DNA from: an uncultured Archangium sp.
Lineage (GTDB): Bacteria > Myxococcota > Myxococcia > Myxococcales > Myxococcaceae
Length of the DNA: 64,000 bases
Direction: 5' to 3'
NCBI GenBank assembly: GCA_903905455.1
Contig: CAIVGN010000173.1
Coordinates: forward strand, 1 to 64,000
The notes under the pieces were generated by a model. The model was not told where the DNA came from and did not search any database. It saw nothing but the letters and a program-made list of their open reading frames with translations. Below, in pieces: positions 1 through 64,000 of the stretch. A program made the position numbers and the translations under genes. Each line of letters opens with the position of its first letter. The first letter of the stretch is position 1.

Positions 1-757
1 CCGGCGCCCAGCCTGCGCTGCTGCACCCGGTGGTGATGAAGTCGCGCGGTCCTTCGGTGGCCGCGGTGCCTGCGTCGGCGTTGGACCCTGCGTCGGTGAT
101 GGAGCCTGCGTCGGTGATGGAGCCTGCGTCGGCGATGGACCCTGCGTCGGCGTTGGACCCTGCGTCGGCGACGAGCAGGCCGACCGCGAGGTTGCTGAGG
201 ATGAAGGTCTCCGAGTTCCCCGTGCCCAGGTACGAGAGCAGCACGCGATTGAACGGCACTACCGAGGCGAAGCCCACGTAGCCCGACTCATTCGCGGGCA
301 ACTGCACGCAGGCATCGAACATCGGGTCCACCACCTGTCCGTGGACGCAGCCCGCGGTGCTCGATCCTCCATCGGCGGTGAAGAGCGTGACGGTCACGGC
401 CTCGCCCGCGAAGGTGTCCATGCCTCCGTCGGCGCTGAACGCCAGGTTCCACTGACCGCCGAAGTGCGTCATCGACGAGTCGAACAGCAGTTCGGTCGAG
501 AACGTGGGTCCGACCTGGTCGATCAACGTCGCGGCGGAGATCCGCTGCCCAGCGAACCAACCCGCCCACGTGTGACCTCGGGGCAACGAGGTGAGCGAAG
601 TCAGCGGCGCTTGGATGTCGACAGAGCCCAGCACGAAGCGCCTGGTCACCGAAGAGAAGGTCGCTGCCTCGCTGGTGGCGCTCGTGACCTGCGCCAAGGC
701 CACGCTCGGGAGGAGCACGGCCAGGCACACGGAGAGAGCAGTTGCTGAACGGCGCAC
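1..757 (-). CDS. Exported protein with Asp-Ala-Gly-Ser repeats, C-terminus off the left edge
   Basis: The reading frame opens at a GTG (757) and runs off the left edge, about 250 residues seen. It starts with a clear Sec signal peptide (basic VRRSA, hydrophobic core, cleavage after ALA). A globular part of roughly 170 residues follows, without a domain I recognise. Six short DAGS-type repeats, encoded around positions 67-175, lead to a TTGCSSAGWAP segment. A Gly-Cys after a low-complexity linker is how MYXO-CTERM sorting tails begin, so surface anchoring is likely, but the hydrophobic helix and Arg cluster lie outside the window. An in-frame GTG at 775 is an alternative start; 757 has a GAGG at reasonable spacing. 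Function unknown. Confidence 0.72.
   Translation of the reverse strand, partial: MRRSATALSVCLAVLLPSVALAQVTSATSEAATFSSVTRRFVLGSVDIQAPLTSLTSLPRGHTWAGWFAGQRISAATLIDQVGPTFSTELLFDSSMTHFGGQWNLAFSADGGMDTFAGEAVTVTLFTADGGSSTAGCVHGQVVDPMFDACVQLPANESGYVGFASVVPFNRVLLSYLGTGNSETFILSNLAVGLLVADAGSNADAGSIADAGSITDAGSITDAGSNADAGTAATEGPRDFITTGCSSAGWAP
67..175 (-). repeat. Tandem repeat coding DAGS units
   Basis: About six imperfect 18-base units (variants of GACGCAGGGTCCAACGCC, with a few base changes) encode Asp-Ala-Gly-Ser-Xaa-Xaa units in the linker of the left-edge protein. Such linkers vary in copy number between related strains. Confidence 0.7.
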
Positions 758-1047
758 GGGACCTCGTACTCGCACCTCCGACAACTTCGCCAGCGGTTCA
801 GAGTCTCACCAGAATCATCAGGAACTGCGCCAGGTTGAGGTGCGAGACGGGGGCTTTCACGGCGCTCTCCAGAGGCCAGGGTTGAGCATGCGCCAGCACC
901 CGTTCATCGCGTGCCACGCACAGGTTCGCGACCTCAGGTGCCGGGCGGTCGCGCCCTGTCCGGCGTCCGAAGTCGGCAGGTGTGTAAACCCGGTGTGCAG
1001 TTCTCGGCTGGGCGGGGGGCACGGCTCCGGCCGAGACCTCTCCACCC

Positions 1048-3687
1048 ATGAGCTCCATCAAGGACGACGCCGCTCGACGTGCCGCCGAAGCTGCCCGCCG
1101 TGAACTCGCGAAGAAGGCCGCCGAGGCCGCCGCGAAGCAGGCTGCCGCCGAGTTGGCGAAGCGGGCTGCCGAGACGCCCTCGAAGCAGGCCACGCAGGCG
1201 GCCGCGCGGTTGCGCCAGGAGGCGCTGCGCCAGAAGGCGGGAGCGCGACCCGCAGCCTCGTCGGTGCGCCAGGCCTTCGGCCAGGACGAGCTCTCGAAGG
1301 GCCTGGGCCGGGCGCTGCGGTCGCGCGCGGCGTCGACGCTCGGGGGCCCCTCGTCGTTGCCGGTGATGGACGCCGCCGCCTACCGCAAGCCGCCGGTCAT
1401 CCCTTCCAGGAGTGCCGGGATCATGAGCCCCGCCGCGGCGGCCGCCTTCCGTCGCCGCATGATGGAGCGCGAGCTGCGCGACCTCGCGAAGACCGCGCGG
1501 GCTCCGAGCGCAAAGCCCGGCGTCGCCGAACAGGCCGCGAAGGACTTCCTCGAGGCCACGAAGCCGCCGCCGATCGATTTCGCGAAGAAGGGCCGCGGCT
1601 GGCTCGGCGCGGTCACGGGGCCGTTGCAGGCCCAGCGCGACGCACGGGCCACGCAGACCGATGCGGCGCTCGAGCACCTCCACGCGTCCCTCGCCAGGGC
1701 GACGCCCGCAGAGCGCGAAGCCATCTTGAAGCAGGTGGGCCCGCGCCTCGAGTCGCTCGCCGTCGACTCGCTGCGCTTCACGCCCGAGCAGCGCGACACG
1801 TTCAACCAGGGCATCCAGCAACTGCAGTCGACGCTGCCTCCGGACCAGGCCGGCAAGCTCGGAGACCGCCTCGCCACCGCGCAGGTCGAGCACTACGCCG
1901 CGCAGGTCCACGGCGAGGTGGGCGAGATTGGAAAGGCCGATGGGCAGGGCGCGAAGAACGAGGCGACCCTCGATGCGTCCGCGCGGGTGGCTGACATCCT
2001 CGAGAGCGCGCCGCCCGGGCTGCGCGCGGCGATCCTCGAGGAGGCCGAAGGCGACCTCACGACCATCGCCCAGAATGCCAGGGCGCTGGGGACCGACGAC
2101 ACGCACCAACTCGTCGCCCACTTCGCGCGCGCGGCCGACCTCGTGGGACCCACCGCGGTGCACCTGCTCACCGAGCCCATCGCCGACGTCATCGCCCAGG
2201 GAGGCCTCCTTCAGCGCGGCGACGACGCGGGCCTCTTTGGCCAGAACAAGCACCACAGCGAGGCCGAGTTCAAGGACGGGGTGTTCAACGCCTCGAAGGA
2301 CGGCCTGCCCGGCGGTGAGCTCTTCCAGCAGTCGATGGTCGAGGCCCTCGCGCGCAAGGACAAGGCCGGCCTCGCGGGCGCCTTCGCCACCGGCGACGAC
2401 GTGCCGCGCAACTTCACCGGGTCGATCGCCACGCTGCCCGGCAAGGCGGCCGGCGCGGTGGAAGCCGCCATCGCCGCGCTCGGCAACAAGGTCGGCGACG
2501 CGATCCGCGAGGGCGCGGCGGAGGTGCTCGACATCGACGGGAACATCGACCGACTCAACTCGGCCGGCGACTCGTTCACCCTGCACCTCGGCGGGGAGAT
2601 CGGCTTCACCACCTTCCAGGTCGGCGGCTCGGTCGAGATGACCGTGACGAAGAGCGATCCCGGCTACGACCTGACGCTGACCGGAGAAGCGAGCGCGGGC
2701 GTCTTCGCCAAGCTGGGCATGACCGGCTTCGGCGCAGGCGTGGAGGGCGAAGCGAACGCCACCGGTCGGGTGAGCGCGACCTTCCACTTCGACGACAAGG
2801 CAGCGGTGACCCAGGCCGCGGAGACCGTCGGCGGCATCGGCGTGGCCACGGCGGTGGGCAGCGTTCCGGGCGCGTTGATCACCGGGCTCTCGGCCGGCGA
2901 GGAGATCGCCGCCATCAAGAAGGCCAACACCCAGACCGTCATCGAGCTGGAGCTGTCGGCGGAAGCGAAGGCCGAGCTGGGCAAGACCGCGGGCCTCGGC
3001 GCCGGTGGCTCGGTGAGCGGCACGGTGACCAACTCGGTGGCCGTGGTGCTCCAGCCGGGCAAGCCGCCCGAGCTGCGGCTCAACCAGTCGCTGTCTGTCG
3101 ATGGGTCACTCAACGTCGGCGCCCCCATCAGCGTGCCCGGGGCTGGTGAGCTGAGCGGCTCACTCTCGGCGTCGGCCAGCCTCGAGTTCTCGACCACCAT
3201 TCCCTTCCCGAAGGGCTTCTCGGCGGCGGAGGTGGTGAAGGACCCCGTCGGCGCGGTGAAGCGCTTCGGCAAGAGCGCGCTGCAGAAGGGCACCACCACC
3301 ATCGGCGGCAACATCGAGCTCTCGGCGGCCAGCGGCGGGAAGATCCCCGGACTGAAGGTGGAGGGTGAGAACGGGGTGCAGATCGGCGTATCCGCGACCG
3401 CGCCCACCGGGCAGGTCATCGGCGCGCTGGGCTCGCTGTTGAGCGGCAACGTGCGCGGGGCCTTCGAGAAGCTCGACGACGAGACCGACGTGAGCCTCAC
3501 CGTCGACGTGTTCTCGAAGCAGGTCGATGGCATCGACGAAGAGTTCGGCGTGCCCGGCGCGAAGATCGCGGTCGAGGCGACAGAGACGAGCATCGACGAG
3601 CAGCGCGTGTTCGAGCTCGAGGGAACCCCCAGCGAAATCATCGCCCGCGCGGGGGACGTGCTCGACGTGGTCTTCCAGCGCGCGTGA
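1048..3687 (+). CDS. Large uncharacterised Ala/Gly-rich protein (879 aa)
   Basis: I do not recognise a family. The first 60 residues are Ala/Lys/Arg-rich and helical with no signal peptide. Residues about 70-490 look alpha-helical with many Ala, Asp and Gln. From about 510 the composition changes to Gly/Ser/Thr-rich alternating beta-type sequence (for example GGEIGFTTFQVGGSVEM, then GLGAGGSVSGTVTNSVAVVL), suggesting a long beta-rich domain reaching the C-terminus. A helical N-terminal half joined to an extended beta domain would suit a secreted effector or a structural protein, but no catalytic motif is visible. The ATG at 1048 has only a weak ribosome site. The gene diverges from the left-edge gene across 290 bases with no recognisable element. 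Confidence 0.8.
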   Translation: MSSIKDDAARRAAEAARRELAKKAAEAAAKQAAAELAKRAAETPSKQATQAAARLRQEALRQKAGARPAASSVRQAFGQDELSKGLGRALRSRAASTLGGPSSLPVMDAAAYRKPPVIPSRSAGIMSPAAAAAFRRRMMERELRDLAKTARAPSAKPGVAEQAAKDFLEATKPPPIDFAKKGRGWLGAVTGPLQAQRDARATQTDAALEHLHASLARATPAEREAILKQVGPRLESLAVDSLRFTPEQRDTFNQGIQQLQSTLPPDQAGKLGDRLATAQVEHYAAQVHGEVGEIGKADGQGAKNEATLDASARVADILESAPPGLRAAILEEAEGDLTTIAQNARALGTDDTHQLVAHFARAADLVGPTAVHLLTEPIADVIAQGGLLQRGDDAGLFGQNKHHSEAEFKDGVFNASKDGLPGGELFQQSMVEALARKDKAGLAGAFATGDDVPRNFTGSIATLPGKAAGAVEAAIAALGNKVGDAIREGAAEVLDIDGNIDRLNSAGDSFTLHLGGEIGFTTFQVGGSVEMTVTKSDPGYDLTLTGEASAGVFAKLGMTGFGAGVEGEANATGRVSATFHFDDKAAVTQAAETVGGIGVATAVGSVPGALITGLSAGEEIAAIKKANTQTVIELELSAEAKAELGKTAGLGAGGSVSGTVTNSVAVVLQPGKPPELRLNQSLSVDGSLNVGAPISVPGAGELSGSLSASASLEFSTTIPFPKGFSAAEVVKDPVGAVKRFGKSALQKGTTTIGGNIELSAASGGKIPGLKVEGENGVQIGVSATAPTGQVIGALGSLLSGNVRGAFEKLDDETDVSLTVDVFSKQVDGIDEEFGVPGAKIAVEATETSIDEQRVFELEGTPSEIIARAGDVLDVVFQRA

Positions 3688-3764
3688 GGCGGAGGTTCGT
3701 CACCGCTTGAACGAAGCGCGGCTGGGGACATCGTCCTGTCGGGCCCGTCGCTCCTGCCAAGTCG

Positions 3765-4520
3765 TCAGGCGCGTCCGGCCGCGTGCGCCACCAACCGCGC
3801 CGCCTTGTCGGCGATGAACTTGAGCCGCGCCGGGTCGGTGAGCGCGACCTGGCAACCGACCTTGAATCCCGAGGGGCTGATCAGCACGCCGAAGCCAGCC
3901 TTGGCGAGCGCCGTGCCTTCCTTGACCTCCGCGAGCCGGAGCGCCGAGAGCAGCGCCTGGCCTTCGGTGTCGAGCAGGCGCGCCGCGAGTGCCGGGTCCG
4001 TCGAGAGCAGCCAGAAGCCCTCGGGCGCTGGACTCCGCGCGGCCCCGGCGACGTTGACCAGCGCGCGGTGCTCGGCGCCGAAGTACCCCTCGACGTAGAC
4101 ATCCAGCAGCGCCTCACCCGCGCGTTCGGCGATGGATGCGAGGAAGCCACCGTCGTTCATCGACGGCATCTCGGGCACCTTCACGCCGGGCGGGAACGCC
4201 ACGGCCAGGATGAACGTGCCCGGCGCGGAGGTCAGGCCCGGGTAGGTGAGCCGCGTACTCTGCGACTTGTTGCGCGAGTTGGACTGGTGCACCGGCGCCT
4301 CGATGTTCGCCGACCACGTCACGCCTTCGCTCTCTCCAGCGAACTGCATCTCACCGGTGCGCACGTTCGCGCCCTGGGTGCGCAACCCGAGGGCGCTGGC
4401 CTGCTCGCCGAGCTTCCACTGTGCATCGGCGTTCTTCTCGGCCTGCTTGCGCCGGAGCACCGGCACCACGACGAGGAAAAGGACGACGGAGGCGATGGAG
4501 AGCGCGAAGAAGAGGTTCAT
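3765..4520 (-). CDS. Membrane-anchored protein of unknown function (251 aa)
   Basis: The start is placed at the ATG that puts a hydrophobic segment (residues 1-20, then RRKQAEKN) at the N-terminus. The frame stays open for over 150 codons upstream, but that part is Arg/His-rich antisense sequence of the next gene. One transmembrane segment is followed by about 225 soluble residues, with no Cys-rich or catalytic motif that I recognise. It converges on the 879-aa gene, with 77 bases between stops. Function unknown. Confidence 0.75.
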   Translation of the reverse strand: MNLFFALSIASVVLFLVVVPVLRRKQAEKNADAQWKLGEQASALGLRTQGANVRTGEMQFAGESEGVTWSANIEAPVHQSNSRNKSQSTRLTYPGLTSAPGTFILAVAFPPGVKVPEMPSMNDGGFLASIAERAGEALLDVYVEGYFGAEHRALVNVAGAARSPAPEGFWLLSTDPALAARLLDTEGQALLSALRLAEVKEGTALAKAGFGVLISPSGFKVGCQVALTDPARLKFIADKAARLVAHAAGRA

Positions 4521-4708
4521 GTGCGTGACCAGCCGCGAGTTGACCCTCTTTCCGCCGATCAGGCGATGAGATCGCGAGCCGTGGCGTAGCGCTACACACT
4601 CGACGATCACCTCAGGTCGATCGCGCAGGGGGGGGACTGATCCCACAGAAGAATCTGTATTCCAGCGGTCACGCACTTCGCGGTGCGTCATCCCCCTGGA
4701 GGAGTTGC

Positions 4709-6385
4709 ATGCGAATTCAAAGCGCCGTGGTCTCCGTTCTCGTTGTCCTGGCGCTGTCGAACTGCGCTCCTGAAGTGGCAGCACCCACGGGTGGCGGCAC
4801 CGGAGGCTCGCTCGGTGGCGGCACCGGAGGCTCGCTCGGTGGCGGCACCGGTGGCTCGCTCGGTGGCGGCACCGGAGGCTCGCTTGGCGGCGGCACCGGA
4901 GGCTCGCTTGGCGGCGGCACCGGAGGCTCGCTCGGTGGAGGTACCGGAGGTTCGCTCGGTGGAGGTACCGGAGGCTCGCTCGGTGGTGGCACCGGCGGCG
5001 GCTCGTCCGGCGGAGGCGGAGGAGGAGCAAGTGGTGGCGGCTCGGGAGGCGTCGGCGGCTTCGCGCTCGGCCCCTCGGGTTGCGTCGCGCAGGCCCTCGA
5101 GGCGAGCGTCAGCGTCGGCGGCTACCTGTCCGATCGCTACGCCTGGAGCGACGGCGCCTGCCTGCGTCGGACCGCGGCGCTGGTGCGAAACACGGGCGCC
5201 GACCCCGGTGGCTCCCGTGGCGGCTTCCTGCGCGAGCTCACCCTCACGGTGAACGGCGCCGTGCGCACGGCGAGGGGCACGGGCGCGAACGGTTGGAATG
5301 GCTGGGGCTACGTCGTGAATCACTACGCGTCCTCCGCCGACACCTCGCGCGGGAGAACCGGCACCTTCCGCACCGTGCTCGCCGGCGCGCACCACGCCAT
5401 CCACGAGTTCAAGGTGCAGATGAATCCCGGTGGTCCGGTCAACGCGACCGTCCAGTGGTTCTTCGCCACGGGCCGCAGCGAGCCCGTCGTCTCCATCAGC
5501 TACGACGTCACCGCTTCGGCCAACGCGGTCACTGCCGACACGCGCGCGCCCTACGGGGACCTCGCCTTCGAAGGCACCGCGGGCCCCATCGGAGGCATCG
5601 GCTGGGGCGACCTCTACCAATTCACCACCACCGGCGCCGGGCCGGTCACCCTGAACTCGGCCTGGGACTACACGACGCCGAACCTCGTGCCGTACGTGCG
5701 CATGTGGTCGTCGGCCGTCGACGCCGAGATGGGCGCCGTGCAGACGCAGACCTTCGCGCAGCACGTCGCCGGCGGTGACTACGGCGGAGGAATGATCACC
5801 GCGTGCCAGGGGAAGACGAGCGCGACGAAGGGCACCGGCTGCAGCACCGCGGGCCAGGTGATGCCGGTGGACTGGCTGTGGCCCTTCCAGCTCAACCAGT
5901 ACGAGCTGCCCTTCGCCAATGACTCGCATCGCCTCGCCTGGGGCTCGAACTACGGCGCCATCGGCAACACCTCGGTCACCGCCTTCGGCCACACCTTCTC
6001 GGGCTTTCCGAAGGTGAGCTACGCGGTGTTCCTCGTGGTGGGCGCACACTCGACGGCCGACACCATGAAGCGGGTCACGCAGGTGGAGCGCCTGACGAGC
6101 GCGACGGTGTCCACCGCGAGCTGGAACCCGGCCTTCGCCGGGTGGGACGTGCCCACCAGCCCGGGCACGACGACGGTCTCGCTCGATCCCCACGGGGCGG
6201 CCCTCGCGGCGCCCCTCTTGCGCTTCACCCAGTTCACCGCGGCGCAGGTGTCTGCGTTGACCATCGACGGCGTCGCGCAACAACCGGGCGTCGGGTACTT
6301 CGCCACGGTCGACCCGGCCACGCAGTCGCTGTGGGTGACGCTCAATGGCACGGTGTCCGCGCCCGTCTCCGTCGGGGTGCGCTGA
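4709..6385 (+). CDS. Lipoprotein with Gly/Thr/Ser linker and a large unknown domain (558 aa)
   Basis: The N-terminus MRIQSAVVSVLVVLALSNC is a lipoprotein signal with the lipobox Cys at residue 19. A linker of eight exact GGGTGGSL repeats (residues about 28-91) and a further Gly/Ser stretch tether a domain of about 440 residues. That domain is rich in Trp, Tyr, Gly and Thr (NGWNGWGYVVNHY, VMPVDWLWPFQLNQYELPF) and reads as all-beta, like many carbohydrate-facing surface proteins, but I cannot assign a family. A GGAGG lies about 8 bases before the ATG. A 190-base non-coding leader containing a G8 run precedes it. The linker repeats are typical of Myxococcota lipoproteins. Confidence 0.88.
   Translation: MRIQSAVVSVLVVLALSNCAPEVAAPTGGGTGGSLGGGTGGSLGGGTGGSLGGGTGGSLGGGTGGSLGGGTGGSLGGGTGGSLGGGTGGSLGGGTGGGSSGGGGGGASGGGSGGVGGFALGPSGCVAQALEASVSVGGYLSDRYAWSDGACLRRTAALVRNTGADPGGSRGGFLRELTLTVNGAVRTARGTGANGWNGWGYVVNHYASSADTSRGRTGTFRTVLAGAHHAIHEFKVQMNPGGPVNATVQWFFATGRSEPVVSISYDVTASANAVTADTRAPYGDLAFEGTAGPIGGIGWGDLYQFTTTGAGPVTLNSAWDYTTPNLVPYVRMWSSAVDAEMGAVQTQTFAQHVAGGDYGGGMITACQGKTSATKGTGCSTAGQVMPVDWLWPFQLNQYELPFANDSHRLAWGSNYGAIGNTSVTAFGHTFSGFPKVSYAVFLVVGAHSTADTMKRVTQVERLTSATVSTASWNPAFAGWDVPTSPGTTTVSLDPHGAALAAPLLRFTQFTAAQVSALTIDGVAQQPGVGYFATVDPATQSLWVTLNGTVSAPVSVGVR
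4790..4981 (+). repeat. Eight tandem 24-base repeats coding GGGTGGSL
   Basis: Eight in-frame copies of a 24-base unit differ mainly at third codon positions (GGC/GGT/GGA). The repeat forms the flexible linker of the lipoprotein and could change length by slippage without shifting frame. Confidence 0.93.
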
Positions 6386-6481
6386 GCGCTCACCTGCGCG
6401 CCGACGCCGCTGCCCGCGAGCCTGAGCACTTAGAGGTGGAACCCAGGGTCGCGTCGTGGGTTTCTCCCGCCCGGAGGGGAC

Positions 6482-8671
6482 ATGCTGCCCATCGAGACCC
6501 GCGTCGAGTCCGTTACCCTGTACCACCGTGGTGCCACCGTCCGCCGCGTGGCGGAGCTCGACTTCTCGAGCGGCGTGCCCCCGGAGTTGTTCCTCGCCGG
6601 CCTGCCGTTGTCGCTCGTCGACGCGAGCGTGCGCGTGCGGCTCGAAGCCGAGGGGCAGATGTTGTTGCTCTCGAACGTGCGGGTGGGCTTGCACGCCCCG
6701 CCGCGCGGCACGCCGCCGCCGCTGCCCGAGGTCACGGCGCTGCTGGCGGTCGGTGACGCGCTGACCCAGCGCCGCGACCGCATCGAGCAGCTCGAGCGCG
6801 AGATGCAGCGCCTGGTCGACGTGAACGTGCTCCCGCGGCCCGAGCCCGAGGAAGGCAAGATGCCGCCGCCGGCGCCCATGGCGGCCCGGGTGGCCCTCGA
6901 GGCGCTCTTCGAAGACTCGGTGAGCAAGCGCGTGGCCCTGGTCCGCGCGGCGCGCGACGAGGTGAAGCAGCTCGAGCTCCAGCAGGCCGAGCTCCAGCGC
7001 ATCTTGAGCCTCGCGACGACGGCGAGCCACGTGCGGCCCGACGAGCTCACGAAGTCGGTGCACGCCACCCTGGTGGCCGCCACGGCGCCGAAGCGCGCGC
7101 GGCTGGTGGTGGAGTACTTCGTGGTCGGCGCGCGCTGGGCGCCCTCGTACCAGTGCCGCATGACGCGCGACTGCACCCAGGCCGATCTCCAGATGCGCGC
7201 GCTGGTCTGTCAGCGCACCGGCGAAGACTGGCGCGGGGTGAGCCTGCTGCTGTCCACCGCGGCGCCCATGAGCTGGACCGAGCTGCCCGAGCTGGGGGCC
7301 ATCCGCATCGGGCGCGCGCAGCCGCCGCCGTCGTCGCAGCGCGGCTTCCGGCCTCCGCCGCAGGGCGCGGCCTCGCTCTTCCAGGACTACGACCGCGGGC
7401 TCTCCAGCGCGCGCGCAGCGCTGCCCGTCATTCCCTCGTGGGAGCCGCCGTCCCTCGAGGCCCACGTGCTGCCGCAGGCGAGCTTCGGTTCTGCCGGGGC
7501 GGGTGCCGGGCCCGGCTCCACGCCGAGCGCGGGCGCGCTGTACGACGAGGTCTCGCGCTCCTCCGACGAGAGTGAGTCCCTGGACGACGGCGTGATGATG
7601 GAGCGCGCCAAGGAGAGCGTGTCGCCGCGTCGCGCGATGGCGGCCCCGATGATGGCCCCGCCCGCGCCGCCGCCTCCGCCCATGTCGATGTCCATGCCTT
7701 CGCCCGGCGCGCCCATGCGCTCGATGAAGAAGTCGGCGAAGCGCGAAGAGTCCTCGATGGACCGCGAAGAGGCGCCGGCCTCGCGCCTCGACGTGCTGCT
7801 CTACGCGTCGCTGCGGCTCGGAGGACCCGAGGGTGGGGCGCGTGGTTCGCTCACCCCGGTCAACCGTCGCCAGGCGCTGACCGAAGGCATGCAGCGGCTG
7901 GGCCTGTACGCCACCTTCGACGTGCTGGCCTTCGTCGAGCGGGCCGAGGCCCAGGGGAACGACGTGCTCTCGCTGAGTCCTCCCCCGGGCACCATCGACG
8001 TGCGCGCCGAGGCCGGCTGGTACGACTACGTGTACCCCACCGACGCCAACGTCGACGTGCCCAGCGACGGCACCTTTCACTCCGTGCCGGTGGGCACCCG
8101 CGCCGCGACCAGCGAGGTGCTCTACGTCACGGTGCCGCGCGAAGACCCGGCGGTGTACCGGCAGGCCGAGGTGAGGAACCCCATCTCCTCGCCCCTGCTG
8201 CCCGGGCCGGTGGAGGTGAGCGTGGGCGGGGAATACGTGCTCACCACGGCGATGCCCCTCGTGGCGCCCGGCGCCGACTTCAAGCTGTCGCTGGGCGTGG
8301 AGCAGGGCCTCAAGGTGGCGCGCAACACGAAGTACTCCGAGCAGCGCAGCGGCGACAAGGTGGTGGCCACCAACGAGCTCATCCACGAGCTCGACTTCGA
8401 GGTGGTGAACAACCTCGAGCGGCCCGCGAAGTGCGAGGTGCGCGAGCGCCTGCCGCAGCCTGCCCCCGAAGCCGAGGTGGTGGTCGAGGAGGGCCCGGTG
8501 AAGCCCCCGTGGGTGCCCTACCTGCAGGAAGAGCGGGGGCGCATCGTCGAGGGTGGTCGCCGCTGGTTGTTCACGGTGAAGCCCGGCGCGACGCAGAAGC
8601 TCTCGGCGCAGTACCGCGTGAAGCTCTACGCCAACAACGAGCTCGTCGGTGGAAACCGGCGGGAGGCCTGA
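6482..8671 (+). CDS. MuiA family protein (DUF4140/DUF4139), long form
   Basis: This is a member of the conserved mucoidy-inhibitor MuiA family, whose biochemical role is not established. An N-terminal DUF4140-like part (residues about 5-90, ETRVESVTLYHRGATVRR) is followed by heptad-rich coiled coil (about 95-185). The DUF4139 beta domain starts near residue 195 with VVEYFVVGARWAPSYQCR and continues to the end. The DUF4139 domain is interrupted by a disordered Pro/Met/Ser-rich insertion (about 275-430, including MMAPPAPPPPPMSMSM). There is no signal peptide, so it is probably cytoplasmic unless exported in another way. A GGAGGGG sits just before the ATG. Its stop is one base from the start of a shorter family member, so the two are surely co-transcribed. 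Confidence 0.9.
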   Translation: MLPIETRVESVTLYHRGATVRRVAELDFSSGVPPELFLAGLPLSLVDASVRVRLEAEGQMLLLSNVRVGLHAPPRGTPPPLPEVTALLAVGDALTQRRDRIEQLEREMQRLVDVNVLPRPEPEEGKMPPPAPMAARVALEALFEDSVSKRVALVRAARDEVKQLELQQAELQRILSLATTASHVRPDELTKSVHATLVAATAPKRARLVVEYFVVGARWAPSYQCRMTRDCTQADLQMRALVCQRTGEDWRGVSLLLSTAAPMSWTELPELGAIRIGRAQPPPSSQRGFRPPPQGAASLFQDYDRGLSSARAALPVIPSWEPPSLEAHVLPQASFGSAGAGAGPGSTPSAGALYDEVSRSSDESESLDDGVMMERAKESVSPRRAMAAPMMAPPAPPPPPMSMSMPSPGAPMRSMKKSAKREESSMDREEAPASRLDVLLYASLRLGGPEGGARGSLTPVNRRQALTEGMQRLGLYATFDVLAFVERAEAQGNDVLSLSPPPGTIDVRAEAGWYDYVYPTDANVDVPSDGTFHSVPVGTRAATSEVLYVTVPREDPAVYRQAEVRNPISSPLLPGPVEVSVGGEYVLTTAMPLVAPGADFKLSLGVEQGLKVARNTKYSEQRSGDKVVATNELIHELDFEVVNNLERPAKCEVRERLPQPAPEAEVVVEEGPVKPPWVPYLQEERGRIVEGGRRWLFTVKPGATQKLSAQYRVKLYANNELVGGNRREA

Positions 8672-8672
8672 C

Positions 8673-10232
8673 ATGTCGCTCATTCCCGAGAAGGCAGTGC
8701 TGTTCGCCGCGCCGGTGACGCAGGTGACGTTGCTCGAAGACCGCGCGCAGGTGCGCCGGGTGGGCAGCGCGAAGTTGTCCGCAGGCCAGCACCTGGTGGC
8801 CGTCGCCGAGGTGGCGTCGGTGCTGCAAGACCTCTCGCTGCGCGCCACGGCCAGCGGGGGCGCAAAGGTGAGCGACGTGCGCGTGCGCCGGGCGATGAAG
8901 GTGGCCCCGGCCGAGAAGCCCGAGGTGCTGCGCGCGCTGGAAGAAGACATCGAGAAGTTGAGCGAGCAGTGGGAGCGGCTGGCCGAAGACGGGGCCCTGG
9001 TGGAGCAGCGGCGCCAGCGCCTCGAGCAGGTGCTGGAGCGCGGCTTCACCGAGCTGCCCGAGGACGTCTCGTGGGGCCAGCCGCAGAACCAGTGGCGCGA
9101 CACGCTCGACGGGTTGTTCGAGAAGATCCGCGACCTGCGGGCCCAGGGGCTCACGCTCAGCCACCAGCAGCGGGATCTCTCGCAGCGCCGCGAGGCCCTG
9201 GTGGCCCAGCGCCGCGCCTTCGACCGGCCCGACGCCCGCTTCGTGACCTGGCTCGAGGCCGACGTCATCGTGGCCGCCGACGCCAACGTCGAAGTCACCT
9301 TCGAGTACACGGTGCCCAACGCCTTGTGGCGCCCGCTGCACACCGCGCGGCTGGCCGACGGGCGCTTCACCTTCGAGAGCCGGGCCTGCGTCTGGCAGAA
9401 CACCGGCGAAGACTGGAACCAGGTGCGCCTCGTGTTCTCCACGGCGCGCGCCTCGCTGGGCATCGAGCCTCCGCTGCTGTCGGACGACCTGCTCACCGCG
9501 CAGAAGAAGAACGAGAAGCTGGTGGTGCAGGCGCGCGAGGTGGTGATCCAGAAGGCGAAGGTCTCGGGAGGAGGAGGTGCGGCGCCCCAGCCGACCACCG
9601 TCGAGCTGCCGGGCGTGGACGACGGCGGGGAGATCCGCAACCTCGAGGGCAAGGGGCTGTGCACCGTGCCGTCCGATGGGCGGCCGAACATGGTGCCGCT
9701 CTTCGAGTTCTCGGCGACCCCGAAGACCCGGCGCGTGGCGTACCCCGAGCTGGAGCTGCGGGTGTTCCTCACCTCGGTGCAGAAGAACGAAGCGAAGTTC
9801 CCCATCCTCGCGGGGCCGGTGGAGCTGTTGCTGCAGAACGGCTTCGTGGGCTGGAGCAAGGTGCTCTTCGTGGCGCCGGGCGAGGAGTTCCGCGTGTCCT
9901 TCGGCCCTGACGCCAGCCTGCGCCTCTCGCGCGCCGAGCGGGAGAAGGTGCAGGACGCGACCTCGACCGACTGGAAGACGGTCACCCGCAGCGTGTGGCT
10001 CTACGTGTCGAGCCTGGGCGACGAGGCGAAGACGGTGGAGCTCATCGAGCGCATGCCGGTCTCGGAGTTGGAGCAGGTGAAGATCACCCTCGGGGTCAAG
10101 CGCACCACGCCCAAGCCGAAGGTCGACGACCACGGCTTCGCCACGTGGACGGTGGAGCTCGAGCCCCGCTCGCAGGCGCAGGTGACCTTCGCCTACGACC
10201 TCGCCACCGCGCCGGGCGTGCAGGGGCTCTGA
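8673..10232 (+). CDS. MuiA family protein (DUF4139), short form
   Basis: This is the second MuiA-family protein, 519 aa, in a TGACATG junction with the longer paralogue and with GGGAGG upstream of its ATG. It has the same order: a DUF4140-like N-terminus (VTQVTLLEDRAQVRRVG), coiled coil (residues about 80-185), then DUF4139 (VTFEYTVPNALWRPLHTAR onward). The conserved NTGEDWNQVRLVFSTA segment matches RTGEDWRGVSLLLSTA in its partner. It lacks the long disordered insertion. Tandem arrangement and different lengths suggest the two work as a pair, possibly a hetero-oligomer through their coiled coils (inference). Confidence 0.9.
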   Translation: MSLIPEKAVLFAAPVTQVTLLEDRAQVRRVGSAKLSAGQHLVAVAEVASVLQDLSLRATASGGAKVSDVRVRRAMKVAPAEKPEVLRALEEDIEKLSEQWERLAEDGALVEQRRQRLEQVLERGFTELPEDVSWGQPQNQWRDTLDGLFEKIRDLRAQGLTLSHQQRDLSQRREALVAQRRAFDRPDARFVTWLEADVIVAADANVEVTFEYTVPNALWRPLHTARLADGRFTFESRACVWQNTGEDWNQVRLVFSTARASLGIEPPLLSDDLLTAQKKNEKLVVQAREVVIQKAKVSGGGGAAPQPTTVELPGVDDGGEIRNLEGKGLCTVPSDGRPNMVPLFEFSATPKTRRVAYPELELRVFLTSVQKNEAKFPILAGPVELLLQNGFVGWSKVLFVAPGEEFRVSFGPDASLRLSRAEREKVQDATSTDWKTVTRSVWLYVSSLGDEAKTVELIERMPVSELEQVKITLGVKRTTPKPKVDDHGFATWTVELEPRSQAQVTFAYDLATAPGVQGL

Positions 10233-10289
10233 AACGCGCGACGAGCGCTTGCATGTGCACGGCCGGTGAAGGAAAGGCCGTCACGCCCC

Positions 10290-12131
10290 ATGACGACCGA
10301 GACGACCCAAGAGACGCTCAGCTTCCAGGCCGAGGTGAAGCAGTTGCTCCACCTCATGATCCACTCGCTCTACAGCAACCGGGAGATCTTCCTGCGCGAG
10401 TTGATCTCCAACGCCTCCGACGCCTGCGACAAGCTGCGCTTCGAGTCGCTGCACGACGCGGCGCTGCTGGAAGGCGGCGGTGACTTCAAGATCCGCATCG
10501 GCTTCGACGGCGCAGCGCGGACGCTCACCATCGCCGACAACGGCATCGGCATGAACCGCGAGGAGGCCATCTCGAACCTCGGCACCATCGCGCGCTCGGG
10601 CACGAAGGAGTTCTTCTCTCACCTCACCGGTGACCAGCAGAAGGACGCCAACCTCATCGGCCAGTTCGGAGTCGGCTTCTACTCGGCGTTCATCGTCGCC
10701 GACCGCGTCACCGTGCGCACCCGCCGCGCGGGCCAGAAGCCCGACCAGGGCGTCGAGTGGAGCTCCGACGGCGAAGGCCAGTTCTCCGTCGCGACCATCG
10801 AGCGCGCCGAGCGCGGCACCGAGCTCACCCTGCACCTCCGCGAGGGCCAGGACGACCTGCTCTCGGACTGGAAGCTCGAGTCCATCATCCACAAGTACTC
10901 GGACCACGTGATGCAGCCCATCGTGATGGGCGAGCGCACGGTCAACCAGGCCTCGGCGCTCTGGGCGCGCCCGAAGAGCGAGCTGACCGACGACGACTAC
11001 AAGGCGTTCTACACGCACGTCTCGCACGACGAGGAGGCGCCGCTGGCCTGGGTGCACGCCAAGGTCGAAGGCACGCAGGAATACACGCAGCTCCTCTACG
11101 TGCCGTCGCACGCGCCGCTGGATCTCCATGATCGCAACGCGCGTCACGGCGTGAAGCTCTACGTGCGTCGCGTCTTCATCATGGACGACGCCGAGCAGCT
11201 GTTGCCCCCGTGGCTCCGCTTCGTGCGCGGGGTGGTCGACAGCGCCGACCTGCCCCTCAACGTGTCGCGCGAGCTGCTGCAGCAGAGCAAGGACATCGAG
11301 ACGCTCCGCAAGGGCTGCACCACCCGCGTGCTCACGCTCCTGGCCTCGCTCGCGGAGACCGAGAAGGAGAAGTACTCGAAGTTCTGGACCGACTTCGGCC
11401 GCGTGCTCAAGGAAGGCGTCATCGACTTCGGGAGCAAGGACAAGATCTCCAAGCTGCTCCGCTTCGCCTCGACGCACACCGACCAGCCCGAGGAGAACGT
11501 CTCGCTCGCCGACTACGTGGCGCGCATGAAGCCCGAACAGCAGCAGATCTTCTTCGTCACCGCCGAGACCTTCAACGCGGCGAAGAACAGCCCGCACCTC
11601 GAGGTGTTCCGCAAGAAGGGGCTCGAAGTGCTGCTCCTGTCGGACCGCGTCGACGAGTGGGTCGTGGCCCAGCTCACCGAGTTCGAAGGCAAGGAGCTGG
11701 TGTCCGTCGCCAAGGGAGACCTCGACCTCGGCAAGCTGGAGGACGAAGCCGAGAAGAAGCAGCAGGAAGAAGAGGCCTCTCACCTCAAGGAGCTGACCGA
11801 GAAGATCGCCCGCTCGCTGGGCGAGCGCGTGAAGCAGGTGCGCATCACGCATCGCCTCACGCAGAGCCCGGCGTGCCTGGTCGCGGACGACCACGACGTC
11901 TCAGGCAACCTCGCGCGCATCCTCAAGGCCGCGGGCCAGAAGGCGCCCGACGTGAAGCCCATCCTGGAGATCAACCCGAAGCACCCGGTGGTGCTGCGGC
12001 TCCAGAACGAGGGGGCGAAGTTCGATGACTGGGCGTCGGTGCTGTTCGACCAGGCCCTGCTCGCCGAGGGCGGTCAGCTCGATGACCCCGCGATGTTCGT
12101 GCGGCGCATCAACGAGCTGATGCTGTCCTGA
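10290..12131 (+). CDS. htpG: Chaperone HtpG (Hsp90 family)
   Basis: This is the bacterial Hsp90, an ATP-dependent cytosolic homodimeric chaperone. The N-terminal GHKL ATPase has all hallmark motifs: [20 protein letters not shown] with the catalytic Glu and Asn near residues 30-40, DNGIGM around 86, and [11 protein letters not shown] around 120. The middle domain (about 235-490) includes the conserved [12 protein letters not shown]. The C-terminal dimerisation domain ends in RRINELMLS. At 613 aa it is close to the usual size. I chose the second ATG because it starts [20 protein letters not shown], as in homologues; the earlier in-frame start adds eight unconserved residues. Confidence 0.97.
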
Positions 12132-12137
12132 AGCGCC

Positions 12138-12632
12138 TCAGTACCCCTCGATGTTCTGGTTCCACGTCGACGGCTTGTCGATCTTGCCCATCATGACCCT
12201 GGGCACCCTGGTCTGAGTCTTCACTGCCGGGGCGCCTGGGAGGGCGCCCCCGGTGGACTGGCCAAAGAGCGCGCGAAGGTTGTCGCCGAAGAGGGTGACG
12301 GTGGCCGCGAAGAGCAGCGCGACCACCGCGGCGCTCGCCAGCCCCAGGACCCCCGGAGTCTTGCGCTGGCTGAACTTCTCGGTGAACGCCTGGGCGAAGC
12401 CGCCCTCGCAGTCGGAGGTGATCACCGTGCCGTCGGCGCGCTTGAAGAAGGTGACGCAGATGCGCTGCTCGGAGAGCGTGACCAACCGCACTGCCTCGGC
12501 CTCCGACATCGCCGACAGGTTGTAGACGTTCTGGCGGCACTGGGCGCAGAAGCGCTTGCGCTCGTCGCCCTGCATGTCGCTGAACTTCATGGGGCAGGGG
12601 GACGCGATCCGCAGGCCGTCGAGTGCGCTCAT
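12138..12632 (-). CDS. Cys-rich zinc-ribbon-like N-terminus with one membrane helix (164 aa)
   Basis: The N-terminus has PCPMKFSDMQGDERKRFCAQC followed by RQNVYNLSAMSEAEA, a pattern with Cys13 and a CxxC pair suited to a small metal-binding module. About 45 residues later comes one transmembrane helix (about 94-114), then a short exposed tail. This N-terminal signature recurs in Myxococcota proteins of unknown role, by my recollection. The protein probably sits in the inner membrane with the Cys module in the cytoplasm. Its stop is 6 bases from the htpG stop (convergent). Confidence 0.8.
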   Translation of the reverse strand: MSALDGLRIASPCPMKFSDMQGDERKRFCAQCRQNVYNLSAMSEAEAVRLVTLSEQRICVTFFKRADGTVITSDCEGGFAQAFTEKFSQRKTPGVLGLASAAVVALLFAATVTLFGDNLRALFGQSTGGALPGAPAVKTQTRVPRVMMGKIDKPSTWNQNIEGY

Positions 12633-12731
12633 GCCCTCGACAGTGCCCCCTTCCGGGGTCCAGCGCCTTCAGGCGAACGTCCGTCGGTCAAACGTCCGAT
12701 GGAGCCGGGCGGACGCCTTCGCCGCCGGCGA

Positions 12732-14912
12732 TCAGGACCGGCGGTGGAAGGCCTCCATCTCCGCCTTCAGCGCCGCGCGCTTCTTCTTCTCCGCCGCGGC
12801 CGCCTTGACCTTGTACTGCTGCAGGCGCACCTCGATCGGCGCGTGCATCGACTTGAGGGCCGGGTCGCTGGCGGCCGCTTCGATCGCCGCGCGCGCGTCT
12901 TCGTGCCCCGACGCCAGCGCGCCATCGATGAAGCCGAGGGTCTCCTTCTGCCGCCCCGCCTGCGCGGAGAGGCGCGCCAGTTCGAGGCAGAGCAGGCCTG
13001 CCGTCGGGGCCTTCGGTACGAGCGGGAGCAGGTCCTGCTCTGCGCCTGACCCCGCGAGGCGAGCCGCGGCGAAGCCCTGCTCGAGGACGAGTTGCCTCCC
13101 CTCATCCGACAGCTTCAGGCGTGGCAGGGCCTTCATCCACGAGAGCACGCCCCCGTGGTTGCCCGCGGCGACCATGCGCCCGAGGAGCTGGGCCAGGTCG
13201 TCTTCCTCGTCGACCGGGGTCACCTTGCGGGTCGCCAGCAACGCTTCGATCACCAGCGCCTGGGACAGCGGGCCGTTGGTCGAATCCGAGACCACGGCCG
13301 TCAGCGCCTCGCCCAGCGCGCCCTTCTTCAGCAGCGCCTTGATCTTCTTCTCGGTGGGCGCGCGCGTCACCACCTCGATGAGCGCCTCGTCGGAGTACTC
13401 GAGATCCACGCCCTGGAACGCGGCCTCGCGAACGAGCTTCGTGGTCGCGTCGACGGCGGGCTGCAGCGCTGGCAGGTGCTCGAGGCCGAACTGCACCCAC
13501 GCCGGCTGCGGGGCCCCGGCCTTCCACGCGGCTTCAGCGCCGAGGCTGACGCAGGTGGCGTAGCCGGCGAGCGCCTCCTTCGACTTCTTCTGCTGCGCGT
13601 ACGCGTGGAACAGGGCGATGGCGTGGACCAGCGGCGTCACCGACGGCGCGAGCTTCTTCACGATGGCGAGCTGGCCGGTCTTGCCAGCGGCGGCGATGAC
13701 CGCGGGCAACTCCGACTCGAACTGCGTGGGCCTGGCCAGCCGCGGGAAGAGCCGGTACCAGTCGACCACCGCGTCGTACAGCCCGTGTGCCTCGAGCTTC
13801 ACCACCAGCTTGCCGAGCTGGAACAGCGGCTCCGACTTCAAGGCCAGCATTCCGGTGGCCTGCGACGCCAGGCTTCGCGCGAGGGCTTCGCGTGACCGGC
13901 CCTGCGTGAGGATGTGGCTGATGCGCTCGGCCAGGTCTTCGCTGGCGCTGGGCTTCTTGCCCTGCGCCTGGTCGGCCCAGGCCGCGAAGCGGGGCAGCAG
14001 GGGCGAACCCTCGAACTCGGCCGACAGGTCGTCGCGCCGGGAGGCCAGGCGCAGCACCTCGCCGAGCGAGCGCAGGAAGGACGAGTCCCCCGTCGAGAAG
14101 TCCTCGCAGGCTTCGATGGCGGCCCGGGTGCCTGCGAAGTCTTCACTGGCGAGGCGCCAGAGCAGGCCGAGGGTGGCCGGCTCGTGGGTGTAGGTGCCGA
14201 TGAGCGGCTTGACGAGGTACGCCAACAACACCTTGCGCGAGAACCCGGCCCCGCGAATCTCGGCGTCGAGCGGCGCGAGTTCATCGACCTCGAGTTCGCC
14301 CGCGAGGAGCTGTGCCTGAATCATCGCGGCCCGCTTCTTCGTCGGCGTGGTGGCGGCCGGCTCGGGGTGAAGTTGCTCGCCCAGGGCGACGCTCAGGAGG
14401 CGGGCGCGCACGGCCGGGGTGGCCTTGTTCATGGCCGGCCCCAACAGCGCCGAGAAGCCATCGCCTTCGAGCGAGAGGTTGTCTTCGTCGAGCGTCGAGA
14501 GCAGCGCGAGCTGGGCCTCGGCGCCGAAGCGCGGCAGCCAGACGTCGACGAGGTCGTCGAAGACGGTGCCCTCGCTGGGGCGATGGCCGCTGTCGTAGTG
14601 CTTCAGCGCCTCGATGAGCGCCTGGACCACCACGAGCTCCGCGGCCGCGTCGCCGCGATGGCTGAGCTCCTCGAGCGCCAGCCGGGTCGCGCGCGTGTTG
14701 TTCGTCACCCTTCGGTAGGTGGCCACGACGGCGTTGGCCAGCGCCGCGCCCGTGAGCTTCGGAGCCGTGCGCACCAGCGCCGCCTCGAGCGACGCGACGT
14801 CGGAGACCAGGGTCGAGAGGGGCTTGGTCTGCGCGGCGAGCCACTTCATCGCCAGCTCGACCTGCGGTGGAGTGCCCTGCGTCAGCGCCTTGTCGACCTG
14901 GGAGGTGTTCAT
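12732..14912 (-). CDS. Large helical-repeat protein of unknown function (726 aa)
   Basis: The sequence is nearly all alpha-helical, with recurrent Leu/Ala-rich helix pairs of about 35-40 residues that resemble HEAT or TPR-like solenoids, although no single repeat is strongly conserved. It ends in a charged helix (KVKAAAAEKKKRAALKAEME), probably coiled coil. There is no signal peptide or membrane segment, so it is likely a cytoplasmic scaffold (inference). The start is the ATG giving MNTSQVDKALTQG; upstream in-frame codons look non-coding. It diverges from the 345-aa gene across 144 bases. Confidence 0.82.
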   Translation of the reverse strand: MNTSQVDKALTQGTPPQVELAMKWLAAQTKPLSTLVSDVASLEAALVRTAPKLTGAALANAVVATYRRVTNNTRATRLALEELSHRGDAAAELVVVQALIEALKHYDSGHRPSEGTVFDDLVDVWLPRFGAEAQLALLSTLDEDNLSLEGDGFSALLGPAMNKATPAVRARLLSVALGEQLHPEPAATTPTKKRAAMIQAQLLAGELEVDELAPLDAEIRGAGFSRKVLLAYLVKPLIGTYTHEPATLGLLWRLASEDFAGTRAAIEACEDFSTGDSSFLRSLGEVLRLASRRDDLSAEFEGSPLLPRFAAWADQAQGKKPSASEDLAERISHILTQGRSREALARSLASQATGMLALKSEPLFQLGKLVVKLEAHGLYDAVVDWYRLFPRLARPTQFESELPAVIAAAGKTGQLAIVKKLAPSVTPLVHAIALFHAYAQQKKSKEALAGYATCVSLGAEAAWKAGAPQPAWVQFGLEHLPALQPAVDATTKLVREAAFQGVDLEYSDEALIEVVTRAPTEKKIKALLKKGALGEALTAVVSDSTNGPLSQALVIEALLATRKVTPVDEEDDLAQLLGRMVAAGNHGGVLSWMKALPRLKLSDEGRQLVLEQGFAAARLAGSGAEQDLLPLVPKAPTAGLLCLELARLSAQAGRQKETLGFIDGALASGHEDARAAIEAAASDPALKSMHAPIEVRLQQYKVKAAAAEKKKRAALKAEMEAFHRRS

Positions 14913-15056
14913 CGGGCGGCAGAGTGTACGCGTGAGGGGAGCGCGTGGTGCACGCAATCCCCGCTGCTGCCGGCTGACTCGGCGATGGCGTCGGTGCTCG
15001 TCCTGGGGACGCCGGAAAGCGATTGGCGCGCGAGCCTGCTGTCCTACGATGGTCCG

Positions 15057-16094
15057 ATGACCGGAGCCGAAGACTGGGCCGCGAAGTTGAGGAAGCTGAT
15101 CATCGACGAGCGAGACGTGGTGCAGGCCGACCAGCTGTGGGTCGCGGGCCAGGGCCAGTGGCTCGCTGGGCTCGAGAAGGAGGCGGCCACGCGCGGACTC
15201 GAAGGGCCGCTCTCGACGTTGTATTCGGTCGTGCCCAACATGCTGTTCTGGCTGGGCAGGCCCGCGGAGGCCGCGGCGCTGGTGGGGCGCTGGGGCGCGT
15301 TTCGCCGCACGGAGAACCGCGACCAGGTCGTCGTCGCCACCGTGAGCGAGGTGTTCAAGGAGATGGTCGGCTACGCGGACTTCGCCGAGGAGGCGACGGC
15401 GCTGGTCGAGTTCTCGAAGCAGGACCCATCATCGCTCGCGAGCCTTGCGCTGGGCATGGAGCTCGAGCTGTTCATCACCACCGGCAAGGGCGACGCGGCC
15501 ATCGCGCAGGTCGAGCGCATCCGCTCGGGTGAGCTCCCGCTGACCGCGTTCCAGAAGATGATCTATTCCCCCAACACCCTCGCGAAGACCATCTGGCGCG
15601 CCTGGGCGACGAAGGGAGACTTCCAGCGAGCCGTCGACGAGCTGCGACCCTGGGCGGCGGCCGAGCCGAAGGCCTTCGCGCAGTTCCAGCAGGCGCTCGC
15701 CCGCGACCCGGAGAACAAGGCGTTCCTCACGTCGCCTGCCTACCGCCAGGCGTTCGAGGTGAAGCTCCCCGCCGACAAGGTGCTCGCCGACGCGTGGCTC
15801 CGTGCGCTCGAGGCGCCGTGGAAGGTCTACTCGGCCCTCTCCCGACGCAAGGAAGCCGACGCAGAGCTGCTGTCGGTCATGCACTACTGCATCGCGCTCA
15901 TCTGCTCGGACCTCGACGAGCACGGGGACGACAACCTGGACGACTACGGCAAGGGCAAGGTGACGCCCAAGGAGTTCGCCGCGCTGAAGAAGGCACTGGC
16001 GACGAAGCTCACCGCCGCGATGAAGAAGGAGGGCCTGAAGCAGACGCCCTTCTGGAAGTACAAGGGCATCAAGTCGCTCTCGGGCACGCCCTGA
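15057..16094 (+). CDS. Uncharacterised helical protein with acidic C-terminal signature (345 aa)
   Basis: This is a soluble, mostly helical protein with TPR-like character in its first 250 residues. The C-terminal part has a striking LICSDLDEHGDDNLDDYGKG segment and then a Lys-rich helix. The same C-terminal pattern is found in a short, probably remnant, reading frame at 55811-56044, so the family is multicopy here. No catalytic motif is recognised. The ATG at 15057 is chosen because the frame upstream lies antisense to the divergent helical-repeat gene. Confidence 0.8.
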   Translation: MTGAEDWAAKLRKLIIDERDVVQADQLWVAGQGQWLAGLEKEAATRGLEGPLSTLYSVVPNMLFWLGRPAEAAALVGRWGAFRRTENRDQVVVATVSEVFKEMVGYADFAEEATALVEFSKQDPSSLASLALGMELELFITTGKGDAAIAQVERIRSGELPLTAFQKMIYSPNTLAKTIWRAWATKGDFQRAVDELRPWAAAEPKAFAQFQQALARDPENKAFLTSPAYRQAFEVKLPADKVLADAWLRALEAPWKVYSALSRRKEADAELLSVMHYCIALICSDLDEHGDDNLDDYGKGKVTPKEFAALKKALATKLTAAMKKEGLKQTPFWKYKGIKSLSGTP

Positions 16095-16101
16095 GAAGCA
16101 G

Positions 16102-16812
16102 TCAGTCCGCGCGCGCGGCTTGCCAGGCGAGGCCCGAGGCGAAGTCGAGCACCCGGCCGAAGTCGGCGAGCTCCGGGGGGTGCGCGCCCTCGCGTGAGAA
16201 CCACGTGGGCGCCCAGCCGGCGGTCTGGAGCGTGGCGCGCAGGGCCTCCATGCCGGGGCGCTGCACGGTGTCGCCCGCGCCGCTGATGAGCAACGTGGGC
16301 CGCCGCCGCTCGGCGGGGAACGACACGCCCTTCACCCCGCCCGCGTTGATCACCACGTAGCCCGACGCCTGGGCGTGCGTGTCGGCCATCACCAGGTTCA
16401 GGAAGTAGCCGCCGTTGGAGTAGCCCACGAAGAGCGGCGCGGGCAGGGGCCTGCCGAGCCGCTCCCCGGCCGCCACCAGCACCGGCCCCAGGCGCGTCAA
16501 CGTCGCCCCCACCGCGGGCAACCGCGCGCGCGCCGACGGCCAGCACCACCACGTCGCGTAGTCGCTCGACCAGTCGCACAGCCCGGGCGTGCCGCGCAGC
16601 ACCACCACTGGCGCGCGCTTCGACTTCGGCGCGGCGCTCAGGAACGAGAGCTCCCAGCCGAAGGGCTGCGGCGCGGGCGCCATCATGCCGTGGAAGTAGA
16701 CGATGAGCCCCGCGGCGTCGCCCGGCAGCAGGCACGCCTCGCCGGGCAAGGCGTCCCACCCCGGGGGGCAGGGCGCCAGGGACAGCAGCAGCGTGGCGAC
16801 CAGCGTCAGCAC
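16102..16812 (-). CDS. Secreted alpha/beta hydrolase, esterase or depolymerase-like
   Basis: A signal peptide (MLTLVATLLLSLAPC, possibly lipid-modified) precedes an alpha/beta-hydrolase fold. The nucleophile elbow is GYSNGG (Ser near residue 148), and the oxyanion region is VYFHGMM. The later ISGAGDTV and EGAHPPEL segments supply a plausible catalytic Asp and His. This pattern is shared with polyhydroxyalkanoate depolymerase and feruloyl-esterase-like proteins, so it is likely a periplasmic or secreted esterase with unknown substrate. It converges closely on the 345-aa gene. Confidence 0.82.
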   Translation of the reverse strand: MLTLVATLLLSLAPCPPGWDALPGEACLLPGDAAGLIVYFHGMMAPAPQPFGWELSFLSAAPKSKRAPVVVLRGTPGLCDWSSDYATWWCWPSARARLPAVGATLTRLGPVLVAAGERLGRPLPAPLFVGYSNGGYFLNLVMADTHAQASGYVVINAGGVKGVSFPAERRRPTLLISGAGDTVQRPGMEALRATLQTAGWAPTWFSREGAHPPELADFGRVLDFASGLAWQAARAD

Positions 16813-16949
16813 CCCGCGGTCTCATCGCGACGTGGCGCGCGATGCAATGAAGGCGCAGGACTTTCGCGCTCGCCCACCGCGCCACGGGTCATTCCGCAGG
16901 AGAACGCGCGGCATGGCGCGTGCTGCGTGGCACGGCCCGGAGGCTTCAC

Positions 16950-17765
16950 ATGCGCGCACTGTGGTGGATGTCCCTCGTGGCGATGACGGCGTGGGCGCAG
17001 CAAGACGTGGCTGGCGCGAAGGATCACCCGTTGCTCACCCGCATGCCCGGCTCGTACCTCACCAGCTTCGAGCTCAAGGACTTCGACTCCGTGGACATGA
17101 GCGCCTACTTCCAGGGCCCTGACGGGAAGTGGGACGGGCGGAGGACCGAGCTGCGCTACGAGACGCCCGAGGGACCGAAGCGGCCGTCGATGGTGCAGAT
17201 CGAACGCAACTACGAGAACGCGCTCAAGAAGGTGGGCGCCAAGATCCTCCAGTCCGACGACCGCATCGTGATGGCCAGGCTCGACAAGGGCGGCGCGGTC
17301 ACCCGGGTCTTCGTGCAGGCCTTCAACGACGGCGCCGAGTACTCGGTGCTCATCGTCGAGGAGGCCCCCATGGAGCAGTCGGTGGTGGCCGACGCGGCGG
17401 CGCTCAAGAAGGGCCTCGCCGCGGAGGGCCGCGTCGCGCTCTACGGGCTGTACTTCGACACCGGCAAGGCCGTGCTGAAGCCCGAGTCGGCGCCCACGCT
17501 CGAGCAGGTGGTCAAGCTGCTCAAGGGCGACGCGAAGCTCTCGCTCTTCGTGGTGGGGCACACCGACACCGTGGGCACGGTGGAGGCGAACGTGAAGCTC
17601 TCGAACGAGCGCGCCGCGGCGGTGGTCAAGGAGCTGGTCTCGCGCGGCGTCGAGGCGCCCCGGCTCAAGGCCGCGGGCGTCGGGCCGTGGAGCCCGGTGG
17701 CTTCGAATCGTTCAGAGGACGGGAAGGCGAAGAACCGGCGCGTGGAGCTGGTCGACCGCCCCTGA
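16950..17765 (+). CDS. OmpA-family protein with DUF4892-like N-terminal domain
   Basis: The signal peptide MRALWWMSLVAMTAWA is followed by a domain of about 120 residues resembling DUF4892 (HPLLTRMPGSYLTSFE, RVFVQAFNDGAEYSVLIVEE). The C-terminal OmpA peptidoglycan-binding domain is unmistakable: YFDTGKAVLKPESAPTLEQV, VVGHTDTVG, and NRRVELV at the end. It should sit in the periplasm or outer membrane and hold the cell wall. The ATG at 16950 has GGAGG 7 bases upstream and begins the signal peptide directly; an earlier start would add a basic extension. Confidence 0.92.
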   Translation: MRALWWMSLVAMTAWAQQDVAGAKDHPLLTRMPGSYLTSFELKDFDSVDMSAYFQGPDGKWDGRRTELRYETPEGPKRPSMVQIERNYENALKKVGAKILQSDDRIVMARLDKGGAVTRVFVQAFNDGAEYSVLIVEEAPMEQSVVADAAALKKGLAAEGRVALYGLYFDTGKAVLKPESAPTLEQVVKLLKGDAKLSLFVVGHTDTVGTVEANVKLSNERAAAVVKELVSRGVEAPRLKAAGVGPWSPVASNRSEDGKAKNRRVELVDRP

Positions 17766-17766
17766 A

Positions 17767-18123
17767 TCAGTCGGGCATCAGCGGCGACGTCATGCCCGGC
17801 TGGGTGCCTTCGTCGAGGTGCCCGCCGGGCCGCGCTTCGGGCTCGAGCGACTGCCCCACCTGGAAGTACTGCCACAGGCGCAGCGCGAGGGCCTGGTCGA
17901 CGTCGAGCAGCTCGGCGCGCTGGGTGGCGAAGTCGAGCAGCTCGTCGGCCAGCGCCAGCACGTCGTCGGCCTTGGTGCCCGCGAGGTGCATGAAGTCATC
18001 GTGCTTCTTCGAGTCGAGCAGCCCGCAGAACAGCAGGAAGGCCCAGGTGCGCTCCGCGTCGTCAGGGAGCGGGGAGTTCACCAGCACGGTCTGAAGGAGG
18101 GTCGGCTCGTCGGGCAGCTGCAT
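17767..18123 (-). CDS. Small acidic protein of unknown function (118 aa)
   Basis: This is a helical, acidic, soluble protein (MQLPDEPTLLQTVLVNSPL to TSPLMPD) with no motif I recognise. It is convergent with the OmpA-family gene, with one base between stops. It lies 64 bases from the end of the VIT/vWA gene on the same strand and could be the last gene of that run. Confidence 0.7.
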   Translation of the reverse strand: MQLPDEPTLLQTVLVNSPLPDDAERTWAFLLFCGLLDSKKHDDFMHLAGTKADDVLALADELLDFATQRAELLDVDQALALRLWQYFQVGQSLEPEARPGGHLDEGTQPGMTSPLMPD

Positions 18124-18187
18124 GCGGAGGGCACTGAACTAGCACACGCGACGGGTGAAGCCGCGTGTGTTCGCTCTCACCGGAACT

Positions 18188-21146
18188 TCAGTCCTTCACC
18201 ACGCCCAGGTCGACGAAGGCCTGGTTGACCATCACCACGTAGGGGCGCTGCTCGAAGCGCAGGCCACCCTTGCCGTCGTGCTCGATGATCTCCAGCTTCC
18301 CCATGCCCGCGCCCATGGGCCCGATGGAATAGTAGTGGGCCTGCAGGGTGTACGGCCCCGCGCGCTTGCCCTTCGGGAGGCGGATGGTGAAGCACTCCGG
18401 GCCATAGCCGGTGGTGACGTCGGCGTAGAGGTCGCCGCCCGAGGCGAGGTGCATCTGCGAGTAGTAGGCGTGGTTGCCCTTCGCGTCGCTGATGTGGAAG
18501 TCGACGTCGTTGGCGTCGGTCTCCCAGTTGAGCACGAAGCGCAGCGAGGGCCCGGTCTCGGGCGTGCCGTGGGCGGCCGCGAGCTTGCCTTCGATCTCCG
18601 CCTTGCGCGACGGCTCGGCCTTGATCCACGCGGCGGCGATGAGGCCCGCGTCTTCACGCAGGATGCGCTCGACGCCGGCGAAGCGGCCGCCCGGGTACTG
18701 CTGCGAGAGGCCCACCACGATGGCCGCGAAGGCCTTCTCCTGCTTGCCCTCGCGCAAGAGCGAGAACGCCAGCAGGCGGTGGCTCGCGGGGTGGTCGGCG
18801 CGCTGCTCGGCGGCCTTGGCGAAGCTGTCGGTGGCCAGCGAGAGCCCCGCGGTGAGGCGCTCGAGGCGCACGCCGGCGAAGCGGCGCAGGTCGGCCCGGG
18901 CGGGGAAGAGGTCGATGATGCTGCCGTAGGCGCGCGCGGCCGTGGCCACGTCACCCGAGGCCTCGAGCGCTTCGCCCAGGGCCACCAACGCCAGCAGGTC
19001 GCCGGGCTGCTCCTCGTGCCAGCCGAACGCGAGCGCGACGCCCTTCTTCTTGTCGCTCTTGAGCGCGTCCATCACGTCCTTGAACTTGCCGGTGTAGGGG
19101 TCGACGCCCTGCTGCATCGGGGAGCCGCGCGAGTTGGAGTCACTGCTGCGACGGGATTCTTCGGCCTGTGGGGCTGACTCGCGCAGCACGGGCTCGGGCA
19201 TCGCCATGCGCGCGGGACGCGGTGCGGGAGCGGCGAGGCCCCTCGTTTCGCTGCCCGTCGTGGGCGGAGGCGGCGGTCGGGCGGCGCTCTGGGTCGGCGC
19301 GCCCGGGGCCATGGCTTGCGGCGCGCTCGGGGCTTCGAAGTCCCCGTCGGAGTCCGCGGGGGGCGTGGCGCCGCGCGGCGCCGCGTCGGCCTTGGCCATC
19401 TTGGGCGCGGCCATCTTCTTCTCCATGCCGCCCATCGAGTCCTTGGCCTTCTCCATCTTCATCGGGCGGTCGTCGGCGGTGGCGGTCACCACGGGCACCG
19501 GCTTGGCCACCTCGGCGGCGCGCTTGGTGCGCTTCACCTCGCCGCCCTCGACCACGAGGATGTCGGCGAGCGCCCGGCGGTCGATGTTGAAGCGCGCGTA
19601 GTCGGCCTCGGTCTCGAGCACGAGCAGCGCGGTCAGCGAGCTGAGCACGCGGTTCTTCGTGGAGACCTCGACGATCTGCGCCTTGAGCTTCTCGCGCTGC
19701 GGCGCCCCGTCGGCCTGGTCGAGCTGGGCCTGCAACGAGTCGATGCGCGCCTTCGCCCACGCGCGCTCCAGCAGCGGCCGTTCGATGGACGTGAGCTGGC
19801 CGTTGCCCACGGCCATGGGCTTGCCCCCGATGGAGCCCTTGAACGGCGCGCTCGCCGGCAGCTGCGCGTACACCAGCACCGCGTCCCCGGCCTGCACCCC
19901 GGCGAGCATCGTGGGCCACACCGCCTGCGCCCCGTCGACCTTCACCTCGAGCTTCGACTTCGTGGTGAGCCCCAGGCGCCGCGCCAGCTCGGCGGGGGCC
20001 AGCGCGCCGTCGAGCACCGCGCCGTCCTTCTCCAGCGAGCCGGTAGTGACCCGGCCCAGGGCCGTCTCGTCGCGCAGGCCGCCCACGGCGATGGCGTCGA
20101 GGCGCTTGATGCCCGCGGCCTTGAGCTTGAGCACCGCGGCGGTGAGGTTCGGGCCCTCGGTGATCCCGGCGGTCATCACCCCGTCGCTGATCAGCACCAC
20201 GCGCGGCGTGGGCTTGCTCGCGGCGTACTTGAGGGCGAGCTCGAGGTTCGAGGCGCCCAGCGCGCGGCGGTCTCGCAGTTGCCTGGCCTGGGCGTCGCCG
20301 AAGCCCGAGGCGGGGCCGGCGTAGATCGGCGCCACGTCCTGGTCGAAGGCCACCACGTTGACCGTGGCCGCGGGCAGCGAGGCGAGCAGCTTCTGCACCA
20401 GCGCCACCTGGTCCCGCCACCCGAGCGCGCGGCTGCCGCTGGAGTCCACGAGCAGGGTGAAGTTGCTCAACGCGTCGGCCTCGGTGGCGTCGACGGGCAC
20501 CACGCGCGCCACCACCAGGTCACCGGAGCGCACCCCGAGCTGGTTCTGCTTCGCCATGGCCACGAAGTCGGCGTTGGGCACGAACTTCGTCTTGTTGAGC
20601 GCGCCTTCGCCTTCCACCCCGCTGACCTTCACGTCGAGCGTGCCCACCTCGGGCAGGCCCTTGAGGGGGAGCACGTAGCTGGCGCTGCGCTGCACCAGTT
20701 CGTGGGAATAGGAGATGACCACTTCCTTGATGCCCTTCGCGGGGATGGGGAAGACCTTCGCGGTGAACTCGTTGCCGCCGCTCTGTTCGAGCAGCGCGGG
20801 GTCCTGCCTTCGGTGGAGGAAGTCTTCGTAGGCGCGGCGCGCGGCCTGGCGCTCGACGACCTCGCCTTCCTGCCAGCGGCCATCGAGCTTCATGGCGAAG
20901 CGGCTGACGGTGGCGCCGGGGGGGGAGGGTGACCTTGAACTGGCCCTCGAGCACGCGGGGCAGCGGGTTCTCGAAGGTGAGGGTGAGCTCGGTGAAGGCC
21001 AGCGGGTCGGTGACCACGCCGCGGGCCACGAGCTTGACCAGCTTGAGGCCCGTGCCGTCGGACGAGGTGAGCGAGACGGGAGCGTCAGCGGACTCGGCGG
21101 CGAAGGCCGACAGGGAACACAGCGCGAGCAGCGGCAGGACTCTCAT
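18188..21146 (-). CDS. VIT and von Willebrand A domain protein, frameshifted in a G8 tract
   Basis: The first part starts with a signal peptide (MRVLPLLALCSLSAFAAE) and enters a VIT domain. At 20918-20925 a run of eight G shifts the frame by one base. With seven G the protein would continue as PPGATVSRFAMKLDGRWQEG, exactly what a VIT domain needs, and run to the stop at 18188, about 985 aa. Downstream is a vWA domain with the MIDAS motif VDSSGS, a Pro/Met-rich disordered stretch, TPR-like helices, and a C-terminal DUF2135-like beta domain (RFVLNWETDANDVDFHI). Such proteins are periplasmic or surface proteins of uncertain role, analogous to inter-alpha-trypsin inhibitor heavy chains. GAGG lies upstream of the ATG. 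The shift may be a sequencing error, a real lesion or phase variation. Confidence 0.85.
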
Positions 21147-21197
21147 GGGCATCCTCAACACCTGCGGGGGAAGGAAGGTTTCACTACACTCGCTTGC

Positions 21198-21818
21198 TCA
21201 GTGCCTGTCGCGCCCCAGCGTGGCGCGCACTTCCGCCGAGAGCCCGGCGGCCACCTCGGGAAAGAACGGCAGCAGCGCCCGGGCGATGGCCTCGTACTCG
21301 TGGGGCAGGTAGCCGTAGAAGGTGACGTGGGCGAGGCGCGAGGCGGGCGTGGCGCGCAGGTGGGCCTGCAGCGACGTGGCGGTGACCTGCGTGGGCCCCA
21401 CGACGCCGAGGTTCCCCAGTCCCGCGCCGAGCGCCACCATGGCCACCGTGGGCTTCACGCCGGGGGGCAGGCGCTCGAGCTCGGCCCACAGGTGCTCGCA
21501 GCCGAGGCGAATCGTCTCCAGGCTGGGCATCAGCTGCGCGCTGGTGTCGCGGCGGGCGTCCATCACCGCCACGTGGGCTACGTACTTCGCGCGGGGGTGC
21601 GCGCCCGCGTGGGTCAGCAGCACCTGGCCGGGCTCCATCGGCCCGCCGAACTTCGCCTGCAGCGCCTCGAAGAGGTGGCCCTGGTACTTCGGCCCGCAGG
21701 CCTGGCGAATGGCGCCGGACACGCCGCTGCCGAGCTGCACGTGGGTGTTCGAGTCGTTGACCAGCACCAGCTCCCGGCCGTCGGTGAGGCTGCCCTGCGC
21801 GAGCGAGACCGTGGTCAT
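21198..21818 (-). CDS. Macro-domain protein (ADP-ribose binding or processing)
   Basis: This is a compact 206-residue protein with macrodomain hallmarks: the conserved Asn in VNDSNTHVQLGSGVSGAIR (the distal-ribose Asn and Gly-rich loop) and a later Gly-rich loop LGAGLGNLGVV. Macrodomains bind or hydrolyse ADP-ribose, O-acetyl-ADP-ribose or related nucleotides. There is no signal peptide, so it is cytosolic. Its ATG overlaps the stop of the Ig-like lipoprotein gene (ATGA). The DNxN-type motif is replaced by VNDSN. Its substrate cannot be told from sequence. Confidence 0.8.
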   Translation of the reverse strand: MTTVSLAQGSLTDGRELVLVNDSNTHVQLGSGVSGAIRQACGPKYQGHLFEALQAKFGGPMEPGQVLLTHAGAHPRAKYVAHVAVMDARRDTSAQLMPSLETIRLGCEHLWAELERLPPGVKPTVAMVALGAGLGNLGVVGPTQVTATSLQAHLRATPASRLAHVTFYGYLPHEYEAIARALLPFFPEVAAGLSAEVRATLGRDRH

Positions 21819-24373
21819 GGGCCCGCGTAGCGGTAGGTGACGCTCACCCTGGGGTGCAGGCTCGTGGTGGGGTGCGACGCCGAGGCGAAGGACTCGTAGC
21901 GGGTGGTGCTGGTGGCCGCGGCGTCGTTGGTGAACGAGAGCCGGTAGGTGAGCACCGCGCGCTTCACCCGGTCCACGTCGGAGCCCATGCCGATGCTCTT
22001 GGAGGCCGCGGTGATGTTGGCCGTGGCCCAGGTGATGGAGGTGAAGCAGGTGAGGTAGTAGCAGCCGCCGATGGGCTGCGGCGTCGCCTCGAAGAGCACC
22101 TCCGCCCCGTTGCTCGCGGGTGACGGGGTGATGCGCTCGAGCTCGAGGTCTCCGAGCGCAGCGTAGGGCGACCCGGCGGTGATGCCGTGAAACAGCTCCA
22201 TCGAGGCGGTGACTGCGTCGACGAAGGTGGTGTCGAGGGCCGTGAGGTCGAAGGCGACGATGCCCCTCATGCTGGTGGTCGTGGTCCCCCCCAGCGCGCC
22301 CACGAAGCTGACGGTCGCCGTGCTGAGGTCAGCAGAGTACGTCGACAAGCCGCGGACCGGGTTGGTGCGACGTACGCTCGGGGTGACCTTCATCGCTTCG
22401 ATGACCTGCGTTTTCTGGTACGCGACGTGGAAGCTGAAGAGCTGCGTGGCCGCCAGGGTGTTGTTCGACAGGTCCTTCGCGGTGTTGCCCACCTGCCAGT
22501 TCACGGTGCCGCCGATGGGGAAGGTGCCGGTGACGATGACCGTCAGGGTCTTCTTGTCGGGTGACCACGCGAAGCTCGAGGGCGGGTGCGCGGCGGGGGT
22601 GGCCACGGTGAAGGCGGCCTGGGCCGAGGCGAGATCCATCGGCTCGCTGAAGGTGATGGTGAAGCGCGTGTCTTCGTGCAGGCCCTTGCTGTTGTTCCCC
22701 GGCGTGACCGAGACGATGGTGGGGCGGGTGGTGTCGGGCACCGCGGAGCTGGTGAAGTGGAAGGTGTTGGGGCCGCTGAGCGCGTTGCCGGCGGCGTCCT
22801 TCGCCTTGGCCCGGTCGAGGGTCACCGTGTAGGCGGTGGTGGCGGCGAAGGCCTGCGCGGAGTGCTTGCACGTCAGCGTCACCAGGTCGGCGTCGAGCAC
22901 GCACAGCGCGGTGAGCGCCGGGCTCAGGCTCAGGGAGGTCAGGGTGCTCACCGGGTCCATCGCCTCGCTGAAGGTGACCTGGAGGTCGGAGGTCACCCCC
23001 ACGCCGGTCGCCTGGTCGCCGGGCTGGGTGGCGATGAGCGTAGGCGGCGTGGTGTCGGGGGGCAGGCGGGTCTGGAACCCGAAGGAGCTGCTGGCGGCGT
23101 TGATGGCGTTGCCCGCGAGGTCGGTGCCGCTCACGTTGACCTGGTACAGGGTGTTGGGCCCGTAGGTGCCGGCGAAGGTGGCCACGGTGCCGGCTGCGTT
23201 CCACGACGGCGGCGCGAGCATGGCCTGGCTGACGACCTGCACCGAGCTCTGGTCCATCGGCTCGGAGAAGGTGAGCACCACGCCTGCGTCGAGCTCGACG
23301 TTCATGGCCCCTTTGGCTGGCACGGACACGAAGGTGGGCGCGGTGAGGTCGGGCGGCGCGGCGGTGGTGAAGGTGAAGGCGTACGGGGCGGTCATGCCGT
23401 TGCCCGCGGTGTCCTTCGCCCCGGTGACGGTGACCGTGTAGTCGGTGCTGTAGCTGAACTTGTTGGCCGCCGCGGGCTGGCAGGTGAGCACGGTGTTGGT
23501 GGTGTCGAAGGTCGGGGTGCAGGGCACTGCGGGGGTGATGGACAGCACGCCCGCGGTGGTGCGCTGCATGGTCTCCGAGAAGCCGATGGTGATGGCCGAG
23601 TCCACGGCCACGCCGCTGGCGCCGGTGTCGGGCTGGGTGGCCACCACGGTGGGCGGCGCGGTGTCGGGCGCGCTGGTGGTGGTGAAGTGCACCGTGGCGC
23701 TGGAGGCCGCGAGCGCGTTGCCCCCCACGTCGGTGGCGCTGATCACCACGGTGTACCCGGTGCTGCCCAGCAGCGAGACCGCGCGCATCTCGAAGCGGGC
23801 CTGGGTGTCTTGCGCGGCCCAGGTGACGGCGCCCCAGTCCACCGGGGGCTGGGTGGTGACGGTGAGCGAGGCGGGGTTCATGGCTTCCGAGAAGACGAGG
23901 ATGAGGCTGGTGTCCACGCCCACGCCGGTGGCGCCTTCGGCCGGGGTGACCACCACGGTGGGCGCGCCGAGGTCGACGGCGCTGCGGGTGGTGAAGGTGA
24001 ACTGCGTGGGGCCCAGCGCGACGCCCTTCGCGCTCTGGCCGGTGACGGTCGCGGTGTAGCTGGTGGCGGGCGCGAGCGGCGCGGCGGTGGTGAAGCTGGC
24101 CGTCAGCTCGTCGCTGAAGGTCGGGCCGACGAGCGCGACGGCCGGGCTCAGCGAGAGCGTGACCGAGGCGCGGTCCATCGGCTCGGAGAAGGTGAGGGTG
24201 AAGCCCGTGGCCAGCTCGACCTGCGCGGCGTTGGCGGCCGGGGTGGAGGAGACGAGCGTGGGCAACACCTCGCCCTCGCAGGCGCCGGCGGCGGCGCACT
24301 GCGCGCGGGCGCCGGTGAAGTCGAAGCAGCCGCTGAAGGCCACGAGGCCGGCGACGAGGACGATGCGCTTCAT
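21815..24373 (-). CDS. Surface lipoprotein with six Ig-like (Big_5/SbsA) repeats
   Basis: A lipoprotein signal (MKRIVLVAGLVAFSGC, lipobox Cys at 16) is followed by six tandem Ig-like modules of about 105 residues. Each has the Big_5 hallmark FSEPM, FSEAM or FSETM and a PT-hydrophobic start. The last 190 residues form a different beta domain (SMRGIVAFDLTALDTTFVDA) resembling DNRLRE/disaggregatase-type domains. It is probably displayed on the outer membrane and may be adhesive or ligand-binding. The first base of its start codon is the last base of the stop of the TolB-N-like gene, and its own stop overlaps the macro gene, so the three are one transcript. Confidence 0.9.
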   Translation of the reverse strand: MKRIVLVAGLVAFSGCFDFTGARAQCAAAGACEGEVLPTLVSSTPAANAAQVELATGFTLTFSEPMDRASVTLSLSPAVALVGPTFSDELTASFTTAAPLAPATSYTATVTGQSAKGVALGPTQFTFTTRSAVDLGAPTVVVTPAEGATGVGVDTSLILVFSEAMNPASLTVTTQPPVDWGAVTWAAQDTQARFEMRAVSLLGSTGYTVVISATDVGGNALAASSATVHFTTTSAPDTAPPTVVATQPDTGASGVAVDSAITIGFSETMQRTTAGVLSITPAVPCTPTFDTTNTVLTCQPAAANKFSYSTDYTVTVTGAKDTAGNGMTAPYAFTFTTAAPPDLTAPTFVSVPAKGAMNVELDAGVVLTFSEPMDQSSVQVVSQAMLAPPSWNAAGTVATFAGTYGPNTLYQVNVSGTDLAGNAINAASSSFGFQTRLPPDTTPPTLIATQPGDQATGVGVTSDLQVTFSEAMDPVSTLTSLSLSPALTALCVLDADLVTLTCKHSAQAFAATTAYTVTLDRAKAKDAAGNALSGPNTFHFTSSAVPDTTRPTIVSVTPGNNSKGLHEDTRFTITFSEPMDLASAQAAFTVATPAAHPPSSFAWSPDKKTLTVIVTGTFPIGGTVNWQVGNTAKDLSNNTLAATQLFSFHVAYQKTQVIEAMKVTPSVRRTNPVRGLSTYSADLSTATVSFVGALGGTTTTSMRGIVAFDLTALDTTFVDAVTASMELFHGITAGSPYAALGDLELERITPSPASNGAEVLFEATPQPIGGCYYLTCFTSITWATANITAASKSIGMGSDVDRVKRAVLTYRLSFTNDAAATSTTRYESFASASHPTTSLHPRVSVTYRYAGP

Positions 24374-25197
24374 CAGAAGACCCCCGAGAACCCGAGGCCG
24401 ACCTGGCCCGGGGCGAGCGTGACGGTGGCGGTGACGAGCTCGTCACCTCCGAAGAGGAACATGCCGGCGGCGGCGAGGAGCGCTGCGCCGCCGACCGAGA
24501 CCCCGATGAGCCCCAGGGTCTGCTGCGTGCGGCCGGTGCTCACCAGCAGGTCGGCCTGCGACGAGCTGAGGAGCGGCATCTGGGCCGTGGTGAGCCGCGT
24601 GTAGTTGCCACTGGCGAGCACCAGCTCCACGGTGCCGAAGGCGGCCGCGGCGACGCCGAACACCGCGGGGATCCACGAGAGCCGCTTGACCCGCGTGCCC
24701 GAGGTGACGATCTCCGAGGACACCGTCGGGGTGAGCGCCCGGCCCAGCCGCGCCGAGACCTGCCGGGCGAGCTGCTGCGCGAGCACGGGCAGGGTGCCGA
24801 CCAGCGGGTCCTGGCTGGCGTCGGCGCTGGCGTTGGCGAGGATGGCGCCGTTGCCCGGGGCGATGATGCGGGTGTCGAAGCTGTAGCCGCGGGGGCCGAA
24901 GGTGACGCTGACGACCACCAGGCCGTCGACGGCGAGCAGTTGGCTGAGGTTGGCGCGGCATTGATCGTCCGGGCAGCCCAGGAGCTCCTGCTGGCGCTGG
25001 TGGCCGATGATCACCTCGAGGTCGCCTTGCGTCGCGGTGACCTGCGCCCCCTGGGAGCGGAGTTGCTGGGCGAGCCGTGCCTCCCAGGCCTCGGTGAGGT
25101 GGGCGTCGACGTTCACGACCTTCAACGGGAGCACCGCGAGCTTGATCGGCTCGGGCGCCGCGCTGAGGAAGAGGGCAACCAGGGCGAGGGAGACCAT
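24373..25197 (-). CDS. TolB-N/CsgG-like exported membrane protein (274 aa)
   Basis: A signal peptide (MVSLALVALFLSAAPEP) is followed by an alpha/beta domain of about 130 residues. Its IKLAVLPLKVVNVD opening and ISP-like LSQLLAVDGLVVVSVTF segment resemble TolB N-terminal and CsgG-like folds often found next to Myxococcota surface-protein genes. Two hydrophobic segments near the C-terminus (about 176-197 and 225-247) would anchor it. Start chosen at 25197 because it begins the signal peptide; the earlier in-frame start adds 14 polar residues. It is first in the minus-strand run that includes the Ig-like lipoprotein and macro genes. Confidence 0.75.
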   Translation of the reverse strand: MVSLALVALFLSAAPEPIKLAVLPLKVVNVDAHLTEAWEARLAQQLRSQGAQVTATQGDLEVIIGHQRQQELLGCPDDQCRANLSQLLAVDGLVVVSVTFGPRGYSFDTRIIAPGNGAILANASADASQDPLVGTLPVLAQQLARQVSARLGRALTPTVSSEIVTSGTRVKRLSWIPAVFGVAAAAFGTVELVLASGNYTRLTTAQMPLLSSSQADLLVSTGRTQQTLGLIGVSVGGAALLAAAGMFLFGGDELVTATVTLAPGQVGLGFSGVF

Positions 25198-25242
25198 GAG
25201 CCCGCTGTCTAGCCCACTTCGGGGGCGCGTCGGGCCCATCGC

Positions 25243-25470
25243 TCAGTGCACGTCGAGCGTGGCGAGCACGAGGCCGGTGCAGGCGCAATTGAGCATCATG
25301 GTGATGCCCCCGGCGATCAGCAGCCCCTTCACCGCCTGGTGTTGGCCTTGCGGCGAAACAGCACCACCGCCGGCACGAGGTAGAGCCATTGCGCCAGGCC
25401 CGCGAGCGCGCGCCCTCGGGCAGTCGGCGCGCGTGGCCCAGCGCGAGGGCGAGCACCGCGCAAGCCCCTC
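25243..25470 (-). pseudogene. Frameshifted small membrane protein
   Basis: Two adjacent frames together read like one membrane protein. LAGLAQWLYLVPAVVLFRRK is in one frame, and after about position 25347 the continuation GQHQAVKGLLIAGGITMMLN and CACTGLVLATL is in the next. Adding one G restores continuity (RRKGQHQAVK). Upstream, an LALALGHARRLPEGA stretch lies in a third frame, so a second indel is possible. Probably a decayed two-helix protein; the exact 5' end is uncertain. Confidence 0.42.
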
Positions 25471-25508
25471 TCCCCTCCACGCTCCCTTCAGGCTGTAGCG
25501 ACGGCCCA

Positions 25509-25566
25509 CGTTGACTTGGGCAGGATGCGCGCTCACCGCGCATCCTGCCCATCTCAAACTCGGCGC
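25509..25566. repeat. Hairpin repeat element, copy 1
   Basis: A perfect 15-bp stem (25517-25531 with 25537-25551, 5-base loop, stem TGGGCAGGATGCGCG) lies inside a 58-base segment that recurs at 26754-26812. The outer parts (GTTGAC on the left, CTCAA and CTCGGCGC on the right) are also shared. It lies between the start regions of two divergent broken genes, so it is not simply a terminator. Confidence 0.8.
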
Positions 25567-25588
25567 TGCCTGTGACATGGTGACGGCC

Positions 25589-26635
25589 ATGTGGGCACGG
25601 CGTGATGCTTGGGGCGTGTTGGTTATTTTGGGCTTCGCGGTCGCGTGTCTCCCGGCGCCAACCCCTGGCCCATCGTGCCCCTCGATCGTACCGTTCATGC
25701 TCGACGCCCTGTCGCCGAGCGCCCCGGGGCCCCAGGTGGTGCACCTCTGGCTTCCACCCGACGCCGGCGTGCTGCGGTTCTCGCTCCGGCTCGTCAGTGA
25801 AGACGGAGGCGTCATCTCTTAGAGCGAGGGCGCGGCCACCGAGCAGGTGCTCTCCACCAGCGACGTCTCCGAGCCCGGCGAATACCGACTGGAGCGCTCT
25901 CTGCTCTGTGAGGGCCGCGTGCTGGACAGCAGCGCGCAGCAGATCCAGGTCTTCGCGCCCGTCGTCTTCACGCACGTGATGCCCCGGCACTGTGCCCGGC
26001 TCACCCAGCTCTCTGCCCAGTGGCTCGACTGCGACGGCGTGGTGGTGACGGCTGATGGGCCGCCGGTGCCTGGCTTTGCCGCCAGTGCGCAGAGCCGTCC
26101 GGTGTGGAACGACGGCGGCTTCGTGCGCTGGCTGCGCGATGCGGGCTTCGACCACCAGGAGCCGCTGGAGTTGTGCGCCGCGAGCAGCGACGCGCGGGGG
26201 CGGGCGGTGATGAGGTGCGCGGTGCCATTCTCCGTACCGCTCGCTGGCGGCGCCGGACCCGGTGCGCTGAGCGCCTGCGAGCTGGGGCTCATGGGCGTCG
26301 GTGCGTGCGTCAGTCACGAGGGCGGCTTCGTTCGTCGCGAGGTGCCCTCGGGCCTGGTGCTGACGGGCACCACGCAGCGACTCCAGTGGGTCGATCTCCT
26401 GTCCGGGCTCAGCGCCGAGGCACCCATCGCTGCCCGCGCCGAGTTCCAGCGCCTGAGCCTCGAGCGTCTGCAAGCGGGAGACAGCCCGCTGCTGTTTCCC
26501 AACGCGATGGCGCAGGTGCTCTTCGTGCGCGGGCCCTCCACGCGGTGGCTCCTCGCTCCGCCCGCGACGCGCGCGTCTTCGCAGCTCGCGTGGCTCAGCG
26601 ACGGCGGCGCGACGGCCTGGGTCGAGCTTCCCTGA
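25589..26635 (+). pseudogene. Lipoprotein gene with an in-frame amber stop
   Basis: The frame opens with MWARRDAWGVLVILGFAVAC, a lipoprotein signal with lipobox Cys at residue 20, and continues to a TAG at 25820-25822. The same frame then runs on for 271 codons (SEGAATEQVLSTSDVSEPGE onward) to a TGA at 26633, with normal high-GC codon use. Removing the stop gives one protein of about 348 aa with several Cys and no domain I recognise. One base change explains the break; a sequencing error is possible. A start 12 bases earlier (25577) is equally possible. The gene is flanked by the two hairpin repeats. Confidence 0.7.
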
Positions 26636-26753
26636 GGGCCTGGGAGAGACCGCCTCCGCTCGAAGAGAGCGCCGGTCGGCTCTGCCCGCGAACCGGGCGG
26701 CTTCGTCGCTGGCGTGGCGGCCTCGGCCGAGTTGCCCTGCGCGCCTCCTCTCG

Positions 26754-26812
26754 CGTTGACCTGCGCAGGATGCACGCTTCACCGCGCATCCTGCGCAACT
26801 CAATCTCGGCGC
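26754..26812. repeat. Hairpin repeat element, copy 2
   Basis: The second copy of the element at 25509-25566, with about six substitutions and one inserted base. The 12-bp stem (26762-26773 with 26786-26797, TGCGCAGGATGC) is kept although a G-C pair is swapped to C-G relative to copy 1. It lies between the convergent lipoprotein pseudogene and the end of the pst operon, where it may also act as a terminator. Confidence 0.8.
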
Positions 26813-26870
26813 AGCACGAAGTTGAGCCTGTTGGGCGGCTCACCCCCCCGCGGGCCCCAGCGCCCTCACC

Positions 26871-27644
26871 TCACGCGTAGCGGCCCGCCACGTACAGCGC
26901 GGTGCGTTCGTCTTTGGGCGCGGTGAAGAGCTGCTCCGTCGGCCCGCGCTCGATGATCTCCCCCATCAACATGTACACGCAGGTGTCACTCACGCGCCGC
27001 GCCTGGGCCATGCTGTGGGTGACCATCACGATGGTGAACTCGCCCTTGAGCTTTTCGATCAACGCCTCGACCTGGGCCACGCCCTCCGCGTCGAGCGCCG
27101 AGCACGGCTCGTCCATCAACAGCACCGACGGCTTGAGCGGCAACAACCGCGCGATGCACAGCTTCTGCTGCTGCTCGAGGCTCAGCTCCGTGCCGTGATG
27201 GTCGAGCCGGTCCTTCACCGCGCTCCACAGCCCCACCTCGGTCAGCGCGCGCTCCACCGCCTCGTCCAGCCGCGCCGCGTTCAGCTCCGCCCGCGGCACG
27301 TGCGAGCGCAGCCCGAAGACCACGTTCTCGCGGATGCTCAGCGGCAGCGGGTTGGGCCGCTGGAACACCATGCCCACGTGCCGGCGCAGCGACGCCAGGG
27401 ACACCGACGGCCCCAGCACGTCTTCCCCCAGCAACTCCACCTCGCCCTCCAGCCGCACGCCTTCGGCGCGCTCCACGAGCCGGTTGAAGGTGCGCAGCAG
27501 CGTCGTCTTGCCGCAGCCCGAGGGGCCGATGAGCGCGGTCAGCGTGCCCGGCTCCACGTCGAGGTCGATGTCCTTGAGCGCCTGGAACGCGCCGAACCAC
27601 AGGCTCAGCCCGCGCACCCTCACGCTCGAGGCGCCCGTGGTCAC
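26871..27644 (-). CDS. pstB: Phosphate ABC transporter ATPase, PstB type, with degenerate signature
   Basis: This is the last gene of the pst operon, 257 aa. It powers phosphate import with PstA/PstC. Walker A GPSGCGKTT, Q-loop MVFQRPNPLP, Walker B LLMDEPCSALD and the H-loop His in VTHSMAQARR are intact. The ABC signature, LSGGQQQR in PstB proteins, is LSLEQQQK, so both Gly are lost. Since the signature of one subunit completes the ATP site of the other, this subunit alone should not form a normal site as a homodimer. The GTG start overlaps the stop of the upstream ATPase gene by four bases (GTGA), which favours coupled synthesis of two partners. Confidence 0.92.
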   Translation of the reverse strand: MTTGASSVRVRGLSLWFGAFQALKDIDLDVEPGTLTALIGPSGCGKTTLLRTFNRLVERAEGVRLEGEVELLGEDVLGPSVSLASLRRHVGMVFQRPNPLPLSIRENVVFGLRSHVPRAELNAARLDEAVERALTEVGLWSAVKDRLDHHGTELSLEQQQKLCIARLLPLKPSVLLMDEPCSALDAEGVAQVEALIEKLKGEFTIVMVTHSMAQARRVSDTCVYMLMGEIIERGPTEQLFTAPKDERTALYVAGRYA

Positions 27645-28393
27645 CCGATGGCCCCCCCGAGGTAGCGCGAGGTGAGCATCACCCGCGGCCGCTCGAACAT
27701 GCTCACCACGTCGCCGACCTCCACCAGCTTCGCCGCGTTCAAGAACACCACCTGGTCCGCCAGCCGCCGCGCCTGCTGCACGAGGTTGGTGGCGAGGATG
27801 ATGGTGGTGGTGCGCTTGAGCTCGTGCAGGACCTCCTCGATGCGCATGGTGGTCACCGGGTCGATGGCGATGGAGAACTCGTCGAGGCACAGCACCTCGG
27901 GCTCCATGGACAACGCGCGGGCCAGGGTGAGGCGCTGCTGCTGGCCTCCCGACAGCCGCGTGCCCAGCAACGCCAGCCGGTCCTTGACCTCGTCCCACAG
28001 CATGGCCTGGCGCAGGGCGCGCTCCACGATGACGTCCAGCTCGGCCTTCGCGCGGACCCCGCGGCTGCGCGGCGCGTAGGCCACGTTGTCGTAGACGCTC
28101 ATCGGCAGGCCTACCGGCAGGGGGAAGACCATGCCCACCCGGCGCCGCAGGCCCAGCACGTCGCGCAGCTTGGAGACCGCCGTGCCGTCGAGCAGCACCT
28201 CGCCGGTCACCTTCGCGGTGTCCACGAAGTCGATGGTGCGGTTGAGGCACTTGAGCAGCGAGCTCTTGCCGGAGTTCGCCGGGCCGACGATGGCGCAGAT
28301 GCTGCGACGCGGCACCTCGAAGGACACCTCGTCGAGGGCGCGCACCCCGCCGTACGAGACGCTCAACTTCCGGCATTCGAGATGGGCCGTCAT
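27641..28393 (-). CDS. pstB: PstB-type ATPase paralogue lacking Q-loop Gln and H-loop His
   Basis: This 250-aa ABC ATPase in the pst operon has an intact Walker A (GPANSGKSS), Walker B with catalytic Glu (VLCLDEFSIAID) and a perfect signature LSGGQQQR. The Q-loop reads MVFPLPVGLP, with Pro for Gln. The switch His is Asn in ILATNLVQQARR, where the partner has VTHSMAQARR. It therefore offers a good signature to the partner but has a weakened site of its own, exactly complementary to the next gene. It follows pstA by 4 bases. I expect a heterodimeric ATPase in the phosphate importer (inference). Confidence 0.9.
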   Translation of the reverse strand: MTAHLECRKLSVSYGGVRALDEVSFEVPRRSICAIVGPANSGKSSLLKCLNRTIDFVDTAKVTGEVLLDGTAVSKLRDVLGLRRRVGMVFPLPVGLPMSVYDNVAYAPRSRGVRAKAELDVIVERALRQAMLWDEVKDRLALLGTRLSGGQQQRLTLARALSMEPEVLCLDEFSIAIDPVTTMRIEEVLHELKRTTTIILATNLVQQARRLADQVVFLNAAKLVEVGDVVSMFERPRVMLTSRYLGGAIG

Positions 28394-28397
28394 GACG

Positions 28398-29303
28398 TCA
28401 CCATTTCCTGTGCTTGCGAAGGCGGAGCCGCGAGACGACCGCGACGCTGTTGATGAGGAGCACCAACGTCACCAGCACCACCGCGGTGGCGTACGTGCGC
28501 TCGGGCGGCATCTGCGAGACCTGGGTGGCGATGACGTGCAGGTGCATGGCCAGGGCCATGAAGGGGTCGTCGAGGCCGTAGGGGGCGAGGCGCGCGGGCA
28601 CCCCGTCGGGAATGGCGCGGAAGAAGACCGCCCCGGTGAAGAGGATGGGCGCCGTCTCCCCGGCGGCGCGCGAGACGGCGAAGATGACGCCGGTGAGGAT
28701 GCCGCCCAGCGAGTTGGGCAGCACCACGGTGCGCAGCGTGTGCCAGCGCGACGCCCCTAAGTTCCAGCACGCCTCGCGGAATGCGTGCGGCACCGAGCCC
28801 AGGGCCTCGCGCGCCGAGGCGATGACCACCGGCAGGTTCATCACCGCGATGGTGCACGCCGCGGCCTGGAGGCTCGCCCCCAGCCCGGCGAAGAGCACGA
28901 AGGCGCCCAGGCCGAAGAGCGCGTGCACGATGGAGGGCACGCCGGCGAGGCTGGTCACCGCGAGGCTGATGACGCGCGTGGTGGGGCCGGGGCGCGCGTA
29001 CTCGTTCAAGTAGATGGCCGCGGCCACGCCCACCGGCGTCACCAGCAGCACGCTGAGCACCACCAGCCACACCGTGCCGATGAGCGGCGCCCACAACCCG
29101 CCGGCCTTGCCCTTGTCGGCCGGGTTCTCCCACAGCAGCGCGCCCGACAGCGCCGGCGCCGCGCGCACCACCAGGGTCACGAAGAGCGCCACCACCACCA
29201 GGCTCAACGCCACGGTCGCCGCCAGCGTCACGGCGTGCGCGCGGGCAGTGACCGCCTCCTTGTGGCGCTCGTGGGCGGTGGGCGCGAAGGGACTGGGGCT
29301 CAT
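28398..29303 (-). CDS. pstA: Phosphate ABC transporter permease PstA
   Basis: This is an inner-membrane permease of 301 aa with about six transmembrane helices, the first near residues 27-48. The coupling-helix EAA motif region REACWNLGASRWHTLRTVVL and the AAGETAPILF segment are typical of PstA. Its start overlaps the pstC stop by four bases (ATGA), and the first ATPase gene follows after 4 bases. It pairs with PstC as the phosphate channel. Confidence 0.94.
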   Translation of the reverse strand: MSPSPFAPTAHERHKEAVTARAHAVTLAATVALSLVVVALFVTLVVRAAPALSGALLWENPADKGKAGGLWAPLIGTVWLVVLSVLLVTPVGVAAAIYLNEYARPGPTTRVISLAVTSLAGVPSIVHALFGLGAFVLFAGLGASLQAAACTIAVMNLPVVIASAREALGSVPHAFREACWNLGASRWHTLRTVVLPNSLGGILTGVIFAVSRAAGETAPILFTGAVFFRAIPDGVPARLAPYGLDDPFMALAMHLHVIATQVSQMPPERTYATAVVLVTLVLLINSVAVVSRLRLRKHRKW

Positions 29304-30199
29304 GATCTCCCCCTCCGGCGCACGCCCTTGACCACCAGCTCGGCGGCGAGGTTCAGGGCGAAGGTGAAGACCAGCAGCACCACCCCGAGCACGAAGAGTG
29401 CGCGGTAGTGGTCCCCCCCGCGCGGGGCCTCGCCCAGCTCCGCGGCGATGGCGGCGGTCAGGGTGCGCACCGGGTCCACCAGCGAGTGGGGAATCTGGTT
29501 GGCGTGGCCGGTGGCGAGCAGCACCGCCATGGTCTCGCCCACCGCGCGGCCCAGGCCCAGGAGGCAGGCGGCGAGCAGCCCGTTGCGCGCCGCGGGGAAG
29601 AGCACCCGGTGCACCAGTTCCCAGCGGCTGGCGCCCAGGGCGAGCGCGGCCTCTCGGTACGAGTCGGGCACGGCCCGCAGCGCGTCCTCGGCGATGGACA
29701 CGATGACCGGCGCGCTCATCAGGCCCAGCACCAGGCCGCCGGTCAGCAGGTTGGTGCCTAAGGGCGCGCCTGTGACCTCGCTGACCACCGGGCCCACCAG
29801 CATCAGCCCGATGAAGCCCCACACCACCGAGGGCACCGCGGCGAGCAGCTCGATGGTGACCTTGAAGAACTCCCGGGCGCGGCGGCCGGCGAACTCCGAG
29901 ATGTAGACCGCGGCGGCGAGCCCGGTGGGCACGGCCACGAGCATCGCCACCAGGGTGGTGGTCAGGGTGCCCACGATGAGGGCCAGGGCGCCGTAGTGCG
30001 GCTCGTTGCCGCGGGCCGGCGCGGGGATCCACCGGGTGGAGGTGAAGAACTCGTGCCAGTCGATGCGCGGCACCACCGGCGCCGCCTCGCGCAGGAGGAA
30101 GAGGGTGATGGCCGCCATGCCGAAAATGGCGCTCCACCCGCTCAAGAAGATGAAGGCCTCGATGAGGCGCTCACCGATCCTGGCGCGCGAGAGGTTCAT
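29300..30199 (-). CDS. pstC: Phosphate ABC transporter permease PstC
   Basis: This is an inner-membrane permease of 299 aa with about six helices. Motifs include LLAAVPSVVWGFIGL, the EAA-type loop REAALALGASRWELVHRVLF, and LGRAVGETMAVLLATGH, all characteristic of PstC. The ATG overlaps the pstS stop (ATGA) and its stop overlaps pstA, so the operon is tightly coupled. Confidence 0.94.
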   Translation of the reverse strand: MNLSRARIGERLIEAFIFLSGWSAIFGMAAITLFLLREAAPVVPRIDWHEFFTSTRWIPAPARGNEPHYGALALIVGTLTTTLVAMLVAVPTGLAAAVYISEFAGRRAREFFKVTIELLAAVPSVVWGFIGLMLVGPVVSEVTGAPLGTNLLTGGLVLGLMSAPVIVSIAEDALRAVPDSYREAALALGASRWELVHRVLFPAARNGLLAACLLGLGRAVGETMAVLLATGHANQIPHSLVDPVRTLTAAIAAELGEAPRGGDHYRALFVLGVVLLVFTFALNLAAELVVKGVRRRGRS

Positions 30200-31068
30200 C
30201 GCACCGGCACGTAGCCCTCGCGGGCGACGATCTCCTGGCCTTCATCGGACGACACCCACGCGAGGAAGGCGCGCAGCTGCGGCGTCGGCTCGCCCGCGGT
30301 GTACACGTAGAGCTTGCGGGCGATGGGGTAGTCGCCGGTGCGCGCGCCCTCGGCCGAGGGGAGCACGGCGGCCTCTCCCGGCTTGCCCGAGACGCCCAGC
30401 CACTTCACCCGGTCGGTGCGGTAGCCCATGCCGCTGTAGCCCAGGGCCAGCGGCGCGCCGGCGATCTTCTCCAGCACTTCGCTCGAGCCGCTGAGCTCCG
30501 AGACCCCGCCGCGGAACTCGCGCCCGTGCCCGTCGGCCCCCACGCCGCACACCACCTCGCGGAAGTAGTCGTAGGTGCCCGAGCTGTTCTGCCGGCCGAT
30601 GAGCACCACCTTGCCGCGCAGGGCCGGCGTGAGCTGCGACCAGTCGGTGAGGGTGCCGTCTTCGGCCCACAGCTCGCCCAGCTGAAACAGAGAGAGCGCG
30701 GTGAGCGGGTTGTCCCGGTGTACGAAGATGGCGAGCGCGTCGGAGCCCACGAAGAGCTCGTGCACCTCGAGGCCGCGGCCCTGGCGGATGGCCTCGCGCT
30801 CGCGCGGCTTGATCTCCCGGCTCGAGGTGGCGACGTCGACGGTGCCCTCGATGAGCCCGGCGAGGCCCACGCCAGAGCCGCCCCCCGAGGCGTCGACGGC
30901 CACCCTCGGCTCGACGACCGCGTAGCGCTCGGCCCAGCCCGTGGCGACCTGCACCAGCGTGTCGGAGCCCTTGATGGACAGCGTGTGTTTCCCGGGCCGC
31001 CCCGGCGGGCACCCGGCGAGCACCGCCGCGAAGAGCAGTGCGATGTGCTGAGGCTTCGCGAGGCCCAT
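30196..31068 (-). CDS. pstS: Phosphate-binding lipoprotein PstS
   Basis: This is the periplasmic phosphate receptor of the Pst importer, membrane-tethered here. The lipoprotein signal ends in LLFAAVLAGC. Ligand-binding segments are visible: IKGSDTLVQVATGW, DASGGGSGVGLAGL, ATSSREIKPRE and GRQNSSGTYDYFRE. At 290 aa it is slightly short for the family. The ATG at 31068 is chosen because it gives the signal; upstream codons are polar. It is the first gene of the pst operon. No phoU, phoB or phoR lies in the window. Confidence 0.94.
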   Translation of the reverse strand: MGLAKPQHIALLFAAVLAGCPPGRPGKHTLSIKGSDTLVQVATGWAERYAVVEPRVAVDASGGGSGVGLAGLIEGTVDVATSSREIKPREREAIRQGRGLEVHELFVGSDALAIFVHRDNPLTALSLFQLGELWAEDGTLTDWSQLTPALRGKVVLIGRQNSSGTYDYFREVVCGVGADGHGREFRGGVSELSGSSEVLEKIAGAPLALGYSGMGYRTDRVKWLGVSGKPGEAAVLPSAEGARTGDYPIARKLYVYTAGEPTPQLRAFLAWVSSDEGQEIVAREGYVPVR

Positions 31069-31293
31069 GGGCTCGTCATAGGCCCGTCGATGCGTCGATG
31101 CGTGACGCCTCGGTGTCACTTTCGTTGCGCGCAGAGCCGCAACGGTTGCGTCATCAATGATCTCGCGTGTTCACCGGCAGGGTCTCACGTCATTCGGATG
31201 ACGGGCACGCTCCGTATTCACACCAGGGAGCGAAGGGCGAGGAGGCGCCACATGAAAAGTGAGTTCGAGCTCGCCATCTCTTAAGGGGCTTTC
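31069..31293. promoter_or_regulatory. Divergent control region of pst operon and porin, with inverted repeats
   Basis: These 225 bases separate divergent pstS and the porin gene and should hold both promoters. I see CGTCATTCGGATGACG at 31188-31203 (6-bp arms), another CGTCAT at 31149-31154, and a GTTGCG/CGCAAC inverted repeat at 31124-31143. None matches the enterobacterial Pho box (TGTCA direct repeats) well, so PhoB control is plausible from context but not shown. Confidence 0.45.
31252..31284 (+). CDS. Possible 10-residue leader peptide before the porin gene
   Basis: ATG at 31252 has a strong GGAGG 7 bases upstream and encodes MKSEFELAIS, then TAA. The porin ATG follows 9 bases after the stop. 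A good ribosome site on so short a frame directly before a gene suggests a leader or translational-coupling peptide, but it could be coincidence. Confidence 0.35.
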   Translation: MKSEFELAIS

Positions 31294-32508
31294 ATGAAGT
31301 ACCTCGTCGTCAGTGCGCTGTGCGTGTGGAGTGCAGGAGCGGCTTGGGCGCAGGGCGCAGAGCCCGATGCGGGCGTGGTCGCCGAGGCGCCGAAGGCGGA
31401 GCCCGTGGTGGTGAAGATCGCCATGGGGAAGGGCCTCACGGTCTCGAAGGGCGAGGGCCTCTCGATGAACATCCGGGCGCGCATCCAGCTGCGCGACGTG
31501 GTCTCGGTGCAGGGGGCCGCGGTGGCCAACGAGCTCTCGCTGCGCACGGCGCGCCTCTTCATCAGCGGCAAGGTGCTCTCTCCCGACGCGGGCTACTTCG
31601 TGCAGCTGGCGCTGGGAGCCAACGACTTCGAGACGGGCATCTCGAGCCCGGTCTTCGACGCGTACCTCGAGTACACCGGCTGGCGCGACGTGCAGCTGCG
31701 GGCCGGCCAGTTCTTCGTGCCCTTCGACCGCGCGCGCACCATTCGCGAGGTGGCGCTGCAGATGGTGGATCGCCAGCAGGTGATCACCGAGCTCGCGCTC
31801 GATCGCGACCTGGGCATCGTGATCAGCTCGCAGGATCTCTTCGGCTGGGGCGGGCGGGTGACCTACGCGCTCGGCTTCTTCGGGGGGCAGGGCAAGAACC
31901 GGGTCACGCCGGAGAAGAAGCCCGGCTTCCTCTACTCGGCGCGCATCGCCATCAAGCCCATGGGGGCCTTCGATGACGACGTCGAGGCCGACCTGGACCG
32001 CACGCCGCACCCGCACCTGGCCATCGGCGTGGCCGCGGCCTTCAACCAGGACACCTCGCGCCAGAAGAGTCTCTCGGGCACGGTCTTCACCCTGGGCGGC
32101 TTCGACACCGTGCACCTCGCGGCCGACGTGGTGTTCAAGTTCAAGGGCTTATCGCTGCTCGCCGAGGCGCTGATGCGGCAGGCGACCGTGGCGATGCACG
32201 AGGGTGAGCTCAACGGCGCGCCCCTCAAGGAGTACTCGCGCTCAGGCTGGGGCTACCTGGTGCAGGCGGGCTACCTGGTGACCTCGCGGGTGGAGATCAC
32301 CGCCCGCTGGGACCAGCTGCGGTTCCTCGCCGGTGACCCGGCGCTGGCCACGCTCGTCGCGCAGCAGGGTCGCGAGCTCGGAGTGGGCCTCAACGTGTAC
32401 CTCAACGGGCACCAGGGGAAGATCCAGGGTGACTACTCGTTGCGCTTTGGCGAGGGCTCGGTGGCGGCGACGCACCTGGTGCGGGTGGCGCTCGACGTGT
32501 CGTTCTAA
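31294..32508 (+). CDS. Phosphate-selective-type outer-membrane porin (OprO/OprP family)
   Basis: A signal peptide (MKYLVVSALCVWSAGAAWAQ) precedes a 16-strand-type beta-barrel sequence with alternating polar and hydrophobic residues, ending in the aromatic residue Phe (VALDVSF), as outer-membrane barrels do. The opening SMNIRARIQLRDVVS, and QLRAGQFFVPFDRARTI, match the Porin_O_P family, whose members take up phosphate or polyphosphate. Being divergent from the pst operon fits phosphate specificity. At 404 aa the length is normal. Charged-loop Lys residues that select anions cannot be judged by eye. Confidence 0.88.
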   Translation: MKYLVVSALCVWSAGAAWAQGAEPDAGVVAEAPKAEPVVVKIAMGKGLTVSKGEGLSMNIRARIQLRDVVSVQGAAVANELSLRTARLFISGKVLSPDAGYFVQLALGANDFETGISSPVFDAYLEYTGWRDVQLRAGQFFVPFDRARTIREVALQMVDRQQVITELALDRDLGIVISSQDLFGWGGRVTYALGFFGGQGKNRVTPEKKPGFLYSARIAIKPMGAFDDDVEADLDRTPHPHLAIGVAAAFNQDTSRQKSLSGTVFTLGGFDTVHLAADVVFKFKGLSLLAEALMRQATVAMHEGELNGAPLKEYSRSGWGYLVQAGYLVTSRVEITARWDQLRFLAGDPALATLVAQQGRELGVGLNVYLNGHQGKIQGDYSLRFGEGSVAATHLVRVALDVSF

Positions 32509-32520
32509 GGGGGCGCGCGG

Positions 32521-33222
32521 TCAGGGCGCGCGGGCCTGGTCGAGGGCGGCGGTGAGCCAGGTGGCCACGGCGGCGCGCATCGGGGCGGAGATCTCGTGGC
32601 CGGCGTCGAAGGACTGGAATTCGTACGGCACGCCGGCGGCTTTCAGGGTGGCCTCGGTGGCGAGCGCGTGGCGGTACGGGAGCACCTGATCCGCCGTGCC
32701 GTGCAGCAAGAGCACGCGGGGTGAGGGGCGCCCGGAGACGGGCTCGAGGTCGGGCAGCACGCGCCCGGAGATGGCCACCACGCCCTTGATCAGCCCCGGC
32801 TCGGTGAGGGCGATGGAGAGGCTCATGATGGTGCCCTGGCTGAAGCCCAGCAGGTACACGTCGGCGCCGGTCTTCTGGAGGTCTTGCAAGAAGGTGATCA
32901 GCCGCAGGCGCGAGCGCTCGGCCTCGGCCGGGTCGTGCGTGGGGCCGTCGGGGGTGAAGGTCAGCGGGTACCAGGCGAAACGCTCGGGGCCGAGGGTCAG
33001 CGGGCCGCGCAGGCTGTAGAGGTCGAAGCGCGGGTCGAGGCTCGCCCCGAGGCCCAGGAGGTCGCGCTCGTTCGAGCCGAAGCCGTGGAGCAGCACCAGC
33101 ACCGGGGGCCTGGCGCTCGCCACGCGGGTGGGCAGGAAGACCGAGGTGAGCGGGGGGGTGGTGGGCGTCTTCGTGCAGGCCACGAGCGAAGACAGGACGA
33201 GGAACAACGGCAGGCGGTTCAA
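32521..33222 (-). CDS. Lipoprotein carboxylesterase / phospholipase-like hydrolase
   Basis: This is an alpha/beta hydrolase of the carboxylesterase/YpfH type. It has LVLLHGFGSNERDLLGLG (oxyanion HGFG), the nucleophile GFSQG (Ser near residue 115), a catalytic Asp in LHGTADQVLPY and a His in FDAGHEIS. I start it at a TTG (33222) with GGGAG 6 bases upstream, which yields a lipoprotein signal ending SSLVAC; a GTG 39 bases further upstream would put a polar segment ahead of the signal. The same frame stays open for 10 kb upstream, but only as antisense of the giant gene. It converges on the porin gene. Confidence 0.85.
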   Translation of the reverse strand: MNRLPLFLVLSSLVACTKTPTTPPLTSVFLPTRVASARPPVLVLLHGFGSNERDLLGLGASLDPRFDLYSLRGPLTLGPERFAWYPLTFTPDGPTHDPAEAERSRLRLITFLQDLQKTGADVYLLGFSQGTIMSLSIALTEPGLIKGVVAISGRVLPDLEPVSGRPSPRVLLLHGTADQVLPYRHALATEATLKAAGVPYEFQSFDAGHEISAPMRAAVATWLTAALDQARAP

Positions 33223-33315
33223 AGGTGGGCTCCCGTGGAAGATCCTCCCGATTTCCGTCACTGTTTTGATCCTGCACACGGCGCGCGACCCCGGTGTCAG
33301 ATATGCGCCCCCCCC

Positions 33316-36300
33316 ATGCGCCAGCTCCGATCCTTGTTCGCCCTGATGCTGCTGTCCGCGACCGCCTTCGCCGCAGCGCCGACCGCCACCACCACCGCCG
33401 CCACCAGCGTCACCGCGACCTCGGCGTTGCTCAACGGCTCCGGCAACCCCGGCAGTGAAGCCACCATCGGCTGGTTCCGCATGGGCACCACCAGCCCCGG
33501 CGCCTGCAACGACACCTTCGGCACCCGCGTGCCCAGCAGCAGCGGCACCTCGCTGGGCGCCGGCGCCGTCGCGGCCACCTACTCGGTCTCGGCCACCGGC
33601 CTCCTGCCCGGCACCACCTACTTCTACTGCGCCATCACCCAGAACCCCTCGGGCACCGCGCTGGGTGGCCTGCTCACGCTGACCACCCCGGCCCTCGCCC
33701 CCACCGTCGCCACCTCCTCGGCCACCGTGGTCACCAGCTTCTCCGTCACCCTCAACGGCACCGGCATCCCCAACGGCTCCGCGAGCACCGGCTTCTTCCG
33801 CTACAGCACCGTGAGCCCCGGCGTTTGCAACAACACCTTCGGCACCCGCGCCCCGCTCACCCTGGGCACCGACCTCGGCAACGGCAACGCCTCCGTGCCG
33901 TACAGCGAGGTCGTCTCCGGGCTCCAGGCCGGCGTCACCTATTACTACTGCGCCATCGCCACCAACGGCGTGGGCACCGCGTTTGGCAACCTGCTGCAGT
34001 TCACCACGCTCGTCGCCGCGCCCGCGGTGCTCACCACCGCCGCCACCTTCATCACCGGCACCTCGGCCAACCTGAACGGCACCGTCAACCCCAACGGCGC
34101 GTCCACCGTGGGCTGGTTCCGCCTCGCCTCGTCGGACCCCGGCTCGTGCAGCGACGCCTTCGGCACCCGCGTGCCCGCCTCGGGTGGCACCGCGCTCGGC
34201 GCCGGCAGCGTCAACACCACCTACGCCCAGAGCGCCGCCCTCAACCCCGGCACCACCTACTACGCCTGCGCCATCTCCCAGAACTCCGAGGGCGTCACTC
34301 TCGGCGCCCTGGTCTCCTTCATCACCCCTGACGTGCCCACCGTGTCCACCAGCGCGGTCACCAGCCTCACCGCCACCTCGGTCACCTTGAACGGCGCCGC
34401 CACGCCCAACCGCGACTCCACCACCGGCTGGTTCCGATACTCCACGCTCAACCCCGGCACCTGCAACGACAGCTTCGGCTCCCGCGCCCCCGTCAGCAGC
34501 GGCACCGGCCTCGGCGCCGGCACCGTCCCCGTGGGCTTCACCCAGTCGGTCACCGGCCTCACGCCGGGCACCACCTATTTCTACTGCGCCATCGCCAGCA
34601 ACACCGTGGGCACCGGCTTCGGCTCGCTGCTCACCTTCACCACCCCGGCCACGGCGCCCCTCGTCAGCACCAACACCATCACGTTGATCACCGGCACCAC
34701 CGCCACGCTCAACGGCACCGCCATTCCCCGCGGCGACGTGGCCACCGGCTTCTTCCGCTACTCCACCGTGAGCCCCGGCACCTGCAACGACACCTTCGGC
34801 ACGCGCGCCCCGGCCAGCGGCGGCACCAACCTCGGCAGCGGCAACGGCTCCATCGCCTACCTCGAGCCCCTCACCGGGCTGACCGCGGGCACCACCTATT
34901 ACGTGTGCGCCATCGCCACGAACTCCGTGGGCACCGGCTTCGGCTCGCCGTCCACCTTCACCACGCCCGCCGTCCCCACCGTCACCACCACCGCGGCCAG
35001 CGGCGTGTACGGCAACGGCGCGCAGCTCAACGGCTTCGCCAACCCCAACCTCGGCACCACCACCGGCTACTTCCGCTACGCCACCACCAACCCCGGCACC
35101 TGCGACGACGTCTTCGGCACGCGCACCCCCACCACCGGCGGCACCAGCCTCGGCGCGGGCAGCGGCGCGGTCTCGTACGCGGCCAGCCTCGGCACGCTGA
35201 ACCCCGGCGTCACCTATTACTTCTGCGCCATCGCCTCGAACCTCGTGGGCACCGGCTTCGGCTCGGTGATGAGCTTCACCACGCCCGCGCTCCCCTCGAT
35301 GACCACGCTCGGGCCGTCGCCCATCACCGCGGTCAGCGCCACGCTCAACGGCACCGGCAACCCCAACGGCGCCAGCACCACCGGCTACTTCCGCTACAGC
35401 ACCACCAACCCCATGCTCTGCGACGACTTCTTCGGCACGCGCTACCCCGCGGCCGGCGGGGTCGTCCTCGGCGCCCTCAACGCCCCCGTGAGCTTCAACC
35501 AGGCGCTCACCGGGCTGGTGCCCGGCACCACCTACTACGTGTGCGCCATCGGCCAGAACTCCGTGGGCACCGGCTTCGGCAGCGTGCTCACCTTCGCCAC
35601 GCCGCCCACCGCGCCCCTGGTCATCACCAACTCGGTCAGCGTCATCACCGGCACCACCGCCACGCTCAACGGCCAGGCCAACCCGCGCGGCGCCGCCAGC
35701 ACCGGCTGGTTCCGCTACAGCACCAGCAACCCCGGCGTGTGTGACGACGTCTTCGGCACCCGCGCCCCGGCCACCGGCGGCACGGCCCTGGGCACCTCGA
35801 ACACCTACCAGCCCTCCGCCGAGAGCCTCGTGAGCCTCACGCCGGGCACCACCTATTATTACTGCGCGCTCGCCAGCAACTCGATGGGCACCTCGGTGGG
35901 CAGCGTGGGCAGCTTCGTCACCCCCAACATCCCCGCGGTCACCACCACCGCGGCCACCGGCGTGGGCGGCACCTTCGCCACGCTCAACGGCACCGGCAAC
36001 CCCAACAACGCCACGGCCACCGGCTGGTTCCGCTACGCCACCAGCAACCCCGGCACGTGCGACGACGTGTTCGGCACGCGCACCCCGGCCAGCGGCGGCA
36101 CCAACCTCGGCGCGGGCACCTCGCCCGTCGCCTACACCAGCTCCGTCGGCGGGCTCACCCCGGGCACCACCTATTACTTCTGCGCCATCTCGCAGAACCT
36201 CGTGGGCACCGGCTTCGGCAGCATCTTGAGCTTCGTGACGCCGGCCATCCCCACCGTCACCACCGTCGCGCCCACGCTGCTGACCGCGACCTCCACCACC

Positions 36301-39300
36301 TTCAACGCCACCGCCGTGCCCAACGGCGCCACCGCCACGGGGTGGATGCGCTACGACACGGTCAACCCGGTCACCTGCAACGACAGCTTCGGCCTCCGGC
36401 TCCCGGCGATCAGCGGCGGCAGCGCGCTCGGCGCCGGTGTCACCCCCATCAACTACAGCCAGCTCTCTGGCGCGGCGCTCCTGCCGGGCACCACCTATTA
36501 CTTCTGCGCGCTCGCTTCGAACTCGGTGGGCACGGGCTTTGGCAGCGTCATCTCCGTCACCACGCCGCCCACCGCGCCGCTGGTCACCACCAACTCCGCC
36601 ACCAGCGTCACCGCCAGCAGCGCCACGCTCAACGGCACCACCGTGCCCCGCGGCGACGTGACCACCGGTTGGTTCCGCTACGACACCACCAACCCCGGCG
36701 GCTGCAACGACAGCTTCGGGTTCCGCGTGCCCTTCGCCGCCGGCACCGCGCTGGGCAGCGGCAACACCTCGGTGCCCTTCAGCCAGCCGCTGACCGGCCT
36801 CGCGCTCGCCACCACCTACTACTACTGCGCCATCTCGCAGAACTCGGTGGGCACCAGCTTCGGCGCCATGGCCAGCTTCGTCACCTCGCCCACCGCGCCG
36901 GCCGTCACCACGCTGGCGGCCACCAGCATCACCACCACCGCGGCCACCATGAACGCCTCGGTCACGCCCAACGGCTCGGCCACCACCGCCTGGGTGCGCT
37001 ACTCGACGACCAACCCCGGCACCTGCAGCGACACCTTCGGCACGCGCGCGCCCTCGTCGGGCGGCACCACCCTGGGTGCGGGCACCAGCGCCATCCCCTT
37101 CAGCATCACCCCCACCACGCTGACCCCCGGCGCGACGTACTACTTCTGCGCCATCGCCCAGAACGGCGCGGGCACGGGCTTCGGGGCGGTGCTCACCTTC
37201 ACCACCATCTCCACCCCGCCCACGCTCAACACCCTGGCCGCGACGGCCATCGGCGGCACGGTGGCCACGCTCAACGGCTCGGCCAACCCCAACGGTGACG
37301 CCACCACCACCTGGTTCCGCTACGCCACCTCGAGCCCCGGCACCTGCAACGACACCTTCGGTACCCGCGTGCCCGTGGCCGGCAACAACCTGGGCAACGG
37401 CATCTCGGCCGTGGCCTTCGCCGAGCCGCTCACCGGGCTCACCTCGGGCGCGACCTACTACTTCTGCGCCATCGCCCAGAACTCGCTGGGCACGGTGTTC
37501 GGCCTGGTGCTCTCGTTCTCCACCCCGCAGTCGCCCACGGTGGTGAGCAACGCCGCCTCGCCGGTGACCGCGACCTCGTCGACGCTCAACGGCACCGCGA
37601 CGCCCAACGGCACGTCGGCCACCGGCTGGTTCCGCTACGGCACCACCAACCCCACGGCCTGCGACGACACCTTCGGCACGCGCACCCCGGCCACCGGCGG
37701 CACCGCCCTGGGTTCGGGCACGCTCCCTCAGTCCTACGCGCAGGCGCTCTCGGGCCTGCAGCCGGGCACCACGTATTACTTCTGCGCGCTGGCCTCGAAC
37801 CTCGTGGGCACGTCCTTCGGGGCGCTCTTGAGCTTCACCACGCCGCCGTCCGCGCCCTCCATCGCCGCGGCGCCGGCGACCAACGTGGGCTCCACCACGG
37901 CCACCTTCAACGCCTCGGCGAACCCCAACGGCTCGGGGACCACGGGCTACTACCGCTACTCCACCACCAGCCCCGGCACCTGCAGCGACAGCTTCGGCAC
38001 GCGCGTGCCGGCCACCGGGGGCAGCAACCTCGGCGCGGGCACCTCGGTCACCGCGTTCCTCGAGAACGTCACCGGGCTCCTGCCGAACACCACGTATTAT
38101 TTCTGCCCCATCGCCGCGAACGCGGTGGGCACGTCGTTCGGCGGGGTGCAGTCGTTCATCACCACCGCGGCGCCCACGGTGCTCAGCGCGGCGGCCACGG
38201 TCATCACGTCGAGCGGCGCGACGCTCAACGGCTCGGCCAACCCCAACCGCGACGCGGCCACGGGCTGGTTCCGCTACTCGACGACCAACCCCGGCACCTG
38301 TGACGACACCTTCGGCACGCGCGCCCCGGCCACCGGCGGCACGGCGCTGGGCAACGGGAGCCTCGCCCTCGCCTACAGCCAGGCGCTGACCGGCCTGGCC
38401 CAGGGCACCACCTATTACTTCTGCGCCCTCGCGCAGAACGGCGTGGCCCTCTCGGCCGGCGCGGTGCTCTCCTTCACCACCACCAACGCGCCCACCCCGG
38501 TGACGGTCGCGGCCAGCGGCGTCACCGGCACCACGGCCACGCTCAACGGCAGCACCAACCCCAACGGCGCGACGGCCACCGCCTGGTTCCGCTACGCGAC
38601 GACCAACCCCACCACCTGCAACGACACCTTCGGCACGCGCACCCCGGCCACCGGCGGCACGGCCCTGGGCGCGGGCACCGCGGCCGTGGCGCACACCGCC
38701 GCGCTCACCACCCTGGTCGCGGGCACCACCTATTACTTCTGCGCCATCGCCTCGAATGCGGCGGGCACCAGTTTCGGCGCGGTGCTCTCCTTCACCACGC
38801 CCGGCGCGCCGACGGTCACCACCACCCCGGCCACCGCGCTGACCACCACCACCGCGACGCTCGAGGGCACGGCGAACCCAAACCTCGGCGCGGCCACCGG
38901 CTGGTTCCGCTACGCCACGGTGAACCCGGTCACCTGCAACGACACCTTCGGCACGCGCGCGCCGGCCACCCTCGGCACCACCCTGGGCAGCGGCAGCACG
39001 CCGGTCGCCTTCACCCAGCCCATCACCGGGCTCGTCCAGGGCACCACGTATTACTTCTGCGCCATCGCCAGCAACGCGGTGGGCACGCGCTTTGGCAGCC
39101 CGCTGAGCTTCACCACCCAGTCGGCGCCGGTGGTGGTCACCAGCGCGGTCACCACCCTGGGCAGCACCACCGTCACCCTCAACGGCACGGCCAACCCGCG
39201 CAGCGACGCGACCACCGGCTGGTTCCGCTACGCCACGGTGAACCCGGTCACCTGCAACGACACCTTCGGCACGCGCGCCCCGACGACGGGCGGCACCTCG

Positions 39301-42300
39301 CTGGGCGCGGGCGCCGTCGCGGCGCCGTACAGCCAGGGCCTCACCGGGCTCAGCCTCGGCACCACGTATTATTTCTGCGCGCTGGCCAGCAACGCCAACG
39401 GCACCTCGGTGGGCACGGTGCTCAGCTTCACCACCACCAACGTGCCCACGGTACTCACCTCGGCGGCCACGGCCATCGGCGGCACGGGCGCGACGCTCAA
39501 CGGCAGCGGCAACCCCAACGGTGACGCGGCGACGGGCTACTTCCGCTACGCCACCACCAGCCCCGGCACCTGCAACGACACCTTCGGCACGCGCAGCCCG
39601 GCGACCGGCGGCACCAACCTCGGCAGCGGCACCGCGGCGCTGGCCTTCTCGGCGGCGGTGACGGGCCTGAGCCCCACCACCACGTATTACTTCTGCGCGC
39701 TGGCCACGAACTCGGTGGGCACGTCGTTGGGCCTGGTGCAGACCTTCACCACGCCCACGGCCCCGGCGGTGACCACCACGGCGGCGAGCCTGGTGCTCTC
39801 CACCACGGCGACGCTCAACGGGAGCACCAACCCCAACGGCCTGACCGCCACCGCGTGGTTCCGCTACTCGGCGACGGATCCCGGCGTGTGCAACGACACC
39901 TTCGGCACGCGCGCGCCGCTGACCCTCGGCACGGCCCTGGGCGCGGGCAGCGCGGCGGTGGTCCACAGCCAGGCCCTCACCGGGCTGGTCTCGGGCACCA
40001 CGTATTACTTCTGCGCCATCGCCTCGAACTCGGCGGGCACCTCGGTGGGCGGGCTGTTGAGCTTCACCACCCCGGGCGCTCCGGTGACCACCACCACCGC
40101 GGCCACGGCAGTGACCAGCGCGGCGGTGACCCTCAACGGCACGGCGAACCCGGCGGGCAGCGCCACCACGGCCTTCTTCCGCTACAGCACGGTGAACCCT
40201 GTGACCTGCAACAACACCTTCGGCACGCGCTTCCCGGCGACGGGCGGCACGGCCCTGACGGCCACCTTCACCAGCTCGCCCTTCTTCGAGAACCTCACCG
40301 GGCTCGCGGCGGCGACGACGTATTACTCCTGCGCGTTGGCGACCAACGCGTTCGGCACCACCTTCGGCGCGGTGCTCAGCTTCACCACGGCGGCGGGCCC
40401 CGCGGTGGCCACGTCGGCGGCCTCGGCAGTGACCAGCACCACGGCGACGCTCAACGGCTCGGCGTCCCCGCGCGGGTTGGCGGCCACCGGCTGGTACCGC
40501 TACGCGACGGTGAACCCCGTCACCTGCAACGACGCCTTCGGCACGCGCGTGCCGGCCACCGGCGGCACCTCGCTGGGCGCGGGCACCACGGCGGTGGGCT
40601 TCGTGGAGAACCTCACCGGGTTGACCCCGGGCACCACCTATTACTTCTGCGCGGTGGCCTCGAACTCCGCGGGCACCTCGACGGGCACGGTGGAGCTCTT
40701 CACCACCCCCGGCCCGCCGAACATGGTGAGCCTCGCGGCGACGGCGGTGAGCTCCACCGGCGGCACGCTCAACGGCGCGGGCACGCCCAACGGGGCGGCC
40801 ACCACCGGCTGGTTCCGCTACGCCACCACCAACCCCGGCCTGTGTGACGACGTCTTCGGTACCCGCACCCCGGCGACGGGCGGCACGGCCCTGGGCAGCA
40901 CCAACACCGCGACGCCGTACGCGCAGGCGCTGACGGGCCTGGTGCCCGGCACCACGTATTTCTTCTGCGCCCTGGGCAGCAACGTCAACGGCGCGCGGCA
41001 GGGCACGGTGCTCAGCTTCACCACCCCGGCGGCGCCGGTGGTGACCACGGTGGCGGCCTCGGCCGTCGCCGGCACCTCGGCCACGCTCAACGGCACGGCC
41101 AACCCCAACGCCTCGGCGAGCACCGGCTGGTTCCGCTACGCCAGCACCAGCCCCGGCGCGACCTGCAACGACACCTTCGGCACGCGCATGCCGGCCACTG
41201 GCGGCACGGCCCTGGGCGCGGGCATCACCGCCGCCGCCTACACCCAGCCGCTCACCGGGCTCACCCCCGGCGCGACGTATTACTTCTGCGCGCTGGCGAG
41301 CAACGCGGTGGGCACGGCCTTCGGCCTGCCCCTGAGCTTCACGGTGCCCGCGGCGGTACCGGTGGTCACCACCGCGGCGCCGACGTTGATCAGCGGCGTG
41401 GGCGCGACGCTCAACGGCACGGCGAACCCGGGCGGCGCGACGGCGACGGGCTGGTTCCGCTTCTCCACCACGAGCCCCGGCACCTGCAATGACACCTTCG
41501 GCACCCGCGCCCCGGCGACGGGCGGCAGCGCGCTGGGCGCGGGCACCACGGCGGCGAACTACGCGCAGGCCGCGACGGGCCTGAGCCCGGGCACGACCTA
41601 CTTCGTGTGCGCGGTGGCCTCGAACTCGGCGGGCACGGGCTTCGGGCCGGTGCAGACCTTCGTCACCCCGGGCTTGCCGGTGGTGGCGACCTCGCTGGCC
41701 TCCGCGGTCGGGGGGAGCACGGCCACGCTGAACGGCAGCGTCAACCCCAATGGGGCGGCGGCCACGGGCTGGTTCCGCTACGCGACGACGAGCCCCGGCA
41801 GTTGCAACGACACCTTCGGCACGCGCGCGCCCACCACGGGCGGGCTGGCCGTCGGCGCGGGCACCACGGCGGCGCCGCTGACCGTCAACGCGCTGGGCCT
41901 CACGCCGGGCACCACCTACTACTACTGCGCCATCGCCTCGAACGTGGTGGGCAGCGCGGTGGGCACGGTGCAGACCTTCCGCACCTCGGCGGCCCCGGCG
42001 GTGATGACGTCTTCGGCGTCGAACGTGGCGGGCGCCCTGGCCACGCTCAACGGCGCGGGCACGCCCAACGGCGCGGCGACCACCGGCTACTTCAGGTACG
42101 CGACGACGAGCCCCGGCGCCTGCAACGACACCTTCGGCACGCGCGCCCCGGCGACGGGCGGCAGCGCGCTGGGCAGCGGGATGAGCCCGGTGAGCTTCGC
42201 GCAGGCGGTCTCCGGGCTGCTCCCGGGGCAGACGTATTACTTCTGCGCCATCGGCTCGAACGCGGTGGGCACGGCGTTGGGCGAGGTGTTGTCCTTCTCG

Positions 42301-43032
42301 GTGGTGGCGCCGCCTCCGACGGTGACCACGCTGCCGGCGACGGACCTCGCCACGCGCGACAGCACCTTCAACGGCCGCGCGAACCCGCGGGGCACGTTGG
42401 CCGAGGGCTGGTTCCGCTACAGCACCACGGCGCCTTCGATGTGTGACGACACCTTCGGCACGCGCGTGCCGGCGACGGGGGGCACGCCGCTGGGCTCGGG
42501 CACCGTCGACGCCCCGTGGAGCGCGGCCATCACCGGCCTCAAGCCGGGCACGAAGTACTCCGTGTGCGCGGTGGCCTCGAACCAGGGCGGTGCGTCGTTC
42601 GGCGCGGTCGAGACGTTCACCACGGCGGTCACCATCCCCACGGTGCGCACCGGCGCCTCCACCATCGACAGCACGGACGTGACGATGAACGGCACGGCGA
42701 ACACCAACGGCATGGCGGGCAAGGGCTGGTTCCAGGTCACGCCGGATCGCCCCATCGTGTGCACCGCGAGCATCGGGCAGCGCTTCCCGCCCGAGGGCCT
42801 GCCGCTGGCCGACGTCGACGGCGACGTTGCGCTCAAGCACACCATGACCGTGCCGGTGGGCGCGTTCTTCTACTGCGCGGCGGTGGAGACCCCCGGTGGC
42901 CTGGTGTTCGGCGACGTGCAGACCTTCAAGCGCGAGGAAGCGGCGACGGGTTGCGGGTGCTCCAGCGGTGGCGAGCTGGGGTTGCTGGCGCTCGGGCTGC
43001 TGTGGTTCGCGCGCCGGCGTCGCCAGGCCTGA
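33316..43032 (+). CDS. Giant surface protein of 30 tandem Cys-paired repeats with MYXO-CTERM tail (3238 aa)
   Basis: A signal peptide (MRQLRSLFALMLLSATAFA) is followed by 29 full repeats of about 105-107 residues and one degenerate final repeat. Each starts like PTVTTTAATGV, has ATLNGTANPNG and TGWFRYATTNP, then a first Cys in CNDTFGTR. A GGTALGAG turn and a second Cys in GTTYYFCAIASN follow, then FGAVLSFTTP. The pattern resembles fibronectin type III-like beta sandwiches, with one potential disulfide each. The C-terminus is a MYXO-CTERM tail (TGCGCSSGGELGLLALGLLW then RRRR), which directs surface anchoring in Myxococcota. A rod about 30 domains long would suit adhesion or cell-cell contact (inference). 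No catalytic domain is present. Confidence 0.93.
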   Translation: MRQLRSLFALMLLSATAFAAAPTATTTAATSVTATSALLNGSGNPGSEATIGWFRMGTTSPGACNDTFGTRVPSSSGTSLGAGAVAATYSVSATGLLPGTTYFYCAITQNPSGTALGGLLTLTTPALAPTVATSSATVVTSFSVTLNGTGIPNGSASTGFFRYSTVSPGVCNNTFGTRAPLTLGTDLGNGNASVPYSEVVSGLQAGVTYYYCAIATNGVGTAFGNLLQFTTLVAAPAVLTTAATFITGTSANLNGTVNPNGASTVGWFRLASSDPGSCSDAFGTRVPASGGTALGAGSVNTTYAQSAALNPGTTYYACAISQNSEGVTLGALVSFITPDVPTVSTSAVTSLTATSVTLNGAATPNRDSTTGWFRYSTLNPGTCNDSFGSRAPVSSGTGLGAGTVPVGFTQSVTGLTPGTTYFYCAIASNTVGTGFGSLLTFTTPATAPLVSTNTITLITGTTATLNGTAIPRGDVATGFFRYSTVSPGTCNDTFGTRAPASGGTNLGSGNGSIAYLEPLTGLTAGTTYYVCAIATNSVGTGFGSPSTFTTPAVPTVTTTAASGVYGNGAQLNGFANPNLGTTTGYFRYATTNPGTCDDVFGTRTPTTGGTSLGAGSGAVSYAASLGTLNPGVTYYFCAIASNLVGTGFGSVMSFTTPALPSMTTLGPSPITAVSATLNGTGNPNGASTTGYFRYSTTNPMLCDDFFGTRYPAAGGVVLGALNAPVSFNQALTGLVPGTTYYVCAIGQNSVGTGFGSVLTFATPPTAPLVITNSVSVITGTTATLNGQANPRGAASTGWFRYSTSNPGVCDDVFGTRAPATGGTALGTSNTYQPSAESLVSLTPGTTYYYCALASNSMGTSVGSVGSFVTPNIPAVTTTAATGVGGTFATLNGTGNPNNATATGWFRYATSNPGTCDDVFGTRTPASGGTNLGAGTSPVAYTSSVGGLTPGTTYYFCAISQNLVGTGFGSILSFVTPAIPTVTTVAPTLLTATSTTFNATAVPNGATATGWMRYDTVNPVTCNDSFGLRLPAISGGSALGAGVTPINYSQLSGAALLPGTTYYFCALASNSVGTGFGSVISVTTPPTAPLVTTNSATSVTASSATLNGTTVPRGDVTTGWFRYDTTNPGGCNDSFGFRVPFAAGTALGSGNTSVPFSQPLTGLALATTYYYCAISQNSVGTSFGAMASFVTSPTAPAVTTLAATSITTTAATMNASVTPNGSATTAWVRYSTTNPGTCSDTFGTRAPSSGGTTLGAGTSAIPFSITPTTLTPGATYYFCAIAQNGAGTGFGAVLTFTTISTPPTLNTLAATAIGGTVATLNGSANPNGDATTTWFRYATSSPGTCNDTFGTRVPVAGNNLGNGISAVAFAEPLTGLTSGATYYFCAIAQNSLGTVFGLVLSFSTPQSPTVVSNAASPVTATSSTLNGTATPNGTSATGWFRYGTTNPTACDDTFGTRTPATGGTALGSGTLPQSYAQALSGLQPGTTYYFCALASNLVGTSFGALLSFTTPPSAPSIAAAPATNVGSTTATFNASANPNGSGTTGYYRYSTTSPGTCSDSFGTRVPATGGSNLGAGTSVTAFLENVTGLLPNTTYYFCPIAANAVGTSFGGVQSFITTAAPTVLSAAATVITSSGATLNGSANPNRDAATGWFRYSTTNPGTCDDTFGTRAPATGGTALGNGSLALAYSQALTGLAQGTTYYFCALAQNGVALSAGAVLSFTTTNAPTPVTVAASGVTGTTATLNGSTNPNGATATAWFRYATTNPTTCNDTFGTRTPATGGTALGAGTAAVAHTAALTTLVAGTTYYFCAIASNAAGTSFGAVLSFTTPGAPTVTTTPATALTTTTATLEGTANPNLGAATGWFRYATVNPVTCNDTFGTRAPATLGTTLGSGSTPVAFTQPITGLVQGTTYYFCAIASNAVGTRFGSPLSFTTQSAPVVVTSAVTTLGSTTVTLNGTANPRSDATTGWFRYATVNPVTCNDTFGTRAPTTGGTSLGAGAVAAPYSQGLTGLSLGTTYYFCALASNANGTSVGTVLSFTTTNVPTVLTSAATAIGGTGATLNGSGNPNGDAATGYFRYATTSPGTCNDTFGTRSPATGGTNLGSGTAALAFSAAVTGLSPTTTYYFCALATNSVGTSLGLVQTFTTPTAPAVTTTAASLVLSTTATLNGSTNPNGLTATAWFRYSATDPGVCNDTFGTRAPLTLGTALGAGSAAVVHSQALTGLVSGTTYYFCAIASNSAGTSVGGLLSFTTPGAPVTTTTAATAVTSAAVTLNGTANPAGSATTAFFRYSTVNPVTCNNTFGTRFPATGGTALTATFTSSPFFENLTGLAAATTYYSCALATNAFGTTFGAVLSFTTAAGPAVATSAASAVTSTTATLNGSASPRGLAATGWYRYATVNPVTCNDAFGTRVPATGGTSLGAGTTAVGFVENLTGLTPGTTYYFCAVASNSAGTSTGTVELFTTPGPPNMVSLAATAVSSTGGTLNGAGTPNGAATTGWFRYATTNPGLCDDVFGTRTPATGGTALGSTNTATPYAQALTGLVPGTTYFFCALGSNVNGARQGTVLSFTTPAAPVVTTVAASAVAGTSATLNGTANPNASASTGWFRYASTSPGATCNDTFGTRMPATGGTALGAGITAAAYTQPLTGLTPGATYYFCALASNAVGTAFGLPLSFTVPAAVPVVTTAAPTLISGVGATLNGTANPGGATATGWFRFSTTSPGTCNDTFGTRAPATGGSALGAGTTAANYAQAATGLSPGTTYFVCAVASNSAGTGFGPVQTFVTPGLPVVATSLASAVGGSTATLNGSVNPNGAAATGWFRYATTSPGSCNDTFGTRAPTTGGLAVGAGTTAAPLTVNALGLTPGTTYYYCAIASNVVGSAVGTVQTFRTSAAPAVMTSSASNVAGALATLNGAGTPNGAATTGYFRYATTSPGACNDTFGTRAPATGGSALGSGMSPVSFAQAVSGLLPGQTYYFCAIGSNAVGTALGEVLSFSVVAPPPTVTTLPATDLATRDSTFNGRANPRGTLAEGWFRYSTTAPSMCDDTFGTRVPATGGTPLGSGTVDAPWSAAITGLKPGTKYSVCAVASNQGGASFGAVETFTTAVTIPTVRTGASTIDSTDVTMNGTANTNGMAGKGWFQVTPDRPIVCTASIGQRFPPEGLPLADVDGDVALKHTMTVPVGAFFYCAAVETPGGLVFGDVQTFKREEAATGCGCSSGGELGLLALGLLWFARRRRQA
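33385..42936 (+). repeat. 30 tandem repeats of about 318 bases
   Basis: The repeat unit matches the protein repeat. Conserved nucleotide cores such as GACACCTTCGGCACGCG and GGCACCACCTATTACTTCTG recur in nearly every copy. Central copies (about 35 kb to 42 kb) are the most alike, while the first copies and the last are more diverged, as expected when unequal recombination homogenises the middle. Confidence 0.92.
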
Positions 43033-43064
43033 GCTGAACGATGCGAGGGTGGTCTCCGGCACGC

Positions 43065-43574
43065 ATGGACGCGACCTTCCGCATCGACACGCTCCCGCTC
43101 GGGTTGCCGAGCGGGCTGGGGCTGTCCCGGCTGCCGGGCTACGAGCCGGGGACGCTGGGGCGTGACGTCGAGCACGTCCACGCGAGCGGCTTCCGGATGG
43201 TGGTGTCGCTGGTGGACACGAAGGAGCTGCACTGGCTGCCGGGGCTCGATGACGCGCAGACGGGGCTCTTTGCGGTGCTTCGGGCGCGGGGGCTGACGCA
43301 CCTTCACTTTCCGATTCGCAACCTCGGCGTTCCGGAAGACGCGCAGGCGCTGGTGCCGGTCATCGATGCGGTGCTCACGTCGCTTCGCGAAGGCCAGCCG
43401 GTGCTGGTGCACTGCATGGCGGGGCTGGGGCGCACGGGGTTGTTCGCGGCGTGTTGCCTGCGGCGCCTGGGCGTCGGCGCGTCGGAGGCGCTGCGGGTGG
43501 TGCGCACGGCGCGGCCGGGCACGGTGGAGACGCCGGAGCAGGAGCTCTTCGTGGCGCGCTTCGAGGCGCGCTGA
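43065..43574 (+). CDS. Dual-specificity / tyrosine phosphatase
   Basis: This 169-aa protein has the Cys-dependent phosphatase loop VHCMAGLGRTGLFAACCLRR (HCxxGxxRTG, Cys near residue 118 and Arg six residues later). The overall order, with MVVSLVDTKEL and LHFPIRNLGVP before the loop, matches CDKN3/DSP-like phosphatases. The segment that usually reads PIxD, supplying the general acid, reads PIRN here, so activity may rely on another acid such as the Glu-Asp after GVP. Its last codon overlaps the next gene. Cytosolic. Confidence 0.85.
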   Translation: MDATFRIDTLPLGLPSGLGLSRLPGYEPGTLGRDVEHVHASGFRMVVSLVDTKELHWLPGLDDAQTGLFAVLRARGLTHLHFPIRNLGVPEDAQALVPVIDAVLTSLREGQPVLVHCMAGLGRTGLFAACCLRRLGVGASEALRVVRTARPGTVETPEQELFVARFEAR

Positions 43575-44524
43575 AGTTCACGCTCCGTGTTCTCTTCGCG
43601 CGCAGGACCGGGCTGCGCCTGCTGCTCGTCGTCCCCTTCCTCGCGGCGGGTGGTGCGCGCAGTCCGTCATCCGCTGACGGTGGGTTGCGGTCGTGCCCGA
43701 GCGCAGCCGGCGGCACCTGCTTCCTGCTGACGCCCCACGAGACGGGCCTTTCGGGCGAGGGCGCGGACGTCGACCAGTACGCGCTGCGGCCCGCGGGTGG
43801 TGCGCGGGGGCGGCTGCTGGTGTTCCTCAACGGCAGCGGGGGCTCGCCCGAGGGTGGCGCGCGCGGGGTGCAGGACTCCTGGTACGGCGTGGCGCGCGCC
43901 GAGGGTCTGCACGTGCTGGGCGTGAGCTACCGCAGCGGCGCGGCGGTGGGGGCCCTGTGCCGCGGGAACGACGCGTGCTTCGAGCCCACCCGGGTGACGC
44001 AGCTCACGGGCGTGTTCCAGCCCGGCGCCGCGAGCGAACTGCGCGACGTGGTGACCGACGAAGGCATCGAGGTGCGCCTCGCGTCCGCGTTGCGGGTGCT
44101 GGCCGAGCGCGATCCCGACGGCGGCTGGAGCGACTTCGTGGAGACCGACGGCGGCGTGCAGTGGGCGCGGCTCTTCGTGTCTGGGCATTCCCAGGGGGGA
44201 GGGCACGCGGCGCTGCTGGGCAAGCGCCACGCCGTGGAGCGGGTGCTGATGCTGGCCTCACCGTGCGACGCGCTGACCGACGGGACGCCCGCATCCTGGC
44301 TCCGTGACTCGATGGGCTGGGCCACCGCGCCGGCGACGCAGTTCTTCGGGCTCTGGAGCCAGGGCGACCAGACGTGCCCCGCGGCGCCGGCCAACTGGCA
44401 ACGCATGGGCCTGCCCGAGGCGGCGCGAGACTCAGTTGCGCTGCAGTGTGCGGGGGAGACTGAGCACGGGGCGCCGCTGGCCTGCACCAACAACGGCGAG
44501 CGGTGGAAGGTGATGTTCCGCTGA
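43571..44524 (+). CDS. Exported alpha/beta hydrolase, non-standard start
   Basis: The coding frame shows a signal-like N-terminus (RTGLRLLLVVPFLAAGG) and an alpha/beta-hydrolase core. It contains LLVFLNGSGGSPEGG, the nucleophile GHSQGGGHAALLG and possible acid and His residues in LWSQGDQTC and GETEHGAPL. There is no ATG, GTG or TTG in frame between the end of the phosphatase and the signal segment. The most suitable codon is the CTG at 43571, overlapping the phosphatase stop as CTGA. Translation could be coupled. Alternatively the start lies far upstream in frame with a poor leader, or a base is wrong. The hydrolase itself is clear; substrate unknown. Confidence 0.75.
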   Translation: MKFTLRVLFARRTGLRLLLVVPFLAAGGARSPSSADGGLRSCPSAAGGTCFLLTPHETGLSGEGADVDQYALRPAGGARGRLLVFLNGSGGSPEGGARGVQDSWYGVARAEGLHVLGVSYRSGAAVGALCRGNDACFEPTRVTQLTGVFQPGAASELRDVVTDEGIEVRLASALRVLAERDPDGGWSDFVETDGGVQWARLFVSGHSQGGGHAALLGKRHAVERVLMLASPCDALTDGTPASWLRDSMGWATAPATQFFGLWSQGDQTCPAAPANWQRMGLPEAARDSVALQCAGETEHGAPLACTNNGERWKVMFR

Positions 44525-44923
44525 GGTCACCTCAGGTGGTCGAGGCCATCGCTGGCTCAGGCTGCCCGTCCATTCGACCTCTGCGAGATCGGCGCTCACC
44601 GGCTCAAGGGTGCGGCGTGACCGACGCGGAGTTCGATGAGCGCCAGCGCGAGGGCGGGGACGACGCATCGGCCACCTATGACGAAATGTCGGTCGGCACG
44701 GCGTTGCGCTCCGAATTCCAGCGCCGCACTGCCTGAAGAGGGCGCAGGGCTTCGGAACTGAAGTGGCCGCGGAGCCCGCACCCGAAGCTCCGTCGCCTCC
44801 GGGGGTGACCTGCATTTTGTCATAGGTGCTCGAACCACCCGGCCCAGGGCGGCTGCTCGCTTCGGAGGCTCGCGTCACAGGGCCTCGAGCGGATACAACC
44901 GCGGATTCCCCGAAAGGTTGCCC
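44525..44923. other. Region without a convincing gene; contains a 16-bp inverted repeat
   Basis: This stretch of 399 bases holds no gene I can support. A 39-codon frame from a GTG at 44616 (VTDAEFDERQREGGDDASAT and so on) ends at 44735 and could be a gene remnant. Inverted repeats CACCTATGACGAAATG (44673-44688) and CATTTTGTCATAGGTG (44813-44828) are complementary at 15 of 16 positions. Confidence 0.5.
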
Positions 44924-45904
44924 ATGTCTGCCCGCCTCATCGCTTCCGCGACGTCGTTCCTCGTCTTCTTCGGCTGCAGCATGGCCTCGCCGCTCACCGC
45001 CGACGCCGGGTTGCTTGATGCGGGGCAGGTCGACGCGGGCCCGGTCGATGCGGGTGCGCCGGTCGCCACGGCGCGCGTGGGCGCGACGGGTGGGGTGCTG
45101 GTGCTCGACGGCTTGAAGCTCGACGTCCCTGCGGGCGCGGTGGCGGCAGACGTGCAACTCGAGGTGCGCCGCACCACGGAGGCTCCGCCCACGCTTCCCG
45201 GGGTGACCGCGCTGAGCCCGGTGTACGACTTCGGCCCCGACGGCACGGTGTTCGCCGAGGGCGTGTCGGTGTCCTTCGCGCTCACCTCGCCGGGGGCCGG
45301 GCTGCCGCTCATCTTCTGGACGCAGGCCGATGGCACCTTCGCCCCGCTGCCGAGTTGGTGGACGCCCACCGCGACCCACGCCGTCACCATGCACCTGAGC
45401 CGGGCCTTCGTGGGGCGCATGGACACCGCGCCGAACGCGTTCCTGTGCTGCAACGGGGGGACGTGCGGGGCGAGCGGGGTGTGCCTGGTGCGGGAGCCGC
45501 TGGCGAGCGGGAAGCTCCTCACCGACGGGCAGGTCTTCATCAGCAACGGCATGGACGTGCGGCTGACGGCGGTGCATGCGCCGGCCGTGGCGCGAGGGCT
45601 CGAGCAGCGCGAGACGCCGGTGCGGCCGCGCGACGAGGCGCGGACCTTCACGGGCCCGGTGTTCGACCTCACGATGATCCCGTTCATGACCGGCGACGTG
45701 CTCGAGGTGTGCCTCGACGCCAAGGGTGCCTCGCCCGACCCGGGCACCTGCCTGGGGTTCTTCGACGAGGCGACGTCCACGTGGAAGTGCCAGGACGAAT
45801 GCCTGAAGAAGAACACCAAGGGCCAGCTGTGCGGCAACACCGACCACCTGACCACGTTCGCCATCCTGCTGACCGGCGGCGGTGATCGCACGCAGTGCCC
45901 CTGA
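44924..45904 (+). CDS. Lipoprotein with Asp-Ala-Gly linker and ZU5-like domain
   Basis: A lipoprotein signal (MSARLIASATSFLVFFGC) is followed by a short DAG-rich linker. A domain beginning TGGVLVLDGLKLDVPAGAV comes next; the PAGAV followed by VQLEV pattern is typical of ZU5-like beta domains. A Cys-rich middle (FLCCNGGTCGASGVC) and a C-terminal beta part with four Cys follow. GAAAGG lies 6 bases before the ATG. A fragment of a related protein lies at 59303-59577. Probably an outer-membrane surface protein of unknown role. Confidence 0.85.
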   Translation: MSARLIASATSFLVFFGCSMASPLTADAGLLDAGQVDAGPVDAGAPVATARVGATGGVLVLDGLKLDVPAGAVAADVQLEVRRTTEAPPTLPGVTALSPVYDFGPDGTVFAEGVSVSFALTSPGAGLPLIFWTQADGTFAPLPSWWTPTATHAVTMHLSRAFVGRMDTAPNAFLCCNGGTCGASGVCLVREPLASGKLLTDGQVFISNGMDVRLTAVHAPAVARGLEQRETPVRPRDEARTFTGPVFDLTMIPFMTGDVLEVCLDAKGASPDPGTCLGFFDEATSTWKCQDECLKKNTKGQLCGNTDHLTTFAILLTGGGDRTQCP

Positions 45905-45974
45905 GCCGCGTTGCTCCGGGCGAGTCCCGGTGGAATATTGCGCCCGCTCCCCCACCCCCAAGCCGAGGTCTCGC

Positions 45975-46403
45975 ATGAGCGAAGGAACCACCACCGAGCA
46001 CCTGGACGCCGCGCCGCCCATCAAGCCGGAGCTGCGCGCGAAGATCCTCTCCGACCCGAACGTGGCGAAGATGGCCGCCGAGCTGGGCCTCACCGTCGAC
46101 GAGTTCGTGAACCAGATCGGCTATTTCATGAACAACCCGGACACCGAGCCGGGGTTCCTCATGGTGACCGACGAGAAGCTGCGCGAGATGGGGGTCGAGC
46201 CGCCCTCGGCGGAGGCCCTCGAGGCCAACGTGCGCGCGTCCGTGGCGGTCATCCAGGCCGGGCAGGCCCCCAGCGGCTTCGAGGCGGCCCGCAAGAACGC
46301 CGTGGACATGCCCTCCACCGGCGGCGAGGCCCTCAAGTCTTCGGCCTCGAACCCCGACCTCGACGACGCCATCAAGAAGGCCCGCTACCCGCGAAAGGGT
46401 TGA
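45975..46403 (+). CDS. Small acidic protein of unknown function (142 aa)
   Basis: A soluble helical protein from MSEGTTTEHLDAAPPIKPEL to IKKARYPRKG, with no signal peptide and no known motif. The middle (FVNQIGYFMNNPDTEPGFLM) may form a small globular core and the last 40 residues look disordered. It lies 110 bases before another small gene and both precede one strong terminator, so they may be co-transcribed. Confidence 0.72.
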   Translation: MSEGTTTEHLDAAPPIKPELRAKILSDPNVAKMAAELGLTVDEFVNQIGYFMNNPDTEPGFLMVTDEKLREMGVEPPSAEALEANVRASVAVIQAGQAPSGFEAARKNAVDMPSTGGEALKSSASNPDLDDAIKKARYPRKG

Positions 46404-46425
46404 TCTTCCGGGGCTCGGCGCCCCC

Positions 46426-46461
46426 CGGCGGCTGATCCGCAACTTGTTCTCTCAGCCGCCG
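46426..46461 (+). promoter_or_regulatory. Perfect 10-bp inverted repeat between two small genes
   Basis: CGGCGGCTGA at 46426-46435 pairs exactly with TCAGCCGCCG at 46452-46461 across a 16-base loop. No U-run follows, so it is not a standard terminator. It may be an mRNA processing or stabilising hairpin, or an operator, ahead of the gene at 46514. Confidence 0.45.
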
Positions 46462-46513
46462 AGAACCCTGCACGTCGTACCTTTCCCCTTTCGCCACACA
46501 GGTCAAAAACCCC

Positions 46514-46975
46514 ATGGGCTTCCTCAAGAGCATCGGCAACGCCTTCAAGTCGGTCGTCAACTTCGCCAAGAAGGCCGTCAGCTTCGCCAGCGGCATCCTC
46601 AACGGCCCCCTGGGCACCATCGCCTCGTTCATTCCGGGCATCGGGCCGTTCGTGGCGGGCGCGGCGAAGATCATCGGCGCGGCAGACGCGGTGCTCAACG
46701 GCAAGGGGCTCTCGGGCATCGTCAGCGGCCTGGTGGGCAGCCTCGGTGGTGGCCTGTTGGGCAAGGCCGGCTCGCTGTTGAGCAAGACGGGCCTCGGCAC
46801 GGCGTTGGGCTTCCTCAACAAGGCCGGTGACTCGAGCCAGTTGCTCGACATGGTCAAGACCTTCATCGCGCCCCGGCAGAACGACACCTCGCTCGGCGCC
46901 CAGGGTGACCGCTTCAACCTCCAGCAGATGGCGGCCTACAAGATGGCGCAGCTGTTCACCGGCGCGCAGGCCTGA
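46514..46975 (+). CDS. Small Gly/Ala-rich amphipathic protein (153 aa)
   Basis: It starts with an amphipathic helix (MGFLKSIGNAFKSVVNFAKK). About 70 hydrophobic, Gly-rich residues follow (GILNGPLGTIASFIPGIGPF, LVGSLGGGLLGKAGSLLS), then a polar helical tail ending in KMAQLFTGAQA. The composition resembles membrane-active peptides or self-assembling particle proteins, but I cannot assign a family. There is no classical signal peptide. A strong intrinsic terminator 33 bases downstream suggests high expression (inference). Confidence 0.75.
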   Translation: MGFLKSIGNAFKSVVNFAKKAVSFASGILNGPLGTIASFIPGIGPFVAGAAKIIGAADAVLNGKGLSGIVSGLVGSLGGGLLGKAGSLLSKTGLGTALGFLNKAGDSSQLLDMVKTFIAPRQNDTSLGAQGDRFNLQQMAAYKMAQLFTGAQA

Positions 46976-47007
46976 TCAACCCGCCTCGCGCGGTCCTGCT
47001 TTGAAGA

Positions 47008-47037
47008 GGGCGCACCTTCGCTGGTGCGCCCTTTTTT
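47008..47037 (+). terminator. Rho-independent terminator
   Basis: A perfect 9-bp stem GGGCGCACC/GGTGCGCCC with a 6-base loop is followed directly by six T. It ends the transcript of the small genes at 45975-46975. It is the clearest intrinsic terminator in the window. Confidence 0.95.
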
Positions 47038-47075
47038 GTTTTCCGCGGGCCCGGGCGCCCTCAGGACGCGAGCCC

Positions 47076-47390
47076 ATGACCCGCGCGCTCTTCATCCACT
47101 CCACCGGCACAGGCCCCTTCATGTGGGACTCGGTGCCTGACGAGGTGGTGCCCGAGGCGCTGCGGGTGATGCCCTCGAACCTCGGCTACCCGCCCTTCGC
47201 GCCGGTGCCGGTGACGCTGGTGATGACGGAGCGCAGCCCCGCGGAGGCCCACGAGATGGTGCGCGGGCTGGCCCGCCGGGCGCCGCACGCGAAGGTGGTG
47301 CAGCTCGCGGGCACCGGGCACATGGCGCCGCTCACGCACGGCCCGAAGGTGCACGCGGCGTTGGCCGAGCACCTCGCGTCGCGCGGCTGA
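47076..47390 (+). CDS. Internally deleted alpha/beta hydrolase (104 aa)
   Basis: The N-terminus (ALFIHSTGTGPFMWDSVPDE) matches the first strands and oxyanion loop of alpha/beta hydrolases. The C-terminus (VVQLAGTGHMAPLTHGPKVH) matches the catalytic His region. The nucleophile elbow and catalytic Asp are missing. The two parts join near NLGYPPFAPVPVTLVMTERS, as if about 150 central residues were removed in frame. It is either a remnant or a reduced non-enzymatic protein. It follows the terminator, so it needs its own promoter. Confidence 0.6.
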   Translation: MTRALFIHSTGTGPFMWDSVPDEVVPEALRVMPSNLGYPPFAPVPVTLVMTERSPAEAHEMVRGLARRAPHAKVVQLAGTGHMAPLTHGPKVHAALAEHLASRG

Positions 47391-47393
47391 GGC

Positions 47394-48089
47394 TCAGGGC
47401 TCGAAGAGGAACTGCAGCTCCTGCAGCTGGTCCTCGATGGTGTCGGGCACCGCCTCGGCGAAGGCGTGGAGCCGGATGAGGGCGTTGACGTTCGCGTCCT
47501 TCGGGGCGGCGGCGCGCAGGCGCTTGGCGAAGGCCCGGTTGACGACGCTGGTCTGCCGGTAGTTCTCGGCGAGGCCTCCGAGCGTCCAGTCGGGCGTGCC
47601 GCCGCGCTTGCTCACGAAGTACTGGCCCAGCAGGTACATCGAGGTGGAGCGCGCGAGGGTCTCGATCTCCGCGGCGAAGGGGAGGTGCAGGCGCACCATG
47701 GGCCGCATCTTCGAGAGCAGCGGGCACCCGCTGGTCACCATGTACACGCCCAACAGCGAGCTCAGCGCGCCCTGGGCCGAGACGTTGTCGGCGATGTACG
47801 CGCGCTCGGGCACGGTCACCTTCGCGGACACGCGCTCGAAGGAGAAGACGTGGGCGAACTCGGTGACCACGTCGCACAGCTGCAGCGCCACGGGGCAGCT
47901 GGCGCAGTCCTTGGGCTTGAGCGGGCAGTTGGGGCACTGCTGGAACTCGAGCCTGGTCCACTCCGGCGGCGAGGCGGGCGGCGGCGCGAGGTTCGCCAGC
48001 GTCTTCGGATCGAGGTTCACCGTGAACTGCGCCTGCTTGCCTTCCGGCAGGGTGAACTCGTAGCGGATGAACCAGGGCTTGCTGGGCAC
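47394..48089 (-). CDS. Cys-rich protein with CPxCPxKxxDCxxC metal-site motif (231 aa)
   Basis: The GTG start gives VPSKPWFIRYEFTLPEGKQ. Residues about 45-65 contain CPNCPLKPKDCASC, four Cys spaced like a small zinc-binding site, followed by a helical domain (SSLLGVYMVTSGCPLLSKMR, STSMYLLGQYFVSKRGGTPD). There is no signal peptide. I cannot name the family with certainty. The stop is 3 bases from the convergent truncated hydrolase. The 163 bases before the next gene diverge from the haem-protein operon. Confidence 0.75.
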   Translation of the reverse strand: MPSKPWFIRYEFTLPEGKQAQFTVNLDPKTLANLAPPPASPPEWTRLEFQQCPNCPLKPKDCASCPVALQLCDVVTEFAHVFSFERVSAKVTVPERAYIADNVSAQGALSSLLGVYMVTSGCPLLSKMRPMVRLHLPFAAEIETLARSTSMYLLGQYFVSKRGGTPDWTLGGLAENYRQTSVVNRAFAKRLRAAAPKDANVNALIRLHAFAEAVPDTIEDQLQELQFLFEP

Positions 48090-48252
48090 GGGGTGATGAG
48101 GCCACGTCGGCCGCCCGGGAGCCACTTCCTTGAAGCCAGAAGAGAGGCCCCGGGGCCCCACACTGCGGGCTTCTCCCCACACGAATCCCGGGGGTGGCCG
48201 CGCGATTGGCCTTGGTGGAGGCCGTGGTGTCAGCGTTGCATCTGCCCCCACC

Positions 48253-49995
48253 ATGCAAGCCGTTCGACTCGGGCTGTTGAGCGCGCTCCTCGCGTGCGCC
48301 GCCCACGCCCAGGACCAGTGCCAGAAGCCGCCGGTCTCCACGGAGCCGCCGAAGGACACGCTGACGGACACGCGGGTGCTGCGGCGCGTCTGGCTGGCGC
48401 TGACCGGCACCACGCCGAAGGCCGCGAGCTACGAGGCGCTGGTGGCGACGCCGGTCGAGCAACGCGCCGCGGCGCTGGACGCCGAGGTGGACACGCTGCT
48501 CGCCTCGCCCCAGTTCTACGAGCAGATGGTGCGCTTCGGGCACGAGTGGCTGGCGGTGCCCGCGTACACCAAGGGCGCGCTGGGCGACGCGTACCAGGGG
48601 GACATGTCGGGGCACCTCTTCAAGTGCGCCGGCACGACCGCGCACCCGGGCGCGCTGTACTCGGTGGGTGAGAACGCCTCGCCGGGAATGCAGTGCGACT
48701 CGACCACCGTGGAGGTGAACGCCGTCGAGCCGTGGTGGGCGCCGGGCACCTCGGTCGCGGTGTTGGGCAAGGCGGGGACGCCCACAGCCACGGTGCTCGA
48801 TGCCATGGGCCGCACCGTCGACTGCGGGCTGGCGAGCGGTGGGTACTACGACCCCACCATCGCCGCGGGCTGTGGGTGTGGGCCGAACCTCGCGTGGTGC
48901 GCGCCGCTCTCGGGCCTCAACGCGGGCAGCAACTACGACCTCTTCAACGCCCAGCGCCGGCACCCCTTCGAGGAACCCGCGCGGCTGCTGGCGCACCTCG
49001 CGTGGCACGACCGGCCCTTGAGCGACCTGGTGGTGGGGAACTACTCGGTGGGCACCAACTGGCTGCGCGCGCTCTACGTGAGGGAAGGGCGGCAGCAGGG
49101 CGCGACCGACGTGCCGGTGAACTGGTGGAAGGCCAGTGCCGACGCGAGCCCGAGGGACCCCGTGCATCCCACGCCCGAGGATCCGCAGGCGTGGCGCGAG
49201 TTCGTCGTCGAGTCGCTCAACCCGTACCTCCTCGCGCGCCGCGACTACGCGTTCGATCCCCGCACCACCACGCAGGCGCCGGAGGGGCTGCCCGCCGCGG
49301 GGGTGTTGACCATGATGGGGCCGCTCTCCGCGTTCCCCCGGGAGCGCGTGCGCGCCGCGCGCTTCCTCGAGATGTTCGCGTGCTCGAGCTTCACCCCTCC
49401 GCCTTCGGGCCTCGTGTTCCCCCCGTACGAGGGCGACCCCGCGAAGGGCGGCACGTGCCTGCACTGCCACCGCGCGCTCGACCCGGCCGCCATCTTCTTC
49501 AAGCGCTGGGACTTCGGCGCGGGCAGCTACTACGTGCCCTGGCCCTTCATGCCCGGCGTGGGGCGCTGGCGCGTCGATGCGGCGTGGGTGTCGGGGCGGT
49601 ACCCGCACAGCGCCGCGGACAACTCGCCGGGCTTCCGGTGGAAGAACGCCTTCGTGCCCGGGACGGTGATGACCCCCACCACGGCGGCCGAGGCAACGGC
49701 GAACCCCGAGGCCCTGCTGCTCGACACCATGCCCGCGACGTACTCGCTGCTCGGCGCCACCAGCGACGGCACCATGGGCCCGCTCGGCTTCGGGAAGCTG
49801 TTGGTGACGTCCGGCTCGTTCGACCGGTGCGCGGTGCGGAAGTTGTACGCGCGCTTCGTGGGGCGCGAGTTGGATCCGACGGTGGAGAGCCCGTACCTCG
49901 AGGCGCTGACCCGCGAGTTCGTCGCCGGAGACCGCAAGGTGAAGCCCTTCGTGAAGCACTTGATCAGCCAGCCGGAGTTCAGGAGGGGCCTGTGA
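48253..49995 (+). CDS. Exported DUF1549/DUF1588-like protein with c-type haem motif
   Basis: This is the first gene of a three-gene operon. A signal peptide (MQAVRLGLLSALLACAAHAQ) is followed by a region like DUF1549/DUF1592 (TRVLRRVWLALTGTTPKAAS, ASPQFYEQMVRFGHEWLAVP). A DUF1588-like segment carries CLHCHRALDPAAIFFKRWDF with a CxxCH haem motif. A DUF1585-like end (FDRCAVRKLYARFVGREL to KHLISQPEFRRGL) closes the protein. These architectures are common in Planctomycetes and Myxococcota next to DUF1501 proteins; their role is not settled. The middle insertion has several Cys. Periplasmic by its signal. Confidence 0.88.
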   Translation: MQAVRLGLLSALLACAAHAQDQCQKPPVSTEPPKDTLTDTRVLRRVWLALTGTTPKAASYEALVATPVEQRAAALDAEVDTLLASPQFYEQMVRFGHEWLAVPAYTKGALGDAYQGDMSGHLFKCAGTTAHPGALYSVGENASPGMQCDSTTVEVNAVEPWWAPGTSVAVLGKAGTPTATVLDAMGRTVDCGLASGGYYDPTIAAGCGCGPNLAWCAPLSGLNAGSNYDLFNAQRRHPFEEPARLLAHLAWHDRPLSDLVVGNYSVGTNWLRALYVREGRQQGATDVPVNWWKASADASPRDPVHPTPEDPQAWREFVVESLNPYLLARRDYAFDPRTTTQAPEGLPAAGVLTMMGPLSAFPRERVRAARFLEMFACSSFTPPPSGLVFPPYEGDPAKGGTCLHCHRALDPAAIFFKRWDFGAGSYYVPWPFMPGVGRWRVDAAWVSGRYPHSAADNSPGFRWKNAFVPGTVMTPTTAAEATANPEALLLDTMPATYSLLGATSDGTMGPLGFGKLLVTSGSFDRCAVRKLYARFVGRELDPTVESPYLEALTREFVAGDRKVKPFVKHLISQPEFRRGL

Positions 49996-50966
49996 GAGTC
50001 CTCCTGCTCCTTCTCCTGCTCGCGGGCTGCGTGGGGAAGATCTCCGGCACGCCCGGGACCAGCGACGGTGGGTGTCCTCCCGAGGGCAAGAACGACGAGA
50101 TCCGCCTCGCCCTCGCGCCGGCCTGTGCGAGTTGTCACACCACCGGCAACAAGCCGTACTTCGCCTCCCTCGAGGCCTTCGAGAACGGGCTCGTCTACGA
50201 CCCGAAGTGGGTGAACAAGGACGACCCGGAACGCTCGGGGTTGATCCAGCTGCTGCGCGGCACCGCCCCCGGGAGCTACCCGCAGATGCCCCCCGGCGCG
50301 CCGTGGGCTGGCTCCATCGACGACCTCCTCGCGTGGATCCGGGACCTGCCCGCGCGCGGCGCCGTCAACGAGGGCCCGTCACCAGCCGCGTTCACCGTGC
50401 GCCGCCTGCGCGCCGACGAGATGGTGGTCTCGCTCATGGACCAGCTGGGGCTCGGGCCGGAAGACTTCGTCGACACCTCGAACCCCGACTGGCGCAACCA
50501 GGAGTTCACCGCCCGTGGAGGCCGGCTCTTCGTGTGGCCTACCGACTGGGCGCCGGGCATCTCGCAGCAGTACGTGTCCGACAAGCGCGCGACGGAGCGC
50601 TACGAGACGCTCGGGGGCGCGGTGGTGCTGCAGGGCCGCAGGAAGGACGTGGGCCTGGGGCCTTCGGCGGTGCAGACGCTGGTGCAGATGAGCCAGGCGT
50701 GGTGCGGCCTCGCCGTCGACAAGCCGGGCAACACCGCGGTGCTCCGCCACGTCACGCTCGCCGACAAGAGCGCCACGAAGGCCGCGCAGATCCACCAGAA
50801 CATCGCCCAGCTCTCGTTGCGCATGCTCGGCGACGTGCCGGCCGAGGCCGAGGTCACCGAGTTGTACGAGCAGGTCTACCTCCCGCTCGAGCCCGCGAGC
50901 ACCAGGGCCGCGTGGGTGGGCGTGTGCGCCGCGCTCGTCCGTCACCCGAAGTGGCTGAGCTACTGA
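49992..50966 (+). CDS. Lipoprotein with c-type haem motif, partner of the DUF1588 protein
   Basis: A GTG start overlaps the upstream stop (GTGA) and has AGGAGGGG before it. The lipoprotein signal is VRVLLLLLLLAGC. A CASCH haem motif lies near residue 40 in PACASCHTTGNKPYFASLE, the arrangement of cytochrome-c-like domains in DUF1592-type proteins. The rest (AFTVRRLRADEMVVSLMDQL, SRMLGDVPAE-type segments) resembles the N-terminal half of the DUF1587/DUF1592 family. It is probably periplasmic, working with the proteins encoded on either side in electron transfer or surface polymer handling (inference). Confidence 0.88.
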   Translation: MRVLLLLLLLAGCVGKISGTPGTSDGGCPPEGKNDEIRLALAPACASCHTTGNKPYFASLEAFENGLVYDPKWVNKDDPERSGLIQLLRGTAPGSYPQMPPGAPWAGSIDDLLAWIRDLPARGAVNEGPSPAAFTVRRLRADEMVVSLMDQLGLGPEDFVDTSNPDWRNQEFTARGGRLFVWPTDWAPGISQQYVSDKRATERYETLGGAVVLQGRRKDVGLGPSAVQTLVQMSQAWCGLAVDKPGNTAVLRHVTLADKSATKAAQIHQNIAQLSLRMLGDVPAEAEVTELYEQVYLPLEPASTRAAWVGVCAALVRHPKWLSY

Positions 50967-50969
50967 CCC

Positions 50970-52547
50970 ATGAACTCCTCTCGACGAACGATGTTGAAGT
51001 GGGCCCTGGGGGCCGGGCAGGTCGCGTTGCTGGACCGCTTCGGGCTGTTGCGCCCGGGCGTCGCGCACGCGGCCCCGGCGGATGCGCCGAGCCGCCTGTG
51101 CGTCATCTACGTGCCCGGTGGCTTCCGGCCGCAGTACCACTTCTGGCCCCTGGAGGACGCCGACGTGGACCAGTGCGTCCCCGCGCCCGGTGACTTCGCC
51201 GGCGAGCCGGTGTTCTTCCGCAAGGAGAAGCTCGTCGACCTCGCGGCGCCGAACGGCAACTACAAGCCCCTGCGCGTCTTCCAGTCGTGGGATGCGGCGA
51301 ACCCCGCCAACCGCGCGAGCGGCTTTTCCCCGGCGATGTATGGCTTCACCCACTTCGGTCTCGCGGACCAGGTGGCGGTGCTGCACGGAGTGGATCAAGG
51401 CACGGCAGATCACGGCAGCGCCTTCGTGTCGGCCATGTGCGGCGTGGCGAGCCCCGACTTCCGGGCGCCGGCGCTGCACGCAGTGGCCGCGAACTTCCTG
51501 CACACGAAGTACGCGTCGACCCGGCCGCTGCCCTTCGTGGTGGTGACCAGTGATCGCGGGACCCCCGTCGCCCAGGGCCTGCCGTCGCACGCCGCGCCGG
51601 TGCGCGTGCCGTCCATCGAAGCGCTCGCGCCGCAGATGTCCGACGACCCCACCAAGAACCCGTGGTGGTCGCAGTTGAACGTGCGCGTCGACCGCCCCGA
51701 GACCAACGCGAAGGGCGAGCCGCTGGGCTCGATGCTCAAGACCACCGCCCTCGAGCAGCACACCCTTCTGCAACCGGGGAAGTACCTCGGCCGCTCGAGC
51801 GCCAACGTCGACGGGTTCCTCGAGGGGTTGCATGGCTCGCTGCGCAGCGTGAGCCGGGTGCTCGCGGCCGACGTGGTCTCGGTGCTCGAGGCGCAGAAGG
51901 GCACCGACGCGCTCATCACCAACCGCCCTGCGTACCTCGCCAACTACCTGAACCAGCCCTTCAGCTACTCGTTCGGGCCCGCGAACTTCCACATGACCAC
52001 CCTCGAGCCGCGCCTCGACATGGCGCTGCGGTTGCTCAAGTCAGACCTCACCTCGGCGGTGCACGTGAGCCTGTCGCTCGACTTCGACACGCACTCCGGG
52101 CTGGGGCATGGGTTCAGTTGTGCCCACGGCCGCGCGCAGATGGACCTGGTCGCGCGCTTCCTGGGAGAGCTCAAGTCCACGCCCGCCCCGGGAATGCCGG
52201 GGAAGACGATGCTCGACGACACGCTGGTGGTGGTGCTCTCGGAGTTCGGCCGCTCGTGGGCCTCGCCGAGCAGCGCGGGGGGCTTCAACCTTCCCGATGA
52301 TCACCACCCGTACACCAGCGTGTTGTTCGCCGGCGGCAACGTCGCGGGCAACCGGCAGGTCGGCAGCTACGACCGGCGCGGCTTCGGCGTGCCCGCGGAG
52401 CTGGTCGAAGAGAACGGCCAGGCCAGCCAGCGCGTGCCGAGGTCCGCCGACGCGGTGACCACCGCGATGCGGATCATGGGCCTCGAGTTCAACGAGTTCT
52501 TCATCCCGGGCGGGTACGGCGAGGTCGTGGGGGTCCGGCGCGGGTAG
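50970..52547 (+). CDS. DUF1501-family protein with twin-arginine signal
   Basis: It starts 3 bases after the preceding stop. The N-terminus SSRRTMLKWALGAGQVALL is a twin-arginine signal, so the protein is exported folded. The body matches the DUF1501 family, distantly related to sulfatase/alkaline-phosphatase-like folds. It has LCVIYVPGGFRPQYHFWPLE, GTADHGSAFVSAMCG, SLDFDTHSGLGHGF, LVVVLSEFGRS and DDHHPYTSVLFAGG, supplying Asp/His-rich potential metal ligands. Consistent with the family, it is paired with DUF1549/haem proteins. Its last 33 codons are duplicated in degenerate form at 54296-54391. Confidence 0.92.
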   Translation: MNSSRRTMLKWALGAGQVALLDRFGLLRPGVAHAAPADAPSRLCVIYVPGGFRPQYHFWPLEDADVDQCVPAPGDFAGEPVFFRKEKLVDLAAPNGNYKPLRVFQSWDAANPANRASGFSPAMYGFTHFGLADQVAVLHGVDQGTADHGSAFVSAMCGVASPDFRAPALHAVAANFLHTKYASTRPLPFVVVTSDRGTPVAQGLPSHAAPVRVPSIEALAPQMSDDPTKNPWWSQLNVRVDRPETNAKGEPLGSMLKTTALEQHTLLQPGKYLGRSSANVDGFLEGLHGSLRSVSRVLAADVVSVLEAQKGTDALITNRPAYLANYLNQPFSYSFGPANFHMTTLEPRLDMALRLLKSDLTSAVHVSLSLDFDTHSGLGHGFSCAHGRAQMDLVARFLGELKSTPAPGMPGKTMLDDTLVVVLSEFGRSWASPSSAGGFNLPDDHHPYTSVLFAGGNVAGNRQVGSYDRRGFGVPAELVEENGQASQRVPRSADAVTTAMRIMGLEFNEFFIPGGYGEVVGVRRG

Positions 52548-52681
52548 TCGCTGAAGGGACAGGGCCCAAGGTTCCTGCCCCCGCGCATCAAGGAGGACGC
52601 CCGGTGCGCCGCAAGGTTGACCGGGCATCGTCTCGGCGCTGGAGCGGGGCGCAGCCTCAGGGCGCTGGGCTGGAGAGCTCC

Positions 52682-54115
52682 TTACGGGCCACCGGGATCC
52701 CTTCCTCCTCGGCCCCCGCGCCCGCCTCGCCCGCCGCCACGGCTTCCGCCTCCCCCGGGGCGACCGCCGCCGCCCGACGGCTGACCGCGGCCACCCGACG
52801 GCTGACCGCGGCCACCCGACGGCTGACCGTGCGGCTGCTCCTGCCGGCCGCCGCTGCCACCGGGACGTTGGCCGTCCGGACCGCCGCTCTTCCGCGCACC
52901 TTGCCCGCCGCGCGCTCCGCCTCGTCCGCCACCGCCGGGAGGTCGTGCGCGGGGACCCTTGTCCTGGTCCTCGTTGGGCGCTCGCGGCGGCAGCGCTGGC
53001 GTCAGGGCGACGGGGATCTTCTGTTTCGTCAGCCGCTCGATGTCGCGAAGGAAGTCGCGCTCCTCCCCCTCTTCGCAGAAGGACCACGCTTCGCCCGACT
53101 TTCCAGCGCGCGCGGTGCGACCGATGCGGTGCACGTAGGTCTCGGGCACGTTCGGCAGGTCGTAGTTGATGACGTGCGAGATCTGATCGACGTCGATGCC
53201 GCGCGCAGCGACGTCCGTCGCGACGAGGACGCGCACGCTCCCGGCCTTGAAGCCGTCGAGCGCCCGCTCGCGCGCGCTCTGCGACTTGTTGCCGTGAATG
53301 GCCTCCGCCGAGATGCCTGCCTTCTCCAGGTGCTCCGTCACGCGGTTCGCGACGTGCTTCATCTGCGTGAACACGAGCGCGCGGGTGACCGACGGATTCT
53401 CCAGCAGCTTCACGAGCAGCGAGCGCTTGTCGGCGCCGCGAACGAAGAAGACGCTCTGTTCGACCCGCTCCGCGGTGGACGAGACGGGGGTCACCGCCAC
53501 CCGCGCCGGGTTCTTGAGCATGCTCTTGACGAGCGACTGGATCTCGTCAGGCATCGTCGCGGAGAAGAAGAGCGTCTGCCGCTGGGTCGGGAGCGCCGTG
53601 ATGATCTTCTTCACGTCATGGATGAACCCCATGTCGAGCATGCGATCCGCCTCGTCGAGCACCAGGACCTCGACGGCCTGAAGCGACACGAGCCGCTGAT
53701 TCATCAAGTCGAGCAGCCGACCCGGCGTCGCGACGAGGATGTCCACGCCCTGGCGCAGCTCCTTCACCTGCTTGTCCTGGCCGACGCCGCCGAAGACGAC
53801 CGTGACGTAGAGGTCCAGGCCGCGCCCGTAGGTCTCGAAGCTCTCGGCGACCTGGGTGGCCAGCTCGCGCGTCGGCGTCACGACCAGGCAGCGGATCTTC
53901 GGAGGTCCCCCGGGGGTCGACGCCGCCAGCCGCTGGAGCGTCGGCAGCGCGAACGCCGCGGTCTTCCCCGTCCCGGTCTGCGCGCAGCCGAGCACGTCGC
54001 GGCCTTGCAGCACGTACGGGATCGCCTGCACCTGGATGGGCGTGGGCGTCGTGTAGCCCTCCGCCTTCACTGCCTGCACCAACTTCGGATCAAGCCCAAG
54101 CTCGTCGAACGTCAT
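52682..54115 (-). CDS. rhlE: DEAD-box RNA helicase, RhlE type, with RGG-like tail
   Basis: All helicase motifs are present: Q motif (FDELGL with [10 protein letters not shown]), motif I AQTGTGKT, Ia PTRELATQV, Ib [52 protein letters not shown] and [14 protein letters not shown]. From about residue 375 the tail is disordered and rich in Gly, Arg, Pro and Gln (three QPSGGRG units, then [11 protein letters not shown]), as in cold-linked or granule-forming helicases. Likely role: RNA remodelling in ribosome assembly or mRNA decay. Stop TAA at 52682. The gene lies head-on between the DUF1501 gene and a copy of its 3' end. Confidence 0.95.
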
Positions 54116-54295
54116 CGTCCGCGGAGGCTAAGCACGCCCGGCTGCGCCGCGTCGACGAGATAGAGCGGGAGATAGGAAGAACAACCCCACAAAGTCGGTG
54201 CGGAGCAGACCCGATTCGGTCTGCAGTCCATGCAAGCCAGCCCGTTCGGGCCGGACGCAGAGGGCTCCACGCCGCCCTTGCAAAGCCCGTCCGAA
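54116..54295. other. Intergenic stretch with small hairpins
   Basis: No gene is seen. A GCAGACC/GGTCTGC hairpin occurs at 54208-54227. The segment separates the helicase start from the duplicated DUF1501 tail and should contain the helicase promoter. Confidence 0.5.
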
Positions 54296-54391
54296 TCGCC
54301 GCGACCACGGCGATGCGGATCAGGGGCCTCGGGTTCAACGAACTCCTCATCCCCGGTGGCGATGGCGAGGTCGTGGGGGCCAGGCGGACCT
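54296..54391 (+). pseudogene. Degenerate copy of the 3' end of the DUF1501 gene
   Basis: The frame reads ATTAMRIRGLGFNELLIPGG then DGEVVGARR. It aligns without gaps with the last residues of the DUF1501 protein (VTTAMRIMGLEFNEFFIPGG then YGEVVGVRR). Nucleotide identity is high, including the shared GGCGAGGTCGTGGGGG. No start or upstream part is present. The copy lost its stop: the frame continues past the point where the original ends. Confidence 0.85.
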
Positions 54392-54435
54392 GGAGTCATA
54401 AGTTCGCGTGGCGCTGCGAGGTCGTGTCGTTAGCT

Positions 54436-54690
54436 TTCCGAACACCTCGAGTTCGCCCAGTCGCCGCTCGGCGTCGTCGAGGCGATCGTCGATCAGGCTC
54501 CGGTGCTCGAGCGCGGACTTGATGCCCGCGCCAGCATCACCATCTGCTGTGCGAGATCGCGCAGCGTCGTCTCCACGACTTCCGCGCGCTGGTCCATCTT
54601 CTCGAACCGCACCTCGCTCTTCTGCGAGGAGCTGCGGACTTCGTCGCGGATCTCCTGCAGCAGCCGCACGGTGAGGTTCTCGGGTTCCAT
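54436..54690 (-). pseudogene. Small coiled-coil protein gene with a frameshift
   Basis: The ATG at 54690 starts MEPENLTVRLLQEIRDEVRS, a heptad-rich sequence like small coiled-coil proteins common in Myxococcota. The frame goes to MVMLARA and then degenerates (SSPRSSTGA, stop at 54493). In the neighbouring frame the coiled coil continues perfectly as IKSALEHRSLIDDRLDDAER and RLGELEVF. One missing base near 54530 explains this. The second frame then reads on into the DUF1501 fragment, so the original 3' end is lost. If not a sequencing error, only a 65-aa version is made. Confidence 0.6.
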
Positions 54691-54780
54691 GGGCTGGCAC
54701 CGTACCAGTCCCCACTGACACAAACTCGGGTGGTTCGGCGATGCTCCGCGCCCGCCCCTCACCCCGAGAGAAGTGACCTC

Positions 54781-55698
54781 ATGAATCGCAGCCCCACCGC
54801 TCGCTCGGCCCAGCTCCGCGCCCTCGCCACCGAAATCCTCTCCCGCATCGCGCAGCGCGGTGACTGCGTGGCCATCACCGGCTCCGTCGCGCGGGGCACG
54901 GCGCGCGCCGACTCGGGGCTCGACCTGTGGGTGCTGGGTAGGCGTCGCGGTTGCTTCGTGCAGTTGGTGGGCGGCGTGGCCGTCACGCTGATCTGCCAGA
55001 CCCCGGGCGAGGCGATGGACCTCGAGAACCTCGCCCACTTCGAGGTCGACGCGTTGTTGTTGCTCGACGACACCACGGGCGCCTTCGAGCGGCTCCGGGC
55101 GCAGTGGCGCAAGCAACGCCGCCGCGTGCGCGCCGAGGTCCTCCGCGCCACCGAGAGCCAGCTCCGCTACGAGCTCGATCGCGCCGACACCGGGAGCGCG
55201 TTGCAGCGCGCTGCGTACCTGCGCCTCGCCGCGTGGCGCCTCATGGGCTTGCGGCTGTTCATCGACACCGGCTGGCGCGTGGCGCGGCTCCAGTTGCTGC
55301 GCGAGGAACTGCCCGCCTCCCTCGGCCGCCGCCTCGACGCGGCCCTCGCGATGCCTTCCCCGGCCACCTGTCGCCGCGCGGTGAAGCTGATGCCCGCGGC
55401 GGTCAAGGAACTCCAGCAACTCGGGGTACTCGACGGCTACGTGCTGCCCGACGCCGTCACCGGGAAGGCCGCCTTCGCCCCCGTGGAGGCTGCCTTCCTC
55501 GCGCGCAAGGAGTTGCTCGTCGAGTTCCTGCCGCGCCTCTTCCGGCCGTACGGCATCACCGACGTGCGCGGCGTCGAGTTGCTCGGCAGTGTCGCCCCGA
55601 AGACGCGCGAGGCGTTCCTGCTGCTCGAGCCGAAGGCGACCGCGGCGACGGTGAAGCAGTTGCGCGCCCACGTGACGGCGCTGCGCCGCTCGCTCTGA
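54781..55698 (+). CDS. Nucleotidyltransferase-fold protein lacking one catalytic Asp
   Basis: The N-terminal fold of the polymerase-beta nucleotidyltransferase superfamily is seen in DCVAITGSVARGTARADS then GLDLWVLG. The family pattern is GS, about ten residues, then SDxDL. Here the first Asp is Gly (SGLDL). A third carboxylate may lie in HFEVDALLLLDD. The rest is a helical domain of about 190 residues (RLRAQWRKQRRRVRAEVLRA onward). With one metal ligand missing it may be inactive or use another mode, or it may be an antitoxin-like or regulatory relative. No obvious toxin partner is adjacent. AGAAGTG precedes the ATG. Confidence 0.75.
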   Translation: MNRSPTARSAQLRALATEILSRIAQRGDCVAITGSVARGTARADSGLDLWVLGRRRGCFVQLVGGVAVTLICQTPGEAMDLENLAHFEVDALLLLDDTTGAFERLRAQWRKQRRRVRAEVLRATESQLRYELDRADTGSALQRAAYLRLAAWRLMGLRLFIDTGWRVARLQLLREELPASLGRRLDAALAMPSPATCRRAVKLMPAAVKELQQLGVLDGYVLPDAVTGKAAFAPVEAAFLARKELLVEFLPRLFRPYGITDVRGVELLGSVAPKTREAFLLLEPKATAATVKQLRAHVTALRRSL

Positions 55699-55810
55699 AG
55701 TCGCAGCCACCTGTCGTTCAAACCGGAAGTAGAACGGCACCAGGACGACTGACGACCGGGCCCTGGTTGAGTGGAGCAATACCCTCGTCGACCTCGTCGC
55801 GCTGCTCGCG

Positions 55811-56044
55811 GTGGAGACCTTCCGTCTCCACGTCATCTGCGAAGACCTGGGTGAGCACGGTGACGCCAACATGGACGACGACGGCGCTCCGAAGCAGACG
55901 CCGGCGTCGCTCGAGAAGTTGCTCGCGGCCTCCAGGAAGGCGCTGACCGCCGAAGCGAAGCGCGCGAAGGCGAAGCTCCCTGCGGCCTGGAAGCACGTGA
56001 GTTGGGAGGCCTTGCTCGAGCTGCTCTCGTCACGCGGGTCTTGA
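55811..56044 (+). pseudogene. C-terminal remnant of the 15057-16094 protein family
   Basis: The frame (GTG at 55811) contains VICEDLGEHGDANMDDDG then a Lys/Ala-rich helix. It matches LICSDLDEHGDDNLDDYGKG and the following helix of the 345-aa protein. The upstream in-frame codons from about 55760 (ALVEWSNTLVDLVALLAVET) also look coding. About 260 N-terminal residues of the full-length relative are absent. It may be expressed as a 77-aa protein, but truncation is the simpler view. Confidence 0.6.
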
Positions 56045-56510
56045 GGTCGAGGCGCGAGCCTGCGGACAAGAGGGAAGAGACGAAGGTCGAGCGCTGGTCG
56101 GGAACGGCCCCTGGGGTGCGCGGGCGGGGCATGGGTCCCTCGCCCTGCTCGACCCGGCCAGCCTCGCGGCGCCGACGCTGCGTGACTGGGGTGACGCACG
56201 CTTCGAGGCCCCCGGGACCCGCGGTGGGCCTCGGGTCCATCATCAAAGTTGACAATCGCTGCGGTTGAAACTGGACGTTGTCAATTTTGATGATGCGTTG
56301 CGAGATCCCAGCACCGTCCGCGCACCCCAGGCCCGGGACGCGCGCGCGCCGGCGTCGCGGGGCACGCTCGTGACCAGCGCGGCCGAGGCCCTCGTCCACC
56401 CGCCAGTTCGGGGTGACGATTTCTTGCCTCTGGGCTGCGACATTTCCGGCCCCGCGCGTCCTCGGTGCACGACCGCCGCCTCACGCTTCGACCGCGCCAC
56501 GCCGCTCTTC
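56045..56510. other. Non-coding stretch with an AT-rich inverted repeat
   Basis: 466 bases without a gene I can support. It contains the inverted repeat listed at 56238-56295. The rest is GC-rich without clear promoter motifs. Confidence 0.5.
56238..56295. repeat. 18-bp AT-rich inverted repeat with 22-base loop
   Basis: CATCATCAAAGTTGACAA at 56238-56255 and TTGTCAATTTTGATGATG at 56278-56295 are complementary at 17 of 18 positions. Its AT-rich arms stand out in a region of about 70% GC. TTGACA-like sequence occurs on both strands. It may be a repressor operator, a bidirectional promoter, or the end of a lost insertion. Confidence 0.8.
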
Positions 56511-57098
56511 ATGTCGGCGGTGTTCGGCCTGCTGCGGGCCCTGCTGGTCGGCACGCAGGGAGCCAAGGCGTTCATCGCCCAGGGACAGGCGCAGCAGACC
56601 TCGACCTGCGCTGCGTTCATCGCGGCCAGCGACCGCCCCCGGTGGGTCCGCCTGTCCGGGTGCCGCGTGGCTCCTGACGAGGCCATCGCGCGGGTCCGCG
56701 ATACCCCCCGCTCGAAGGAGGCCCGCCTCAGCGAACTCTTCGTGCCCATCGCGGCCCTCGGCGACGAGGCCTCCCAGGTGCGCCTGGTGCTGCAACTGCG
56801 CAGGCCCGACCGCGCCGGACCCAATGCCCATGGGGCCTGGGTCGCCGAAGCGCTGACCCGCCTGGAGCACCCCGAGGTCCTCGAGGGCTGCGTCGAGCCG
56901 TTCACCTCGGCGCCGCGCGCCTCGCCCGACGCCGTCGTGGTGGCGGAGTGGATGACGCCTTCCGGTTCGTGGAGCGGCGTGCTCCTCGCGCTCGGTGGCT
57001 TGATGCTGAGCATCGCGGTCGTGTTGTTCCTGGGGCCCCGCCTCGGCTCCTGGCTCCGGGAACGCCTCGCCAACTGGATGCGCCCCCGCACCTCATGA
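56511..57098 (+). CDS. Protein with one C-terminal membrane helix (195 aa)
   Basis: The frame is open from 56265, but residues look coding from about MSAVFGLLRALLVGTQGAKA onward. A soluble part of about 150 residues (with Cys pairs in STCAAFIAAS and SGCRVAPDE) is followed by a hydrophobic helix (VLLALGGLMLSIAVVLFLGP) and a basic tail. The N-terminal helix may act as an anchor too. No family recognised. The ATG of the downstream frame at 57095 overlaps its stop (ATGA), which would allow coupling if the next gene starts there. Confidence 0.6.
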   Translation: MSAVFGLLRALLVGTQGAKAFIAQGQAQQTSTCAAFIAASDRPRWVRLSGCRVAPDEAIARVRDTPRSKEARLSELFVPIAALGDEASQVRLVLQLRRPDRAGPNAHGAWVAEALTRLEHPEVLEGCVEPFTSAPRASPDAVVVAEWMTPSGSWSGVLLALGGLMLSIAVVLFLGPRLGSWLRERLANWMRPRTS

Positions 57099-57304
57099 AG
57101 CCCGCATCGACGCGCGTGGCCAACGACTGGAACGCGGTGGTCACCTTCACCCACCACTTCGGGGACTACGGCCTGGGCGCTGGCGACCTGTTCGACTTCT
57201 CGTTCCAGTCGACTGGGCCGGTGTTCGACACGGCGACGCGCCTCGCAGCGCCCCGCTCATGGCGATTCGCTGAGAACCGGCGCGGTGGGATAGGGGTGCA
57301 CCCC

Positions 57305-58744
57305 ATGTTCAAGACCCTGGGACCCCTCGGCGCACTCACCCTGCTCATCGGCGCCGTGGGCGTGACGTTGGCCGTCGTGACCCTCGTGCGCGTGGCGATG
57401 AAGCGGCCGGCCGCGCGGGTGACCGGGCTGCTGGGCCTGCTGGCTTCGGGGGCGGCGCTCGGGCTGGGCGCGCTCAGCCACGGGCTGGCGATGATCCGCG
57501 TCACGGCGGCCCTGGGGAACGTTCCGTTCGACGTGAAGGCCGAGCTGCTCCTGCGCGGCACGATGGAAGCCCGGGAGTTCCTCCTGGTCGCGGTGCTGGC
57601 GGCCGCGCTCCCGTGGGTGGTCGGGTCGATCGCCGTGGTCGTCACGCGTTCGCCCGTGGGCATTGGCGTGGCGGTGCTCGTGGCCGCGGGGCTGGCGTGG
57701 AGCGTGATGGGCTACGCGCAGCCGCTCCCTTCCGGGAAGACGACGCTCGCTCCCGTCGAGGGGCTCCGGTTGCCGAGCTCGACCGCACGGAGTCACCCCG
57801 GCGCGCAGCCGCTGCTCTCGCTGACGCCCGACGGGCTCTGGCTCGAGGACGTCAAGGCGCCGAGCGTCGCCTTCGCACTCGAGGACGCGCGGGTGCTCGC
57901 GCAGAACCCGGACGCGCTCCCCCTCGCGGTCGATGGGCGGGTGTCTTTCGCTGCGCTGGCCGACGTGCTCGAGGCGGCCGGAGGCTTGAAGCGGCACGAC
58001 TTCGACCTGGTGGTGCAGTCAGCGTCGGGCGACCTCTCGGTCATCCGGGTCCGCAACGCCGAGGACCTCGTGATCGATCCGTACGCGACGCCGCCCCTGC
58101 GGCTCACGTTGCGGGTGACGGGAAAGGAAGCCCAGTTTGCAGCGAGGGCCGGCGCGCTCGACCCGCTCCCGCTGGATTGGCGCGCGGTCGGTCAGCGGGC
58201 GCAGGAGATCAAGGCGAGCTTCCCCGGCGAGACGAACCTGCGCGTGACCGCCGACGCCGAGGTGTCGATGGACGTGCTGGTGAAGGCGCTCGACGCGACG
58301 CGGGAAGCAGAGGACCACAAGCTCCTGTTCCCGGACGTCGTGCTTGGTCGCTTCGACGCTTCGGTCACGGAGAGGGATTCCGACACGGGCACGGGGGACC
58401 CCCACCCGTACCTCCCCGACATGGAGATTCACCTGCCCCGGCCCTCCGACGAGGGGGTCGATCGCGAGAAGCTGGCCGCCTACGTGCGCGCGCGCCGGGC
58501 CGCGATCCAGGGGTGCTACGAGCGGGAGCTCCGACGGAACCCCACGCTCAAGGGCAAGGTCGTCACCCGTTTCAACATCAGCCCCTCGGGCCGCACCGAG
58601 GAGATCGAGATCGAAGAGAACACCCTGGGGACCGAAGCGGTCGCCAGCTGTCTCAAGCTCTTGATTCGCGGCTGGGTGTTTCCGTTCAGGCCGAGCGCCT
58701 CGGTGCCGATCGCGTACCCCTTCGTCTTCAGTCCTGCCTCCTGA
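57305..58744 (+). CDS. ExbB/ExbD-like and AgmX/TonB-like fusion protein (479 aa)
   Basis: Four membrane helices (residues about 6-31, 38-65, 91-113 and 117-137) come first, with AELLLRGTMEAREFLLVAVL between the second and third recalling ExbB/TolQ. Two ExbD/TolR-like periplasmic modules follow (about 160-240 and 255-355); the second has NLRVTADAEVSMDVLVKALD then LFPDVVLGRF. The C-terminal domain (about 385-479) is AgmX/PglI-like, TonB-related, with AIQGCYERELRRNPTLKGKV and VASCLKLLIRGWVFPF. ExbB/ExbD/TonB convert proton-motive force into work at the outer membrane; here the parts seem joined in one chain. Start at 57305 chosen because codons 57095-57304 read like leader sequence; the 57095 ATG is an alternative. 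Confidence 0.82.
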   Translation: MFKTLGPLGALTLLIGAVGVTLAVVTLVRVAMKRPAARVTGLLGLLASGAALGLGALSHGLAMIRVTAALGNVPFDVKAELLLRGTMEAREFLLVAVLAAALPWVVGSIAVVVTRSPVGIGVAVLVAAGLAWSVMGYAQPLPSGKTTLAPVEGLRLPSSTARSHPGAQPLLSLTPDGLWLEDVKAPSVAFALEDARVLAQNPDALPLAVDGRVSFAALADVLEAAGGLKRHDFDLVVQSASGDLSVIRVRNAEDLVIDPYATPPLRLTLRVTGKEAQFAARAGALDPLPLDWRAVGQRAQEIKASFPGETNLRVTADAEVSMDVLVKALDATREAEDHKLLFPDVVLGRFDASVTERDSDTGTGDPHPYLPDMEIHLPRPSDEGVDREKLAAYVRARRAAIQGCYERELRRNPTLKGKVVTRFNISPSGRTEEIEIEENTLGTEAVASCLKLLIRGWVFPFRPSASVPIAYPFVFSPAS

Positions 58745-58906
58745 GCCGTCGCAGTCGCGGCCGGGGTCCCCTGACGAGGGCGGTAACCGAAGGCGCGCTG
58801 CTGCGTACCGGGGGTACCTCTCGCCCTGGAGCTGCCCCTGTCCGCCCTCGCTCGCCTCGTTTCCCGACTGCCGCCGTTCGCTGACGCCACCCGTCCCGCG
58901 GCGCAG

Positions 58907-59299
58907 GTGCTGGTGCGCCTCGTCGTCGGCACGGTGTTCCTCACGTCGGGCTGGGGCAAGCTGCAGGGCCTCGAGGGCGTCACCGAGTACTTCCGCGACC
59001 TCGGCATTCCCTGGCCGGAGCTGCAGGCGCCGTTCGTGGCCGCGGTCGAGTTCGGCGGGGGCGCGTTGGTGCTGCTGGGCCTGGGCACGCGGCTCATCGT
59101 CGGGCCGCTGGCGGTGACGATGCTCGTGGCCATCGCCACGGCGAAGTGGGCGGACCTCGAAGGGTTCGGGAGCCTCGTGCGACTCTCCGAGGTCGACTAC
59201 CTGGTGATGTTCGCCGTGTTGTTCGCCTTCGGAGCGGGCCCGTGGTCCGTCGAGGCCCTCGTCGCGCGGAGGTTCGCGCCCGTGGCCGCCGCTCCCTGA
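58907..59299 (+). CDS. DoxX-family membrane protein
   Basis: Four hydrophobic helices and the DoxX signature (LVRLVVGTVFLTSGWGKLQG, VAAVEFGGGALVLLGLGTRL, KWADLEGFG) are present. DoxX proteins are small inner-membrane proteins linked to redox or oxidative-stress functions, often uncharacterised. I give the GTG at 58907, but the frame is open for about 35 codons upstream with a plausible N-terminus (LELPLSALARLVSRLPPFAD) and no ATG/GTG/TTG. The true start may be a CTG at 58826 or be altered. Confidence 0.82.
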   Translation: MLVRLVVGTVFLTSGWGKLQGLEGVTEYFRDLGIPWPELQAPFVAAVEFGGGALVLLGLGTRLIVGPLAVTMLVAIATAKWADLEGFGSLVRLSEVDYLVMFAVLFAFGAGPWSVEALVARRFAPVAAAP

Positions 59300-59302
59300 G
59301 TC

Positions 59303-59577
59303 CGGTGCCGCCATCGCTGCTGCGCGACTCGGCGATGAAGCCACTCGAGAAGTGCGTCACCTTCGCGGTGACGGTGTCGCCCTCCTGCGTCGAGGCGATC
59401 TCCTCTGACTCGGTGGAGCTGCCCTTCTTCGTCCAGAAGGGCGCGAGCTTCGAGCCACGCGCGACCGTGGTCTTCATCACGATGGTCACCGGCACCGCGA
59501 AGTCGAGCCCCGCGGCCTCGAACACGAACACCGGCGAGAAGCCGTCGAACTCCTCCGGGGCCGGGTTGGCGCCCCCT
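59303..59577 (-). pseudogene. Fragment of a ZU5-like lipoprotein
   Basis: Directly after the stop of the Cys-rich repeat gene and on the same strand, a frame reads FSPVFVFEAAGLDFAVPVTI then FWTKKGSSTE, VTAKVTHFSSGFIA. This matches the middle of the lipoprotein at 44924-45904 (LSPVYDFGPDGTVFAEGVSV, FWTQADG, AVTMHLSRAFVG). There is no start region and the frame then runs antisense into the DoxX gene, so both ends are missing. Confidence 0.65.
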
Positions 59578-59579
59578 GC

Positions 59580-62500
59580 TCAGGGGACGGTGAGCACCGG
59601 AAGTTGGTTGAGCTCGAAGGAGAGGTTCGCGTTCGAGCCGCTCCCGGAGTCGCCCGCGTTCTGGTCGCAGTAGGTCCAGCTCACGCCCTGGTCGAGGCTG
59701 AAGCGGTAGGCGTAGCGGTAGCCCCCGGTCGTGGGCGCGGTGAACGACGCCTGGTACTCGTCGTTGTTGCCGGTCTGCACATTGAAGGTGGCGTTGGTCC
59801 ACGTCCAACCGGCGCCGTACTGCGGGTTCACGCTCGGCAGGCCATAACCGAGTTGGGCGCGGACGTTGGCGTTGGCGCCCGCGGCCTCGGTGGTGCCGGT
59901 CTCGAACAGCTGTCCGTAGACCACTGCCGTGACCGCACCCGCCGCGGTGCTCAGGGACAGCGGGAACTGCACGGTGCAGTAGTCGGCCTCGAGCGCCGCG
60001 TTCGATTCGTTCTGCGCCGAGCAGCTGCAGAGGGCGTTCGCCGTCGCGCTGTTGCGCGGCGCGGGCAGGAGTACCGCGAAGTCAGAGGCGTTGCGGTTGA
60101 CGTCACCGCAGCCGGCCTGCACGCGCTGCGCGGAGGTCGTCGCGGAGAGCGCCGGGATGGCCGCGCTTCCTTCAGAGCAGTTGGCCGTGCCGTAGCCGAT
60201 GGAGTCGATCGTCAGCGCCGCGTCGGGGCAGATGGCGACGGCCAGGCCGAGGGTGCTGTTGACCAGCGCGAGCTTGCCGTTGCTCCCCGAGAGGTCGAGC
60301 GTTCCGATCTGGTCGGCCGTGGGCAGCGTCGCGCCGATCGCCGCGGTGCTCGCGAGTTGGACGAGGAAGTACCCTCCGGCGGCGACCGAGCCGGTGAGGT
60401 TGAGCTTGGCGCCGCTCCACGTGTTCCCGGCGGTCGAGGTGTACTGCAGCGAGAGGCCTGCGAGGCTGATGGCCGTCGTCCCGCGGTTGTGCAGCTCGAC
60501 GAAGTCATTCTTGTACGTCGCGCCGGTCAGACCGCCGCCGCCGTACACCTGGCTGATGACCAGCGAGCCGTTGCACAGGTTGGGGCTGGTGGTGATGAAG
60601 CCAGTCGCGTGGGTGAACTGCGCCGCGAGCGCCAGGCCGGTCGCGCTGCTCGCCGCGGTGGTGACGCGGAGCTTGTAGAGCTGGTTGACCAGCAGGCTGG
60701 GCGCGGCCGTGAGCGTCGCGGTGGTGTTGCCGCCCGACATCGTCGGCGCCGCCGTCGAGAACGCGATGCACGAGGCGAACCCGTCCATCGAGACCTGGAG
60801 GGAGCCGGAGCACGCGCCGGCGGTGGTCTGGCCGGTGAGCGTGGCCGGGTTCATGGCGACGTTGAAGGTCACCGCGATGGCCGGGGCGGCGATGGGCATG
60901 GCGCTGTCCGCAGGGGAGGTGCTCGCCACCTGGGGCGGCAACACGCAGCTGCCCGAGCCGTCGCAGACCGTGCCGCTGTTCTGGTTACAGGGCTGCCCGA
61001 AGCTGAGGACCGGGTTGATCGGAACGCCCCCGGCGCACACGTCGTCGGTGCACTGGTTCGAGTCGACCGGCACGTCGGTGTCGAGCGCCACCGTGACGAT
61101 CGCCCCGGCCCCGTTGCACTGGGACTGCCGGCAGTCGCCGCTGGTCTGCGCCGCGACCGCGACGCCCGACGCGGTGAAGCTGAAGCCGCACGCGCCGGCG
61201 GTGCAGGCACGCACCTGGCACTCGGCGTCGGCGCCCGGGCACTGGCTGGCCACGTTGCAGGCCACGCACGTCGCGCCGGCGGAGCACACGGAGCCGCCCA
61301 GTTGGCTGCAGGGCGAGTCGATGGCGAGCGCGGGGTGTGAGGGGACGCCCGCGGCGCACACCTCGGTGGTGCACTGGTTGCCGTCGTCGGCCGGCACGTC
61401 GGCGCTCGAGGTGGCCGTCACCACGTTCCCGCTGCCGTCGCACTGGTTGAGCTGACAGTCGCCCACGGTCTGCGCGGCGAGGCTGGTGCCCGCGGGGGTG
61501 AAGGTGGTGCCGCACGCGCCGGCGGTGCAGGTGCGGGCCCGGCACTCGGTGTCGGAGCCGGGGCACTGGCTGGCCGTGGTGCAGCCCACGCACGCGCCCG
61601 AGCCGCTGCAGAACGAGCCGCCGTTCTGGTTGCACGCGGTGTCCACGGGCACGAAGGGGTTCCCGGGCACGCCCGCGTTACACACCTGCGCGGTGCACTG
61701 GTTGCCGTCTTCGAGTGGCACGTCGCTGTTGTCGATGGCGTTCACCACGGCGCCTGCGCCGTCGCACTGGTCGAGGCGGCAGTCGGCCGCGGTCTGCACC
61801 GCGAGGGGGGACCCGGCCGCCGCGAAGCTGAAGCCGCAGACGTTGTTGGTGCAGGTGCGCGCCTGGCACTCGGTGTCGCTCCCGGGGCACTGGCTGGCCA
61901 GGGTGCAGGTGACGCAGGCGCCGACACCGTTGCAGAGGCTGCCGCCGTTCTGGTTGCACGCGGTGTTGGAGGGCACGAAGGGGTGGCTGGGCACGCCCCC
62001 GCTGCACACCTGCGCGGTGCACTGGTTTCCGTCGTCCAGCGGCACGTCGCTGTTGTCGATGACGGTGACCACGGCGCCGGCGCCGTCGCACTGGTCGAGG
62101 CGGCAGTCGGCGGGGGTCTGGACGGCGATGACCGAGCCGGCCGCCGCGAAGCTGAAGCCGCACGCACCGGCGGTGCAGCTGCGGGCCTGGCACTCGGTGT
62201 CGGTGCCGGGGCACTGGCTGGCCGCGTTGCAGGCCACGCACGTCGCGCTGGGCGAGCACACGCTGCCGCCCAGTTGGTTGCAGGGCGAGTCGACCGCCAG
62301 CGCGGGGTGGCTGGCCACGCCCGCGGTGCACCGCTCATGGGTGCACTGGTTGCCGTCGTCGGCCGGCAGGTCGCCGTTCGCGATGGCGGAGACGACGTTG
62401 CCGCTGCCGTCGCACTGGTTGACCTGGCAGTCGCCCGCGGTCTGCGCGGCGAGGCTGGTGCCCGCGGGGGTGAAGGTGGTGCCGCACGCGCCGGCGGTGC

Positions 62501-64000
62501 AGGTGCGGGCCCGGCACTCGGAGTCGGAGCCGGGGCACTGGCTGGCCGTGGTGCAGCTCACGCACGCGCCCGCGCCACTGCAGAACGAGCCGCCGTTCTG
62601 GTTGCACGCGGTGTTGGAGGGCACGAAGGGGTGGCTGGGCACGCCGGCGCTGCACACCTGCGCGGTGCACTGGTTGCCGTCGTCGAGCGGCACGTCGCTG
62701 TTGTCGATGACGGTGACCACGGCGCCCGCGCCGTTGCACTGGTCGAGGTGGCAGTCGGCGGGGGTCTGCACGGCGATGACCGAGCCGGCCGCCGCGAAGC
62801 CGAAGCCGCAGGCGCCCGCGGTGCAGGTGCGGGCCTGGCACTCGGTGTCGCTGCCGGGGCACTGCGTTGCGCCGGTGCAACCCACGCAGGTGCCGGCGCC
62901 GTTGCAGAAGCTGCCGCCGCCCGGACCGCAGGCCGAGTTCACGACCGTGGGGGGGAAGCTCGGCGCGCCCGCGACGCAGGCCTGGCTCGTACACAGGTTG
63001 CCGTCGTCCACCGGGAGGTCGGTGTTCTGCGCGACTGCCACGATGGCGCCCGCCCCGTTACAGCGGTTCTCCTGGCAGTCGTTGGGCGTCTGCGCCGTGG
63101 TCACGAAGCCCACCGCGGTGAAGCCCAGGCCGCACACGTTGTTGGTGCAGGTGCGCACCTGGCACTGGGTGTCGCTGCCGGGGCACTGGGTGGCCGCGGT
63201 GCACGCCACGCAGGCGCCGGCGGTGCTGCAGAAGGCGCCACCATTCTGGGTGCAGGCGGTGTTCACCGCGACCGCGGGGAAGCCCGGGGCGCCGTTGGTG
63301 CACACCTGGCTCGTGCACTGGTTGCCGTCGTCGGCGGGGAGGTCGGCGTTGTCGTTCTGGTTCACGACGTTGCCGCTGCCGTCGCACGCGTTCTGCTTGC
63401 AGTCGTGGAGCGTCTGCGCCGCGACCGCGGTGTTCGCCGCGGTGAAGCGCACGCCGCAGACGTTGGCCACGCACGTGCGCGCCTTGCACTCGTCGTCGGT
63501 GCCGGGGCAGTCGGTGGGTGCGTTGCAGCCCACGCACACGCCGGCGCCGCACACGCCCGCGGTGCCGCAGGAGGTGCCGTTCGTGGCGTTGGTGAAGGTC
63601 GGGGTCCCCGAGACGCAGGTGTCCACGGTGCAGGCGTTGTTGTCGTTGGGCAGGTCGGCGGCGTCGGGGGCGAGGGTCACTGCGCCCGCGCCGTCACACA
63701 CGTTCTTCTGGCAGTCGCGGGCCGTCTGCGAGGCGACCGGCGTGTTCTGCGCGGTGAAGGCCACGCCGCACACCCCGGCGGTGCAGGTGCGCTGCTGGCA
63801 TTCCCCATCGGTGCCGGGACAGTCGGTGGCGGCGACGCAGGCCACGCAGGCGCCGGCGCCGTCGCACAGGGTGCCCGTGCCTTCGGTGCAGGTGGTGCCG
63901 GCCGTGACGGGCGGGTTGGACGGCACGCCCGCGGTACACACGTTGCGGGTGCAGGTGGTGGCGTCGACGCGCACGTCGGCGTCGTCGGCGACGCGCTCGG
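59580..64000 (-). CDS. Cys-rich repeat surface protein with Ig-like and lamin-tail domains, N-terminus off the right edge
   Basis: The frame is open to the right edge, about 1470 residues seen. Nine tandem units of about 108 residues each carry 12 Cys, with the signature SQCPGSDTECQARTC, then DQCDGAGAVV and DVPLDDGNQCTAQVC. One Big_5 Ig-like domain (PQVASTSPADSAMPIAAPAI) follows. A lamin-tail domain (LVISQVYGGGGLTGATYKND, FVELHNRGTTAISLAGLSLQ) and a C-terminal beta domain with little similarity to anything I know end at LPVLTVP, without a sorting tail. Such proteins are usually secreted surface proteins, and the Cys pattern suggests many disulfides. Signal peptide not in view. Confidence 0.9.
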   Translation of the reverse strand, partial: ERVADDADVRVDATTCTRNVCTAGVPSNPPVTAGTTCTEGTGTLCDGAGACVACVAATDCPGTDGECQQRTCTAGVCGVAFTAQNTPVASQTARDCQKNVCDGAGAVTLAPDAADLPNDNNACTVDTCVSGTPTFTNATNGTSCGTAGVCGAGVCVGCNAPTDCPGTDDECKARTCVANVCGVRFTAANTAVAAQTLHDCKQNACDGSGNVVNQNDNADLPADDGNQCTSQVCTNGAPGFPAVAVNTACTQNGGAFCSTAGACVACTAATQCPGSDTQCQVRTCTNNVCGLGFTAVGFVTTAQTPNDCQENRCNGAGAIVAVAQNTDLPVDDGNLCTSQACVAGAPSFPPTVVNSACGPGGGSFCNGAGTCVGCTGATQCPGSDTECQARTCTAGACGFGFAAAGSVIAVQTPADCHLDQCNGAGAVVTVIDNSDVPLDDGNQCTAQVCSAGVPSHPFVPSNTACNQNGGSFCSGAGACVSCTTASQCPGSDSECRARTCTAGACGTTFTPAGTSLAAQTAGDCQVNQCDGSGNVVSAIANGDLPADDGNQCTHERCTAGVASHPALAVDSPCNQLGGSVCSPSATCVACNAASQCPGTDTECQARSCTAGACGFSFAAAGSVIAVQTPADCRLDQCDGAGAVVTVIDNSDVPLDDGNQCTAQVCSGGVPSHPFVPSNTACNQNGGSLCNGVGACVTCTLASQCPGSDTECQARTCTNNVCGFSFAAAGSPLAVQTAADCRLDQCDGAGAVVNAIDNSDVPLEDGNQCTAQVCNAGVPGNPFVPVDTACNQNGGSFCSGSGACVGCTTASQCPGSDTECRARTCTAGACGTTFTPAGTSLAAQTVGDCQLNQCDGSGNVVTATSSADVPADDGNQCTTEVCAAGVPSHPALAIDSPCSQLGGSVCSAGATCVACNVASQCPGADAECQVRACTAGACGFSFTASGVAVAAQTSGDCRQSQCNGAGAIVTVALDTDVPVDSNQCTDDVCAGGVPINPVLSFGQPCNQNSGTVCDGSGSCVLPPQVASTSPADSAMPIAAPAIAVTFNVAMNPATLTGQTTAGACSGSLQVSMDGFASCIAFSTAAPTMSGGNTTATLTAAPSLLVNQLYKLRVTTAASSATGLALAAQFTHATGFITTSPNLCNGSLVISQVYGGGGLTGATYKNDFVELHNRGTTAISLAGLSLQYTSTAGNTWSGAKLNLTGSVAAGGYFLVQLASTAAIGATLPTADQIGTLDLSGSNGKLALVNSTLGLAVAICPDAALTIDSIGYGTANCSEGSAAIPALSATTSAQRVQAGCGDVNRNASDFAVLLPAPRNSATANALCSCSAQNESNAALEADYCTVQFPLSLSTAAGAVTAVVYGQLFETGTTEAAGANANVRAQLGYGLPSVNPQYGAGWTWTNATFNVQTGNNDEYQASFTAPTTGGYRYAYRFSLDQGVSWTYCDQNAGDSGSGSNANLSFELNQLPVLTVP
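60995..64000 (-). repeat. Nine tandem Cys-rich coding repeats of about 324 bases
   Basis: The nucleotide repeat underlies the protein repeat. Cores such as GCCGGGGCACTGGCTGG and GTGCACTGGTTGCCGTCGTC recur on the plus strand. Copies between about 61.3 and 62.9 kb are nearly identical over long stretches, while the copies nearest the right edge are more diverged. Confidence 0.88.

Follow-up and report, generated by a model that had tools for sequence, protein, structure and literature searches.

What a phosphate importer does with two PstB-type ATPases, each of which has lost motifs kept by the other, is the question raised by one operon of the window, that is, of the whole stretch of 64,000 nucleotides analysed here. 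An earlier note on this DNA had read the two proteins as the paired ATPases of a probable asymmetric phosphate importer. This reading is supported by the comparative analysis described below, in which the heterodimer itself is deduced from sequence.

An operon with two PstB-type ATPases

The operon runs from 31119 to 26871 of the minus strand in the order pstS-pstC-pstA-pstB(A)-pstB(B), and pstS, pstC, pstA and pstB genes are found together in it. The two ATPases are referred to as A and B. The genes, and a divergent neighbour, are:

30196..31119, minus strand: PstS phosphate-binding protein; TIGR02136 174.7 bits, below the cut-off of 206.6; PF12849 match
29300..30199, minus strand: PstC permease, single copy; TIGR02138 290.6 bits, above the cut-off of 196.45
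28398..29303, minus strand: PstA permease, single copy; TIGR00974 234.5 bits, above the cut-off of 193.45
27641..28393, minus strand: PstB(A), PstB-type ATPase; Walker side degenerate (Q-loop Pro, switch Asn), LSGGQQQR signature intact
26871..27644, minus strand: PstB(B), PstB-type ATPase; Walker side intact, signature LSLEQQQK degenerate; its GTG start overlaps the stop of A (GTGA)
31294..32508, plus strand: divergent gene; weak match to phosphate-selective porin O/P (PF07396, 26.1 bits, cut-off 20.9)

The junctions pstS/pstC, pstC/pstA and A/B overlap, the last as the GTGA that the earlier note had described, and the single PstA and single PstC that it had counted both score above the curated cut-offs of their phosphate families. 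PstS is a probable lipoprotein with the lipobox LLFAAVLAGC, and its true start is probably an internal ATG preceding GLAKPQHIALLF. The divergent gene is a possible outer-membrane partner of the importer. A Pho box was sought between pstS and this gene, and no direct repeats were present there. Further along the window, a very long open frame on the plus strand (32884-43032) encodes several dozen tandem repeats with a unit of ~ 90 residues and paired cysteines and ends in a C-terminal tail of the CGCSS type.

The best NCBIfam match of both ATPases is TIGR00972, with 274 bits for A and 312 bits for B, both under the cut-off of 343.2, and neither protein has the full set of canonical motifs. A and B are PstB-derived, not typical PstB, with TIGR00972 still their best family. 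AlphaFold2 models of A and B had a pLDDT of 91 and 92, respectively, and the best structural match of both was PstB of E. coli (9k3s/9k3x); in the model of A the confidence dropped to 72 at the Q-loop block and to 68 at the Walker B/D-loop block. In the entire 8.6 Mb assembly, which is 97.8% complete, no PstB-class gene besides A and B was detected, the next-best ABC ATPase of this genome scoring 162 bits, so a second complete pstB, which would have spoken against the proposed pairing, was not found.

Motif losses in A and B are complementary

The motifs and coordinates that had been reported were confirmed; the motifs are MVFPLP, ATNL and LSGGQQQR in A versus MVFQRP, VTHS and LSLEQQQK in B. 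The diagnostic sites, with their occurrence in 48 A proteins and 46 B proteins that were tabulated, are:

28121..28123, minus strand: A Q-loop, Gln replaced by Pro91 in GMVFPLPVGLP; Pro in 48/48 A proteins
27932..27955, minus strand: A ABC signature, LSGGQQQR intact; LSGGQQQR in 47/48 A proteins, ISGGQQQR in one
27857..27883, minus strand: A end of Walker B and D-loop, unusual DEFSIAIDP (Walker B CLDE); catalytic Glu kept
27785..27787, minus strand: A switch, His replaced by Asn203 in LATNLVQQA (ATNL); Asn in 48/48 A proteins
27162..27185, minus strand: B signature, LSLEQQQK degenerate; SGG in 0/46 B proteins, L-x-L-E in 45/46

The remaining motifs of B are Walker A GPSGCGKT, Q-loop MVFQRP, Walker B/D-loop LMDEPCSALD and switch VTHS. 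A has the Walker A motif GPANSGKS with its Lys, and this Lys, the catalytic Glu and the unusual D-loop of A are features that the earlier note had passed over. SGGQQQR, DE and the Walker A Lys were each present in 48/48 A proteins, DEFSIA[IV]DP was found in every full member of the A clade tabulated, and the Q-loop Gln and the switch His were kept in 46/46 B proteins; in ordinary PstB both residues were canonical in 39/39. The position of the signature Ser varies in B (Q, T, S, L, P) and is fixed in A. The A/B motif pattern is far beyond chance, since the diagnostic residues are unchanged over ~ 60 homologous pairs of 53-80% identity.

The gene pair is conserved in about ten phyla

Both genes are present in a genome of the same genus (G003; 80% and 74% identity) and in two genomes of another genus of the family (G105 and G107; 55-59% identity), in all cases with the same diagnostic residues; other members of the family (among them G004, G005 and G012) have a single ordinary PstB. 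A type at E ≤ 1e-70 was found in only 4 of 96 genomes of the family, namely G003, G105, G107 and the genome of the window (G000). A scan with one genome per species yielded 44 loci with 55-65% identity in Planctomycetota, Verrucomicrobiota (with Kiritimatiellae and Lentisphaerae), Poribacteria, Acidobacteriota, Gemmatimonadota, Eisenbacteria, Myxococcota, a Desulfobacteraceae MAG and Fibrobacterota, about ten phyla overall, a number that binning errors could inflate because most A/B genomes beyond Myxococcota are MAGs. A restriction of the pair to Myxococcota was therefore rejected, and so was plasmid-borne spread, as no A-type match above 47% was found in plasmids.

In all loci not cut by a contig end A adjoins B, nearly always downstream of pstS-pstC-pstA. 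Among 195 genomes of the phylum of the window, 5/5 B-type matches adjoin an A. Searches with the motif of one partner were used to avoid selection by the query; they relied on exact codon patterns, and the counts are therefore lower bounds. The D-loop codons of A matched at least 30 of 392 Planctomycetota genomes, and 10/10 loci retrieved from these hold the full pair; the signature codons of B matched at least 5 of 250 Verrucomicrobiota genomes, with A next door in 5/5. Loci reached through the motif of one partner thus contained the other in 15/15, as would be expected of a heterodimer with a degenerate site. The co-occurrence of the two defect patterns, which had been suggested as a check within Myxococcota, holds there without exception and also far beyond the phylum. 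At E ≤ 1e-70 the pair is the sole PstB in 16 genomes (G000, G003, G105, G107, G195, G197, G200, G208, G209, G225, G226, G228, G233, G234, G237 and G238), a count in which the apparent absence of others may be explained by incompleteness of MAGs; many other A/B genomes carry an ordinary PstB too.

At six Poribacteria loci (L065, L066, L067, L076, L079 and L082) a third PstB-like ATPase is encoded ~ 1-2 kb downstream of B. It has degenerate motifs of its own, mostly MVFRKP, LSIGQQQL and FATNKRRQA, and is accompanied by a second PstA-like permease in L065 and L082; judged by these motifs, it appears to be part of a further asymmetric system.

The clades of A and B are distinct and old

In the phylogenetic tree, A and B form separate clades with support values of 100/99 (A) and 100/98 (B). 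They do not group together to the exclusion of ordinary PstB, and therefore an origin from a single duplication is not shown by the tree. The pairwise distance matrices of A and B correlate with r = 0.85 (Mantel 0/5000), so that the two trees mirror each other. This co-divergence fits co-inheritance and would be compatible with interaction of the partners; simple co-inheritance of an operon would also give it.

A pair at the base of both clades was found in G194 (L140), which belongs to the same phylum as the window. It has a milder pattern, with MVYAMP (Q to A), VTN (H to N), LSGGQQQR and DEPCSGLD in A and LSGEQQQR in B, and PhoU is encoded downstream. By its motifs this pair is a possible evolutionary intermediate, an earlier stage on the same path. 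A second LSGEQQQR pair in Myxococcota was rejected, since the sole extra match (G184, L187) lies in an unrelated frame and arose by chance.

A coupling helix specific to the A/B family is found in PstA but not in PstC

In type I importers, the coupling (EAA) helix of each permease docks onto one of the ATPases around its Q-loop. The coupling helix of PstA, FREACWNLGASRW (~ 28743-28781), is specific to the A/B family, whereas that of PstC, YREAALALGASRW, is of the ordinary type. PstA of the A/B family has FREACWN[VLM]GA[TS]RW versus REGSLALGAT in ordinary PstA; in 47 sequences Trp180 and Phe175 were found in 47/47, Asn181 in 96% and Cys179 in 94%. PstC of the family keeps the usual YREAA-ALGATRW. 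Of the 14 family-specific columns of PstA, four lie inside the seven columns of the coupling helix (Fisher p about 1e-4, with columns picked post hoc). Because only PstA has a family-specific coupling helix, the data suggest that PstA docks on the degenerate A with its altered Q-loop (PLPVGLP) and PstC on B.

PhoU is missing in a few A/B genomes

A search for PhoU found none in the genomes of G000, G003, G105, G107 and G209, so that the window's genome has no PhoU partner for its importer. PhoU was present in 11/11 relatives of the same order with an ordinary pstB that were tested, and most A/B genomes of other phyla have it as well. The loss holds in four Myxococcota genomes and G209; it was therefore rejected as part of the mechanism and is local, not defining for the A/B variant. 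Phosphate signalling may be wired differently in G000, G003, G105 and G107.

A probable importer with a consensus ATP site and a degenerate one

The genes, their motifs and operon, the deep conservation, co-occurrence and co-divergence of A and B, the change specific to PstA and the PstB fold of both models were observed directly. They are likely to be best explained by a phosphate importer of asymmetric composition, PstSCA-B(A)B(B), in which an obligate heterodimer combines a consensus ATP site with a degenerate one; within this explanation we infer the heterodimer, the ATP occupancy, the docking sides and phosphate as the substrate. Site 1 would be built from Walker A, Q-loop, Walker B and switch His of B and the LSGGQQQR of A, a full consensus ATPase site. 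Site 2 would combine the Walker side of A (Pro, Asn, catalytic Glu kept) with the L-x-L-E-QQQ-K signature of B and be degenerate. No homodimer would have a consensus site, because an AA dimer is without a normal Walker side and a BB dimer without a normal signature. With Lys and Glu retained in A, ATP binding at site 2 is probable, with slow or no hydrolysis; this site would act as the hinge, and the power stroke would come from site 1. A would probably carry PstA with its altered coupling helix, and B would carry PstC.

Walker-side losses in one NBD and a signature loss in the other leave one composite site with the consensus, as is typical of degenerate-site pairs. With a random distribution of the three losses (Q, H and signature) over two subunits, all three would come together in a single composite site in a quarter of the arrangements; the arrangement alone is therefore modest evidence, and conservation is the strong part. 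Replacement of the catalytic Glu in the degenerate site, a common though not universal hallmark, is not seen here, with DE in all A proteins.

In one alternative, both sites of the heterodimer hydrolyse ATP; the L-x-L-E signature would then be tuned to work with the Pro/Asn Walker side, which would make this site slow or regulated and not degenerate. Lys and Glu are invariant in A, the unusual residues of A and B are rigidly conserved without drift, and DppD/DppF of E. coli is asymmetric in nucleotide binding by appearance, yet both subunits hydrolyse (PMC12136057). Moreover, Asn is tolerated at the switch position in MRP1, of which the H-loop His-to-Asn mutant has wild-type-like transport (PMC7756269). 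Given this tolerance in MRP1 and the catalytic Glu retained in A, hydrolysis at site 2 may persist, and the site read as degenerate may be slow instead of dead. However, three of the gamma-phosphate-contacting elements are changed at once, and the signature Ser, fixed in A, is free to vary in B, which leaves hydrolysis at both sites a small chance. A slightly smaller one is given to an asymmetric importer of the proposed kind that transports an oxyanion other than phosphate. PstS and both ATPases score below the cut-offs of their phosphate families, and the ordinary PstB in many A/B genomes would fit such a role, but PstA and PstC exceed theirs, the 16 genomes named above have no other PstB found, and the divergent gene weakly matches phosphate-selective porins.

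It is quite improbable that a B homodimer is the motor and A a regulatory pseudo-ATPase, for example a replacement of PhoU. The absence of PhoU from G000, G003, G105 and G107 and its presence in the ordinary-pstB relatives would agree with this, but PhoU is retained by most A/B genomes beyond Myxococcota. In addition, LSGGQQQR and the dimer-interface residues of A are invariant, which would be needless in a non-motor subunit, the signature of B is never canonical, and PstA is altered at the very helix that docks to the NBD. A sequencing error, or a tandem duplicate degenerating by recent decay or by chance, might be suspected in an assembly of 251 contigs, and decay is frequent in tandem duplicates. 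The homologues keep both defects instead of showing intact motifs, with identical residues in the ~ 60 other pairs, dN/dS versus G003 is ~ 0.3 (simple counting) and the clades of A and B are distinct and old; this explanation is hardly credible and was rejected on the conservation of the diagnostic residues.

Comparison with known systems

The asymmetric importer shares the gene set, the S-C-A-B order, the ATPase folds and the PstA/PstC families with the PstSCAB importer, exemplified by E. coli PstB, but replaces the one canonical PstB by two PstB whose motif losses are complementary, and has an altered PstA coupling helix and, in the window's genome, no PhoU. The statement that PstB normally is a homodimer has to be qualified, as Firmicutes carry tandem pstB genes, that is, two adjacent pstB with one pstC and one pstA. 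PstB1 and PstB2 of E. faecalis are encoded adjacently and both have all canonical motifs, the paralogues being not equivalent (PMC12096839), and PstBA/PstBB of B. subtilis have been modelled as a mixed pair (PMC11466899). Unlike in the E. faecalis tandem, in which both copies are canonical, each partner in the A/B pair is without motifs kept by the other.

With the exporters TAP, CFTR, TM287/288, BmrCD and Pdr5 the pair shares that Walker-side and signature changes would meet in one composite site. It differs from them in being an importer with NBDs on separate polypeptides, in which the catalytic Glu is kept and the Q-loop Gln is lost. The degenerate-site signature of Pdr5 is LNVEQ, with Glu for the second Gly (PMC7756269), and strikingly resembles the L-x-L-E-Q of B. 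Asymmetric sites had been described in the earlier note as known for TAP, CFTR and some bacterial exporters; they are known in importers too, since RbsA and NupO of B. subtilis are importers with one degenerate ATP site (PMC11466899). These two transport sugars or nucleosides, have both NBDs fused on a single chain and have lost different residues (Walker A Lys, signature). In the open-access literature, no report of a degenerate or heterodimeric PstB was found beyond the work on the Firmicutes tandem genes. Thus, the principle of one degenerate site is known, and a complementary-degenerate PstB pair in phosphate uptake has apparently not been described before.

A wider reading is put forward tentatively, and we are slightly more doubtful than convinced of it: a single consensus site may burn one ATP per phosphate, and the A/B systems would be an undescribed, phylum-spanning class of importers that work only as PstB(A)/PstB(B) heterodimers, with the orientation fixed by a PstA co-evolved to dock on the degenerate subunit, and with some Myxococcota members working without PhoU.

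Why a degenerate ATP site is kept is a long-standing question that has been studied nearly only in exporters. In a system with separately encoded complementary ATPases each site can be mutated independently, and the substrate is measurable. The A/B systems also represent a type of phosphate uptake system that had gone unrecognised in Planctomycetota, Verrucomicrobiota, Acidobacteriota, Myxococcota and other phyla, in which automatic annotation would probably label both A and B as pstB, and the Myxococcota cases raise the question of how phosphate signalling proceeds without PhoU.
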